Source of the DNA: Diprion similis
Lineage: Eukaryota > Arthropoda > Insecta > Hymenoptera > Diprionidae
NCBI RefSeq assembly: GCF_021155765.1
Contig: NC_060105.1
Span: forward strand, 16,277,001-16,341,000
Direction: 5' to 3'
DNA: 64,000 nt
Of this stretch, positions 1 through 64,000 are shown piece after piece. The stretch's first letter is position 1. Every line of letters begins with the position of its first letter. The position numbers and the translations under genes are program-made. The notes beneath the pieces were generated by a model. It was not told the origin of the DNA. It saw nothing but the letters and a program-made list of their open reading frames with translations, and searched no databases.

Positions 1-2166
1 AGTTTCTGCTTCTTTCCAAGATTTAATTTGAGACAGAGTAGAATCTTCATATTGAGATCTTTTCCAATCCTCGAGGTTTTCTCCAAGAGAAATCTTCCGT
101 AGTGTAGGAGGAGGATCTCTGTATTTTTCAAGGCGAGTACATTGCCTACAATCTGTTGTTTCCATGTTGTAAACCTGCTCGATGACGAATTTCGAAACCG
201 TACTGTCCGAGCTTCTCAATCCGCCTAGCTACCTGACCTTCGGGGGATTTAACCGAAAGTAACCACCTCAAAAAAGCATGGTCTGTTCTAATCAAGAATT
301 TCCTCCCGTTCAAGTAATGATGAAAGTGGACTACGGTTTTAACAACAGCTAAGAGTTCTCTACGAGTAACACAATAGTTTCTCTCGGTTTTACCAAGGAC
401 TCTGCTGTAATAGCTAATCACTTTCTCTTGACCTTCCTGAATCTGTGACAAGACTCCACCTATCCCCGACAAAGAGGCGTCTGTATCTAAAATAAAAGGA
501 AGTTCGACCTCTGGATAGGCTAAAATCGGGGAAGAAGTAAGATTTTCTTTCAATTTCTTGAAGGCTTCTTCGCATTCCGGAGTCCAGTCGAATGGAGTCT
601 TGATTCCTGTGAGACGATGCAGGGGCTTGGCTATCGTGGCGAAACCTTTTACGAATCTTCTGTAATAGGTACAGAGGCCTCAAAAGCTCTGAACTTGCTC
701 CTTGTTCGTTGGTGTCGGCCAAGCAGAGACCTTCTCGATCTTGGAGGGATCGATCTTCACTCCTTCAGCGGAGACTATGTGGCCGAGGAAGCTGACTTCC
801 TTCTGGAACAGATGGCATTTCTTTGGACTCATCTTCAGGCCTGCCTGTTTTAACTTGGAGAAGACTTGTTCGAGGTGGTCCACTTCTTCTTGAAAGTCCT
901 TCCCGAAGATGATTATGTTGTCCAAATAAACGAGGCAAATTTTCCCTGTGAGGAGAAGACTTGTTCGAGGTGGTCCACTTCTTCAAAGTCCTTCCCGAAG
1001 ATGATTATGTCGTCCAAATAAACGAGGCAAATTTTCCCTGTGAGTCCTTGGAGAACAGTCTCCATCATCCGTTCAAAGGTAGCCGGGGCGTTACTTAAGC
1101 CAAAAGGCATTACCTTAAATTGCCATAACCCTCCTAGTCCTGTAACAAAGGCTGTCTTTTCCTTGTCCAGGGGATCCATCTCAACCTGCCAGTAACCGCT
1201 CTGAAGATCAATGGTACTGAACCAGGTTGCGCTAGCAATCAGATCGAGCGTTTCGTCGATTCTGTGAAGAGGATAGGAGTCCTTTTTGGTTGTGTCGTTC
1301 AGCTTCCTGTAGTCTATGCAAAATCGCTTGGAGCCGTCATTTTTGTTGACCAGGACGATCGGAGAAGCCCAGGGGCTGGAAGAAGGCTCGATTACGTCGT
1401 TGGTCAGCATATTTTCAACGAGTTTCTTTACTTCCTCCCTGCCGGTGAGGGCGAGCCTCCGGGGAGCTTGTTTAATCGGAGGATTGCCTCCGACGTCGAT
1501 CTTATGTTTTACCGACGTACATCTCCCCTTGTCACCTCTGTTGTCTGCAAAAGAATCTGCGTACTTGAATAAAACAGATTTAAAGAATTCTTTCTGGTGC
1601 AAATCCAGCGTGGCCGACGATCTTTCAAAAAGATTTTCGAGATGCGAAGGGAGCAGATCTTGATGATGGTCTTCGGAGAGCTCCACTTCTCGTACTCTTG
1701 GAGGAGTCCAGAACACTTTTCTTTTCTTCGAGCAGAGAGGGATTTCGCGGCTGTTAGACGTCAGAGAATTACTCTTGGTGGAAATCATGCAATCGTGAGC
1801 TGTGAGGAAATCTAAATCCAAAATACCTTCATCCTCGATATCTGCGAAAAAAAACCTTGTGTGGAGAGTCGATACATCCGAAGAGGTTAATCTGCACGAT
1901 AACTTCTCCTAAAATCGGGGTCGTCTCTCCAGCGGCTGTTCGCAAAGATAAAGAGGGAACAGTCTGGTCATTGGATTTCAAAAGATCCGACCGAACAACG
2001 GTTACCTCTGCTCCGGTATCAATTACCCAGAGGCAGTCAACGCCATTGACAGTTCCGCGTGCGTGAAGACCAGACTGTCGTAAACTCCTTAATAAAAATT
2101 GAGTTGCAAAAGGGCTTTCTACTCTAACAACCTGCGATGATTTTCGCCCCCCACATTCATCTGCAT
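1..2166 (-). pseudogene. Ty3/gypsy pol (protease-RT-RNase H), copy 1, broken
   Basis: The aspartic protease region lies near 2100-1830, with a DTGAEVT-type active site. RT follows (about 1500-700) with the LPR..-type entry, FSTIDLQSGYWQ and the YLDDII catalytic box. RNase H (550-146) has DTDASLSGIG and RTDHAFLRWLL. Breaks seen: a 1-bp insertion in an A run (about 1847-1855) puts the protease end out of frame. The 95-bp tandem duplication at 857-1043 shifts the RT frame just after YLDD. About 37 bp are missing near 160 relative to the other copy. The frame is open from the window edge into RNase H but integrase is outside. It cannot make a working polyprotein. Confidence 0.88.
857..1043. repeat. 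95/92-bp tandem duplication inside RT
   Basis: The segment 857-951 is repeated almost exactly at 952-1043; the units differ by one 3-base CTT gain and a few substitutions. The other gypsy copy has a single unit here. The extra unit spans the YLDD region and is not a multiple of three, so it breaks the frame. Confidence 0.9.
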
Positions 2167-3602
2167 CTAGTTTTTTGTGGTATTTGACGAGGTACCTGCC
2201 TGAGGATTATCTTCCCTAGCTATACTTTTATTTCGCCAATTCTGAGTATCCGAATCCGAATTTCGCAGCGGATCCTGTGCTTTGCGTTTTAACGCGAAAC
2301 AATGATTGGCATCGTGGCCTTTTCTTCTACAAAATAAGCAATTGAGAGCGGACCTATTATCTACACTATCTTTAGCGTATTCAGATTTTCCGCCTTGTTG
2401 CTGAGAAGAGCCACGACTATTTTTATCATAATTTCTAAAAATTTGATTATTCTTCTGACTACCTTGTCTAGTCTTTCCTGAGCTTTTTTGTGTCTGTTCG
2501 GTCAAGGTGTTGTCGATGACTTCAACTTGTCTGACTTAGGCTACACCTAGATCTTGTTTTCTTAAAGCTTCTATTTCAAGAGCTTTAATTATAGCTTCTC
2601 TAAGGGTAGAAACGCCTGAAGTGCGTTTAGTCAAGTCGATATCTTGGCCGAGTGTAGCCAAGTCTTTGTCTCGTCTTTGTCGTCTATTTTGTAGTTGGGT
2701 TAAATAGAGCTTCTTTAAATGCCCACTACCAAATCTTTACCTGAGAGCTGAGCTCAATTTGTCGTAGTTTAATCTCTCAGAGGGAGAAAGAGTTGACAAC
2801 ACTGAAACTACGGGACCTCGTACACTAACAGCTAAATTATTTGCTTTTGCAGTCGAGTCCCAAAGATTATGATTTGTTGCTGCTAAAAATTGGTTTTCAA
2901 AATCGGTCCAAGAAATTTGACCTTCAAAGGTGGGTGGTTTAATTGAAGCAGAAGGCCTAGAAGTCGAGAAATGACATGAAGACAGAAGTGACATTTCTCT
3001 GACAGGGTTTGGAATGGTCTCGTAATGATGTCCAGGACCGCTCAGAAAAGAGTCGTCCAAGTTTATTTGTGGGGCTACAGGACAAAGGGAAGGCACAGGA
3101 AAAGTGATTTCCTCTCGAATTCTTGGTCTAGCTATTGGAGATACTTCCGCATCTTTATGAGAAAAATGGACAAACCTTGGTTCTGGGGTAGGTTCTGGGT
3201 GAAGAGAACGTGGGGAAGAAACAGGAGTAGGTCGGGCAGAGGTGGTCGGAGCTCTAGGGCCGTTCGTCTGTCTCGCCTCCTGAAGGGCTGAAACGGTGGC
3301 TCGCAACAGCTCGTAGAACTGCGTGTCTGACTGCGCTTTCTGTTCTTGCTGTTCTGGAGGATTTGGAGAAGCTGCTGATGTTGTTGAGCAGCGGTTTGTA
3401 GTTGTTGAGCAGCAGCCTGTTGGTGAAGAGCGGCAGCCTCTTGCTGATGATGAATGATCTTCATCAGATCAGTTTGGGTGACCGAGCTCTCACACGGCGC
3501 TGAAGTCGCTTCAGGGGCTTGCGGGGAATCACTCAAAGGAGGATTGTCTCCGCAGCTTTCCCGGCGACGATAACGAGTTACTCTGCTGGTACTCATAATC
3601 AC
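2167..3602 (-). pseudogene. Ty3/gypsy gag with CCHC knuckle, copy 1, broken
   Basis: Gag is spread over three frames: an N-terminal part with a Gln-rich coiled-coil-like stretch (3596-3300, first ATG at 3596), a middle capsid-like part (3300-2737) with FENQFLAATNHNLWDS, and a nucleocapsid part (2505-2167) with one zinc knuckle, CLFCRRKGHDANHC. Compared with the intact-length copy, a central segment of the capsid region near 2700-2600 is shorter. The stop at 2167-2169 directly follows the slippery heptamer at 2170-2176, as in the other copy. It is the structural polyprotein of the element and is now non-functional. Confidence 0.85.
2170..2176 (-). promoter_or_regulatory. Putative -1 frameshift site A AAA AAC (copy 1)
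   Basis: On the minus strand the last gag codons read A AAA AAC followed at once by the stop TAG. Slipping back one base enters the protease frame. The same heptamer and stop occur at the same place in the other copy. Confidence 0.65.
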
Positions 3603-3634
3603 GCACTGAATTGATTCACAAAAGAAAAGCTTAA

Positions 3635-3653
3635 AATCCCGATTCTGACACCA
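3635..3653 (-). other. Primer-binding site, tRNA-Leu-like (copy 1)
   Basis: On the minus strand the sequence next to the LTR reads TGGTGTCAGAATCGGGATT. It pairs with the 3' end of animal tRNA-Leu (ending in TCTGACACCA) at 17 of 19 positions by my recollection of that tRNA. The same site is found in the complete copy. Confidence 0.65.
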
Positions 3654-3654
3654 G

Positions 3655-3932
3655 TGAAACGGACTCGCGTTTCAAATAAAATGTGGGTACGTGAGCTTAG
3701 TTAACGGAGTTAATGAAAGGCGTTATGTAAAATATTCGGAGGAAAAATGCTTTAATGGCAATATGTGTTTCTGGTTTAAAGTCTAAAACAGGACTGTTTT
3801 TACAATAATAGCGGTTGACGCAGCAACCCTATTTATTTGATGACATAGGAAGACTAAGTTTTTCTGCGTCACATGTCGACTACTAGATCATTAGAAAGGG
3901 GGATAAAACGGGTGATTTTACCCTTTGTAACA
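3655..3932 (-). repeat. 5' LTR of gypsy copy 1
   Basis: It is about 278 bp and aligns with the LTRs at 50343-50625 and 57780-58062, with conserved blocks such as GCGGTTGACGCAGCAACC and TACTAGATCATTAGAAA. On the minus strand it starts TGTTACAAAGG and ends in CA next to the primer-binding site. It is clearly more diverged than the two LTRs of the complete copy are from each other. Confidence 0.85.
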
Positions 3933-4519
3933 ATACATTATAACGTGACCGGTGAGTGGTCACCTTACATCCGAACCATCAACTGAGAACCTCCAACAGG
4001 AGCCGCGATCTGACCACCCTGGATGAGAGAGTACCGAAGCAAGCGAGATGGACACTAGCTTAGTTACTGACCACCAACCGACAGAGGGACAACACGGCGA
4101 CCGGGGCCCGAAACAATAACAGCGCGTAAGACCAAATAAATGACCAGCGAGACAGTGACACGACAGCAGACCTTAGGCAACCGACCCGACTGACTCAAGC
4201 ATATTAATACTAAGCGAAACAGACCCGTGGTATCAAAACCCGGCGGGTATCTAGAATTGTTTTCGAGTATAATTTCTCAAAGTAATTTAAATCGATCCAC
4301 AGCGTTGTTATACAAAGCTAGCTTCTGCGATCAATTTGGTTTTCCTTTTTTCTCTTTATTCGAGAAGATACGTGGTAGTGACTCATCGATCTCACTGTAT
4401 CAAATTTTGAATCATTTTTCTTTCCTTTTTTATTTTTATTTTCAAGTTATTAATTTGATTATCTCTGTATCAGAAAACTGGGGGGATAAAAATCCCTTTA
4501 AACTTAAGAAAGCTACATC
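3933..4519. other. No gene recognised
   Basis: This stretch lies between the gypsy LTR and the next repeat. Short open frames exist on the plus strand (4227-4535) but show no domain and no codon pattern that I can support. Confidence 0.5.
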
Positions 4520-4995
4520 ATATAGTAGAGATTAGATTAGGGCATCGAGTCGGCACTCGCCTGTAAGTATAATTTAAGTTCTGTAAATATTTAATCAGTT
4601 GATATAGTTTTCGGCATAAAAATTGAACCACTTTGCAACTTGAATTCATTCGACGGCACAAAACTAACAAACTAACGTAGAGGCAGGAGCAACGAGTAAA
4701 ATCTGCGCTCAACAGGCAACGGATAAAACCCGCGCCACAGCATAGGTATTAACAAACTAACGTAGTCAGGAGCAACGAGGCAAATCCGCGCTCAGAAACA
4801 TAGCGACGGATAAAACCCGAGCTGAGACAGGACATACAACGCACTAACCCATATACCCTTGAACTGACTGACAAAGTGGATGTCCTTTAATATTCAATGT
4901 AATAATCGTAAAACTTACCTAAAACAAGGACAAAGACTACTCAACGGCGCACTGTCGGCACTGCAGGTAGCAGCGCCTACAGGGCGAACGTTACA
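4520..4995 (-). repeat. Interspersed repeat J, TGTAACG end, internal tandem units
   Basis: The reverse complement of this segment is homologous along its length to 49394-49926. It starts TGTAACGTTCGCCCTGT and carries repeated blocks of the type CGCGGATT...CGTTGCTCC..ACGTTAGTTTGTTA. It looks like a solo LTR or another non-coding element. The far end near 4520 is less certain, because the two copies end differently. Confidence 0.6.
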
Positions 4996-5327
4996 ACATA
5001 TATATGTAATTTTTCTTATTTATTCATCAAAAAATAGAAAACGGATTATACCAAAACTTAATTAAAACTTAATATAATTATTGTACTTACTCAATATATC
5101 ATATAATACTGAATATAATAATTTTACAGAACAACGTCATCTAAATATACATCCAAAGCTTCGTCGTATGTCATGTGTATAAGTGTGTCCCATAAGGCAC
5201 ATAAAACACGAGTAGAAAAGAAACAAAAGTTGAAAAAATAAAGTTAGCGACAGTGCATGCATTGATGAACATTACTGTACTCCTTGAACGACAATGTCCA
5301 ACCTCGCCACCAGATCCACCAATTCGT

Positions 5328-6240
5328 CTATCTCTGCGGGGACAATCGGTTTTGGATCACATCCTGAATCCGCAGCCTCCGCAGATTCGGCAGATCAGGA
5401 TCTGGCATATGGGCAGCATTTGACTGCCTCTGTGCGTCTGGCACCATAGTCTGAAAAAGAAATTCAGAGTTAGTTTCATTTGGTGACATATGAGTACGCT
5501 AAAGCAAGAGAAAGTGAAATCGAAAACAGAATGCAAAAAGCATTCATGTTTCACAAGTATTTAAAAATATTTTTTTTCACCGAAAATATTTCAGAAAAGT
5601 CGAATGTTTTTTTTCTTTCTACTACAGTGACTTGAGTAAGTGTCTAACAAACACGATAAAAAAAAACGTGTTTAGAAATTTTGAAGGTAACAATAGTAGA
5701 ATTCAATTACTTACAGTGTCTGTTGCGTTTAGGGTGGTGGCGGTGGTGGTGATGGCGGTGGCGGTGGCGGTGGTGGTGGTGGTGGTGGTAGTGGCGGTGA
5801 CGGTGGTGATGATGGTGATGGTGATGGGGAAAGTCTGAAAGAAATTCAGATGTTGTTGATCTGATTCGCAATTCTCACAGATTCTATGCAGAGGTAAAAC
5901 ACTCAGAAAACTGATTTGATAATTTCAATAGATTGGATGTAAAAGTTGAACATTCTAAAAGTTCAGATACGACGGATATCGTAACGGAGACGAAATTTTT
6001 TTTCCAGAATTCATTCCTGATATGTATACACAAATCCCTCTAGGAGTTTCAAGATTATTTAAAAATGGTTTTAACTTTTCACTACAGCGACTTGGATAAG
6101 TGTCTAACAAACACGATAAATAAACAGATTCAGAAATGTTGAAGGTAACAATAGTGAAATTCAATTACTTACCGCTTCTGTTCCGTTTACTGACGCACAA
6201 TACTCCGCTTCGCACTTGAACCACTTGAACCACTGTCAGG
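5328..6240 (-). CDS. Possible small multi-exon gene with duplicated exon units
   Basis: Minus-strand splice signals define exons that fit together. One exon ends at 6173 before GTAAGTAATTG. An exon of 120 nt (5834-5715) lies between CTTTCAG and GTAAGTAATTG. A last exon runs from 5450 (after TTTTTCAG) to a TAG at 5328-5330. The middle exon is exactly 40 codons and joins the last exon in phase 0, giving a Thr-rich stretch encoded by the GGT-type microsatellite and then a 40-residue tail. Introns share sequence: the two donors with about 90 downstream bases match, and both acceptors read CTGAATTTCTTT(TT)CAG. No family is recognised and the start is not found. It may be a relic. Confidence 0.3.
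5731..5829. repeat. GGT/GGC-rich trinucleotide microsatellite
   Basis: A run of GGTGGT and GGCGGT units with ATGGTGATGG at its right end. It lies within the proposed 120-nt exon on the minus strand, where it would encode mostly Thr with some Ala and Ile. Confidence 0.9.
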
Positions 6241-6957
6241 TTTGACTGTCAATGAGCTGACTAGGGATGGGCGATCTCAAAGAAAAGATCGATTCTTAGA
6301 ATCGATTCGAATTGATTCTGGAAAAATCGATCTATTCAAAAAATCGGACTGTCACATCCTCGATGCCCTCTGCCCCTACTCATTAGTTTTATTTCAGTTT
6401 CGATTAAATTCATTTATATCTCATGTTTTTGAGTCTCCGTATGCATTGTATGCATACGGCTTTCTTTATCACTTTTTACGGCTCTGGGAAATAACCACCC
6501 CCAGCTTATAATAATCTTACTCATTAAATAATGTTACGGGATAATCCTTACCTAAACAGACTAGAATATACAAACTCTCTAAGAGTAACCAGATGACCGG
6601 AAATCGCTTCTCGATATTTCCAGGTATGCAGAATCTGGCACGCACGTGCAACGGATTAAAATCCATATATCCATCTTTGAAGTGTCTGTTTGGACAGGGT
6701 CATCCCGAACATACAGTAGAATATTTTTTATCATGTACCAAAACAAGCACGGCAATTCCCACCCGCATTCATGGAAGAGGCGGGATTAGTTGAGATAGTT
6801 TTGCATGTTACACCGTACCCAAAGGGCGGGGGTAGTTAATAGCGAATGGGAAATTCAAAATCTTATCAATACTTCCTTATTGGACAGCTCTCTCAAAGAT
6901 GCTGGGAACCAATCAGGAAGTAGTTTTTTCTTAATTCTCAATTCTCAGTTTTCTGAA
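6241..6957. other. No gene recognised
   Basis: It holds short GATCGATTC-type direct repeats at 6270-6340 and otherwise unremarkable sequence. Plus-strand frames at 6242-6511 and 6593-6793 have no recognisable domain. Confidence 0.5.
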
Positions 6958-7089
6958 CAGACAGTTGTGGGATAGTCGTCAGACAGTTGTGGGATAGTCG
7001 TCAGACAGTTGTGGGATAGTCGTCAGACAGTTGTGGGATAGTCGTCAGACAGTTGTGGGATAGTCGTCAGATAGTTGTGACATAGTTCA
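6958..7089. repeat. 22-bp minisatellite, five perfect units and one variant
   Basis: The unit CAGACAGTTGTGGGATAGTCGT repeats at 6958, 6980, 7002, 7024 and 7046 without a change; a sixth unit at 7068 is degenerate. There is no spacer between units, so this is a minisatellite and not a CRISPR array. Confidence 0.95.
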
Positions 7090-8503
7090 GCAGTTCTTAC
7101 CGTTTCGTCAAGCAGTCATTACATAATTGTCAGACAGTCTTTAACAGAATTTGTTCTCTCAGTTTTAGGCAGATCAATCAGACCAGAGAATCTGTTAGAA
7201 ATTCAAAAGGTCTTTTATTATATTTAACTTAACAAACTAAAGCGCTAAAAGGGAATTCCGTGACTTTATATTTAAAACCTTTCATCTTTTATAATTAAAA
7301 CCATTATAAGAATTTTCTTTAAACCTTAATTGAATAAACAAATATCGTGTGTTAAACTTACATCGCGAGTTGAACAATTAATTACCTTTAACGCCTAATA
7401 TAAATTAAGCGATCAGTAACTTTAACCAATTTCACCACCGGCCGAACACGCAGAGCCGCCCACATAGCCCGAATCAACGGTCACCAGCAAAAGGTAAGTG
7501 ACCATTTTATTATCAAAGTCGGTTCAACCAAGAGGGAAAACGACATCAAATTCAAATAATTCACCATCCGGGAGAACTAGTCCGAGCCAAGCGTTATATT
7601 TTTGGGAGTGGTTTGGTCATCAACCAACCCAGTCCATAACAGGACACAAAAAATCGATCTTCACAAGATCGATCTTTTTTTTACTTATTGTATTTAAATA
7701 TGATTTTTATAGAAACGGGTAGCTATATTGGAGATTAAAAGTATATTTCGGTAGAAGTGCGCGAAGTGTGTGACAAATTTAGTATTTATTGACCAAATTT
7801 GTTAATCAACGTATATCAACGTGGGATAATTTCTATTTTACAAAATAACGTATTTGTTTTCTTATTAACGTATTCATCTTTTGAAAAAATATACTTTTGT
7901 AATATATGTACTATGCATGTACTTTCATAAAATAGATATTGATATTTGGTACTTTGATGGTAGATAAAAGTTTTCTTGTTCCCTTAAACCTATTTACGTT
8001 ATATGGTTTGATATATTTAATTATCACAGTGATAGCGACTCTATATTATAAGACTAAAGTTTATAGTTTCCTTCTATCTATTTTCGTTATATTTAGGTTT
8101 GTCATATTTAATTATCACAGTGGTATTGACTCAAGATTATAACTAAATAATAGTAGTTTCCTTATGTTTACTCATCACAATGGTAATTTATATATTACTC
8201 ATGTAATATAATAGTCCAAGAGTCCACGAACACCAAACTTACATCATAGAATAAAGCGTGATATTTTGATATGTTATATGGGATACTATTAGAACTCACA
8301 TCATCCAGCCAGACACTTACGAAAGTTCTGACATTCTGCCAGAGCTTTACTCAACTTTACTACCTGTTACCTGTTAAAGCGCCCACTCAAGGCTCATAGT
8401 AGCCAAACATTGGTAATACCTCCTGCAGTGTAATTGCGCAGGAAAACTTTCAGCCTTTATACTATGATGTAGGTCTGGCGATCATGGGCTCTTGCTCTAT
8501 AAC
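7090..8503. other. No gene; local duplication at about 7978-8165
   Basis: AT-rich sequence without a supported gene. A roughly 95-bp segment is tandemly duplicated (about 7978-8070 and 8072-8165), each with the block TATTTAATTATCACAGTG. A small inverted repeat with GATCGATCTT arms is centred near 7662. Confidence 0.5.
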
Positions 8504-8770
8504 TTAATCAATGTGCCACTTGTCGGCAGATAAGGACTTCAAAAATAACAAATGTTGTAAGTGTTCCCCTGTCAAGCGATTTCTAGCCTCACACATAATA
8601 TTACCAGCTTCGGAGAAGAGTCTTTCTGATGGCACAGATGTAGCAACAACTGGTAGATATTGATTAGCCAAGCTACTCAAGGCAGTACCTTTAGCTTGAA
8701 TCCAATATTTTATTGGACTTTCATTCATGCCCAAGACGGTCTGTTTTAAGGTAATGTAATCTTTGAACAT
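8504..8770 (-). pseudogene. hAT transposase C-terminal fragment (dimerisation domain)
   Basis: The minus-strand frame carries the hAT family signature: a YW...LA..YL.V.ATSVPSERLFSEAGNI block followed by ARNRLTGEHLQHLLFLKSL. In the family this region mediates dimerisation and supplies the last acidic catalytic residue. Only this C-terminal piece is present. The first codons of the frame (8770 to about 8740) more likely belong to the neighbouring BEL/Pao gag remnant, so the real hAT part starts near 8735. It is a dead fragment. Confidence 0.75.
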
Positions 8771-9245
8771 TTGTTAGACTCTCATTATTAACTACGAGTG
8801 ACGCGAATACATCTTTAAATTACGACCAAGTGGTATAATCCCCCGAAAATTGTATTAAAGGTATTCGCGGTAATTGAAAGGAGGTATGGTGATGCTCACT
8901 GACGCTTGTATCAGAATGTGACGCATTACCACCTGGCAAGGCTAAAGGTTGAGTTAATTTATTAATCCAGGAGGCCATGTAGTCAGACGTGGCTTCGTAA
9001 ATAGCCTCAATTTGTAAAAATAACCCAGTGAGGAAATACTCATGTGTCTTGCGTTGGTCGGGGGTAGCGGCTGTTTCGATGCGGCAGTTCAGTCGTTTAC
9101 ACTCGTTCCAGTTGTCGTCAAGAATCTTGGACCGATTGCGCAGGATGGAGACGGTGTAGTTATTCTTTCCCACTTTCTTTAGGTAGTCCAAAGATGGTGA
9201 GACTGATCCCATGACACTCGACTGTTCGATGTAGAGTATATCCAT
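8740..9245 (-). pseudogene. BEL/Pao gag N-terminal fragment
   Basis: The minus-strand frame 9245-8820 resembles the start of BEL/Pao gag (DUF1759 type): a coiled N-terminal part, then LPRIPLIQFSGDYTTW. The next codon pair is TCG TAA, but the same frame continues after this stop with FKDVFASLVVNNESL and LHYLKT, as expected for this family, so the stop at about 8817 is a point mutation. The homology ends near 8740, where the hAT fragment starts. The rest of the element is absent here; BEL/Pao pol occurs separately at 41.7-43.7 kb. Confidence 0.65.
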
Positions 9246-10667
9246 AATTACGGTGGTATGTTTTAAGGGGTTACATGGGTTTCGTCGGGTAAAAAAAGGC
9301 CTATTTTCAATAATTTTTTTTCTATATCAAAAATTATTTATTTAATTCAAACTTTTTTCTGTCTTATAGATACACATTCAAAGAAAAATTTCCGAGAATT
9401 TAAAAAAAAAAAATTAAAACTCCGCGATTGTGACGTCATTTCCGGTGATCCTTCGAAAAAAAGGTGCGTCCGCGTTGTCAGCATAACTCCTGACAGGATC
9501 ATCTAAAATGAAAAAACAAAAATATGTGTTTTAGTTAAGACCATAAACTCGTGCTTGGACGAAGGATTTTTTTTTTTTCAATTACAACTATTTAAAAAAA
9601 AAAATGTCAAGCAAATTTGACCGAAATTTTCATTTTTTTGGAAAAATGTCTGCCTAAATTCCAATTTTCGCTTTTTTTTTCTTTCCATCGTTCAAGCACG
9701 AGTTTATGGTCTATATTGACTTTCGCGCGCGTAGACAGACGCACTAGTTCAACTAAGCTCGCTGGGTAGATGTGTAGATATACACATCAAGTCTGAGCTT
9801 ATTGGTATTAGTGAGTTACGAAGGGTGGAACAAGTCTATGTACAAGAATCCACACAAACCGAACTTTAAAGTGTCCTTCTGGTTGGTATATGACTGTAGT
9901 GTCATATGAACACTCTGATCACCTTCGATCTCACACGTAGCAGATCAACGACGAACGTTTTTATTTATGGAAGTCCGTAAGTAGAAGGTGGTTGAGTTCA
10001 AAGTACGGATTTGTACAGAATGTACACGAATTCAATGGCGTAGGCGGCTTACTGACACGACACATAGAAGTCGCTGCTTTGATTGCGAGTCTTGTGGCGA
10101 TAAGACAACGCGGCAGGTACACCCGACAGTTTATTGACAGTTTTTATGCATAGGTTATTAGCACTAGTGTTCACCAAATATCGGTTATTATTTCAATGCA
10201 CGTGAAATGTTATAAACTTATTACTTCTCATACCCTGAGATCCGGCTCGAAGGACCAAATTTGTTTACAGCTGAGTAAAGGTGTCGGGTGATCTCAGGAA
10301 GTTGGACGAACTGAATATTAGGAAGCAATTTTCTTTGAACAATTTGGTTTTTTAATACACGTGTTGATTGTTAATTTTGGTTTGTGGAACACTGAGCTGG
10401 TGTAAAGCCAATTACCGTGGTTATGATGAGGTTACACTGCACTCCTTTATTATTAGGTTAACTGTACTTGGTAAGTTGCAAGAGCTTAATCTGGTACTGT
10501 TAACTTCAACAGTCGAGAGACGAGAGAGAAATCAAACGGAGCGCTCCAGTTCAAACATGTGCTTGTAACTGATCATAGGGGCGCTCGCATCCCATCTCGT
10601 CGCGAGCCGGGCGTATTTACTAGAGGCTAGTTTGGCGTGCTTTCCTGAGGATTTGATTTGCTCTTGA
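9246..10667. other. No gene recognised
   Basis: AT-rich with T and A runs up to about 9700, then average composition. Apart from the inverted repeat at 9539-9711 I see nothing I can name. The plus-strand frame 10368-10568 has no recognisable domain. Confidence 0.5.
9539..9711. repeat. Inverted repeat with 28-bp arms
   Basis: The arm at 9539-9566 (GACCATAAACTCGTGCTTG...) matches the reverse complement of 9684-9711 at about 25 of 28 positions. The 117-bp loop is AT-rich. It could be a small palindromic element of MITE type. Confidence 0.7.
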
Positions 10668-11944
10668 TCACTTGTAGTGAAAATCGGAGATAAAGGTATT
10701 CGCAAGATCTAAAATGGAGAAGCCTGCATATAATGGTTTGTTGAGTTTGACTGTCGTTCTACGCAATTCAACTATTATCATATCTTCATCAAAGATTGTA
10801 CAACTGTGGAAGTTTGGTTTGGCTGTAGTACCACTAGCACCGTATCTTTCTTCCCATTTCGTGATCAGCCTAACATCTCTATAATTCCTAACATCTCTAT
10901 AATTCCTAACATTTTCCATTGGCTTACCGAAAACTGCGTTGTTCGTCAGTTTATAGAAGTTTTTTTCGAATTCATTGTTAGATTTTTTGCGTAAATCCGT
11001 ATTTAAATCTATGTATTTTTTGAGCCACGGTGTTTGTCTGAACTTGAGAACTCTATGAATTTTAGCTAGTTTTAAACCTAATTCTTAGCATTGTTTCAAG
11101 ACGCGGTAATGAACAATGTAGTTTTGCTTGGAAAGTAGCATGGTCGTCAATTTCGGCTGCTTACTTTCTGAGATGGGAGGTATGTGGTGTTCGGGACACA
11201 CTGGTAAATCTTTATGCATTTCATGCAGTTCCTCAGGATATTCCAAATCTACCTCTAATATGTAGCCAAACTCTGCTTCGTCTAAAACGGCAAGAACATC
11301 CAATTGTCTGAAATCTAATATCCATTCGAAAGAACTGCATAGCAGAGCAAAGCTCATAACCGCACCGTACAAGTTGTTAACATCAAAGTACATGAGATAA
11401 GACTATCTTCGAGAGCTGGAATGAAAGCATCTCCCATGTATCTATTGTTAGCCTTAGCATATCGATTAGAGCATTGGAACACACCACCTCGAATACCTTT
11501 TTCTATAAACATGAGCATATCTATATCAGTGACAAGCTCGAGTTCGACACCGGTACATTTCAACATTGCGTAAAACGAAAGACCGGGCGCTGTAAAATAA
11601 TGAAACGGGTCCAGGTTGTACGTTGCATAACAATTTCGTCGAAAGTTTTCAAAAACTTCAGCTAACAGAAAAACATCAGTTTGCAAATATAAGTTTGAAT
11701 ATTCTCCCAACGTGTTAAGATTGAAAGCTTGCCAAACTTCACACGCGTGTGCGTAATCGTTATCCGAAATTTCTTGGATGTTCAATTTTAAATAAAATTT
11801 TTCTTTAGGTGGTAACTTAAGGAATCCTTTCCAGTGGTAGAAAGAAGTAAAGTCAAGGGCATCTAGCAAAGCGCTGTTGTCACTCAAAAGGTAGAAAGAA
11901 GTAAAGTCAAGGAGTGCATCTGGCAAAGCGCTGATGTAGCTCAA
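10668..11944 (-). pseudogene. Polinton protein-primed DNA polymerase B, fragment A
   Basis: Three minus-strand frames together cover the middle of a Polinton Pol[21 protein letters not shown] and [18 protein letters not shown] (11700-11430), the polymerase motif A region with [13 protein letters not shown] (11393-11360), a motif-B-like region [12 protein letters not shown] (about 10940-10900) and a thumb-side stretch to 10668. It parallels the fuller PolB at 22227-18492. It has lost the exonuclease part, lacks motif C, and holds small duplications (NYRDVR repeated near 10890; about 55-bp units at 11836-12010). The DNA-replication enzyme is dead here. Confidence 0.8.
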
Positions 11945-12010
11945 ACCTTTAAAAATAAAAGAAAGAAATCAAGTCAAGGAGTGCACCTAGCATAGCGCTG
12001 GTGCAGCTCA
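11836..12010. repeat. About 55-bp tandem units at the edge of PolB fragment A
   Basis: Three units of the type GTAGAAAGAAGTAAAGTCAAGG...GCGCTG..GTAGCTCA occur at about 11838, 11889 and 11955. They prolong the open frame of the polymerase fragment with an artificial DFTSFY repeat. Confidence 0.7.
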
Positions 12011-12540
12011 CTTATAAAAATTTTAAAGCGATAATAATACGCAAATTAGCATTAAGGCTAACAATTGAAACATTGTATTTTCTTTTGTTTGTAGAACATA
12101 AAGTTTTTGTTGTTATCATTAAATATGAAAGATATATAACGTATCCTAACTTGGCATTTATTCAATAAAATAAATTTGTGTAAAAGATAAGGTAAATTGC
12201 GAGGTGGGTATTCCCGTAGCAATACGATTGACCCGAAGCGATAAACCAACTATCTGACAGACCGCCACGGCTCCTCGAGCACTGGTCTGTAGGTTATGTT
12301 GTATTTGTTTAAAATCAATTAGAAAGGAGCATCATGCTAGAACAGTGTCTCCGAAATTTTGTACAAAGGGAAAACCTTTGTTATCGCCAAGCCAGCTCCG
12401 TTAATTCAGAGTCTGGGTCACCAGGAATTTAGACGTATCGAGTCAAGCTTTTATCTTCTTATGCCGTATTTGATTTATCGTGGAAGGCTCCTTCATTTAT
12501 TAAAACACTAAAGTCTTAGTCTGAAGGCAAAGACACCCAC
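12011..12540. other. No gene recognised
   Basis: AT-rich sequence between PolB fragment A and the ATPase. No supported reading frame or repeat. Confidence 0.45.
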
Positions 12541-12609
12541 ATAACGAGCTATTCTCGCAAGCAAAGCTTCAGAGAAGAGCGTATACGTTACAAGATATAT
12601 TTCAAGTCT

Positions 12610-13083
12610 TTGGCACAGCCAAAATATGAATATTTACGCGAGGTGTTGAATCGTGTACCGGGTGTGTCCTATATTACCTATTCCAATAATTGTGACGTAA
12701 TTCCGGTGGAGCAATCCAAGCCGAACACGATTTTTATTTTTGACGATATTGCCTGTGATAAGCAGGACGTGGTTAGGGAATATTTCTGCATGGGTCGACA
12801 TAAATTAGTTGATTGTTTCTATCTGTGTCAAACATACACAAGAATCCCCAAACATCTGACTCGCGACAACGCAAACTTCATGATTCTTTTCAAACAAGAC
12901 GCTAAGAACTTACGGCATGTATTCGATGATCATGTGAATACAGATATGAAGTATGCTGAATTTGAAAAATTATGCTCGATCTGCTGGCGTTCGAAGTATG
13001 GATTTCTTACGATTGATAAAGATAGTCCTATGAACTCCGGCGGATATCGCAGAGGGTTCGATGAATTTATCATAAAAACGTGA
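12610..13083 (+). pseudogene. Polinton A32-like packaging ATPase, 5'-truncated
   Basis: The frame encodes the second half of the FtsK/HerA-type packaging ATPase found in Polintons and large DNA viruses: a hydrophobic strand ending in acidic residues (TIFIFDDIAC, Walker B type), the CFYLCQTYTRIPKHLTRDN segment and a conserved end with YGFLTIDK. The frame continues upstream to about 12540 but no Walker A (GxxxxGKT) is seen and no ATG fits, so the N-terminus is missing. The protein would pump DNA into capsids. It lies 60 bp before the DUF8207 gene, in the same direction. Confidence 0.75.
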
Positions 13084-13580
13084 TGTAACCCACCTGAGGT
13101 TACAGTGTTACGTCTGAATGTGCACCTACAACATCTTTAAATATGCTTAAGACGTCGAAATCTCAGACCGATTTGAAGCGCAAGATAGTGGAAGCAAGCG
13201 ATGCGGTGAGGAAGAAATATCAAGCATTGAAAACCGATCGCACAGCCGACAGCGAAGCGATGGAGAGAACTTTTAAACCGATTGTTGAGCCGCTGACTGC
13301 TATAGCAAAGGCATCTGAGTTCAAAGCGGATGCTATAAAGCCTGAAGTGTATGCTGAAAATGATGATGATGAATTGCATAATAGTATGGCTTGGGACTAT
13401 TACATGATAGATCGTGATTTATTTAGCTCATGGCTACTTATGTTCTAATTCCATTTTGTTTTACACCACTCTCCACATTACATAGTTTACACTACTCTCT
13501 AGTTACATAGTTTACATGCTTTATATATATATTTTTTTTTATTTTTTATTTTTTATTTATTTTTTTTTTTTCCACTTCGC

Positions 13581-16487
13581 TTACTGCCTTCTTTTTATGT
13601 ATTCCAATAGTTTTCTCTTATATTCGTTTATATTTGTTGCTTCTTTTACATCCGCTGGTAGTTTATTATACATCTCAAAACCAGTATATGTTACGCATTT
13701 CTGTCCGGCAGTCGTCTTTCGGTACTCAATGTTTATGTTTTTCTTTTGTCTCGTATTGTAGTTATGTGTTTCCCCCACCATCCTTATTTGTTCTCTTAAA
13801 TATCTCGGCATTGTTCCTCTCATAATTTTGTATACAAATAGGCATACATTATACATGAGTCTTTGTCTTATTGTTAAAAAGTTAACTGCATTTAGCATGT
13901 CTCTCACTCGCGTATATCGATCACATCTTAGAATTGCACGCATCGCTCTGTTTTGTACTTTTTGCATGTTTTCAATCCATTCCGCACTAGTATTTAATAA
14001 TAACGTGTTACAGTACTCGAAATGTGGGGATATTATAGCTTTATAAATTGTCATTAGCGTATTACACGATAAGTGCCTATTTAGTCTGTATAAAAAATTT
14101 ACTTTCTTAGATGTCTTCTTAACAATAAACATTGCTTGCGCATTAAAACTCAGCTTATTATCAATTATAACCCCTAAATATTTTATTTCTCTAACCTCTT
14201 CTATTTGTATACCTGCTATCTTAAAATTACACTTATTTTCTATACCTAGTTTTCTTGGATCGTGAATTATCATGCTTTTGGTCTTTGTTGTATTTAATTT
14301 TAGCGAGTTACTATTCATCCATTTTACCACCCTTTCTAAATCATGATTCAGTTTCTGTTCAATTTCCTCAGTATTTGTACCACTTATGAATATAACTGTG
14401 TCATCCGCAAACATTTTGCATTGACAGAATTCAAGTTGTCTCGCGAGGTCATTTATATATAATATAAACAGTAGTGGCCCAAGAACGGAACCTTGTGGCA
14501 CTCCGAACTTAGTTTTCCTTTTTTCTGACATTTTGTTTCCATATTTCACCTGTTGTGTCCGGTTTTCTAGGTACGATTTAATCCATTTCCATGTTGTTCC
14601 CATTATCCCATAATTTGCTAGCTTCTGTAATAATAACCGTCTGTTTATAGTTTCGAATGCCCTTTTTAGATCCAAGAAAATCACTCCAATCAATTTACTT
14701 CTATCTAAGCTTTTTCTCCATATTATTATCGTATTTTGTAGTGCCGTTTCACATGAATAATTTCTCCGGAAACCCGATTGTTCATCTGTTAATATATCAG
14801 ATCTTTCAATGTACTCAATCAGCTGATTTTTCGCTGCTTTTTCTAATATGCTTTCGTACAGTGGTAGCATATTTATCGGTCTGTATTCTTCTGCTTTTAT
14901 TGTTTTGGTTATTTTCGGAATTGGTATGATTGTTGACGTTTTCCAGTTATTCGGAAAAACGCCGTCCCTGAGGGATTTATTGATTAGTTTCACCGTAACT
15001 TCTTCTATGCTATTCCATGCCATTTTTATTATTTTCGTCGTTATACCTTCTTCCGTTCCCTTCTTATCTTTCATATTTTGTATTATCTTACGTACTTCCT
15101 CTCGTGTAACTTCTCTGAATTCGCTATGTTTTGGCTCCTCCTGTCCACGTCTTTCCAATCTTACTTCAGTTATGTTTACGTGTTCATTTCCGCCTACGAT
15201 ATCCTCTATACTCTTTAGGAAGAATTCATTAAATTTGTTTGCTATCTTCTCTTCATCTTTTTCCTTCTCCCCATTAAAACTAATTTCTTTTGGTATTTCG
15301 TTTTTCTTTTTACTCCCTATTACTGATTTTATTGTTTTCCACATTTTTTTGGGGTCAGTTTTGACTGAGTCAATTTTTTCTTCGTAATATTTTCTTTTAC
15401 TTCTTCTGAGCGTTGCCACTGCTTCGTTTCTCAACCTTCTATACTCTAACCATTCTTCTCCCACTTTTGTATTTTCCATTCTTGTCGCCCTCTTATATGC
15501 CTCGTCTCTCCTTCTACTAGCCTCACGGACTTCTTCCCCTATCCACGGTTTATCATTCCATTGCGCCTTTTTTCGTTTTTTTACAATAGGTGCTATCTTA
15601 TCTATATTTTCTACTATACATTGTACTAGATTATTTGCGAATTCATCTACACTATCCATCTCGTTACATTTTCTGTCAATTTCTCTCGCTATCGTCTCTT
15701 TAAAATTTTCATTATCAACATTTGTGAAGTCTCTTGTATAAAATTCTATTATATTATTATCCGTTTTGTTAGTTTTCCTTACGTTAATTCTTATTATGTG
15801 GTGATCCGAAATTTTTGGTGTTTTGTGCACTTCTGTCTCTACTTTGAAATTTGAAAATACCAGGTCTATTATTGTTTTGGCTTCCCCTTGTATTCTTGTG
15901 TAGTCTCTCACATATTGCTTTATTCCCATACACTTTAGTTTATCTATTAACCTCTTTGAGTATTGGTTTTCTTTACTCACGTCAATGTTAAAATCTCCCG
16001 TCACTATAATATGCCCTATGTCCACTATTTTATCACATTCTTTTATAATTTCGTCGATAAATAATCCATCACTCTTACTCGGTGAATGATAAACGTTACA
16101 GATTATTATTCCTTCGTATTTCCCCATTAGCTTTATTGTACAGATCCATGCGTTTTTTTCCACAGTTTTTATCGTAATTACCTTATATTTAATATCTTTT
16201 TTTATGTATGTTAACAATCCCCCTGTTCTACTACTATAACTATCGCATCGTACGGTATTGTAGTTTTGTATTTCTATTTCAAAATCCTCTATTTCCTCTT
16301 TTACATGTGTTTCGGTCACGCATGCTATTATCGGTCTATTTCTTATTATCAAGTTTTCGATGTTGTCTTTGTTATGTATATATCCTGCTGCATTTAGTAC
16401 CAAGATGAACTCATCTTTTCCGTTTGTTATTTTCCCTGTTCCTAGTTCCTCTTTATGGGCAATTAATCTCCTTATATTCGAGCACAT
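13581..16487 (-). CDS. LINE ORF2: endonuclease-reverse transcriptase
   Basis: A single open frame of 968 codons. The N-terminal 230 residues are an APE-like endonuclease (TETHVKEE, GGLLTYIKKDI, ICNVYHSP, VTGDFNIDV, then SDHHIIR at its end). The RT follows at about residues 480-760, with YRPINMLP, EQSGFRRNYSCETAL, LDLKRAFETIN, GVPQGSVLGPLLF and the catalytic FADDTVIF. The C-terminal part ends with a maturase-like tail. Length and domain order fit CR1/jockey-group LINEs; the exact clade needs a tree. No stop or frameshift is visible, so the enzyme may still be made if the missing promoter is supplied. The ATG at 16487 is the first in the frame after the ORF1 stop at 16518. Confidence 0.9.
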   Translation of the reverse strand: MCSNIRRLIAHKEELGTGKITNGKDEFILVLNAAGYIHNKDNIENLIIRNRPIIACVTETHVKEEIEDFEIEIQNYNTVRCDSYSSRTGGLLTYIKKDIKYKVITIKTVEKNAWICTIKLMGKYEGIIICNVYHSPSKSDGLFIDEIIKECDKIVDIGHIIVTGDFNIDVSKENQYSKRLIDKLKCMGIKQYVRDYTRIQGEAKTIIDLVFSNFKVETEVHKTPKISDHHIIRINVRKTNKTDNNIIEFYTRDFTNVDNENFKETIAREIDRKCNEMDSVDEFANNLVQCIVENIDKIAPIVKKRKKAQWNDKPWIGEEVREASRRRDEAYKRATRMENTKVGEEWLEYRRLRNEAVATLRRSKRKYYEEKIDSVKTDPKKMWKTIKSVIGSKKKNEIPKEISFNGEKEKDEEKIANKFNEFFLKSIEDIVGGNEHVNITEVRLERRGQEEPKHSEFREVTREEVRKIIQNMKDKKGTEEGITTKIIKMAWNSIEEVTVKLINKSLRDGVFPNNWKTSTIIPIPKITKTIKAEEYRPINMLPLYESILEKAAKNQLIEYIERSDILTDEQSGFRRNYSCETALQNTIIIWRKSLDRSKLIGVIFLDLKRAFETINRRLLLQKLANYGIMGTTWKWIKSYLENRTQQVKYGNKMSEKRKTKFGVPQGSVLGPLLFILYINDLARQLEFCQCKMFADDTVIFISGTNTEEIEQKLNHDLERVVKWMNSNSLKLNTTKTKSMIIHDPRKLGIENKCNFKIAGIQIEEVREIKYLGVIIDNKLSFNAQAMFIVKKTSKKVNFLYRLNRHLSCNTLMTIYKAIISPHFEYCNTLLLNTSAEWIENMQKVQNRAMRAILRCDRYTRVRDMLNAVNFLTIRQRLMYNVCLFVYKIMRGTMPRYLREQIRMVGETHNYNTRQKKNINIEYRKTTAGQKCVTYTGFEMYNKLPADVKEATNINEYKRKLLEYIKRRQ

Positions 16488-16517
16488 GATAGTATCATTC
16501 TCTTCGTTTATTCGTTG

Positions 16518-16645
16518 CTATTCTATGTCTACTTCTACCGACCTTTTTCTTCTTTCTTCGTCCAGCTTTTTACGGTATGACGGGCATTCTCTGTCTGTCG
16601 CTGCATGTTCATCTTTAATTTTCTTATTATTGTATTGTTTACTTA
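16518..16645 (-). pseudogene. LINE ORF1 3' tail
   Basis: About 40 codons on the minus strand ending EERRKRSVEVDIE and containing ATDRECPSYRKKLDEE. This resembles the end of LINE nucleic-acid-binding ORF1 proteins after their zinc knuckles. It stops 30 nt before the ORF2 start. The rest of ORF1 was lost by 5' truncation. Confidence 0.6.
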
Positions 16646-17518
16646 CAAACAGACTCCAAACTCCGAATATCGCATACAAAAATCGAGTCAATCGCTTGTT
16701 AGGAGAGTGTTTCAACGCAGAGAGGGCCTGGAGAAATCTACACCTAATGCTCGCGAAAGCAGTGATATTGAAAATGACGCGAACGTCACGATTGAGCGAA
16801 CTATTCCCGTGTTGCGTGAAACGGTTTACACGACGCCGGCCACCGAATCTCATACGGAATCGCCGCGGTCGGCGTTGATGGAGTAGATGGCTGACCCTGA
16901 TACTTCAATGCACATGGAACGCGCGTTCGAGGAAAATTTTGGCACTTTGACCAAGAATTATATAATGAATTTAATTCGCGATACGACAAATACAATGGAT
17001 TCAGTTTACGGAATTAGATTTGTGAACAATGATGGGGTCGCCGGTTTCATGATTGGTGACTCGCCGATTCAATTTGAGCTAGATCATTTTTACGTCAAAA
17101 ACATGCGATTCAAAACAACTCCGGGTATATTGGATCTCATGTTTAAGAAAATACCCGACGAAGATATTTACACGGATGATGATCTTCGTGAATATCGCGA
17201 CATCATAGATTCGACAAATGCCCACAAAAGAGGCTATCTAAAAACTGGTCAAGTATGCGGGAATAAATCCTACAAATATCGAAACATTATACGCAAGCTA
17301 TTTCCGAGTCGCTCGGCACTCGGTGAGGGTCTCAACACCAGTAAACATTTCGTACGGAAGAATTCTCGAGTAGAGTATACATATTGGGATGATCCAAACG
17401 AGTTGGTGGACAGGTTGTGGTTATTGATGGTTAGGAAGCTGCCGGTAACACGGCTCACACGAATGAGATTATTTCAATAGTGGAGGAGTTACGCGAAGCT
17501 AATATTATTGTTTGAAGA

Positions 17519-18443
17519 ATGAGTGGGGAGAAAATACAGCTGGTTAGAGAGCTACATGCACCGGCTCGTCGTAACTTTAAGCGCCAACGAGTGATCGTGA
17601 AAGGCTTTGATGACTCGTGGCAAGCAGATTTGGTTGACATGCGGCAGTATGCCAAGATAAATAAAAATTTCAATTACATTCTGACGGTCATCGACGTGTT
17701 GTCCAAATTTGCGTGGGCTGTTGCACTGAAAAATAAGAGTGCTCAATCGGTTGTCGACGGATTTAAAGAAGTGCTTCAAAGCGGTCGATCACCTAAGAAT
17801 TTTCAGTCGGACGATGGTAAAGAATTTTTCAATGCCGAATTTAAAAAGTGAATGAAAAAGCACAACATCAACCATTACTCGACCTACAACGCTATGAAGG
17901 CATCGGTCATAGAACGTTGGAATCGCACACTCAAGGGTAAAATGTGGCGATCATTCAGTCTGAACGTATCATACAAATGGATTAACAATATACAGCAGTT
18001 GGTGGCGGAATACAATAAGAGCAAACATCGTACCACGGGTATGGCGCCGATAAAAGTGAATCATAAAAATGCAAACCAGCTACTCGCAACAGTCTACAGC
18101 AACGTTAAATAAGTTAAGCCAGCAAAATATAAAGTCGGAGATTTCGTAAGAGTCAGCAAGTATAAGACGATATTCGCGAAAGGTTACACGCCAAATTGGT
18201 CGACGGACATTTTCAGGATCCAAAAAGTACAAAACACAAACCCGCGAATTTATCTTCTGATAGATCAGTAGTCAAACCCAATCCAGGGGGGTTTCTATGA
18301 ACAAGAACTGCATTCCGTGAAATATCCCGACATATATTTAGCGGAGAAAGTTTTGAAGAGGAAAGGTGATAAGGTGTTCGTGAAGTGGTTGGGTCTGGAT
18401 AAATTACATAATTCTTGGATAAATAAAGACAATGCATTGTAGT
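17519..18443 (+). pseudogene. Polinton integrase with chromodomain, three stops
   Basis: A retroviral-type integrase core: first D in WQADLVDM, second in FQSDDGKEFFN and the E in VIERWNRTLKGKMW. An SH3-like segment (VGDFVRVSKYK) and a C-terminal chromodomain (EKVLKRKGDKVFVKWLG...HNSWI) follow. All parts are in one frame but interrupted by stops at 17849-17851, 18110-18112 and near 18268. In Polintons this enzyme inserts the element and the chromodomain may guide it. It directly follows the DUF8207 gene. Complete domain order with only point stops implies moderate age. Confidence 0.85.
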
Positions 18444-18491
18444 CGTTTTATTCACACCGTTTTATATTTTTTGTTAAATAAATATTATTTT

Positions 18492-21400
18492 CTATACAGA
18501 TGGTGTAATTTTTACATGTTCCCAGGGTAACGTGTCTGTACTACCAGGTAGTAAATATCGCTCATCATCGTGATGGCTTAAAGCAAGTTTCAATTGTCGA
18601 ATTGAATAGACTTTATGCAAATTCGACCGAATGGTTCGCTGCGTTTTTGAAATACTCTCGTGCTGTTTAAGGCAGTCGAGATAATTTTCGAAAGTTATTT
18701 GATTGTTCAATACATGATTTTTCACACCTTTTGCTCTCTTCGCGATCTTATTATCATCCATTCGCGTCGCATACATTTTGGATCGCAATCCAACAAATTC
18801 AGTCATTATTTCGCCATTTCTCTCATCCTTCATTAGTCCTACAACTTTTTTGTTGACCTCGGGAATTTTATAAATATTATCCGCAGGATAATTGCTGGTG
18901 TCGAATCTGTCAATATTGTCTCGAATGAATTCATAAACGTCACAAGATTTGATTTCGTAAATACGACCATCCGTATCGGTATACATTAATTTACAATTTG
19001 ATTTCAACTTTGGTAATATAAAAGAATAGTGAAAGTCGTAGACACAAATTTTGGATAAATCTAGAATAGCGATTCCGGCGTAAATTGGCTTGTTAAATAT
19101 CACTTCGAGCCTGTTCAACTGTATCGCAACGAAATTTTCACCGAATATACTTCAACTGTGGAAATTCGGTCGCGATATCAGTGCTTTGGCACCGCAACGT
19201 CCATTCCATTTTTGCGCTAACTTGACGTCGGAATATTTACGAACATTTTCCATCGTTTTACCGAATACCGCGTTGTTCATCAGTTTGTATAGATCCTGTT
19301 CCAATTTGTTGGCACTTTTGGCTCTTAACGCCGTGTTCAAATCAATATAACTTTTCAACCATGCTGATTGTTTGAATTTCAATATTCTATGAATTTTACG
19401 CAATATCAAACCGTTTTTCAACCACTGTTGCAAATTACGATAATGTATAACAGAGCGTGTCTTGTTCTGCAACGTAGCTGAAAGTTTCGGAGTTTTTCCA
19501 CCAGGGGGTTTTTGATGATTTGGACAAAAGGATAAATCTTGATGTAAAATGTGAACATTGGTGGGGTATTCTAAATCTACCTCCAATATGTATCCATCAT
19601 CAGACTCTTCATCGACGCGAATGAAATCAAAATCATGTACTCGGTGCACCCATTCAAAATTTTTACAAGGCAGGTACTGAGACATTGCTCAACCATACAA
19701 ATTATTTACGTCTAAGTAGAGCAATGATTTGGTTTCCAACTGCGCATTGTAATCTGTCATATATTTATTATTCGCTATACTGTGTCGATTCGAGCATTGA
19801 CTCAATCCTCCACGCAAGCCTCCTTCAACGAACAGCAGCATATCAACATCCGTGAGCAATTCCAACTGAATTTCAGTGTGGAAAAGCATGCAATCCCACG
19901 TAAAACCGTGTAAGGTAAAGTAGTGTGCCGGATCGAGCTTATATATTCGGAGGCAATTATCGCAGAAATTTTGAAAGACGTCTGCGAGGAGCATTACGTC
20001 GACTTTCAAATACAAATCACTATACTCGCCCAATGTTGTGATATTAAAACTGTACCAAACGTTCTGTGCATGAGCGTAGTCTTCGTCTTTAATATGTTGG
20101 TCGTTCAATACGTTATAAAATGATTCTTTCGAGGGTAATGAGCGTTCGTTGAGTCTGTCGGCTTCAGTCACGTAATCATATGGAAATATCCCTTTGCGGG
20201 TTAGAAGATTGAATTGCGAATCTGTGGCTTTAGGGAATTGGCATTTTAAATTCGTTAAATCATTGTGCCGCAGGTAAGAACTTAGTTCGGCTAAACTCGA
20301 ACTCATATGCCGACGAGAATCGATGAATTGAAGTCTTACGGCGAGGCTGTGAAACGTCTGGGTGAATGCTATGTACTTTTCTTTAGTAATTGGTAGAACG
20401 CTGAGCGAGGATGATTTAATATTAGCCAATTCACCGATTATGAAGTGTGCATCGTAACCACTCAAGTTGTGGAATACAACGGGTACGGTGCGATCGAGTT
20501 TGTAATTCAGATTACAATTTGAATGTGCAGGCCCGCGATATAGTCCTGTAACATGACAATGATCCTTCACGCGATCATTTGGATGCACAAATTTTAGCTC
20601 GCAAATGTGACATACTTCAGCGTTTTCGAATTCAGTCTGTTGTTGACCAGACAATTGATACATAGGTTTCTTTTGATTGAAGTATTCAGCTACCCTAACT
20701 GCGATTCCGTGTAATTGATGGGCTAACCATTTCTGACAATCGACACCTCGATAGGAATTGTAGTATGATAGCGACTCATCGTGACTACATTTAAAATAAT
20801 AACCTACGCTGTGTGGTACATGTTTCTGATATATCTTCGTATGCGATGATTCAGAAGACTGTGAGGAATTCTCCAACAAACACTCAAAATCTGCGTAAAC
20901 TATGTATGGTACTTGCATTTTGTTCGAGTAATTCTCAAACTTCAACCACTTGTTGGACTGATCTGGAAGCGTGAGTTTACAAGGTGTATCTGGACTGCAA
21001 TCAAGCCTGTGCGCGAGCAATTTTGCTTCGGAGTAGAAAAAATGTAAACATCGATTACAAACATGGATTGCATTCGTACGTGCATTCAATTGATGATTGA
21101 CTAGTCGCGATAAATTTTTAATCCAACAGAAGTGTGTTCTTTCATGGGAGAATTCATCATCAAGGTTTTCATCGTGTAGCATGAGCAAGTTGATGTGTTC
21201 GATATTTGGATTTTCATGCCGACTGATGAGTAGTGGTAAGACTTGATGCCGCTTGCTCCGTTTCTCCAGAATATATACATTCACGGAAATATTATTAAGT
21301 TTTTCAAATTTCGGTATGTCATTTAATTTTGTAGGGAATTTGATACCAGTGAAATTGAATACTTGATTGTAATGGGGGTAGGAAGTTACTCGATTTGCGT

Positions 21401-22227
21401 TTGTTGCAGCAGGATGTCGAGCGGATACGCAAGCCCAAGCAAAAAAAGCGTTATCGGCATTTTGAACATTAACCACGGCTTTTTTAACCTTAATATCGCT
21501 CGGCAAGTCCATCCACATCGAACCTACCAGCGGCTCATACTTGTTAATGTTAACTAATAAATTATCTATACTAATCAAGGCCCAGCCACTATCGCGCTCC
21601 TGAAATTCTTCGATTTGAGCCAGTAGAGGCAACATACTCGTCGTACCATTCCGCCAGATTCGAGGTTGTTTGGAGAGTAGCGTTCTTCGTATGAAAGAAT
21701 TTTGTTTCGGATTTCTCATCCAGAACAAAAGTTGCAGATAGCGTGGTGTTGACTTTCAGATGGTGATGTTGGCGAAGCAATGTGTTGAGTTTGTCGAAAA
21801 TAACGGTGTATGCAGCTGTGAGGAATAGTTTTAGATCGCTGATTCGAAAGTTGGTGATTACCCCGGTGATCAAACGCTTCTCGAACGCAGATTCCAATTC
21901 ATCCCATTGAATGGCCGGAGCGTCGTGTGAACCACCTCGAATTGAAGGGTTTAACACAGCACGTTGAGAGGTCAATTTAACAATAAGAGTCTGAATCTTT
22001 CGTTTATCGGCAAAACTGGTGGTTCGATCTCTGTAAAAGTCGTTAAGGGTTTTTAGAAGTTTGAGACTAATAGTGTTCCACTGCGAAGCGAGATCTTCAT
22101 TGGAGTCCGTAGTGAGTCGCTGGTACGCAATGTCTAATTTATCAATTACGGTATGAAACTCGTCGAACCGGTTTGCCATTGTGCCTCCAAAAAAAGTTTC
22201 GAAAATTATATGAACAGCACTCGTCAT
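18492..22227 (-). pseudogene. Polinton protein-primed DNA polymerase B (nearly full length)
   Basis: Read leftward from 22227. The N-terminal part has the DLKLFLTAAYTVIFDKL and RQHHHLKVN blocks typical of insect Polinton PolB. The exonuclease part has PYIVYADFECLLE. Cys/His pairs (CNRCLHFF, CHICELKF, DHCHVTG) lie in between. Polymerase motifs follow: [36 protein letters not shown], with the usual S replaced by G. Breaks: a frameshift near 21640, TGA at 19686-19688 (TGG expected) and TGA near 19127 (CGA expected). It would replicate the element from a terminal protein. It is convergent with the integrase (49 bp between ends), a common Polinton arrangement. The region 22227-21770 may also be a separate N-terminal domain. 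Confidence 0.88.
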
Positions 22228-22250
22228 ACAATGTGCGATTCAACTCGCAG

Positions 22251-22679
22251 CTACTCTTCGCGCACAGTATTAGCAATTATGCTATAGTTCTCATTAGCAG
22301 CTCTAACGTAAATATATTCATCGACTATGGAGAGATCCTGGTGAAAAAAGTATATCGGTTCCCACTCAATGTCTTCGAATCTGTGTATCACTGATGGCTG
22401 TAATGGGATGTGTGGTTCGCAGTGAGCCGGGTCGTCAGATTGCGTGAGCAGGGAAATGTGACACTTGTGACAGTATTGGGGAAAAGCAATCAAGTTTTTG
22501 AACGTTGATTTGAAATATGCGGTTCCTAGAGATCGCGGTCTGATTGATTGGTCACGTATGACTTGTTTATAGCACTGATGACACACGTTAAGAAAAATTG
22601 GTGGATGAAAGAATCGATTATCACCTTGATATATGTCGCAAGCGTAGAACTGATATGCGACGAACTTGTAGTAATACAT
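22251..22679 (-). CDS. Unknown small Cys-rich protein (Polinton neighbour)
   Basis: An open frame of 142 codons on the PolB strand, ending 24 bp before PolB starts. It has two CxxC pairs, CHQCYK and YCHKCH, about 40 residues apart, so it may bind zinc. The remainder is rich in aromatic residues and has an acidic C-terminal half. I do not recognise a family. Its position directly upstream of PolB and the intact frame suggest it is an element gene, for example a regulatory or capsid-accessory protein; that is inference. The start at 22679 is the first ATG and the next upstream codons give no better choice. Confidence 0.5.
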   Translation of the reverse strand: MYYYKFVAYQFYACDIYQGDNRFFHPPIFLNVCHQCYKQVIRDQSIRPRSLGTAYFKSTFKNLIAFPQYCHKCHISLLTQSDDPAHCEPHIPLQPSVIHRFEDIEWEPIYFFHQDLSIVDEYIYVRAANENYSIIANTVREE

Positions 22680-22884
22680 TGTGAGGATGCGGATAGCAGT
22701 GCAACATTTTATATTGTATCAGGGGAGTGGAGGGGGAAGCCTTTCGGGCGGTGACGAAGCGTTGTATAATTGCATGGTAATAATGTATTGACATGGGTAA
22801 CCTTTTGAATGGCCAGGGTTAAGCGAATGCGGTGGGGAACGGTATAAGAACGTCGTTACGAAAAAAAATGCTAGATGGATTATC

Positions 22885-23226
22885 ATGGTGGAACAAAATA
22901 CGAGCGATTATGAGTCCGAGGATGAGCCATGCAGCAAACATGTGCTTGTAAGATCGGTAGAAATTGGTGCGCTTACCAAACGAATGAAGAGAGTTTGTTT
23001 GGTGACTGCTGGGTACGAGACTGATGAACAGCTGTTGTGTCCAGGTTGTACGGATGCTTATGATATACTGGTAGAGGATGGATTGGCATTTATACGTCAT
23101 ACGACTTATAGCAGCGCTGAAGATGCATCAAGTTGGCCAAATCAACCGCAGAATTGTGGATTGTGTAAGGATAGTTTGGATTTAATAATACCAAGCAGTA
23201 TATGTATATATTGCACAACGAAATAA
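22885..23226 (+). CDS. Unknown acidic Cys-rich protein (Polinton neighbour)
   Basis: A 113-codon frame, divergent from the gene at 22679. An acidic, Ser-rich N-terminus is followed by three CxxC pairs: LCPGC, CGLCKD and CIYC, so zinc binding is likely. A GTATAAGA sequence about 45 bp upstream (near 22841) could serve as a TATA box. An AATAAA lies at the stop codon (23222-23228). No family is recognised. The intact frame between dead Polinton genes is notable but the short length makes it weak evidence for selection. Confidence 0.45.
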   Translation: MVEQNTSDYESEDEPCSKHVLVRSVEIGALTKRMKRVCLVTAGYETDEQLLCPGCTDAYDILVEDGLAFIRHTTYSSAEDASSWPNQPQNCGLCKDSLDLIIPSSICIYCTTK

Positions 23227-23390
23227 AGAAATATTATAACACTACATTGTTTTTATTAATTTTTTACACGGACTACAAGTTATTGAGCGGTAAAAAACGG
23301 CTGGAACACGAACTACAAGTTAATGAGCGGTAAAAAACAATCCCGCTAGAATATGACTACAGTATAGGGGAGGTGAACAAATTATTAATT

Positions 23391-24312
23391 TTAATCGGGT
23401 GTGGATGTTTGATTCATTTTAAATCTGGAGATATAATTCATTAATCTACGGTTCTGCTCCATAAGTTGTTGTATGACGACAGTGGCGTTTTCAGGTTTTG
23501 ATACATTGCGCTCTGGTTCGATGGTGGTTGTTTGGATGGGAGTGAACGTCGTTGGGGGTGATGTCTGGTCCTCTGTTGAATTGTCACAATATAGATTAAA
23601 ATGATTCGTAAGTTTTTGGAATGAGCGTATAATAAACTTGAGTTTCGAGTCGATTTTGATCGTAACGAGAGTTTGAAAGTAAGAGGCGATGGTGAAAGGT
23701 TTTTCGATTGACTCTGAAAAAATAAGATTGGTATAGTATCAAATTTTTGCTAGACCTTCTGCACTGAATAGTTGATAATTAGGATTCACCGGCGGGTTCG
23801 GTGGTTGTGGTGATTATTCGGGTGGTGCCGTTTGGCACTGCGATGATTATTGACGCAGTAGTCGATGATGTCACAGTTCGGGCTACAACGGTGATAGCTT
23901 ATATTACGCAAAAAAACATGGTAAAAGACTTGCGTGGGTTGAAGATTGAGAATACTCACATCGTGAGGTGGTCGAAATGGTTGTTGTTGTTGGGCGGTGT
24001 AGAAGTTTGTAGGCAGTAGCAAAATGTGCTGTGGAGGGTAATAAAAAAATTGCTTTAAGGTGTGCACAAAAAGGGTATAGTAATGAGGTGATAGTTACCT
24101 CCAGCAAAAGTACGATTAAATTTCATTGTGGTTTTGTGAGGATCGATGCTTTCACTAACGTCAATGTGTACAACTTTTTCATCACCATGCATCCTGGCGT
24201 CCGGGGAGTGATAGGAGACGTCGAGGTGGCTGAAGTTCGATGATACTTGGTCACCGAGCGGTCGAGCAGCCGCGAGGGTGATGAAGGCGAAGATTGTGAA
24301 TACGAAGTACAT
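23391..24312 (-). CDS. Four-exon gene for a secreted Thr-rich protein, unknown
   Basis: Exons on the minus strand: 24312-24099, 24028-23960, 23882-23790 and 23713-23391 (TAA). All three introns have GT-AG ends (donors GTAACT, GTGAGT, GTGAAT; acceptors after CCACAG, TTGTAG, TTTCAG) and all are phase 1, so the exons join without a break to 232 residues. The first ATG (24312) gives a signal peptide: a hydrophobic stretch FVFTIFAFITLAAA after MY, with likely cleavage before RPLGD. The middle is Thr-rich with NxT sites, so probably heavily glycosylated. The last exon has a charged helical part and ends in QTSTPD. A TATA box and initiator lie upstream and AATAAA (near 23252) downstream. No family is recognised. 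It may be a host gene or a passenger of the Polinton. Confidence 0.6.
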
Positions 24313-24336
24313 GATCGTGATGCAGTGCAATAATTA

Positions 24337-24374
24337 GACTGTAAGCATCTGCAGCAAGACTGTGCGCTTTATAG
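24337..24374 (-). promoter_or_regulatory. TATA box and initiator of the four-exon gene
   Basis: On the minus strand CTATAAAG (24374-24367) lies about 30 bp before ACAGTC (24342-24337), which fits an arthropod initiator. The implied transcript would start about 28 nt before the ATG at 24312. Confidence 0.55.
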
Positions 24375-24537
24375 TATGAATTTGGTGGGTGCGGGGAAGT
24401 GCATCTCTGATGACCGTGTGCTAATAAGGGTAGGTGAATGTAGAAATAGCAGATTCGCGTGGTGCACGTTACATTGTTAGAAATAACTGCAACTTTGTTG
24501 GTGGGTGGGAGTAGATGCATTGAAATTGGGCTGCTGG

Positions 24538-24680
24538 TCAGGCGACATTGTATGCGCTGTTATTTTGGGATGCGCTAAATCGCGAAAAACCGACAGGTTT
24601 ATGCTAAGGGGTTACTCGGGCGACATTGTAAGTTTTTCGCGAAAACAAGGTAATTTTGGACGACAGGTTTATGTGGAAGT
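24538..24680. repeat. Imperfect direct duplication
   Basis: Two adjacent segments share GGCGACATTGTA, TCGCGAAAA and GACAGGTTTATG in the same order (24541-24604 and 24624-24674). No gene is seen from 24400 to 25040. Confidence 0.55.
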
Positions 24681-24854
24681 TAAAATCCGCCTCGGTGTAT
24701 TAATTGGGCAGCTGGCCAGACGCAGCTGAACGGAGTTCTACTTACCATTGCACTCTCTGATGGTAATCACACGCGATGGTAATCACCCACTGATGATAAC
24801 ACTCAGGGAGGTTGAGATCCGCGGGGGTTGAGAACCGCGGGTTGAGAACCACGG

Positions 24855-24855
<1 letters not shown>

Positions 24856-24904
<49 letters not shown>
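24856..24904. repeat. (CA)n microsatellite
   Basis: About 24 uninterrupted CA units, followed by further degenerate CACACGGACAC repeats to 25013. Confidence 0.95.
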
Positions 24905-24906
<2 letters not shown>

Positions 24907-25046
24907 CACACGGACACACACGCGGTGAGCCAGAACCAACATATCCACGTTAAGTCAACTTAGGCCGGTCACACGGACGCACGCACACCTCACACGGACA
25001 CTCGCACACGCGGTGATCCAGAACCAACATACTACTGCTACTCCTT

Positions 25047-25301
25047 TGAACGGCAATCCGGATATTATAATCGCCGACACCGGACGCAACCTTTCGCCGT
25101 TGGAAATTTAGTGATGAGACGCCAACATACGCTCTCTTCCGCAGCTCAACACTACAGCGCGAAGTTAGCGAAAAATTTAACGAACCCTATCGCATTACAA
25201 AAATTCTATCCCCAGTAGTTGTGGAACTTGGTGAATTAGTTGGTGGTAAGGTAATTGGCAAAGTACATGTTGGGCACATAAAACCGTATCATGACCACTA
25301 G
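25047..25301 (+). pseudogene. Ty3/gypsy integrase C-terminal fragment
   Basis: The frame reads YYNRRHRTQPFAVGNLV, then a stretch ending KLAKNLTNPYRITKILS and finally GKVIGKVHVGHIKPYHDH before TAG (25299-25301). This matches the end of Ty3/gypsy integrases: the RPV.F..GDLV segment and the GPY/F module, here NPY. The catalytic core and everything upstream are absent; the (CA)n region lies directly before it. It is a 5'-truncated remnant, not of the same subfamily as the copies at either end of the window. Confidence 0.65.
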
Positions 25302-25734
25302 GGTTACATTCGCAGATACCGCAACCTACCGCACCATTCAAGTACCGCCGCGCCGCGCCGCCATGAGTGATATTCATAGAGACACGACAGAGGAGTTTGT
25401 ATCGGGGGACTCCGACGTCGAGATCATAGACGTGTTGGAGCCACCAGTATCCCGACAGTCTGTTTGTTTCTTGTTTCTGCCGTACCCTGGGACTGTGCCC
25501 ATACCAGCATTATATTTCCATTCTAACTGAATTTGGCTTTCTCGCTTGTCTCGTTGAATTTATTCAGTGTTATTAATAGTAGTAGATTAATTATTGATAT
25601 AGTAATTTGTAGAGTAGTTTAAATATTGTTAGGTTAAGAGCTAAACTTACCACTAAATTATTATTATGCTACATGAGATATAGATTACTGTTCAGTATTC
25701 TCACCAGTTATACGAGGGGGCTCGAGGGCACAGG
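25302..25734. other. 3' untranslated part of the gypsy remnant
   Basis: A short frame from ATG 25363 to 25528 follows the integrase end but shows no domain. A purine-rich GAGGGGGCTCGAGGG at about 25714-25728 could be the polypurine tract. Confidence 0.35.
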
Positions 25735-25986
25735 TGTAAATCTCAGACTTAATTAGCAAAACAAAAACACACATGTACGCTCGCACATTCACCGCGGACT
25801 TTCTCGAGGCAGCAAGTGCCTTGTTTTCAGCAGTTACTATCCTGTATAGCTTGAGCGAGGATATCGGACATCGAACCTCATCAAGCCATTGCTAGCCTTC
25901 TTGAATAAATTTCTTAATTTTGGTTTTTAGTTATCAAAGCGTTTTGATTCATTCTTTACTCCAATCCTAATCTAATCTAACGAACA
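25735..25986 (+). repeat. Putative 3' LTR of the gypsy remnant
   Basis: It starts TGTAAATC just after the purine-rich tract and ends CGAACA, giving TG...CA ends over 252 bp. It contains a TATA-free promoter-like middle part and AATAAA near 25902. There is no second copy in the window, so the limits are inferred. Confidence 0.4.
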
Positions 25987-26004
25987 ATTACCTAGGAGGA
26001 TTTG

Positions 26005-26400
26005 GTGAGTATCGCAATTTCAGTTCGTCTCTCTTTTCTTTCAATTATTTATTTATTTATTTATTTAATTATTTTTTTTCAGGTTTTTAGGCTCAAGTTA
26101 AAGGTAGGGATTTAGTGAGAGTTTGATATATGTGTGAAGTAGGTGTCAACATATAAAATGTATAGAAAATAAAAGCACGATAAAACGATTAAAATTTTCA
26201 CTTTGTTTCAGTTATTTATTCTTTCATTTTCCCAGGTTTCGAGGCCCAAGTATAAGGTAAGGATTTAGTAAGAGTTTCGTATATGTGTAAGTAGGTGTCA
26301 AGAAAATAAAATGTATAGAAAATAGAAGAACGATAAAACGATTAACATTTTTCTTTGCTTCAGGTTTCTGTCAGGAGAGCTGCTTAGTGTCAACTCATAG
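26005..26400 (+). repeat. Tandem duplication carrying two 21-nt microexon candidates
   Basis: Two units of about 140 bp (26083-26235 and 26236-26363). Each starts after a CAG acceptor with a 21-nt segment followed by a donor (GTAGGG at 26104, GTAAGG at 26257). A GTGAGT donor lies before them at 26005 and a CAG acceptor after them at 26363. Read together from 26083 the segments are in frame: seven codons, seven codons, then seven codons and TAG. The upstream exon has a stop in that frame, so coding is uncertain. Confidence 0.35.
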
Positions 26401-26563
26401 TGAAGTTCATTCCGCAAGGTGGCAGCGGTTCGTTTTTATCAGAGTCCAGTCTTTCAAATAAACAGGTCAGTTGTCGATTGGCATTCATGATATCAAGTCT
26501 TATTTATTCATAGCTTGTTCCAGGTAGCTCTCACTCATGTCCGGCTTATCGAGTCTAATCTCT

Positions 26564-26727
26564 TGTTGAGTGTATACATTTATATTTAGAATAAGAGATT
26601 AAGAGATTAAGAGATCGCACAATGTTTGTCATCACTAACTAAGTGGATATGTGTTCTTCTACCTATTAATCCTTTTAGACGGCGGTTGCCTGGAAGACAG
26701 TATAATTAGAACTGTTGCGTATTAACA
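26564..26727 (+). repeat. Copia 5' LTR
   Basis: 164 bp from TGTTGAGTG to ATTAACA. The first 150 bp recur at 33205-33357. The following sequence shows no primer-binding site that I can assign. Confidence 0.85.
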
Positions 26728-27329
26728 CAATCCAATTTATACAATTAACCAATTATTCAATTTTAATCCATATAATTTTATACGGCTGGGATTTCCCTGG
26801 ACGGTGGTTCCCAAGCTATAACGAGCTGCCTGGAAAGGACAGCAGTCCCACATCTGGCAATACAAGACCGCGCTGAAGGAACTGCGACCCTAAACAATAT
26901 ACCTAATATTGCGCGATAAATGAACCGTTTAAGGGTCGTATGGAACTTCCAGCGCGGGTTTTTCACTACTTTATTACCCCTGGGTTTTTACCAATTATCA
27001 ATAGTCAGTTGGCTGCCAGATGTGGACGCTGGCCTGTCCGGACAATAGGTACGCGAAAGTCCGAAAGGATCACGTAGTGTTCAAGCATAGGTCATACCTG
27101 CATGCTCCCACTCTCTTCCTACATACAAAATTTCCATCCCTATAACCAAGACTTCCGGTGCAATGTCTTGCCCAATCCTGGATTCCTACCAATCGCAATA
27201 ATCAACCAATAGGAAAAATTGACGAATCAGTAAACTCCTACACCCTCCACATTTCTTGAAACTCCTTCACATTCTTTCTTACTTTACTTCAACACGGTCA
27301 GTTCCCGTCGAGACATCAACCACCAACAC
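26728..27329. other. Copia leader region, no gene recognised
   Basis: Non-coding sequence between the Copia 5' LTR and the hairpin element. The beginning of gag is not visible here. Confidence 0.4.
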
Positions 27330-27632
27330 GGTCTTCTACACAGGTCTTGCAACTAGGCAAGAAGCTCAATAGGAGGCAGTGACTCCACTATTGAAGCAAT
27401 ATCCAGGTGGCGTTGCGATCGAGGGATGTATAAACATAACCTAGAAAATATTATGTATCAGCGAGATTCTTGGGTTTGAATTCAACGCTCGTGTAAAGCG
27501 CATGCGTGACTATCGTTATCTTTGTCGCACCGGGTATCCCTCGATCGCAGCGACCCTAGCGGCTTGGCACGTCAAGAGGACCACGTCGAGATTCACAGTT
27601 GCAAGACCTGTGTATAAGACCGTGGACGTGAC
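27330..27632. repeat. Palindromic element (MITE-like), about 300 bp
   Basis: The left arm (27335-27365, CACGGTCTTCTACACAGG...) matches the reverse complement of 27597-27625. A second pair of arms (27411-27432 and 27530-27550, around CGATCGAGGGAT) lies inside. The structure resembles a foldback MITE inserted at the start of the Copia gag. Confidence 0.6.
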
Positions 27633-27647
27633 CAGTCACCGGTCACG

Positions 27648-27909
27648 TTGCAATATAGTGCTATTTCAAATAGACAATTAGAATATATAAGTGATGAAGA
27701 ATCAGCCTATAAAATTATGAAAAAGTTTGATCAGTTATATTTAAAGAAATCAACGGCTCTACAGATGGTATGCAGGTCTAATCTAAGAAGTATAAAGTTG
27801 AAGAATTACGCGGATGAGAATAGTTTCTTTGACGACTTTGAAAAGTCGGTTAATGCTTTGAAGGCCGCGGGAGCTACAGTGTCTGAAACGGAAAAACTGA
27901 ACTATATGC
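27648..27909 (+). pseudogene. Copia gag fragment
   Basis: The frame encodes a Copia-type gag piece (UBN2 family): RQLEYISDEESAYKIMKKFD, LQMVCRSNLRSIKLKNYAD, FFDDFEKSVNALKAAGATV and SETEKLNYML. It starts without the usual N-terminal 60-100 residues and is cut at 27909 by the next element. The capsid polyprotein is incomplete. Confidence 0.8.
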
Positions 27910-29925
27910 TGTAACGGGCTTTTTACTTCGCCCGGGGGAAAGCGGGGTCGGCACAGAGGCTCGTTTACAAAAATGGCGTTGACCAACACGGCAATAGAAA
28001 AATGAAAAAAATAAAGATTGACGGCACTGCCGAACAGGTGTTGGGCGCCAGGCTCGAGAGAGCCGTAAGAGAATACACTCTTACCAGATTTGAAATTTAC
28101 CGTCCAATAGTATTCGTTCGCCGACTCGAACGGCGAACCTAACTCACACCACCAAATCTCAAAGCGAAACTATAGCAGGGGCGAGCACACACACAAAAAC
28201 AGCCGACTAGCTAGCGGTGAGGGGAACGTGGGCGCGAAGGTGAAATAGTATAGATGATAATCGAATGATTATAGATGTAATTACCAGCGTTTATTAACAA
28301 ACAGCGCCGTTACGGCAAGGCAGAAGGCAACAAAATAGTTATTTACACGGCAAGCGGTCTTATCGGTGGCGGTACGCTTCGATACAATTCAAAAATAAAT
28401 AAAAATAGAACAAAATAGCATAAAATATAACACAGCAACAAGGTTCAACAAGTCAATAGAACACGGCAAAATCAAGCAGTATAAGCTAGAAGCGACGAGC
28501 GGCAAGCGACCAAGATAAGCGAGTAATAAGCGGCATAAAATCAGTAACAAGTCAATAACGCATGCGACTACGGACTCGTGGTGAAGCGAGTTCGTTAACA
28601 ATTTCAAAACTCAAACCAAGGCAGAACAATTCTAAAAACAAGCTTGCTAACAATCTAACGGCTTGACAAACACGAGTTAATCCTCCTTCACTTTTTCTAT
28701 ATTATCGGCTCGGTCGCCTGTCGCTGCTTGACGGTGGTAGTTACGCTCGGCAACGACGGCACGGGCGCACACACTCACTCACAGATTCTCTCTCTCTCTC
28801 ACACTCACGTACTCGGTACGCGGCCGGGAAGCGGCACGGTACACGATCTATTACAAAGTATATGCTACCATAAAGCGGCAAAAGATTACCGAATGAACAA
28901 CCAGAGCATGTAATATTAATTATAAAATAAGAATAGCAACCAAGATCAACAATTTAATCAACTAGAAAAGCTTAGCTACCACGAGGCTCGCGGGCTTTCA
29001 CACAAGATGGCCGACCGAAGCCGGCCGGCAACCTGTTGCAAAAAGGAAAAATGGCCTGAGGCCGTTGAGAATCTATAGCCAGCGAGATTCGGGATAGCGA
29101 CAGCCTACCTTTTTACGGCTAACGGTCCCGGTCTTCCACAAAGCAAGACGGCAACTACTTGTCTTCTCTTAACGACGATATCGGCACCAAACTGTTGTGC
29201 GAGCGAAGCGGTGAGGCTTAGAAAACTTTTAACGGTTACACTACGATACGTCCGAAGCTAGGAGCAACGAGGCGCAAGGGAGAGTGAGGTGGCCGCCGGC
29301 CCTCGGCGATCGCGATCCCGCGGTGGCGCTACGGGAGGGGATGATAGGTAGATTGGCGAGAGACCGGCGGGAGCCTAGGCAGCCGGTCTGTTCGCCGCGC
29401 TGTGCTGCGTGTTGCGAGGGTGGTCTGGCGAAGGCGGAAATGTCCGGTCGGCATCGGCGAGCCCAGGGGGAGACTGAGTCCGGTTATTTGTGGGTGCCGG
29501 GTGGCAAGGCCGGTCTTATCGGAGGCTCAGGTGGAGGCAACTCGACCCCTGGGCGGCAGCGGCAGCATGTCCTTGGCGGCATCGAGGTCCGAGCAAGCAA
29601 CAGCGCGACTACTGGGTCCGGGGCTTCGAACTCCGCGCCGGTCGTCCTGTGGTCCCTCCGCGTTTCCCGCGACGGCAGCGCAGGGTAGTCGTTGGATGGC
29701 GTCGGCATTGGCGGCGGCAGTGGCGGCGGCAGTGGCGGTCACCTCAGAGAATGGATTGGGGGAGTAACAAAAAGCATTAGCAACAATACATGAATCTTAA
29801 AGCTAACTCTGGTTGTTCATTGGCGGCACGGCAGGACTCTCCCTTGCTCTTTAAGAGCGCTTGACGCGGCCGCCTGGGAGTGGAGGTGCGGGTCGGTGAC
29901 GGGCTGGTAGACCCGCCACGTCACA
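27910..29925. mobile_element. TGTRACG-type element E1 (2.0 kb, non-coding)
   Basis: It starts TGTAACGGGC and ends CCACGTCACA. The motif TGTTGGGCGCCAGGC lies 138 bp from the left end. Its first 310 bp are closely similar to 63586-63897 in reverse complement. The right half is GC-rich (28980-29780) with long chance frames. The flanking four bases differ (ATGC left, GTAC right), unlike the other members, so the two ends may come from different insertions. No protein domain is found. Confidence 0.6.
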
Positions 29926-29930
29926 GTACA

Positions 29931-30680
29931 ACGAAAAGAGAGATGATATAGGGAAATTAGAAGAAGAAATAGTAAACAGTGAGAATGATGGAAGTGAGTC
30001 TGACATTGAGAATGAGATAGCTTTGAGAAGGTCAAACAGAACAAGAAATCCTGTAAGTAGATATAATCCAACTTGGGATAAAAATCGAGAGGAACAGTTC
30101 TGTGATTACATATATGCAAATTTTTGTAGTACTATAGTACCTTATACATTCGAGGAGGCGTTAAATTGTGAAAAGAGACTCGAATGGATTAAAGCTATGA
30201 ATAAAGAAATTAGTTGCTTAAATAAAAATAAAACCTGGTTACTAACCGAAAAACCGAAAAATGCTAAAATTTTGGATGTAAAATGGGTATATTCAATAAA
30301 ACCAAACAATAAGTTGAAAGCTAGATTAGTAGTCCGGGGCTTTCAACAAGAAGGATTAAGTGTAAACACATACGCTCCTGTGATTAGAATGTCGACTCTG
30401 AAATTATTATTGTCTTATTTTTGTAAACACGGTCTATTTATAGAGCAGATGGATGTAGAAACTGCGTTCCTTAATGGAAAAATAAAATCAGTCGTATATA
30501 TAAATCAGCCGGAAGGTTATGATAATGGTAAAAATCAAGTGTGCTTGTTAAAAAAGGCATTGTACGGGCTACAGATCCTGGTATGAATGCTTTCATGAGT
30601 TTATGTCTGAGATGGAATTCAAGAGAAACGACTATGATTATTGTCTCTATACTAAGAACGAAAATGGCGTTACCATATAT
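29931..30680 (+). pseudogene. Copia RT, first part
   Basis: After an acidic linker the frame reads RRSNRTRNPVSRY, then the Copia-type RT (RVT_2): EALNCEKRLEWIKAMNKEI, NKTWLL, LDVKWVYSIKPNNKLKARLV, APVIRMSTLKLLL, EQMDVETAFLNGKI and KKALYGL. A small deletion near 30573 shifts the frame. The continuation ends TKNENGVTIY at the point where element E2 is inserted. The protease and integrase expected upstream are absent; element E1 directly precedes this part. Confidence 0.85.
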
Positions 30681-32173
30681 TGTGACGAGGTTTTTTGCCG
30701 CTCTTGTTCACCCGGAGAAGTTCCCAAGAGTTAACCTGGTGCACAATGATTCGGCAACCCGCGATGCACTCTGCAGCTTACCAAAGCTATCGCGAAATTT
30801 TGTTGGGCGCCTGGCGTGATCAACACGCCTCGAATCTTTACCTTCGCAATTCCTCGGCTATCCTTCTCTATGCCAGGTAGCTCAATACCGCGGAGAGGGG
30901 GGGTGGGTAGTTTTGCGGAGAGAAAGAACGGACACTCGACACGATACAGAATTTACCAAAATAAAATAAAATAATATATTCAAAAAAAAAGATTCGAAGC
31001 GATACAAAACAAAAGGAAAAAGAAACAGATACTCAATTCGCCTCCCGCGATTCCACAAACAAAATAGAAAGAAAATCAAATCTTAACTAGACCTTAAATC
31101 TACGTGCGCTAGTCGCGTTCCTCGTCTCAACGGGATCAACAAAACAAAAATCAAAATACAGAAAATCGACAACGATACGAACACGCTACTCGTGATCGTC
31201 CTTCCCTTAATTATAAATATCGGCGCTATTCGCCAAACCCGAACAGAATTATCGCGCTAATCGCAAAACATACCCTACAAGTACTCGACAGTAATTCTTA
31301 CTTAACAACTTCAATCGAGGCGATTAATCGGGACGCATCCGAAACTTCACTATCTTCCGAAACAAATCAAACAAGGAAACTAAAAATAATAACCCAGCCA
31401 AACAGAGCGCTCACACTTAGCGATACGCGACCTACACGAGAGGTGACACTTTCTGAACACGCGAACGCGACTTGACCCTGTGCAGCGGAATTTGGGCTGC
31501 TCGCAAATAACGAAACGAATGACTCTACTCAACAGGTACAATAGCCAAAATTGACTCGATACGTTATCGCAAAAAAAAAACAAAATCAAGATCAAGCTCC
31601 GGCCACCAAACAAGGAAGTCGGCAAACGAATTTCGAGTAATTTCGCAATTCAGTCTTACAATGGCCAACCGTTACTCGGTGCACCGTTCTAACTCGTTCT
31701 CGAAATTAGTCCGCAGAAATTTATAAGCGCTTACCACTACGCAGCCACGCCAAAAATGCCCCGACGCGACAGTCTGACATTTTCCCCCCGGGCTTCTTTT
31801 TCTTTTCGTTCTTCTCCTATTCACTAATTTCTTTTACTCTCTTAAGTTCTCTCAGGTACGTCGTATTGCGTTCGTCACCAGGACTCAAGTGTCTGGCTTC
31901 CGCCACGCGGAGCCGGAATTCCGGCTTAGCCTCCTCGTTTTCGAAATTCCTCGCATTCCATTGGGAGGTCGGTTACGCAATTCTTAAATCTAGCTTATCG
32001 CTAACGTAGGTTTCCGCTGTCGCGGGTCGCTGATTGGCCGTCCATCTCCCCGGTTCTCCGCCGTCACCAATGACGTGTATAATCATTCTTGTCGCGAAAT
32101 CCCTAGTTAGAGTCCCGCCTAAGGTTCGGGGAGCTACTGGTAACGAGCATCACAAAAAAAATGCCACGTTACA
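30681..32173. mobile_element. TGTRACG-type element E2 (1493 bp) with ATAT duplication
   Basis: It starts TGTGACGAGG, ends CCACGTTACA and is flanked by ATAT on both sides (30677-30680, 32174-32177). Removing the element and one ATAT restores the Copia RT exactly across GVTIYVLLF. The motif TGTTGGGCGCC lies about 120 bp from the left end. It is non-coding. TG...CA ends and a 4-bp duplication fit a solo LTR. Confidence 0.8.
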
Positions 32174-33146
32174 ATATGTACTGCTTTTTGTGGATGACCT
32201 ATTGATAAGCAGCAATGACATGACTAAGATTAAGAAATTAAAGTTGAAACTGTCGGAGAAATTTAACATGAAAGATTTGGGCAAAGTAGACAATTATATA
32301 GGAATAGAAATTAATCAGGATTATGAAAATAAAGTAATGAAATTGAGTCAAGAGAAATTGATTGAGTCTTTAGCTGAAAAATATGATATTAAAAATGCAA
32401 AACTATATGATACGCCTATGGAAATGAATCTTAAACTAGCAAACTCTGAAAAACCAGACAGCAGTCAGAATTACAGAAACCTAATTGGTGCTTTGCTATT
32501 TATAAGCTCCGGCACTAGGCCAGATATTACTTTTTGTGTAAATTACTTATCAAGATTTCAAAACTCTTACGATGAGACACACTATAAATATGCGTTGAGA
32601 GTGTTGAAGTATCTGTATAAAACGAAAGATTTGAAGTTAACATATAAAAATAACAATGATGCTGATTTCTTAGACTGCTTTGTCGATGCCGATTGGGCAG
32701 GTGACCCAATCGATAGAAAATCAACATCAGGATATGTGGTAAGAGCATATGGAAATCCAATATTTTGGAGAACCCGAAAACAAAATATAGTTACGAAATC
32801 GTCAACCGCAGCGGAATATGTGTCATTATCCGAAGCAACTTCTGAGGTAATATTTTTGAAAGGAATTTTGAAAACATTTGATGTAAATTTTGAGAAACCC
32901 ACAATGATATATGAAGATAATAGTGGGGCTAAGACAATAGCAGATAACGGAAATTTTTCGAAGATATCAAAGAATATAGGAATTCATTATTACCATGTTC
33001 ATGATGAAGTTCTGAATCGAGAGATTGAAGTAATAAAAGTTGATACAGAGGAAAATATAGCAGATATCTTTACAAAGTCCCTAGGAAAACAAAAATTCAT
33101 AAAGTTCAGAGAAATGTTGAGTCTTTTGAAATCTCAAGATTAATCA
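32174..33146 (+). pseudogene. Copia RT second part and RNase H
   Basis: The frame resumes after E2 with LLFVDDLLISS (catalytic FVDD), KFNMKDLGKVDNYIGIEI, NYRNLIGALLFISSGTRPDI and then RNase H: CFVDADWAGDPIDRKSTSGY, RKQNIVTKSSTAAEYVSLSEA, EDNSGAKTIA, and the last block ADIFTKSLGKQKF before TAA. It is intact from 32174 to the stop at 33141-33143. With E2 removed it would join the first RT part apart from the 30573 deletion. Confidence 0.88.
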
Positions 33147-33192
33147 TAAGTTTAAGGATAAAAAAAAAAAAAAATTGTAATGAAAATACAAA

Positions 33193-33204
33193 TGTAAGGA
33201 GGCG
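33193..33204 (+). other. Copia polypurine tract
   Basis: A purine-rich stretch, TGTAAGGAGGCG, lies immediately before the 3' LTR start TGTTGAG. Confidence 0.5.
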
Positions 33205-33357
33205 TGTTGAGTGTATACATTTGTATTTAGAATAAGAAATTAAGAGATTAAGAGATCGCACAATGTTTGTCATCACTAACTAAGTGGATATGTGTTCTTC
33301 TACCTATTAATCCTTTTAGACGGCGGTTGCCTGGAAGACAGTATAATTAGAACCGTT
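33205..33357 (+). repeat. Copia 3' LTR, truncated by a LINE
   Basis: It matches 26564-26716. The last dozen bases of the LTR are missing because LINE sequence starts at 33358. Confidence 0.85.
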
Positions 33358-33400
33358 AGACCTTTAACATGTCAGCTGTATACTGTACCGATAGTCCTTC

Positions 33401-36400
33401 TTACATCTCTTCTCTAATTTTCAGGGTTATAGCCGCAAATGTCTTGGTGCTCTTGAACATCTCCTTGGCGAACAGCGTGTGCATTTCCGGAGGCCAGGTG
33501 AGTCCCACTTCTTCCAATTTTGCTTTAAGGTCCGCTCTCTCAGCACGGAAGATTGGACAATCAAATATTAGGTGTGATACTGAGTCAGGGAGCCCGCATT
33601 CACAGTTTTCCATATTTATTAGTCCAAGTGACTTCAGTTTGCAGTTGAAGTCTCCATGCCCGGAGACTAGCTGAGTGACGTAGAAATTCGGCTCAAACCA
33701 CGTGACTTCGAGTCTGTTACGCACATCGGGAAAGATTTCAAAGGTAAGTAGCCCTTTAGTTGTGTCCTCCCACCTTTTTTGCCAGATTCGCACTACCTCT
33801 TTTCTGATAAGACCTTTAGCCTCACTCACCGACACCTGCCCGTTTAACGTTCTTATGCATTCAAATTTCAAATCTCCAATAGAGACGTCTTTTCCTTTTC
33901 GCAGGTGATACCAGCAGACCCTTTCAGCCACAACTATGTCTATGGATGGCTCACCCGCTATGATGGTAATAGCGTCTGCAGAGATTGTCCGGTATGCCTT
34001 TGTTGTCCGAATGAGGGCCTGCCTTTGGACACTAATAAGGGCTCTCTTTCCCCGTTCATCCAGCCTCTTGACCCAACTAGCCGCAGCATATGTAAGAGTA
34101 GGTACGATGAGTCCTTTGTAAATAATATTAAGCGCCTTTGCTTTCAATCCCCATGTCTTCCGTGCGATCGCATACAATGCGTTAGCTTTTGAATTACACT
34201 TTTGTGTTATGTATTTTAAATGTGATTTTATGCCCATCCTGGTATCCAGGAATATCCCTAGGTATTTGCACGTATCGACCGACCTTATCTGTTTCCCGTG
34301 TAGTTTTATGTTCGGGGGTCTTCTCACGTCAAGTTTACCTTCAACCAGGAGCATGACAGTCTTAGGTTGAGAAAGTCGCAGTCTGTGTAATCCACATTTT
34401 TCTTCCAGTACTGCCATGACCTCATTGCCCTTCGCCTCTAACTCAATTCTTGCGTTTCCTTCAATCAGTATTGCTACGTCGTCGGCGTACGTGATCACAT
34501 TACACCCTGTGTCACCTGGTTCTGATAATATCATGAAACTGTACATTCCATAACCTTGGGCCTAGACAAGAACCTTGGGGGCATCCTTTTGTGATAGTCT
34601 TCTCCACACTATCATAGTTCCCGCTTAATTTTACCTTTCTGTCCCTGAGGTAGTCTTTGATCAGATAGTACATATCTTTTTGGCAACCTCTGTCTACCAG
34701 GCATTTGAGGACGATCGGCCACCAGACGCTATCGAACGCACCTTCAATGTCTATGAAAATCGAGAGCACATACTTAGCTTCAGAATCCCTAACTACATTG
34801 CCGAACTCAACAATCGCATCTTCTGTAGAAAGCCCTGGCATGAAGCCATACTGGTGTTTCGAATTACCGTTTACGAAGACAGATTCCATTCTACTGGCTA
34901 TAAGTTTCTCCAGGACTTTACTCATCGCTGGCAGGAGGCAGATTGGTCGATAAGATTTTGCCTCAGAGGGGTCCTTATCATTTCCCTTGAGTAGTGCCCT
35001 TACTAGGTCGGTTTTCCAGTCGACGGGGAAAACTCCGAGAGTGAAGCAAGAGTTATAGATGTTGGTGAGCTCTTTTCTCAGGGACTTCCACGCCGCCTTG
35101 AGAACTTCAACTTCCATTAGGTCCACTCCCGGAGCCTTGCCATTCTTCATACTTATGATAGCCGTTTCAACCTCGCGTGAGGTCAAGGGTACGCTAAGTA
35201 CTGCTTCTTTGCCATCCCAAGGATCTGTTGTTGATGCCAATCTTATGTCGCTGTGTTTATCAAGTTCTGTAGATACATCGTCGTCCGGGAAAAGCCTGTT
35301 TATAAGGTTCATCGAAGAGTCCTTCCACGTTGAGGCCTCACCTGCGTCGCCTTTTATCGAGTGTGGGATTTCAGCAACCTTTATCCTTTTCGTCTCGATC
35401 TTGTATGGGACACCCCAGGCGTTTCGGTTGCCGTTCTTAGTGACATATGCTTCCCAACTAGTCGATCTTGCACTACGGATTGATTGGTGGTACCTCTTTC
35501 ACAGGCAAATGTACTGTAACCGGAGCGAAGCTCGTTCTTCCATACCGATGCCATGACGCTGAGACCTTTTTCGAAATTTATAGACTACTTTTTTGTCTAT
35601 GGTGAGTTGATCATTCCACCAGGGGACTGCTTTTGGCCTCTTTACTATTTTTGGCATCGATACTACGCATGCTTTTGTTACAAGTTTTGTAACTTCCCTT
35701 ATTTGGTATTCAAGTTGTTCTTTATCTTAGATGGCTTCCGTATTGAGACAGTGACACTTTCTAAGTTCGAGAAAGGTTGTGAATTTGTCCCAACTGGCCT
35801 TCTTAACGGCGAACCGGTTTCCTGGGGTATTCTGGTGATTCCTCATACTCGTGCTTAGGGTAGTACAGTTATCTATCGTGATGAAGACGTATCGGTTGTC
35901 GCTAGTTGTCCAGTCCTCTTGAACCGCCCAAGACCTGATGTGCCCGACCAGGTTTGCAGTAATCAGTGTTACATCGATGCTACTCTCGCCACTACCTGAA
36001 CTAAAGGTGCTCGGTTGTCCTTTTTTGTTTAGGACAACGAGTCCGTGAGAAGCGATGAATTCTTCAACTTTTTTACCCCTGTGATCCAGGTGTGCACTAC
36101 CCCACGTAGGCGACCTAGCGTTTGCGTCCATCCCGATGACGACTTTACCCCCTTTCAAATCGATGAGAGTGCGCTTGAGTTGCGCCAGGTATGGCTCTAT
36201 TTCATCCTGAAATTGGCAGTAGAAGGATATCACGTATATGTGACCAGCGTTAGAGATTGTCTGGGCAGTAACGCAGTGGCTGCTGCAGTGTTTCACACAT
36301 TTCATGACGTCTATATCTCTGTTCGCAACTATGATGGACGCCATCGGAGGTTTAGTTTTTGTGTCTCCTGTTATTACACCTCTAGTTAGGCCAAATTCCG

Positions 36401-36563
36401 TGATAGCGTGATTCCATGAGTAAGGTTCCTGCGCCAGTACGATGTCGATGTTATTCTCCTTCATGGTTTGCCTTATCTCAGCGGTGACATGCTTAGCTCT
36501 CTGCATGTTCAATTGCACCACTTTCAAGGTAGGATTACGCACTGCCATAGTCAGTTTGGTCAA
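33401..36563 (-). pseudogene. R1-like LINE ORF2 (endonuclease-RT), broken
   Basis: The endonuclease (36563 to about 35850) starts KVVQLNMQRAKHVTAEIRQ with LAQEPYSW, VIGMDANARSPTWGS and SSIDVTLITANL, which is R1-clade style. The RT is in two frames: 35312-34512 (SYRPICLLPAMSKVLEKLI, QYGFMPGLSTEDAI, FIDIEGAFDSVW, TKGCPQGSCLGP) and 34546-33401 (catalytic YADDVAILI, then SQPKTVMLLVEG, and a zinc-binding end CECGLPDSVSHLIFDCP). Frameshifts lie near 35850-35600 and 34530. The enzyme nicks the target and copies the RNA. This copy is dead. Confidence 0.82.
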
Positions 36564-37800
36564 TTTGTAATTTTAGGGTCTTTTGATAACTACCGCACTC
36601 CTTTGACGTTGCCGGGTGATCATGCATCATTCTACTCTTTCTGCAGTTCGCGCAGGTCGGCTTTTTGTCCTTGTTTGGACAATTCTCTGACTGATGACCG
36701 GTATCGGCGCACTGTCTACATATTGATTCCGTTCTTTTGCAGTGGGCTGCTATGTGGCCAAATTTCTGGCACTTGAAACACCTGGCAACAGCTACATAGT
36801 CTTTGACGCCGCATGCCATCCACCCCACGTACACTTTGCCTTTGCCCTTCAGGTGATTTCTTATCTCTGGGCTGGTTTGCGCTACCCAGTTCGTGCCTGG
36901 GTTGTTTCTACTTCCTGTCTGAAATAGCAGCTGAAAATTGGCTCTGAACTTGTCCCAATCCATACTCTCAAAATTTTGTTTATGTATCATTTCTTCAATA
37001 TTTTCCTTTGACTCGTTTCTCGATACCGCGTAGATTATCATCCTTGGCTTCTTTTTCTTCGTTTCTCCAATGGTGTAGCCCCTCTGCTTCAGATTAGGGT
37101 TGTTGATAATTTTTTCCATGGATTCTTTGTCCGCCGTTTCTACTAAGATGCCCTTATTATTAATTTGTTTAACGTTCTTAATCTTGATATTCTCTGTCTT
37201 GGGGTCGACACATTCCATAAGTGCGATCTTCGTCTCTTCGCTGTTTTTTCCCCTACCTCCAGGGGGGTAGATGGTTACTGTTTCGCCTTTCCGCTGAATG
37301 TTCGCTGTCACGTGAACTTCCGAAGGGGTATTGCTAGCAGTCCATGCCTGGCCCTCGACAATCTCAGCGTACGAACCGGTCGCGTGTTTTTGCGACGATA
37401 GATCTTGTTTTGGATCCCTGATCGCGTCGTTAAGTTCTTCTGCCAGGCGCAGGTTGGCCAGGACGGCGAGTTCAATGTTTTTCAGGTTCTTCGGGCTGCT
37501 TTGTCTGTGTGCTTTGCGTGAGCCCTTGAGCTGTCCTTCCAGGTAACGATTGTCACTGATTAAGTCCATGAGAATACTTATCAGGTCTTTCATTTTGTTA
37601 GATATAAAGGTAGTGTGTTCTTTGGCAATCTTCTTCACGGGGTTCAGACAGAATGCAATTACCTCCACTTCTATGTTTTTTGCCTCTTTGAGCGCCAAAG
37701 CTTGATTTCTTGTCGGCCTGTAGTCAACAGTGTATCCCGACAGTGAGAACGGCTTGCGAGCCAAAGCCGGCAGTTCCAAAGAATCGCCGAACAGTACCCC
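36535..37800 (-). CDS. R1-like LINE ORF1 (nucleic-acid-binding, three CCHC)
   Basis: An open frame to the stop at 36535. The N-terminal part is coiled-coil-like and charged (LKEAKNIEVEVIAFC, NKMKDLISILMDLIS), followed by an RRM-like region (NIKIKNVKQINNKGILVET) and three zinc knuckles: CFKCQKFGHIAAHC, CRQCADTGHQSENC and CANCRKSRMMHDH. It overlaps the ORF2 start by 29 nt. The frame runs on upstream to 37893, but the codons right of about 37800 belong to a different sequence on the plus strand, so the true start has been lost. Confidence 0.75.
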   Translation of the reverse strand, partial: GVLFGDSLELPALARKPFSLSGYTVDYRPTRNQALALKEAKNIEVEVIAFCLNPVKKIAKEHTTFISNKMKDLISILMDLISDNRYLEGQLKGSRKAHRQSSPKNLKNIELAVLANLRLAEELNDAIRDPKQDLSSQKHATGSYAEIVEGQAWTASNTPSEVHVTANIQRKGETVTIYPPGGRGKNSEETKIALMECVDPKTENIKIKNVKQINNKGILVETADKESMEKIINNPNLKQRGYTIGETKKKKPRMIIYAVSRNESKENIEEMIHKQNFESMDWDKFRANFQLLFQTGSRNNPGTNWVAQTSPEIRNHLKGKGKVYVGWMACGVKDYVAVARCFKCQKFGHIAAHCKRTESICRQCADTGHQSENCPNKDKKPTCANCRKSRMMHDHPATSKECGSYQKTLKLQIDQTDYGSA

Positions 37801-37822
37801 GACCTCTGACTGGAGGTTGTGA

Positions 37823-38386
37823 CTGCCGCCAGGAAGGTCCAAGAAGACAGGGAGGCAGAGCGGACGGCCGCTCACCAAACGGCCATCTGGCACCCGCCTA
37901 GCTCGGGCGGACCGTGGTCAACAGACCCCGCGAGTAGCCCAGGTGACCACCGCCACGGGCTCAGAAGATCTAACGGATTGGGCGTTACAGCGTGCCACAC
38001 GCTCCGTAGGCACCCGGACCTCAGACCACCACAAGCGCGTCACTATCGCCGACACCCCGCCGGAAGTGTTCGGCCAACAGGAACCAGAAAGAGCCGCACC
38101 TAAATCTCCCACCAGCCGGCCAAGGGAACCAGCCACCAGCACCTCCAGCACCAAGCCGCGCTACGAACGGCCGACTAAGGGAGGGGGGTCCCCGTACGGC
38201 AGTTGTTGGATCTGCCAGCGATTTTGCCAGCGCATACCCGCCTGCGACAACCGGACAGACGACGACGTCGTCTGCTATAAATGCGGCATATATGGCTATA
38301 AACACGTGGACTGCCCGGGGTGTCATCCCGCGCCAGCGACGAACAACAAGCGCCCGGAGCGAGGGGTTAACCACTCCAATATTTAA
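37823..38386 (+). pseudogene. Gag-like zinc-knuckle protein, 5'-truncated
   Basis: An open frame of about 187 codons, GC-rich, with a Pro/Thr/Ser/Arg-rich body and a C-terminal Cys cluster: CWICQRFCQRIPAC followed by CYKCGIYGYKHVDCPGC. The last resembles a CCHC knuckle with an aromatic residue near the usual His. The composition and the end cluster look like a retroelement gag. No ATG fits the 5' side, where the R1-like LINE begins. The stop is followed within 10 bp by a GATTAC-rich array. What element it belongs to is unknown. Confidence 0.45.
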
Positions 38387-38395
38387 TGTACACCT

Positions 38396-38565
38396 GATTA
38401 CCGGTAATCACTGATTACAAGGATTACAGGAGATTACAGATTACTGATGATTACTGGCTGATTACAGAATGATTACAGGAGATTACAGGGGATTAGAGGG
38501 GATTAAAGATGACTACAGATGATTACCAAGGTTTATAGACGATTACAGAAAATCATAAATGATTA
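38396..38565. repeat. GATTAC-rich degenerate array 1
   Basis: About 15 units of GATTAC separated by 2-6 bases. A second such array in inverted orientation lies at 45357-45515; both adjoin the sequence GAGGGGTTAACCACTCC (38361-38377, reverse complement at 45515-45531). Confidence 0.8.
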
Positions 38566-38599
38566 CAATACAAAACATTATACATTTTATTTTAATATG

Positions 38600-38985
38600 T
38601 AATATATATTTGTACGTACAGTAGATATATCGTTCTATCTTAAATATCTAAAATTACTAAAAGTTAAAGATTCTAATATGTATACAGAAAGAACATCCCT
38701 ATTAGCAGGATTTGTAACAGTACGTTTTCATATCACATGAGGCACATACATGTGTACATACCTCAGCACATACTTTAGATATATTTTTCTATCTTACATG
38801 TCTAAAATCACGAACAGTTGAAGATTCTGATATATTTGTACGTATAGTAGATACATCTTTCTATCTTAAATATCTGGAATCACGAAAAGTTGAAGATCCT
38901 GATATCTATACAGAAATAACATCCCTATTGGCAGGATTTATTATAGTACGTTTTCAAATCACAAAAAGTTAAAAATACTAATATC
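38600..38985. repeat. AT-rich tandem triplication
   Basis: Three diverged units of about 100-130 bp share TTTCTATCTTAAATATCT, AGTTGAAGATTCTGATAT and ACATCCCTATTGGCAGGATT. They lie at the 3' end of the transposase-like pseudogene. Confidence 0.7.
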
Positions 38986-41245
38986 TACGCGAAGATGACT
39001 ATCTTTTATGACAGGATTTGGTATAGTACATATATAGTTTTCGATATCGTAGTATCCATGGAAGTCCATGTCAGCTTGGATCAATTTTCCATTCGGTTCA
39101 ATAGAAAACCACGAACAGAGGTAGCCTAAGCCTTTTCCTTTCTCATTCGTCCTTTTAACAGGAGCACTTGAAGCTGAAAATTCTCTAGTCCTCGTTTTAC
39201 CCGACAAATAAGAAAATCCTAAAATTCTGCCGACCAGCGCATTCCCGTTTAGCGATCTAAAAGCACACCAATTACCTATGGACACCATGTCTTCCTGCAT
39301 CACCTCAGTTGGATGTCGTGCAGTAGAATGTGCATGATCATGTGCAGATGCCAACGTTGTTATTGGTGCCTTCACTCTGTGTAGACGGTCACTGCTGAGT
39401 GAGTTGGCCCTGGAACTGAGCATCCAGCATAGTGTCGATTTTTTTATGATAGACTTATTACCAGTACCATCTACCACTTGCACGAAAGGACTATTTACGG
39501 GAAGTTCAGCCGTAGAAAACTTATCATTAAATCTTGTGAGGCTCAATTTATCTGATGAAATGATACACATGTCCTCACATATTGTATCATCATCCACAAT
39601 GGTATTGTTGTTTCCGAGATTGGTGCTAGTAAGTATATCTTCATACGATGTTGTTTTATCTCGGATGCGGTTGTTCAGATCATCGGTGACACTTTCAGCT
39701 TCGATATCGCTTTCATTATCATCATCGTCGGGTAGTTCCAAAGGTAGCTCTTTGGAAACAGATAGAATTGAAAAAGAGACCACGGGAATTTCGACCACGT
39801 GCATATTCAGCCCCTCCGCCATGCGTAAAGCATGTTCCCGTACGAGTACAATTACCCGTTCAATTTCCTCGTCATTCGGTAAATAGGAAGTTGTCTCATC
39901 ATTCAGAATCTCAGGTCCAGTCTCCAATAGGGTCGCTCTCTTATTACGAGGAAAGCTGTAAGTGTTGTCCAGTGTTTGAGACACATCATTTTGTAGATCT
40001 ATCTGCCGAACGCGGTGCAGAAATTCCAGCATGCTGAAGTTGATGATTGTGGAATAGGTCGATGTCATCGAACGTGCTGAACGGAAAAAAGACTCGCATG
40101 GCTGGCAACTCCATAACCATGGCTTCAACAATTGCTGATAATCAGTTTTTCGCAGGTATCTGACCATTTGGATAAAAGCATGCGCATTGAGCTCGAAGCA
40201 CGTGTATGTGTTTACCGTAATAAAATTCGCAGTTGCCGAATACCCGGAATCTCTAAGCCATAGCATCCACAGCCTCAGAAAAAATACACACTGCCAGATG
40301 TTCTGTATTCGTAGGAGTGGAGTTATTTCACGATCCATGAAGGAACCCACAGCCAGCCGGGCCATTTCGAGATATGTGACAGTAGCCTTTGCTTCGACCA
40401 CACTTTTCGTCAGTAATCGGGTTACTCGTTCATCTTGTCCTTTGGTTCGAGATCCAAAGGGGTTAGCATATGTTGATCCTTGCTCACCTGTGCTATGAGA
40501 AACTTGAGGTGACTTGGGTATACCAAATACTGTCCCATTGGTAATACAACAGATGGTTTCAAAAGGCGAGTTCTCAATTTCGTAGCAATGTGGATATGGT
40601 CTTGGACAAAACATGGAGTTCCACTAGGATTACCCAGGAACCAATCATCCCAGTGTGGCGCATCCCTCGGCATCTCAGCTGTGCCCATCTCCATCGTAGT
40701 AGCAAATGCACGGCATTTCATTGCTTTAAGCAATTTTGGATCTCCGTCAGAGGAAAAGCCAAGAATTTGAATATTTAATTTGCTAGCTTCTTCTATCATC
40801 CAGTCCCATTTGTTGATGACATCTTTGTACTTGAATTTATTATCAGTACCGTACAGTGACAAGCAAAATGCTGGGGCATTGTTGACGAGGGGTTGACCCA
40901 TGATACAGTATGCATTACTAGCCACAGTTTTATGCTTATAATAATCCTGTATCACTTTGGCGGACGTTGCTGGAAAGGCACATTGACGAGGGACTCCATC
41001 CGAGTTCAGTGGCAACACAAGCCCAACGAGCAGATTAGTCACAGGATCATATTGAACTTTTCCTGTGATTCTCGTGGCTCAGTTACAGAACTGGTAGAAG
41101 CACTTATGATGCGTTGGACTGGCGTTATAGATGGTAACGCACCACTCAAATTACTGTACAAAATCTCATACATTTTGCGCCCTCCGAGTAAAAATAGATA
41201 TGCTGCAAATTTTTTAAGTGTGTCAGCATCTTGACCTCGATCTTG
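38959..41245 (-). pseudogene. Uncharacterised transposase-like gene, frameshifted
   Basis: Three minus-strand frames make up one gene. The first (41245 to about 41080) has LKKFAAYLFLLGGRKMYEIL; the second (about 41070-40435) has ILGFSSDGDPKLLKAM, a DDE-like strand, and CFVQDHIHIATKLRTRLL; the third (about 40430-38959) has TYTCFELNAHAFI, PWLWSCQPCESFFRSARSM and an acidic linker, ending in a conserved basic part. The repertoire of D/H residues in RNase-H-like strands suggests a cut-and-paste transposase or a domesticated relative seen in many metazoan genomes. I cannot name the superfamily. Two 1-bp frameshifts (near 41075 and 40430) kill it. Confidence 0.5.
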
Positions 41246-41275
41246 ACTATAACGCTCGCCCCCTTTCTTTTTTCA

Positions 41276-41572
41276 ACTAATCAATTTTTATCAATATTCG
41301 ATGTATCGATTTTTGAAATTAACTGATTTTTATCAATATTCGATACAACAATTTTTATCAATATTCGATATTTGAAATAAACTAATCACTTTTTATCGAT
41401 ATTCGATATTCAATATTCAATGCACCATATATTTAATGTTCAATACACCATATACCGAATATTGATGGAAATTGATTAGTTTATTTCAAATACCAAATAT
41501 TGATAAAAATTGATCAGTTGATTTCAAAAATCGATGCATCGAATATTGATAAAAATTGATCAGTTGATTTCA
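41276..41572. repeat. Large AT-rich hairpin, about 300 bp
   Basis: The arm 41276-41322 (CTAATCAATTTTTATCAATA...) matches the reverse complement of 41524-41570 at about 44 of 47 positions. Further internal arms around TTTTTATCAATATTCGATA continue towards the centre near 41420. Foldback or MITE-type element. Confidence 0.8.
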
Positions 41573-41734
41573 AATGGTAACAACATATATACGTATAAAT
41601 ACGATGCAATAAGGTTTGTCGTCGTTTAACCAAGCATTAGTGTCAAAATTAATTATTTTATCAAAGAAATTACGTCTTTTTCTTATCTTCCTATTGCAAG
41701 CTTTCTTTTTGTCGAAAAATGAAAGCTCGAAATC

Positions 41735-43541
41735 ATATAGCATGTGAAGGGCCCTTAAACCAACGTTCATTTACGTCCAAGGTCACGGTTGTGCATCTTG
41801 TCGTATCATCGGCCGGATTCTGTTCCGACGGGACCCATCTCCACTCAGAAGTTTCCGTGAGTTCACTTATTTCACCTAATCGGTGGGACACAAAGGCTTG
41901 ATATAACCGGGGTTCTGTTTTAATCCATAAGAGGACTGTGCGCGAATCCGACCAGAAAACGCGCCGATCTACTCGAAATTTGTGTTCAGATTCTATGGTT
42001 TTGGCGAGACGGCTCGCTATCGCGGCTGCTTGTCATTCAAGGCGGGGGATCGAGAGTGGTTTCAACGGGCTGACTCTGCTCTTCGACGCTATGACGCTCG
42101 TTTGGAACAATCCGTTCTCGAGTCGGAACCTCCAGTAGCCCACCGTCGCGTATGCTTTTGCACTCACGTCAGAGAAAACGTGTAATTCTATCGATTCAGC
42201 TTTGACGTCAGACGCCAGATAGTGCCTTCGTATAGAGCATCGGCTGATCTTCGGTAGATCGCTGATCCATGCTTGCCACGCGGAAAATTCGTTGTCGGCT
42301 AGGATGCTATCCCACTGAATACCGCTGACCCATACGTCCTGCATTATGATTTTAGATCTGATCAGGAACGGTGCTAGGAAACCCAGGGGGTCGAAGATAG
42401 ACATTATAATTTTTAGAAATTCTCTTTTCGATGGTCGGCTCAACCCCGTGAGTATCTCGTGCGGGATTTTGTTCAACCCTATGTTGAACGTGAACGAGTC
42501 CGAGAGGGTATTCCATTGTAAGCCGATGGCTTTTTCGTTTTCTTTGGCGGGATCGGGCGTTCCGAGTACGACTGTTCCGGAGGCTCGATCGGAAGCCGGT
42601 ACGGCATTTAATACCTCTGGATTGTTGCTAGCCCATCCGTGCATCTCAAAGCCCCCCTGCCGTTTAATCTCTATAATTTCCCGGATCACCTTGATCGCAT
42701 CATTCGCATCGTCCGCAGATTCGCAGCTGTCTAGTAGGTCGTCCATGTAACAGTTGTCTACAATGGCCATAGTTGCTTCAGGCATGGAGTTTACGAATTC
42801 CTTGGCGTTTAAGTTCTTGATATATAAGGCGCTACACGGTGAGGATTTCGCGCCGAATATAAGCGAGGTCATAGCGTACTCATCTGGTGATCGCTGCCTA
42901 TCCCGCCCTCGCCATAGGAAACGCTGCGCGTCGCGATCTTCCTCTCGCACTTTGATTCGCAGGAACATATCTCTTATGTCCCCTTTAAACGCGACCGGGT
43001 GTTGTCGAAAGCGGATTAATACTCCTAACAGGGGTTTGAGAAGGTCTGGTCCTTTTAACAGCCGATCGTTTAGGGACACCCCATGTGATTTTGCCGCGGC
43101 GTCGAATACTAATCTGACTTTTTCGGGCTTGTTCGGATTAAAGACACCGAAATGAGGTAAATATCACCGACGGTCCGCCTCGGTTCTCTTGACGATTTTC
43201 TTCGCGTAGCCATTCTCTATGAATCTTTCCATTTCCCGATAATATAGCGCGGCGTAATGCGGATCGCGATCCAGTTTTTTCTCCAGATTCCATAGTCTTT
43301 TGAGAGCGGTTTCTTTGCTACTGGGGCAGTTTTTGTCATCGTTTTTCCACAGCAAGCCCGTTTCCCACGAAGTTCCGACACGACGGCTTGTGGTTTCCAA
43401 TAGTAGGTTGGCTCTTTTCTCACCGAGGCTGGTTTTAACCGTTGTTGAAACCCCCAGCGCGTCTTCTTGAAAATACGATTTGACCATACCGTGGAGTTCC
43501 GCGTCTGCGCTTGGCCAGTGGAAAAATATCCGATTGCTCAT
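41735..43541 (-). pseudogene. BEL/Pao pol: RT and RNase H, broken
   Basis: Read leftward: 43541-43164 is the RT start (HYAALYYREMERFIENGYAKKI). 43079-42033 carries the palm (FKGDIRDMFLRIKV, RFLWRG, SLIFGAKSSPCSALYI and the catalytic NCYMDDLLDS) and the BEL-type SIFDPLGFLAPF...DVWVSGIQWD. An in-frame TGA near 42031 interrupts SIPRLE/QAAAIASRLAKT. The same frame then continues as RNase H (FWSDSRTVLLWI, EWRWVPSEQNPADDTTR) to about 41735. Gag and protease are missing: the RT starts about 115 bp from the primer-binding site. A 1-2 bp break lies near 43120-43160. Confidence 0.85.
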
Positions 43542-43656
43542 CGGCTGGTCTTTCTCTGCGTGCGGTCATTGCCACCTTTCTCACTCGCGGTTCAGACACT
43601 AGCTGACTATGGCGATAGACTAGTGTCCCCCTTCCCTGTTTCCCGGCAATTAAATC

Positions 43657-43674
43657 TCCCGGGTTTCGGCACCA
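43657..43674 (-). other. BEL/Pao primer-binding site
   Basis: On the minus strand the 18-mer TGGTGCCGAAACCCGGGA ends in the complement of CCA and lies 2 bp inside the proposed LTR end (CA at 43678-43677). I do not assign the tRNA. Confidence 0.5.
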
Positions 43675-43676
43675 AA

Positions 43677-44200
43677 TGTTCGTCATGGGATGGGGATTAA
43701 CGGATTACACAGAACTGGTTCATCAACGATCGTATTTATTTCCAACCTCAGGTAGTATTCTAGCCGCTCGCGCTCGCGCACATATACACACACACACACA
43801 CACCTATTGCACGTAGCCAGAAATCTGCAGACAAGTGCTCTTGCCCGTGGCTGAGACCAGACTGACGACTTATCGGTATCCGACGCTCCCTCCGATACCA
43901 GCTACACAGTGTTTACAAGTTTTTGTTTGCCTACTAAGCCCTTCGTGGCGTTCATCAAGACCTGATTCGGTACAGAGGTGGGAACGGTCTACGTATCGAC
44001 CCTATGTCGACACGGTCAGCCGTCCCGGCCCTCCTAGGTCTAGCTGCTGGTCGCCATGTGCGACCTGTCGACCCTATGTCGACACGGCTAGCCTTCTCGG
44101 CCCTCCTAGGTCTAGCCGCTGGTCGCCCTGTGCGACCTGTCGGCCCTATGTCGACACGGCTAGCCTTCTTGGCTACCCAGGAAACGAAAGAAGGCGAAAT
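43677..44200 (-). repeat. Putative BEL/Pao 5' LTR with 72-bp tandem repeats
   Basis: The LTR end lies next to the primer-binding site. Inside are a short (CA)n run (43786-43803) and a 72-bp tandem repeat: units at 43997-44068, 44069-44140 and a partial one from 44141 to about 44172. The right limit is not defined because no second LTR is in the window. Confidence 0.5.
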
Positions 44201-45350
44201 TTCTTTGACAAAATTAGAAAACAAAATTCATACGAAAATAAAAAAGGGGGTTTGAAATAAAATTAAATTCTTGTCGGAACAGCATGGACACAGTGAAAAT
44301 ACGGCCGTGCAAGAATTCAAAGAATAAAATAGTCAATTACTAGGAAAGCAAAAAAAATCACCGGTTGCTATTGATAGAGTAAGTAGACCATATCACCCCG
44401 AACAACATATTAAATTTTGAAGAAAAAAAACAGAGTTTTCAAGAAAATTGAATTTTGAGATCTTTGGAAAAACGTCGATATTTTTGGCAATTTTCAAAAT
44501 GTTTGGCTCTTTGTTTTCCTTGACAAAGTACAACGTTCCGGATCCCATGTATTCAGAATCGTCGAAGAAGCTCGAGAATTACGGATTTGGCGGCTATTTT
44601 TCGAATATTTGAATCCTCAAATTGACGAAAATCGTTGATTGTTTTTAAATCTAAAAAAAAAAATTGATATCGGGCTTGAATAATTTTTTTTGGAGTAAAT
44701 AAAAAAATACGTTTTCGCTCATTTTCTGTGGGGAACAACACATTTCAAAGCCAAACGATTCTGGAACGTCACATCCCCTGGCCTGCATGATTTTAATCGG
44801 ATTCAATCTCTTGAATCGAGAATATTATTCTTAAATTGAAAATAATGTGACAATTGATTCAAGAGTAACGTCATGATTGAATTAAGTAACTAATTCAGAT
44901 TCAGAATGATTTCAGAGTAATCGAACAGGACGATGTTATTGGTATTAGACGATCATAATAATATTCTCGGATCTTGAACATAATAGTCAGTTAATATAAT
45001 ATTTGAAAACAGCCGAACATCGTATTCTAATCTCGATTCAAACCGCGATTCTCACTTACAATATAATTTCGGATTTCACCTCGAATCACTCCCGGAGGAT
45101 TTCAATAACTGAACATTAAACATAGAAGAATAGTAATCATACCTGATGAGCGTCAGATTTGGCGCCTTTAGCTGCCATTTTGAATCAGGGTTCGGATACA
45201 GGTTATCTGATAATAGAACTATCTCAGGTATAAAATTTGTAACTCGCGACGTAGCTCGGCAACTCGTCAGCAACGCTCGTACCGACGCCATGATGCATTG
45301 GTTTCGCGGTGGCGCCACCTTCATTTGTGTCCAGTAAACATTGCAGTTTG
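44201..45350. other. No gene recognised
   Basis: AT-rich sequence with A/T runs at 44640-44710. The short frames at 44741-44553 and 45354-45076 have no domain that I recognise. Confidence 0.5.
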
Positions 45351-45356
45351 CCATGC

Positions 45357-45515
45357 GATTACTAGTGATTACTAAAGATTACCGTACATTACAAAAGATT
45401 ACAGGAGATTACTGAAGATTACAGGAGATTACAAGTGATTACTAAGATTTTTAAGATTACCAGTGATTACTGAAGATTACAAGTGACTACACATTTCATG
45501 TACACCAGATTACAG
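45357..45515. repeat. GATTAC-rich degenerate array 2, inverted to array 1
   Basis: About 14 GATTAC units with 3-6 base spacers, followed by GGAGTGGTTAACCCCTC (45515-45531), the reverse complement of 38361-38377. Confidence 0.8.
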
Positions 45516-45531
45516 GAGTGGTTAACCCCTC

Positions 45532-45841
45532 GGCCCGGAGCCACCAACCGCCGGACCATCTAGCGAACGAGCCTCACCCCCGCCCCCCTTGGGAGAACCC
45601 GACTTCTACTGGGTCCGGAAAGGGGATGAGGTATACCGGGACCACCGCTTTTTTAATAAAAAAAAATTATTTTTTTAATAACATACCGTTGATCTACCCA
45701 TACACCCATACCGCTGAAACATACCGCCTGAACACCAGGGCGAAAAATACATATACATGTAACACTCGCCTTACGGGGAAGCTAAGAACTAGCTAGGTTT
45801 ATATATATATTATTAGGTTACAATATTATATATATTTATAT
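45532..45841. other. No gene; possible short coding relic and (TA)n
   Basis: A plus-strand frame at 45589-45660 (DFYWVRKGDEVYRD) looks protein-like but is too short to assign. It ends in AT-rich repeats up to the next element. Confidence 0.3.
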
Positions 45842-46287
45842 TGTAACGTGCTTTTTGCTTCACCCGGGGGAAAGCGGGGTCGGCACAGAGGCAGGTTTAA
45901 AAAAATGGCGTTCTCCAACACGGCAGTAAAAACCTACTTTACCTACCTACCAGTTACCTACTACTACTACCAGTTACTACCTACGGTGCTTTGTTTAACG
46001 TGTTTTGTTTCGCTCTTTGCCCCCACGTTCCCCTCTCCCAAAAACTGACCGCTGAGCATCCCGAGGTCAAGGTTCGCAGCTGAGAGTAGCTGTTTACCTC
46101 CCTTGTTTTTAATTGATCTGCTTTAACCTATTATCGCCTATATCGTCGTCATTGCGACCTGGCGCCCAACAGCTTTTTCTTGCCGGTTTCGATTAAATTC
46201 TATAATTATTCTTTTTGCACGTTGCGAGCGTTTGCTGGTGACCTAGCTCGTTCTTAGTTTCTCCGTAAGGCAAGTGTGGCCGTTACA
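45842..46287. mobile_element. TGTRACG-type element H (446 bp) with ATAT duplication
   Basis: It starts TGTAACGTGC, ends GGCCGTTACA and is flanked by ATAT on both sides (45838-45841, 46288-46291). Its first 70 bp resemble the start of E1. The motif CTGGCGCCCAACA (the reverse complement of the motif in E1) lies at about 46160, some 120 bp from the right end. Non-coding. Confidence 0.8.
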
Positions 46288-46299
46288 ATATATATACAT

Positions 46300-49200
46300 T
46301 GCAACGTGATTATTATAGGTAAAAAGAAAATTAGCGATAATTCTTGAGGGAGGGATAATCACGCTACCCTACGGCGCAGGTACTGATCTGATCACGGAAT
46401 AAACGATAATTAGAAAAAGAGATAAATGTTGGGCGCCAGACGCAGTAGCGTCAGAGATACGATAATTAGAGAATACGATATGACGAAATAGATCAGAGTC
46501 TACGACGGTTTTGCACAGCTCACTCAGCAGGTAAAGATAATGGTAGAGGGGATGGGTCGTATCCAAGTCGATAAAACACAATCTTAAAGAAAATGGTAAT
46601 AGTATCAATTGTATTAAAAAAAACAAGTAGAGAAATTCAGATACAGCCAGAGATAAAGTGAGTTCAGAGGTAGCACGGTAGCGATACAATTATTCAAGTA
46701 ATTTAGCGGTATGAAGCGGGTGATCGCGATACTATTACTCGGTATAACAATCAGCAAGTTTACAAAGCAGATAAGAATTAGGCTAGCATGCAATGCACAA
46801 TCTAAAGTTCTTAAACTAATTGTCACAATTCAAGTCAAGTAGCATAGTATGGCGAGAAAGATATAATCACATAGAAGTACAGAATAATCGCAGCCATGTG
46901 TAACAATAATGAGGCACGATAATAGATAGAAGATACGAGAATACAAATGGGCAAAAGAAGGCAAGAGATATTATAGTTAGTCGAAAAGCAAAAGATATTA
47001 TAGTTAATCGAGAAGCAAAAGATATTACGATTAATCGGTAACAAAAGATATGACAATTAATAGAAAGGCAAGGATTACAAGTCAGTTAGATAATTCGATA
47101 TTTGAAGTGACGTCAGAAATAATCAAGTGTAGCGAAATAATATAAAACAGGTATGATAGAAATTACGGAAGAAATTACGATAGAAGTTACAAGAGAAATT
47201 AGAGAAATACGTAGGTTCTAGCTTGCGATATATGCGATACGACGAAATATTATAATCACGATAAGCAAGAAATGGGTATCTTGACGTGTCAAGAACAGGT
47301 ATTATAGAGAACAAAATATTATAATGCGATATATTACAAACTAGAGATCTACGGACAAACTACGTAACAGCGGTATTAGCAAAGAAAGCGATGAAAAAGG
47401 TGTTATTCGGTACGGCACAATACTCCAATGTCAAAAGAGAACAACGGCTATACCGCGCAGCGATATAAGATCGCGCACGCGGTACGCTTACGATATAATT
47501 CCTCCAAGATATTCGATAGTAATTAAATCAGAAAGATATTCGGTAATATTCAAATCGGTAACATATTAAGAAATCAAAGAAACAATATTTGAGAAATTAT
47601 AACAGAGATACAGAGAGAAAATAGGTATCAGATAGCGAGAAGCGAAATAAGAGACAAAATTAGAGACTTTATAAGCTAATTGATTTAACAATCACTCCTG
47701 AGAACGATAAATCAGAGATTCGAATAAAATACGGTATTCAGAGATATTTTACGAAAGCATAAGTAAGGCGCTGCTAGTCAGCGATATCAAGAAAATCATT
47801 CAAACAAGATAAATCAAGGAAATAGATAATAGTCACTACAAATAATAGTAAACTAACCAGTCGCGAAATTACTTGCCATATTCGATAATAAGGGAGAGAA
47901 TAAGATAAGAGATAAGAAGAGAAGACGATACGAGCCCACGTGGCTCACGCAGAGCAAACTGCGAGATAAAAGAGAGAAAATCGATAATAGGTAAGAAAAG
48001 AGAGAAAAAGATATAAAGCAAGTAAATTCGTGGCTTCACAAAATAGATAGAAGAAAAACCTCACTTACGAAAATAGAAGATACAGGAAAAGCGTAGACAG
48101 GTAGTCGAGAGCGGAAAGATAGAAGCACTGAATTGAAATGTTAGCGAGAGAATATAAGGATAGTGAGAATAACGTTATCGAAAACACGTCTAGTCGTAAA
48201 CTAGGCTGGACGTAGAATGTGAAGAGACGAGCGGCGATCCTGACGATCCCGGTCGATTTTCGGCGAGATTTCATCACGTGATCCTTTTCCGGTGTTCGGT
48301 GCTCGATAATTGGGCCAGAGGGTCACGTGGTACGGGTCAACAGGTGTAGGTGGGCGATAGTCCATTCCTGGGTGTCTCCTCCTCCCACGTTGTCCTGTAG
48401 AGAATTATCGATCCGTCGAGCGATATGTGGGAGGGCTATGGTCAGCTGCTTGCGGTCCTCGCGAGAGGGGAAGGTCTACCCCTCACGGTGTTGCGGTATC
48501 GATGTGTGCGAGAGATCTAGGAACGACGACGAGAAGAATGATCCTACTCACATTGTTGCGGTATCGATACTTTGCAGAATTCGAGATTGGTGCGTCGTCA
48601 ACTTATGCAGTGCTAGTACTCCCCGCGCTGACTATCTCTCCGGTACTGCAACTCGGTGCGGGCCCTACGGCACTGTTGCACCGAGCCTTCCTGATGGTGA
48701 TGATTTACACGCAGGGTTCCCATCCTTAAGACCATCAGTCCGGCGTGGTCCACCACGGTTTCTCGGGCTTGTCCTCACGATGCAGTCCTTCGATAATCGT
48801 AGGTTTGTAGACAGCTACGATTCTGCGGTATAGTAGGCGAGACAGTAGATATTATGCTGGTTCAGCTCCAGGCTGATAAGTACCGCGACGGGAGGCTTGA
48901 TTGTGTTTTTGACGCACAGCCCTGTACGCCATCTACGATGCATCCATGCGGCAGTGGCGTTGTAGCGATGGTTCGGCTCCTGGCCGATAAGTCTAAATGA
49001 TCGGAGGTCTTCGTTGTGCTTCACGCACGACCCTGTACGCAACCTAGGTAGGCATCCATCTGAAGTTGACTTTGCGGTATCCGATCTGTTGCAGTTGACG
49101 ATAGTTGGCTGTTGACCCGGTACGTGACCTTGGCTTCGCGATATTCGGTTCCCTCGGAGCGGTGTCGCTGAAGGTAGCTCTCGTAGTGCGATACAGAGAT

Positions 49201-49367
49201 AAAAAAAGACAGGAATTAGCTTAATAATTAAGTCTCACTTAGGAATTAATTAGTTGTTCTTTTTGGAGTATTGGCCCCAGACGTGTTTTCGTTACTTTTT
49301 ACGACATTCTGAAAATAAGGAGAGCGATATTCAACCCATGTGACGGGGTATAAAATACCACGTCACA
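46300..49367. mobile_element. TGTRACG-type element G (3068 bp) with ACAT duplication
   Basis: It starts TGCAACGTGA, ends CCACGTCACA and is flanked by ACAT (46296-46299, 49368-49371). TGTTGGGCGCCAG occurs about 128 bp from the left end. The left two thirds (46310-48230) are strikingly purine-rich on the plus strand, with many GATAATA and AGAGAAA runs; the right third is GC-richer with a repeated CGGTATCGAT and CACGCA(G/C)(G/A)CCCTGTACGC. No protein domain is seen on either strand. It sits inside a TA-rich tract. Confidence 0.75.
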
Positions 49368-49393
49368 ACATATATATATATATATATATATAT
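49368..49393. repeat. (TA)n microsatellite
   Basis: About 11 TA units between element G and repeat I. The neighbouring TGTRACG elements all sit in such TA tracts. Confidence 0.9.
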
Positions 49394-49926
49394 TGTAACG
49401 TTCGCCCTGTTGGTACTGCTACCTGCAGTACCGACAGTGCGCCGGTAAGTAGTCTTTGTCCTTCTCCTAGATAAGTTGTGCTTTTACTATATCGAATATT
49501 ACGGCCATCCACACGTCAGTCAGTGCAAGCGTATAGGAGTTTGAGTGTCTCAAGTCCTATCTCAACTCGGGTTTTATCCGTTGCTATGTTTCTGAGCGCG
49601 GATTTGACTCGTTGCTCCTATCTACGTTAGTTTGTTAGCACCTGTGCTATAACGCGGATTAGACTCGTTGCTCCTATCTACGTTAGTTTGTTAGTACCTG
49701 TGCTGTGGTGCGGGTTTCATCCGTTGCGAAATGAGCGCGGATTTTACTCGTTGCTCCTATCTCTGAGTTTGGATTAGATTGTGCCAACGAATGAGTTCAA
49801 GTTGCAATAAATATGATTTTTAATTACCAAAAAAAAGACTATATTATCTCAATTGAAATGTGCACGAACTTAACCTATATTTACAGGTGAGTGCCTACTT
49901 GATGCCTTAGCCTAATTCCTGCTACA
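49394..49926 (+). repeat. Interspersed repeat I, same family as 4520-4995
   Basis: It starts TGTAACGTTCGCCC and ends near CTGCTACA. It holds two to three internal units with GCGGATT.AGACTCGTTGCTCC and ACGTTAGTTTGTTAG. It is non-coding, with TG...CA ends, so possibly a solo LTR. A target duplication is not clear. Confidence 0.6.
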
Positions 49927-50342
49927 ATGCAGATTTTATTAAAGTTTGAAGAGATTCTATCACGCCAATTGTGATAAAGAGAAAAATAAACAAAATTAAT
50001 GATTGATAAAAAAAGGAAACAAAAAAATAACTGAAAATTTATAAAGTGAGATCGACGGGTCTGCTGCCTCGTACCTTCTCGAAAAAGAAGGAATTTATAT
50101 TGTTTGCAAAAGGTGGTATTGGATTACAACGCTGTGGATTGATTTAAATCTTAGAGCATATAGTAGATGGAGGGAGCCTTCTGGCCGAAAAGCATGACGA
50201 CAGAGAGGGAATGAGTAGCTTGAGAACCTGTCTTTTTCTAAGCCAGGAGCGTAGCGTGGTAAATTTAGTACCTGCGTCAATGATAGGCACCTAACCAAAA
50301 TTTTTTATGAAATTTATTATTATTGTATATCTTCTATAATAT
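49927..50342. other. No gene recognised
   Basis: The flank left of the complete gypsy element. The minus frame 50298-50095 has no domain. Confidence 0.5.
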
Positions 50343-50625
50343 TGTTACACTTTTAGCGTAACGAGTAAAACGAGGGTAAGAAGCTTAGTTAGGTGAGCAA
50401 TTAAAAGGCGCTAAATGAGAAATATGCTTTGAGAAAAATGTATTTGGGGTAAAGAACGTGTTATCAGCTCAAAGTCTGAAACAGATCTGTTTTTACAATA
50501 ATAGCGGTTGACGCAGCAACCTTATTCATTCGATGACATAAGAAGACTTAGTTTTCTTGCGTCACATGCCGACTACTAGATCATTAGAAAAGGGGGTAAA
50601 ACGGGTGATTTTATCCTTTGTAACA
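50343..50625 (-). repeat. 3' LTR of the complete gypsy element
   Basis: 283 bp, TGTTAC...GTAACA. It differs from the LTR at 57780-58062 by one T/C, one T/G and one A/C change. Confidence 0.93.
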
Positions 50626-50640
50626 CTACTCCCCCCTGAC
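50626..50640 (-). other. Polypurine tract of the gypsy element
   Basis: On the minus strand the sequence before the 3' LTR reads CAGGGGGGAGTAG directly followed by TGTTACAAAGG, a typical plus-strand primer site. Confidence 0.75.
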
Positions 50641-51541
50641 GAAAAGAGTCGTCCCGACTCGAACAAATTAAAACAATAACGATCTTGATCTAGCATACGA
50701 CGCTCGAAGGTGAGTCGGAGCTGTGGCTCTAAAAATTCAAAGACTCCCTTTCTGTTATCTGGCATTTGCCCACAGTCTCAAGGTAAACCACAGAAAACCT
50801 TGAGCAGATAGTCGAGCATTGAACTGAATTTTCAAAATTTTATGTGCCATGTTTTCACAAAGGTCAGTGTAAAAAGTGTGTAGTGTATAGCTTCGTGTAA
50901 AATCCGAAGGAGCGGCCAGTTTCCAAATTCCGGAAATCAGGAAAATCCAAATTTGGTCAAAATGATCCGAGAAAAGGACCACGGGAACAGGAGAGGAAAA
51001 GGAGGCGCGCCGGTCCCGAATTCTTTCGGAAACTGCACACCCTAGATTGGGAGGACAAACGTGAGTGAAGGCAGACCAATCCGAATTCGCTAAGCGAATT
51101 CGAGAAAAGCACGGATCGTATAAATTTTATTATTTTTAAAGGAGAAAATAAACGATCTTATCTGGATTATCGTTGAGTATTTCTTTAAAATCGGGGCCTT
51201 CAGTCATCCTCAAATTCCAGGAGAAGGTAAAGGAAAATCAGGTTACGTCATAAAACAACCTGAAAAAGTGCTGACAAAAACTGACACATGGGTTAGAAAA
51301 ATGTGAAAATCAAATAATCGCTTATCGACCATGAAAAATAACAATCGCGGCTCTGTTCCAACCACAAAGAAATCAGAGCCGGTCCGACACAAAACTCGAT
51401 TCCAAAAGAAGAATTTTCTAGAAGGAAACAAAATCATACATGAAAAACAAAACGATTTTGAAATTGAATAGCAACCTAAACATAACAAATCATTACGATC
51501 AAATCAGTTCAAGTGACCAGATCAAGTAAAATCCGAAGAAA
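50641..51541. other. Non-coding part of the gypsy element
   Basis: Lies between the 3' LTR and the plus-strand gene. No frame with a domain. A small palindrome GAATTCGCTAAGCGAATTC is at about 51090. TCAGTT at 51504-51509 could be an initiator for the plus-strand gene, without a clear TATA box. Confidence 0.4.
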
Positions 51542-52023
51542 ATGTCTTTTGTGGCAGCTCCATCCAGCACGGCATTCATCAATGCCGGCATCTTAATTTC
51601 TCAGTTTTCTTGGGAGAACACGGCAGACATGTCAAAGCCCGCATTCCGTCAAAGATTTAACGATGATTGGAAATTTGTAGAATGTGGGAGAGGAATCGGA
51701 ATTAGAGAAAGAAAGAAAATGGGACTCTTGTGTGTCAACTGCTGGGTGACTCGGTAAGTTTCATTATCATCTATCTCGAGATCTCAAACAGAGTTTTCAC
51801 TTTGTCCTTCTTTTTCTTCACCTCCTCCTTTAGAGCAAGCGAAGAAAATTTCCTACGCAGCGAGGAGCTTCACCGCTCTTTTATGGGAAGAAACCTGCGC
51901 TGCAGGCTATGCAAGAAGAACCTTCTCACAGCTGGCAGCACGGAAAGGTGTGCCGACTGCGAGGAAGTAAGGCTAGCTATGCGCATAACCGCCGAGAAAA
52001 TTTACGAAATTACGATACCTTAA
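51542..52023 (+). CDS. Antisense two-exon gene, three CxxC pairs, unknown
   Basis: Exon 1 is 51542-51753, exon 2 is 51834-52023 (TAA at 52021-52023). The 80-nt intron has a consensus donor GTAAGT and a long pyrimidine tract before TTTAG. Joining in phase 2 gives 133 residues; without splicing the frame stops two codons after the junction. The protein has a hydrophobic, Ser/Ala-rich N-terminus, a basic middle (IGIRERKK), then CVNC, CRLC and CADC at about residues 64, 94 and 110, so a zinc fold is likely. AATAAA follows near 52060. It is convergent with the kinase ORF, 79 bp apart, and antisense to the retrotransposon. No family is recognised. By position it may be an accessory regulator. It could also be a captured host gene. 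Confidence 0.65.
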
Positions 52024-52102
52024 TTTTCTAGATTCTTTTCTTTCGACAAAATAATCTTTAAATAAAACTTCCGTTATTGAATTTTCAATCATCGTGTTGT
52101 TG

Positions 52103-52714
52103 TTAATTGATTTTAATATAATTAAATAGAGGTTTAGCTATAGACTTTAAGGGCTGGTGATGAATCTCACGAATAGTTCTAGGCGATTGCAGAGGAATCT
52201 CTGTTTCTTCCTTGCGTGCAAGAGAATTAATCCGAACAAAAGAGGTTTCTGGGGAAACTCGCAAACAAACTATTAAATCTACTCCGAGTTCAGACGCTTG
52301 AGTGAGAAGAGCAGAATTTTTTCTGAGTAGATCAGCTTCGAAATCTCGAAGATTTCCTAACCTGCGATGAGTTTCGATAAAACAATCGCCGCTAAACATC
52401 GACCTTTCAATAATTTTGACAGGCCGAGAGGTTAAAAGAAGATGTCTATCATACATAACTTGTTGAACGTGATGCTGGAACTGGTAGCAATATCTATTTG
52501 GGTCTTCATACATCAATTGTAATAAGTTGACTCCGGCAACATCACGGTACTGATCGAGGGGTTCTAATAGGGTGCAAACCCGAGGGTCCGACAAGAATCT
52601 TTTAGTAAAGGTTGTCTTCCCGCATCCGATATTCCCTTCGATGATAATAGAAAGTGGCTTCTTCTTATGGAGTGAAATTCCGAAGGAGAGGTTATGTTCC
52701 CAATCAATTAAAGA
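52103..52714 (-). CDS. Deoxynucleoside-kinase-like protein captured by a gypsy element
   Basis: This would phosphorylate deoxynucleosides in the salvage pathway. The frame of 203 codons opens at 52714, directly after TTTTCTAG, and ends at TAA (52103-52105). Numbered from 52714: the P-loop EGNIGCGKTTF is at 26-36, the EPLDQYRDVAGVNLL block with the family's catalytic Glu at 51, the IIERSMFS motif at 101-108, and LIVCLRVSPE with the lid RINSLARKEE at 147-170. These are the defining motifs of the dNK/TK2/dGK family. Length is slightly short for the family (about 210-260), mainly at the C-terminus. No ATG precedes the P-loop, so the start must come from a spliced upstream exon; a TTG at 52594 would lose the P-loop. 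It starts 37 nt after the integrase stop. Confidence 0.85.
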   Translation of the reverse strand, partial: SLIDWEHNLSFGISLHKKKPLSIIIEGNIGCGKTTFTKRFLSDPRVCTLLEPLDQYRDVAGVNLLQLMYEDPNRYCYQFQHHVQQVMYDRHLLLTSRPVKIIERSMFSGDCFIETHRRLGNLRDFEADLLRKNSALLTQASELGVDLIVCLRVSPETSFVRINSLARKEETEIPLQSPRTIREIHHQPLKSIAKPLFNYIKIN

Positions 52715-52735
52715 CTAGAAAACAAGAAGACTCGA
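52715..52735 (-). promoter_or_regulatory. Splice acceptor for the kinase ORF
   Basis: On the minus strand TCTTCTTGTTTTCTAG precedes the first kinase codon: a pyrimidine-rich tract and AG. The frame is closed just upstream (the TAG itself is a stop). A donor in the 5' leader or early gag would be the partner, as for env messages of gypsy-type retroviruses. Confidence 0.6.
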
Positions 52736-52751
52736 AGTTTCTTTACTTTTC

Positions 52752-53950
52752 TCAGGGTTGATTCAAAGGTGGTCTAACCTGGGAGGATGTTCCAGGTCCG
52801 GGTGATTCCGTTCGAGTGTGTTCCTCGAACGAAGCTAGACGGTCCAGGTGTACGACCTTTTCTTTAGAGTGAGGCGTTTTTCGGATCCTGTAAACGACAT
52901 CGTTGATCCGGTTAACTATTAAATATGGACCTTCCCAGTTTCGTTGGAGTTTTGGACATTTTCCTTTCTGTCTTCTAGGTTGGAAAAGCCAGACAGAATC
53001 TCCGGGATTAAATTTTAAATCTCTAGCTCGTATATCGTAGCGAGCTTTTAATTTATCTGAAGCCATAGAAATTCTTTCTCTTGCAAAATTATGAATTTCT
53101 TCTGGGCGTTGTTGTAAATCAGAGGCATAATCTGTCTGAGGTTGAGTTTGCACGGGAACAGGGCCTTTCTCTAAATCTGACGGGAGTCGAAGATTTCTCC
53201 CCGTAAGCATACAAGCGGGCGTCTGTTTTGTCGTCTCGTGAATCGCAGATCTATAAGACAGGAGGAAAAAAGGAATCCAGGTGTCCCAATCTCTCTGATT
53301 CTGCTCTACGAAGGACGACAAATATTGGAGTAAAGTTCTATTCAGACGTTCTATCATGCCGTCAGACTGAGGATGGAGGGGAGTAGTACGAGTTTTTCTA
53401 ACCCCTAAAATTTGAGTAACTTCTTTCATTAGGCTTGACTCAAAATTTCGGCCCTGATCGGTGTGTATTTCTAGAGGTACTCCGTGTCTACAGATAAATT
53501 CTTTTACGAACGCCTGAGCTACGGTAGAGGTTTCCTGACTGGCGAGTGGAATTACTTCGGGCCACTTGGTAAAATAATCAGCGATGACTAAGGCGTATTT
53601 ATTCCCACTGTAGGTTATAGGAAGAGGACCGAGGATATCCATTGCTACCCTCTCGAAAGGAGCTCCCACGTTGTAAACTTGAGGAGAGCTTTGTCCTTCA
53701 TCTCGAGGTCCTTTCTTCGACGTGCAGACTTGACATCTCCGACACCAGTCTTCTACTTCGGCACGACATCGTGGCCAAAAATAACGATCGCGTATCTTGC
53801 CTAAAGTTTTATTCGAGGCAAAGTGTCCACCTGCAGGAGAATCGTGGTAAAGAGCAAGAATCTCTGGAACTCGATTTCTGGGAACCAAAAATTGCCACTT
53901 GATCTCTTTCAAGTCCGCGGATTCCCATTTGCGGTATAATATTCCGTCTA
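52752..53950 (-). CDS. Ty3/gypsy integrase (part of pol)
   Basis: Zinc-binding HHCC domain: HDSPAGGHFASNKTLGKI ... CRRCQVC. Catalytic core: D in ERVAMDILGPLPIT, D in EIHTDQGRNFES and E in DGMIERLNRTLLQY. The C-terminal GPY/F module reads NWEGPYLIVNRI, ending in KVVHLDRLASFEEH. About 390 residues, normal for the family. A stop (TAG, near 53979) in the linker before it separates it from RNase H; the expected residue is Trp. The domain itself is intact. The ATG at 53912 is internal to pol and not a real start. Confidence 0.92.
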
Positions 53951-56134
53951 TTAAAAGAATGGAGTCCCATTGAGCCTAGTAAATTTTGACGTCAGACTCA
54001 GCTAAGGATATTTCTTGCCAGTCTGGGCGAGTTTCTGCTTCTTTCTAAGATTTAACCTGAGACAGAGTAGAATCTTCTTGTTGAGATCTTTTCCAATCTT
54101 CGAGGTTTTCTCTAAAAGAAATCTTCCGTATTGTAGGAGGAGGATCTCTGTATTTTTTAAGGCGAGTACATTGCCTACAATCTGTCGTTTTTTCGCAGGG
54201 TCTTCGAGAAAGAGCGTCAGCGTTTCCATGTTGTAAACCTGCTCGATGAAGAATTTCGAAATCGTACTGTCCGAGCCTCTCAATCCATCTAGCTACCTGA
54301 CCTTCGGGGGATTTAAACGAAAGTAACCACCTTAAAGAAGCATGGTCTGTTCTCATCAAGAATTTCCTCCCGTACAAATAATGATGAAAGTGGACTACGG
54401 TTTTAACAACAGCTAAGAGTTCTCTTCGAGTTACACAATAGTTCCTCTCGGTTTTACTAAGGACTCTGCTGTAATAGCTAATCGCTCTCTCCTGACCTTC
54501 CTGAATCTGTGACAAGGCTCCACCTATCCCTGACAAATAGGCGTCTGTATCTAAAATAAAAGGAAATTCGACCTCTGGATAGGCTAAAATCGGGGAAGAA
54601 GTAAGATTTTCTTTCAATTTCTTGAAGGCTTCTTCGCATTCCGGAGTCCAGTCGAATGGAATCTTGATTCCTGTGAGACAATGGAGGGGTTTGGCTATCG
54701 TGGCGAAACCTTTTACAAATCGTCTGTAGTAGGTACAGAGACCCAAAAAGCTCTGAACTTGCTCTTTGTTCGTCGGTGTCGGCCAAGCAGAGACCTTCTC
54801 GATCTTGGAGGGATCGGTCTTCACTCCTTCAGCGGAGACTATGTGACCGAGGAAGCTGACTTCTTTCTGGAACAGATGGCATTTCTTTGGACTCATCTTT
54901 AGCCCTGCTTGTTTTAACCTGGAGAAGACTTGTTTGAGGTGGTACACTTCTTCAAAGTCTTTCCCGAAAACGATTATGTCGTCCAAATAAACGAGGCAAA
55001 TTTTTCCTGTGAGTCCTTGGAGGACAGTCTCCATCATCCGTTCAAAGGTAGCCGGGGCGTTACTTAAGCCAAAAGGCATTACCTTAAATTGCCATAATCC
55101 TCCTAGTCCTGTGACGAAAGCTGTCTTTTCCTTGTCCAGGGGATCCATCTCAACCTGCCAATAGCCACTCTGAAGATCAATGGTACTGAACCAGGTCGCG
55201 CCAGCAATCAGATCGAGCGTTTCGTCGATTCTGGGGAGAGGATAGGAGTCCTTCTTGGTTATGTCGTTCAGCTTCCTGTAGTCTATGCAAAATCGCTTGG
55301 AGCCGTCCTTTTTGTTGACCAGGACGATCGGAGAAGCCCAGGGACTGGAAGAAGGCTCGATTACGTCGTTGGTCAGCATATCTTCAACGAGTTTCTTCAC
55401 CTCTTCTCTGCCGTTGAGAGCGAGTCTCCGGGGAGCTTGTTTAATTGGAGGATTGTTTCCGACGTCGATTTTGTGTTTTACCGACGTACATCTCCCCTTG
55501 TCTCCGCTGTTTACTGCAAAAGAATCTGCGTACTTAAATAAAACAGATTGAAAGGATTCCTTCTGTTGTAAATCCAGCGTGGTCGACGATTTTTCAAAAA
55601 GATTTTCTAGATGTGAAGGGAGCAGATTTTGATGATTGTCTTAGGAGAGTTCTACTTCTCGTATTCTTGGAGGAGTCCAGTACACTCTTCTTTTCTTCGA
55701 GCAGAGAGGGATTTCGCGGCTGTTAGACGTCAGAGAATTACTCTTGGTGGAAATCACGCAATCGTGAGCTGTGAGGAAATCTAAACCCAAAATACCTTCA
55801 TCCTCGATATCTGCGACAAAAACCTTGTGTGGAGAGTCGATACATCCGAAAAGGTTAATCTGCACGATAATCTCTCCCAAAACCGGGGTCGTCTCTCCAG
55901 TGGCTGTTCGCAAAGATAAAGAGGGAACAGTCTGGTCGTCAGATTTTAAAAGATCCGACCGAACAACGGTTACCTCTGCTCCGGTATCAATTATCCAGAG
56001 GCAGTCAACGCCATTGACAGTTCCGCGTGCGTAAAGACCAGACTGTCTTAAACTCCTTAGTAAAAACTGAGTCGCAAAAGGGCTTTCTACTCTAACAACC
56101 TGCGATGATTTTCGCCCTCCTAAATCATCTGAAT
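53951..56134 (-). pseudogene. Ty3/gypsy pol: protease-RT-RNase H with point stops
   Basis: The pol frame starts at the slip site (56138-56144). Protease: IIDTGAEVTVV near 55985 and IEDEGILGLDFL near 55795. RT: FCIDYRKLND, FSTIDLQSGYWQVEMD, FVTGLGGLWQFKVMPFGL and catalytic YLDDIIVFG (about 54985). RNase H: DTDAYLSGIGGALSQ, RRELLAVV, RTDHASLRWLL and HGNADALSRRPC. Three premature stops break the polyprotein: TAA at 55641-55643 (GAA in copy 1), TAG at 54045-54047 (TGG in copy 1) and TAG near 53979. All domains are otherwise full length and in one frame, in line with recent inactivation. Confidence 0.9.
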
Positions 56135-57714
56135 CTAGTTTTTTGAGATAGCCATGGTCGAGGTGCCGGGATTAGAATTCTGATGACTATCTTCCCTGGC
56201 TACTTTACTATTTCGCCAATTATTAGCGTTTGAATTTGAGCTTTGCGTCTGAGACTCTGCTTTGCGTTTTAACGCGAAACAGTGATTGGCGTCATGGCCT
56301 TTTTGGTTGCAAAACAAGCAAGTGAGGGTAGTAAACCTATTGTCTACTCTCTCATTGACGTACTGAGGTCTTCTAATGTGGCTCTGAGAAGAACCGCGAC
56401 TATTCTTATCTTTAAAATTTCTATTATTATTGTAATTTTTATTATATTTCAGGTTATGAGACTTGGTCTCTTCCGAGCGACCACCCCCTTTTCTATAGAG
56501 GTGTTATCATCCACCTGTACTTGGCGGAGTTTGCCCGCTCCAAAATATTGTTTTCGCATGGCCTCCACCTCGAGAGCTTTGGCCATTGCCTCTCGTAAGG
56601 AAGTTAAACCCGACGTTCCAACGGCCATTTTAACTTCCGGGTCGTTAATAGCGTTTAAAAATGCTTGTGTCGCTAAAATATTACGTGACGGTTCGTGGTC
56701 TGGCAAAGCTATTCGCGACAGTCGCTCTATGTCTTGTCCGAGAGAGGCAAGGTCTTCGTCTCGTCCTTGTCTCCTAGTTTGTAATTGAGCAGTATATAAT
56801 TTTGTCAAATGATCATTACCGTATCTTAATTTTAACGCGGAGCTGAGCTTTTCGAAGTCAGAAATTTCTTCTTCTGACAAAGCTGTCAATACGTTCAAAG
56901 CTGGCGTTCTAAGACAAGAGGCAAGGCTATGAGCTTTCATGGCGGAGTCCCATTGATTATGTCTAGCAATTGTATTGAACTGTCTTTCATATTCAGCCCA
57001 CGGAATTTTTCCGTCAAAAATAGGCGGTTTTAACGCACAGATAGGTTTTTCACATGTTTGAGAGGGGACTCGGAATACTCTTTGATTATCTAATTGATTT
57101 GATTGTGGGAAATGAGGTTGAGCATTTGATGGTGGCTCGGGAAAGTAGGTCTTGGTTATTACTCTGGGTCTCGAAATCGGAGAACAGTCAAGTTCTCTAA
57201 TAAAAGGAACAGACCTTGAATTTCGAGGAACTTGGTCCACTAGGATTTGGCGAGGAGAAGTCCGGGGTGTCGGGATAGGAACCATCCTGGGAGTGGGTAC
57301 CGGGGAAACTCTGGGAGTAGCGACCGGTTCTCCAGACTCCTGAGCTTGATTTTTAGCTTGAAGAGCCGACACTGTGGACTGGAATAGTTCGATGATTTGT
57401 GTTTCTGAGCGTGTCTGGGCCTCGCGATCCAGTCGACGCTGTTCTTGTTGTTCCTGTAGAAGATCCATCAGATGCTGCTGATGACGTTCAGCTGCTTCAC
57501 GTTGTTTCTCTGTGGCTTCCTGTTGAGCCTGAAGAACCTTCAGAAGGTCTAAAGCGGTGACGGTGGGCGTCGAAGGTGTTGTAACAGGGGTCACCGTCGG
57601 TGCAGCTTCTGGAGCCGCAAAAGTTGGCTCGGGAACTTGTAGGTCTCCTCTCAGTGAGGGGCTATCTCCACAACTTTCCCGGCGGCGTGAGCGGGTCGAA
57701 CGACTGACACTCAT
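56135..57714 (-). pseudogene. Ty3/gypsy gag, complete copy, one frameshift
   Basis: The ATG at 57714 starts MSVSRSTRSRRRESCGD, as in copy 1. A Gln/Glu-rich coiled coil (LLKVLQAQQEATEKQREAAE) occupies residues 60-130. A Pro/Arg linker and the capsid region (PWAEYERQFNTIARHNQWD, KLRYGNDHLTKLYTAQLQ) follow. The frame stops at 56449. The nucleocapsid with one knuckle CLFCNQKGHDANHC continues in another frame to the stop at 56135. The switch lies at the run AAAAGGGGG (about 56484-56492), where a one-base slip is the simplest cause. Confidence 0.88.
56138..56144 (-). promoter_or_regulatory. Putative -1 frameshift site A AAA AAC (complete copy)
   Basis: The last gag codons read TCA AAA AAC TAG. The heptamer A AAA AAC is a classic X XXY YYZ slip site. 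The -1 frame continues into KLDSDDLGG and the protease. It matches 2170-2176 in copy 1. Confidence 0.7.
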
Positions 57715-57760
57715 CTTCAAATTCGCGCACTGAATTGACTCACGAAAGAAAAAGCTTTAA

Positions 57761-57779
57761 ATCCCGATTCTGACACCAG
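57761..57779 (-). other. Primer-binding site, tRNA-Leu-like (complete copy)
   Basis: TGGTGTCAGAATCGGGATT on the minus strand, one base from the 5' LTR end, identical to copy 1. Confidence 0.65.
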
Positions 57780-58062
57780 TGTTACACTCTTAGCGTAACG
57801 AGTAAAACGAGGGTAAGAAGCTTAGTTAGGTGAGCAATTAAAAGGCGCTAAATGAGAAATATGCTTTGAGAAAAATGTATGTGGGGTAAAGAACGTGTTA
57901 TCAGCTCAAAGTCTGAAACAGATCTGTTTTTACAATAATAGCGGTTGACGCAGCAACCTTATTCATTCGATGACATAAGAAGACTTAGTTTTCTTGCGTC
58001 ACATGCCGACTACTAGATCATTAGAAACGGGGGTAAAACGGGTGATTTTATCCTTTGTAACA
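57780..58062 (-). repeat. 5' LTR of the complete gypsy element
   Basis: 283 bp, paired with 50343-50625. On the minus strand it begins TGTTACAAAGG and ends GTGTAACA before the primer-binding site. Confidence 0.93.
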
Positions 58063-59228
58063 GTATTAAATACAACTTAAAGTCATCCGGTCGAATTTTT
58101 ACGTACAAAGGTAAAGGATATGAATATACGGCTCTCTATCTTTATTCGTTTATGAAATTGAATCGTTCACAGAGATAATTTTTCATCTTTTCGTCATACT
58201 CTCGGCAACAGAAGAATTACAGACGTTTGAGTTTTACTGTTACGTGGTAATTTCATAATTTATTGACGGATATAATTTCCGCAATATTAAGGTTATTCGA
58301 AATTTCAAAACAGTTTACAATCAAAAAATATATCAGATCTTTCGACGTATCAGATATAAAAAAAAGAGAAAGCAAAGCAAAGCAACAAAAAACGAATCCC
58401 TAATACGTTTACGAAAAAAAAATTGAAAACGTCATACTGATGAAATGTGATCATACATATAGACACAAATTGCGTACAGAATCGAACATATATATATAAA
58501 ATATATGTCTGTAGTGAAGTATTTCTACATAAGAAAATTTTTTTTCCTTCCCGGCAGGTTGAACAATTCCATTTAGGTATAAAAATACACCGATTCAAAT
58601 TTGAGCCATTAATATTGATATCCAGAGGTTGCGCATGGCACTTTTCTATTTTTCACAAGAATAAAATGGGAGAAATGCTTTTACACATTCTGATTTGAAT
58701 AACTAGCTAACGATGCGTTGTACAAAAAATTCACAAACGTATTTTTTGAAAATATTCAACACTTCACAAAATACCTTGTATTATTTTCTGTTAAATTCAC
58801 TCGTTGAAAAGTTATTTTAGTTGGCTTGAATAACTTTTGAAATAGCTGAATAATAAATAAATAAAAATGATTCAGCATATAATATTAACATAATTTTTTT
58901 GCAGAGCGTCCAATTCTCTACAAAAGTATGCTTTTGAATCTTACGTACGACGCATCGTGAGCTAGTTACAAAAATCAGAACGAGCAAAAACCATTGTTTC
59001 CAGGTAATTCTTATGTAAATCTGAAAAGTACGATGCGCAACCTCCGAATGTTAATATTAGGAGATCAAACTGTGACGGGCATATTTTCAAACATAAATGA
59101 AACTTTTGGACCAGTTCGAAATTTTTGTTTTCATCGAAACACGCCAATATAAATACTGTATATTCCAACGGTCGTAGTCGATGACGTATCACCCGGTGTC
59201 CGGGCGATCTTGCCACATTCAACCAAGA
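58063..59228. other. No gene recognised; holds an inverted repeat
   Basis: AT-rich intergenic sequence. The frames 58350-58698 and 59240-58962 lie in the arms of the inverted repeat and have no domain. Confidence 0.5.
58555..59117. repeat. Inverted repeat with about 170-bp arms
   Basis: 58555-58725 aligns with the reverse complement of 58945-59117 (for example GAGGTTGCGCAT in both, AACTAGCTAACGATGCGT against GTAACTAGCTCACGATGCGT). Identity is moderate. A 220-bp AT-rich spacer separates the arms. MITE-like. Confidence 0.7.
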
Positions 59229-60032
59229 TAGGGTTGCCATCTCTGAACTTTGGCAACCAGGACAAGACGCGTGAAAATCCCGGATTTTAGAGCCCAGAAC
59301 CCGGACATGTCAATAGGTTTTTTTAAACATAGTCAGTGTAATAAAAAACCATTGAAAATGTCATAAATCACCTTTTTATTTATTTTCAGACCTTAAAATC
59401 AAATTTAGTCATCTTATATGATAAAATTTTATCATCATTTTAAATGTACCAACAAAACAGAATCTTATTACAGTTTGTTACAAATTGTTTCAATAAACAA
59501 TTAGAATTTTTTTATTCTTAAAATAAAACACAAATTATTCATATACTCTGTTATGAAAACAAAACCTTATTAAAATATTAAACCTAACAAAGTTCAATTA
59601 AATTTTTAAACAAAAATCTTAAAAGTACTGAGATCATTTTAGTATTCAGTCTTACAATTTTTGAGGTAACTCTTTTAACTCAATAATAATTATCTTTTTT
59701 AAATTTTTATCAGCAGCCATTTATGCGACAAAATATCTCTTAACATAATATGAACTAAATTCTTAAGCAACAAAACTGAACCTTTTTAAAGTTTGGACTT
59801 ACTGTAATGTAAGATAAGTTACATTATTAATTTTTTAAAACATAAAATAACCAAAAACTATACTCATTTATATCACCTTAAAGTTTTAATCAACAGCCAT
59901 ATTTTAAATTTCTTTTACGTAATAAAAACAATCATAACTTGAACTACAAAAATGAAAAGAAATTATTGCACTCATAAGTACATTATTTGACTATTTAGCT
60001 ATCAAAGCTTTTTCCTCAGCCTCTTGCCTTTT

Positions 60033-62146
60033 TTACTTTACAGTTTTTTTGTATTTATCACTCTTTCCGATAGCTTTCAGAATATCTTCCCTTTTTAGAA
60101 GGAACTTGTAAAAATCAATGCAGCTGTATTCTTGGAAATTGAATTTAATTTTAATTACTGACGAGATTGTTTCTACGCTTAGTAAATTTCTTTCTTTTCT
60201 CCATTGTTGTGTAATTAACGAGAATATCCTCTCCACGTTGGCATTATGAGCCGGAATGCAAAAAAAATACTGTGCGATTTTCAGCAATTCCGAATATAAA
60301 TTCGCATTCGGTGTTTTAAAAAATTGTACCCAAAGTTGATTTGAATTTAAAAGCTTATCTTGTTCACTTAGGTTTTGGCTAAAAGCCTTTAAATTCACCC
60401 ACTCGTCAATTAATTTTGCGTCGTCAATATCTATGTTCTTGTCTTTTAGATAAAGGACAGTGTCTTCAATAAGAGTCCATTCTGTGTTGTTATTAATTTT
60501 CTGCAAAAACATCCAGTCAAATTTCTCAAATTGTTTTAACGGTTTCATCCATTCTTCAATGTACGTTTTGATTTCCTTGTAGAAATCATGCGTGCATTTT
60601 TTAAACTCTTGTTTCGTGTTTTGATCTTCTTTATTTATAATACGCTGAACATTCAACGGCACGAAACTTTCCTTAATTCGGTCATCTAAGCTTTTTGTTA
60701 TGGATGCAAGTATGCTTCTGGTTTCAAGGACTGAATTATCACTTTTCTCTAATTTCTGTATTTTTGAGTGAACGGTGTGCATAATTGAGTGTATGAGAAA
60801 CAAGTATGCCTCCGAGATGTAGTGTACTACATTATCGATGTTACCGACTAATCAAACGGGGCTAGTTCGCTTTGTATAGCGCCATTTGTGTTTAGCGTAC
60901 CTGACGGATACACTCCTGCCTCCAATGCTTCTCCCATGTGATCGTTGTAAAAGACACACGTGTTCCTCGTCAGTTCTTATAATAAATATATATCTAGTAA
61001 TATGCAACAATTAATCTGTGTAATTTATTGACTAACGACGCACGGACACCACACGAGAGAGGATTTTCAAAAAACTGTTTAATTAAAACAGGTGGCCTTT
61101 CTATGCTTTCAAAATAATCGTTTAATGGACGGTAGAGCTTAAGGAGTCGCTCGATAGCTGGAAACAGGCTTAGCCAACGCGTCTTGGAATGATACAGAAG
61201 CTGTTTATATTCGACCTCAGCTGTTTCACAGAATTCTTCAAGAGCTTCCGTTCGAACTGTGTAAGTGGCAAAAAAATTATAAATTTTTAAGATGATGGAT
61301 TCCACGTCTACTGGCACTAAATCACATCCGTGGTGCACTGCGTTGTTAATGACATGTGCAGAGCATCCCACACCAATCATGTTTGGGTTTAGATTTTCTT
61401 TCAGCTTGTGGAAAACATTGTTGGTTCCACATCATTTTATTCCACCGAAGTTTGTATTGCAATTATCTCCAGCAAAAGCAATACATTTAGACAAGAGGTT
61501 ATGCTGGCGAAGCTGTGTTATTATAAGTTCAGTGATTGTGTCGGATGTCTCGTCTTTCGTGATTTCTATTTCGAGCACCTTTGTAGTGATTCCGTTTTTT
61601 TTTCGCATCAAAATATTGAATAATCAACGGGAATAATTTTGTGCTTCCATGATTACTAGCATCAGTAGCCACGCTGATGAATGGTATATCTGGTAAATCT
61701 CTTTCAAGTTCTTCAACCGACAAAGGGCTCAGCACTCCGGTGGCTATCGCAGTTGCTTTTGTTCGATTGCATGTAACTTTATTTGCAACATCTGACCCCG
61801 AAAATATTTCGCGGTTGAGAGCACAAGTGCAGTCCAATGAATTGAAGGACATATGATGGCTTACTGTATGATAGACGAGTGCGCCTTCCGCTGCTTGAAT
61901 AAGGAGGTCCTCCGATGTCGATCTTACAAAATATGTGGCTATATTTGAAGTACTTGATTGATTTTTCAAATTTGTTTTATGTTTCTGAGTACTTAAATGC
62001 TCATTTATGTCTGTAACGCCTTTGTTTGCGATTGAAATACTCGTGGAACAAACGGTACAAAACGCTTCCCAGTCATATTTTCCTTTTTTTAACATCGGAA
62101 ACTTAGTTTGTAAATCACTGTTAAATAAGCATTTACGCTTAGACAT
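60033..62146 (-). pseudogene. hAT transposase with BED-type zinc finger, broken
   Basis: 62146-61529 carries MSKRKCLFN, a BED/zf-type finger (FCTVCSTSISI...HLSTQKHK) and the first catalytic region (FISVATDASNHGSTKLFPLI). 61380-60994 carries GVGCSAHVINNAVHHGCD and KTRWLSLFPAIERLL. 60803-60033 carries the C-terminal dimerisation region (YFFCIPAHNANVERIFSLITQQWRKERNLL). Frame breaks lie near 61590-61440 and 60990-60800; the latter gap may include a small insertion. The family cuts and pastes DNA with 8-bp target duplications. This copy is inactive. Confidence 0.85.
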
Positions 62147-62159
62147 TTTGGTATCTAAT

Positions 62160-63570
62160 CTGAAAAGTATAAAAAAAGTAAGAATATTGTGAGATTCGAA
62201 TATCAGAGCGCCAGACTCGTCGATGGTTGGCCGATATCAGTGGAAGGTATAAGAACCTGGGTGTAATATACGAAACGAATTTTGAAGTGTATGTGTGCGA
62301 CACGTTAAGGTTCACGGCCTATTGGCAGTCGGTCCATAGACGTCATACAGAGCACGACTATCAATTTTAAGCTTGACCAAGCAACCTCACGGTATAATCT
62401 CGAGTGCACTCAACATTTAGTCAATCATCTACGAAAAACATTATAATCTTGACAATCCTGTTGGATTCCACATTTTTAATTAATAAAAATAATACGGACC
62501 GACTCGACGACACAAGACGGTGACAAGAACGAAAGATAAGTTGTAACGAGACAAGGATTATTCCAATGAAACTGTGTCATTCTTTTAAAATCATTCATGT
62601 TTCATTAAGTGTTGTTTTACATTATTTTTATGTGTGTGTGTGAATGATTTTATTTTTTATTTATATATATGATTTTTTATCTTTTTTACAATATATTTAA
62701 TTTGATTGGCTGTTGCCCTTTTACATCGCGTCTCTGTCCTTTTTATTTCTATTTATTTATTCTTTTATTCATACATATATTTTCTTAATTATTGTAGATT
62801 TGGCTTAACGTAATTATAATTTCAACGCACAAAAGCCGATAACAATAAATATCGTTACAATATAGTCACTAGAGAGTTTTCAAACAAGGGGTTAAATTAG
62901 AACTATAATAATGACTAGCTGTGCGACTTTGTCATCAAAATAGCATACTTGAAAATCTGTAAAAGAATCGAAAACTCTAAGCAAGAATCTCCGTAAACTT
63001 TTCAAAAAGCAAAATGATACCGCATCTTGACCTAATTTTCACCCCTCCATGATTATTTTTGAAAAAAAAGTAGCCTTTGTCCTTCTCTGGGATATGAACA
63101 TTATTTATGCCAAATTTCAGCCTAATCTGTTCGCGTAAAAAGGTTACAAACAGACAGAGTTACTTTCACACTTATAATGAAAGTGTGGATAGCTTTCAGA
63201 ATATTCAGATGAGCAGTGTCACACTACTGTACAGAATTACAACTACGATATGTAATAAAAATCTCGTCTACTGACCACGTGTACGTAGGTACACTCGCTC
63301 AACTGTAACGACGTCTATACTAATAACCGTCCTGCCACTCACTGCCAGTGGCGGCGAAGTCAAAGTGCACACCGTGGCAACTGGACGGGAGCGGCAGAGG
63401 GACGGTGAATTTGGCGATTCGGTTCGTCGGTTGATCACGGCGAGCGGGCACAGTGCGTGTGTCGCGGGCGGCCCAAGACTTTAAATTTTTAAACCCGGAC
63501 TACAAATGAAGCCCCGCCCGGACGCTCCCCGGATGCCCTCTAAACTAGGACAAATCCGGGGAAACCCGGA
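62160..63570. other. Non-coding 5' part of the hAT element
   Basis: AT-rich up to 63250, then GC-richer up to the terminal repeat. No frame with a domain. Confidence 0.5.
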
Positions 63571-63585
63571 CGGATGGCAACCCTA

Positions 63586-63897
63586 CCCTCACCGCTAGCT
63601 AGTCGGCTGTTCGTGTTTGTGCTTTCCCCTGCTATAGTTTCGCTTTGAGATTTGGTTGTGTGAGTTTGGTTCGCCGTCCGAGTCGGCGAACGAATGCTAT
63701 TGGACGGTAGATTCCGAATCTGGTAAGAGCATAGTCTCTTACGGCTTTCTCGAGCCTGGCGCCCAACACCTATTCTGCAGTGCCGTCAATCTTTGTTTTT
63801 TTCATCTTTCTATTGCCGTGTTGGTCAACGCCATTTTTGTAAACGAGCCTCTGTGCCGATCCCGCCTTCCCCCGGGTGAGGTAAAAAGCCCGTTACA
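63586..63897. mobile_element. TGTRACG-type fragment K, related to E1
   Basis: The reverse complement matches the first 310 bp of E1 (27910-28215) closely, including the terminal TGTAACGGGC (here GCCCGTTACA at the right end) and the motif CTGGCGCCCAACACC at 63755. The left part is cut by the end of the hAT element. Confidence 0.75.
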
Positions 63898-64000
63898 GAA
63901 TAAATAGCTATTTTTCTTATGAATAAATGGATTAGTTTTTCTTATCAAAAAAAATTTTTTTTCCCCTTGTGACACAAAAACTACCAATGCAATCTTGATA
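63898..64000. other. No gene recognised
   Basis: AT-rich flank at the window end. Confidence 0.5.

Follow-up and report, generated by a model that had tools for sequence, protein, structure and literature searches.

In retroviruses and in the errantiviruses of Drosophila, env is the third gene after pol and is expressed via a spliced subgenomic RNA. Large DNA viruses often carry nucleoside kinases, which raise the dNTP supply. Enzymes are also found as cargo of LTR elements. According to the accessible parts of the respective papers, LTR retrotransposons of bdelloid rotifers have captured an enzymatic ORF3, encoding a GDSL esterase or a DEDDy exonuclease, and produce spliced messages (PMC5408684), and dUTPase is carried by retroviruses and by fungal, rotifer and planarian LTR elements (PMC6431247, PMC2774666). 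The accessible part of a further paper describes that low dNTP levels limit retroviral DNA synthesis in resting cells, and that lentiviruses gain dNTPs indirectly, by the action of Vpx against SAMHD1 (PMC3549941). Judged by title or abstract, none of the papers found in the open-access PMC literature describes an LTR element with a nucleoside kinase, and the word 'kinase' is absent from those texts on extra genes of LTR elements that were searched for it, including PMC5408684. For the genome of the sawfly Diprion similis, the open-access PMC literature yielded no paper on its transposons.

The window, i.e. the whole stretch of D. similis DNA analysed (64,000 nucleotides), contains an LTR element with a deoxynucleoside kinase (dNK) frame downstream of integrase. 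The comparison of this copy with its relatives makes it probable that a sawfly Ty3/Gypsy-type lineage carries a selected dNK as third gene, which would be expressed as a spliced Gag-N/integrase-tail/dNK protein and serve as a putative dNTP supplier.

Structure of the element in the window

The element occupies the minus strand and consists of the following features, from 5' to 3':

57780..58062 (-): 5' LTR, TGTTACA...GTGTAACA, with ATAC adjoining upstream; from the direct repeat and the edges read
57762..57778 (-): primer-binding-like site, TGG immediately 3' of the 5' LTR; from the sequence
56449..57714 (-): gag frame, counted from the first ATG; from the sequence
57215..57714 (-): 500 nt of gag that would form exon 1 of the RNA for dNK, with the donor AAG/GTCTGT; from the L021 junction, donor kept in L020, L022, L023 and L028
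54045..55400 (-): reverse transcriptase (RT) and RNase H frame; from Pfam
52752..53912 (-): integrase frame with H2C2, rve and p58_C; from Pfam
52779..52887 (-): integrase tail, which would form exon 2, with the acceptor GTTTACAG/GATCCG; from the L021 junction, AG in 18 of 21 copies
52715..52778 (-): inferred intron 2, 64 nt, GTTAGA...TTTTCTAG, phase 0; absent from L026
52103..52714 (-): frame of 203 codons for the deoxynucleoside kinase (exon 3), with damaged lid and C-terminus; from Pfam, PDB sequence and fold
50626..50637 (-): polypurine-tract-like AGGGGGGAGTAG preceding the 3' LTR; from the sequence
50343..50625 (-): 3' LTR, followed by ATAT; from the direct repeat and the edges read

The element is enclosed by a direct repeat of 286 nt that is 98.6% identical (50343-50628 versus 57780-58065), which bears out the two nearly identical LTRs described in an earlier note on this DNA. 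The kinase frame reported there is likewise present: it is stop-bounded, comprises 203 codons at 52103-52714 (-) and contains GNIGCGKTT, EPLDQYR, GVNLL, IIERSMFS and RINSLARKEE. It stands after integrase and before the 3' LTR, and hence in the env position that the note had assigned to it. The end of the integrase frame and the start of the dNK frame are 37 nt apart. No env-like gene was found between dNK and the 3' LTR, where the longest stop-to-stop frame on the element strand has 123 aa, and a Pfam search with the gag frame of this copy gave no match.

Pfam detects the order RT-RNase H-integrase in the window, and the same order is present in the 13 LTR-paired copies described below, seven of which have a 3' LTR edge that could be located by motif. 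The 4-bp flanks are identical in four copies (L012, L013, L016 and L018) and differ by one mismatch in the window copy and in L017; the flanks of L015, of which the 5' LTR edge was mis-set, do not match. Judged by the LTR pair, the target-site duplication and the RT-RNase H-integrase order, which is also found in Bel/Pao elements and retroviruses, the element would be a Ty3/Gypsy-type LTR retrotransposon.

The window copy looks damaged. Its pol is broken between RT and integrase, leaving an open frame of 407 aa versus 1140 aa in five relatives. The lid residue equivalent to Drosophila Arg167 is replaced by Leu, the sole such case among 19 element kinases, and the C-terminus of the kinase differs from that of its relatives past residue ~188. 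In comparison with L013, L016 and L018, the closest relatives included in this test, dN/dS is 0.75-1.06 for the kinase of the window copy versus 0.18-0.47 for its RT and integrase; the kinase of this particular copy seems to have lost constraint.

Elsewhere on the minus strand, the window contains a LINE-like element with a 968-aa frame that combines an endonuclease with a reverse transcriptase domain (13581-16487), a 679-aa frame with a match to recombination endonuclease VII that is barely past the cut-off (19689-21728; 1.7e-5) and a Bel/Pao peptidase frame (42033-43079). A 72-bp tandem direct repeat, 90% identical, lies inside an open frame at 44000-44143.

Identity, spread and evolution of the kinase

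The window frame matches the dNK profile of Pfam (PF01712) with an E-value of 4.2e-30 and a score of 105.5 bits, compared to a curated cut-off of 27; two intact relatives reach 138.4 and 139.8 bits. In the PDB it matches the sequence of Drosophila dNK (E 6e-36). The twelve best PDB matches of the predicted fold (mean pLDDT 85.3) are also all Drosophila dNK, with TM-scores of 0.77-0.82 by query length for a model guided by an alignment of dNKs. Profile, PDB sequence and predicted fold therefore agree on the dNK family proposed in the earlier note.

The labels K33 and R167 follow the numbering of Drosophila dNK. K33, E52, Y70, F80, F114, R169 and E172 are conserved in all 19 element kinases, while Q81, R105, M69, M88 and R163 are found in 18, E104 in 17, R167 in 16 and V84 in 14 of them. 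Two positions deviate throughout: W57 is replaced by Tyr, and A110 by Gly, Ser or Asn, in 19/19. The roles of the residues in this comparison were taken from the accessible part of PMC11357392. The P-loop reads GNIGCGKTT in 14 of the 19 copies and GNIGCGKST in L027; it is altered, without the normal glycine pattern, in L022, L023, L026 and L028. As judged from these alignments, the predicted kinase of the lineage retains most catalytic residues. Among 209 homologues, 186 were motif-readable at position 57, where 182 have W, two have Y (P0002 and P0118), one has L and one has K; the string FQHH is confined to P0001 and P0118.

A genome search with the window kinase gave 75 matches, including two exons of the host dNK, a separate intron-bearing gene at C2:13551761-13552833. 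Near-full-length kinases are present at 22 of the 75 places, the window included, and 14 of these 22 lack an internal stop, which argues that the frame did not arise by chance. The analysed set of 21 copies comprises the window and 20 of the other 21 near-full-length places (C10:1352055 was omitted). An LTR pair was detected by the rule of the script in 13 of the 21 copies (90.7-99.65% identity), and all 13 contain gag, RT, integrase and dNK in the same order. The capture by the element postulated in the earlier note thus holds as a trait of the whole lineage.

A census of integrase tails points in the same direction. It scored 150 rows of 256 candidates, and its counts are lower bounds: 44 rows with at least 63% identity represent separate integrases of the lineage, eight are split pieces of these and 98 are below 60%. 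Among the matches listed, dNK sequence is present within 1.2 kb downstream in 39 of the 44 lineage integrase tails; the kinase extends to the N-terminus in 26, only its C-terminal part is present in 12, one is intermediate and five have none. A kinase piece accompanies one of the 98 more distant integrase rows listed (C1:17520174, a 60-residue match with 45% identity), which is probably a decayed lineage member. Searched with the Pfam dNK profile, the genome gives 62 places. One PF01712 match in a 239-aa frame, at C8:21707156-21707626, lies outside the element-kinase matches and may represent another host gene of the dNK family. Two NCBI proteins of D. similis annotated as 'deoxynucleoside kinase-like', P0001 and P0002, are by sequence copies of the element kinase; they were apparently entered as host genes, although they are element-borne.

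Some relatives retain only kinase relics. At C14:782907 and C3:18600899, integrase is located inside pol frames of 1137 aa, and the kinase is present as a relic that has lost its N-terminus. A kinase relic without P-loop is also found in a gag-only set (L030-L041; 12 places fetched). The loss of the N-terminus in the two pol-open relatives and in the gag-only set indicates that the kinase is dispensable in cis. A candidate family of shortened kinases (131-aa frames, residues 100-187) was rejected: the same 12 fetched places are all devoid of the P-loop part and have the ERS motif out of frame. The one member of this type that was followed further, the L045/L050 element (C12:662300-667400), is a pol-less, gag-only element with LTRs that are 98.96% identical over 287 nt; its open gag contains a zinc-knuckle-like CX2CX4HX4C, and the kinase is present as a relic. 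Being devoid of pol, it may borrow both pol and kinase.

Selection on the kinase was determined by the NG86 method over 187 codons in 19 copies, which were divided by eye into six groups; L011 and L012, near-copies of L010, were omitted. In 15/15 comparisons between groups, mean dN/dS was 0.15-0.24 at dS values of 0.32-1.27. Within groups, dN/dS was 0.33 in A, 0.23 in C and 1.17 in F, a single pair, as expected for decay following insertion. A codon model in IQ-TREE for 17 copies, which additionally omitted L010 and L015, gave an omega of 0.298, with lnL -3517.8 versus -3608.5 at omega 1 (best of nine fixed kappas). The dN/dS check across copies suggested in the earlier note therefore returns purifying selection, under which the predicted kinase evolved during the divergence of several subfamilies. 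For six copies, RT, integrase and dNK were compared directly. The dN/dS values are 0.06-0.08 for RT, 0.17-0.20 for integrase and 0.11-0.18 for dNK in five pairs with L024, and 0.18-0.22, 0.26-0.32 and 0.23-0.33, respectively, in four other pairs with L019. Constraint on the kinase is similar to that on integrase, and RT is more constrained.

The element kinases form one clade with a long stem, which is recovered in three trees (SH-aLRT 100, 100 and 97). Its neighbours change depending on whether P0118 is included. In a tree of 59 rows, from which P0118 was excluded and 35 of 94 rows were dropped, 11 of them element kinases, the clade is placed with Hymenoptera at low support (68), and neither a grouping with Diprion and Athalia (p 0.325) nor one with Drosophila (p 0.318) is rejected. 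The 60-row tree with P0118, which comes with a program warning about long branches that converge on this protein, rejects groupings with Hymenoptera (p 0.0007), sawflies (p 0.0013) and Diprionidae (p 0.0003). Thus, the tree-building by which the earlier note had hoped to trace the donor lineage confirms the monophyly of the element kinases, but the trees conflict on the neighbours of the clade. The intron-free state of the element kinase would suit a capture from mRNA.

P0118 is a 230-aa dNK encoded on a contig of 2459 nt, and is placed on a long branch as sister to the sawfly element kinases (SH-aLRT 100), with which it shares W57Y and FQHH. It is possible that P0118 is a relative carried by an element in a second host lineage. 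A scan of IMG/VR with P0118 found no relative, and a scan with the element-kinase alignment gave three matches, of which one covers the full length (28% identity) and the others ~20 residues each.

Spliced expression of the kinase

The kinase frame of the window copy begins immediately past TTCTTGTTTTCTAG, a predicted 3' splice site, and a GTTAGA-like donor is located upstream, at the end of integrase. Intron 2 between these sites measures 64 or 65 nt in 10 of 14 copies; in the remaining four it spans 56-58 nt, and the sizes are unequal modulo 3. Both ends are nevertheless in phase 0 in 13 of the 14, the exception being L023 with its shifted integrase frame; L027 and L028 each offer two possible donors, the first of which was used. 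A conserved, predicted phase-0 intron thus precedes the kinase. A start of the kinase at an ATG of its own was rejected, as none is found ahead of the P-loop in any of the 14 frames inspected; a non-ATG start is possible. Frameshifting or read-through from integrase into dNK was considered for the window copy and also rejected: integrase stops being open at 52752, and a TAG at 52717-52715 closes the dNK frame directly before its first codon.

A second pair of predicted splice sites would connect gag to the integrase tail. The gag donor AAG/GTCTGT is present in the window copy and in eight close copies, and AAG/GTCTGT or AAG/GTTTGT occurs at the matching site in L020, L022, L023 and L028, the gag of which is only 38-45% identical to that of the window. 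The AG of the integrase acceptor is found in 18 of 21 copies, and the other three cannot be aligned at that point. By arithmetic, the 500 nt of exon 1 and the 109 nt of exon 2 would place 203 codons ahead of the kinase. In L021, gag through AAG continues into GATCCGAAAAACG of the integrase tail with the frame kept, as if GTCTGT...GTTTACAG had been excised, and intron 2 is retained. LTR sequence on both sides of L021 matches (149 nt, 96.6%) and, together with the junction, makes this copy look like a reverse-transcribed spliced RNA. L026 lacks the intron 2 stretch, so that the integrase tail abuts the kinase in one reading frame. It also joins gag-like to integrase-tail sequence, with the gag part in another frame and interrupted by stops; a search for an LTR pair of L026 found none, and a plain deletion is a possible explanation for this join. 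The spliced-looking stretches span 6002-9285 in L021 and ~6117-8786 in L026, in element-strand coordinates (L026 lies on the reverse strand).

Two predicted NCBI models use some of these sites: in the protein sequence of P0001, integrase tail and kinase are fused across intron 2, and an exon of P0002 starts at the intron 1 acceptor, with the intron 2 donor used and a later acceptor. Taken together, the missing ATG, the 3' splice site, the phase-0 intron, the gag donor and the two intron-lacking copies argue for expression from spliced RNA, and dNK is probably made as a Gag-N/integrase-tail/dNK protein.

Possible function and comparison with known systems

In the preferred model, the gag ATG and the N-terminal part of gag would be spliced onto the integrase tail, and the latter in turn onto dNK, a route for which the splice sites argue strongly, and the spliced RNA would provide the kinase separately from pol. 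To judge by its enzyme family, the kinase would phosphorylate deoxynucleosides as a salvage route to dNTPs and could feed these to the RT of the element where dNTPs are scarce; the Gag part would perhaps bring the kinase into or near the particle. A wider version of this model holds that the Gag-tagged kinase from doubly spliced RNA enters particles and lets reverse transcription run in dNTP-poor, non-dividing cells, and that the P0118 sequence reflects the same kinase lineage in an element of another host, i.e. a mobile kinase clade. This version is put forward tentatively, as a possible but less likely reading.

Alternatively, the kinase could be a C-terminal extension of Gag-Pol that enters particles with pol after removal of the short intron alone. 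The phase-0 connection from integrase to kinase in 13 of 14 copies and the NCBI model P0001, which links the integrase tail and the kinase at intron 2, would suit such a protein, but the gag donor and the integrase acceptor are conserved as well and L021 shows them joined. This product is rather unlikely, and it may coexist with the doubly spliced form. That the kinase fold serves a non-catalytic role, e.g. in regulation or in the binding of nucleosides or Gag, appears quite improbable: none of the 19 copies has lost the phosphate-loop lysine, E52, R169 or E172, and 18 retain R105 and Q81. In favour of such a role are the Tyr at W57 and the Gly, Ser or Asn at A110 in every copy, the altered P-loop in four and the long stem of the clade in the tree.

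Kinase relics in some relatives and the lost constraint in the window copy are what a passenger would leave behind, a host kinase mRNA copied once into the element and hitch-hiking unused. The dN/dS of 0.15-0.24 at dS up to 1.27, the omega of 0.30 and the conservation of splice sites and intron phase nevertheless make this explanation very hard to maintain. The insertion of a host retrogene into the window copy alone, which the earlier note had named as an outcome that would refute its proposal, has nothing in its favour and is refuted: the frame is present in other copies, at the same place in all 13 that are LTR-paired, and the element kinases are one clade with support of 100, 100 and 97. 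The model of a selected third gene, expressed from spliced RNA, remains the favoured one. A retroelement with a preserved salvage kinase would permit a test, in an insect, of reverse transcription being limited by the supply of dNTPs, for which kinase-less relatives in the same genome are natural controls, and it would exemplify a captured enzyme wired into an element through conserved splicing.

The element kinase shares the fold, most catalytic residues and ~40% identity with the arthropod multisubstrate dNK (Drosophila dNK, PF01712). Unlike the Drosophila enzyme, it is retroelement-borne, has no ATG of its own and has Tyr for W57 and a residue other than Ala at A110 in 19/19 copies; the host dNK gene contains introns within the kinase, whereas the element kinase contains none. 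With the env of retroviruses and errantiviruses, it has in common its place as third gene after pol and, as deduced from sequence, its splicing, but the third gene of the sawfly element encodes a predicted enzyme. The nucleoside kinases of large DNA viruses belong to DNA viruses and not to retroelements, and IMG/VR provided a single full-length relative, at 28% identity. As far as the accessible text of PMC5408684 goes, the bdelloid rotifer elements also combine a captured enzyme gene after pol with spliced expression, as is likely in the sawfly element, but they carry other enzymes in other hosts, and the word 'kinase' is absent from that text. Retroelement dUTPase is a nucleotide-metabolism enzyme as well; in the accessible descriptions (PMC6431247, PMC2774666), it cleans the nucleotide pool and is encoded within or near pol, whereas the dNK family makes dNMPs and the element dNK follows integrase behind an intron. 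Thus, captured enzymes after pol with splicing and retroelement dUTPase are already known, and what the sawfly element adds is a predicted nucleoside kinase as cargo.
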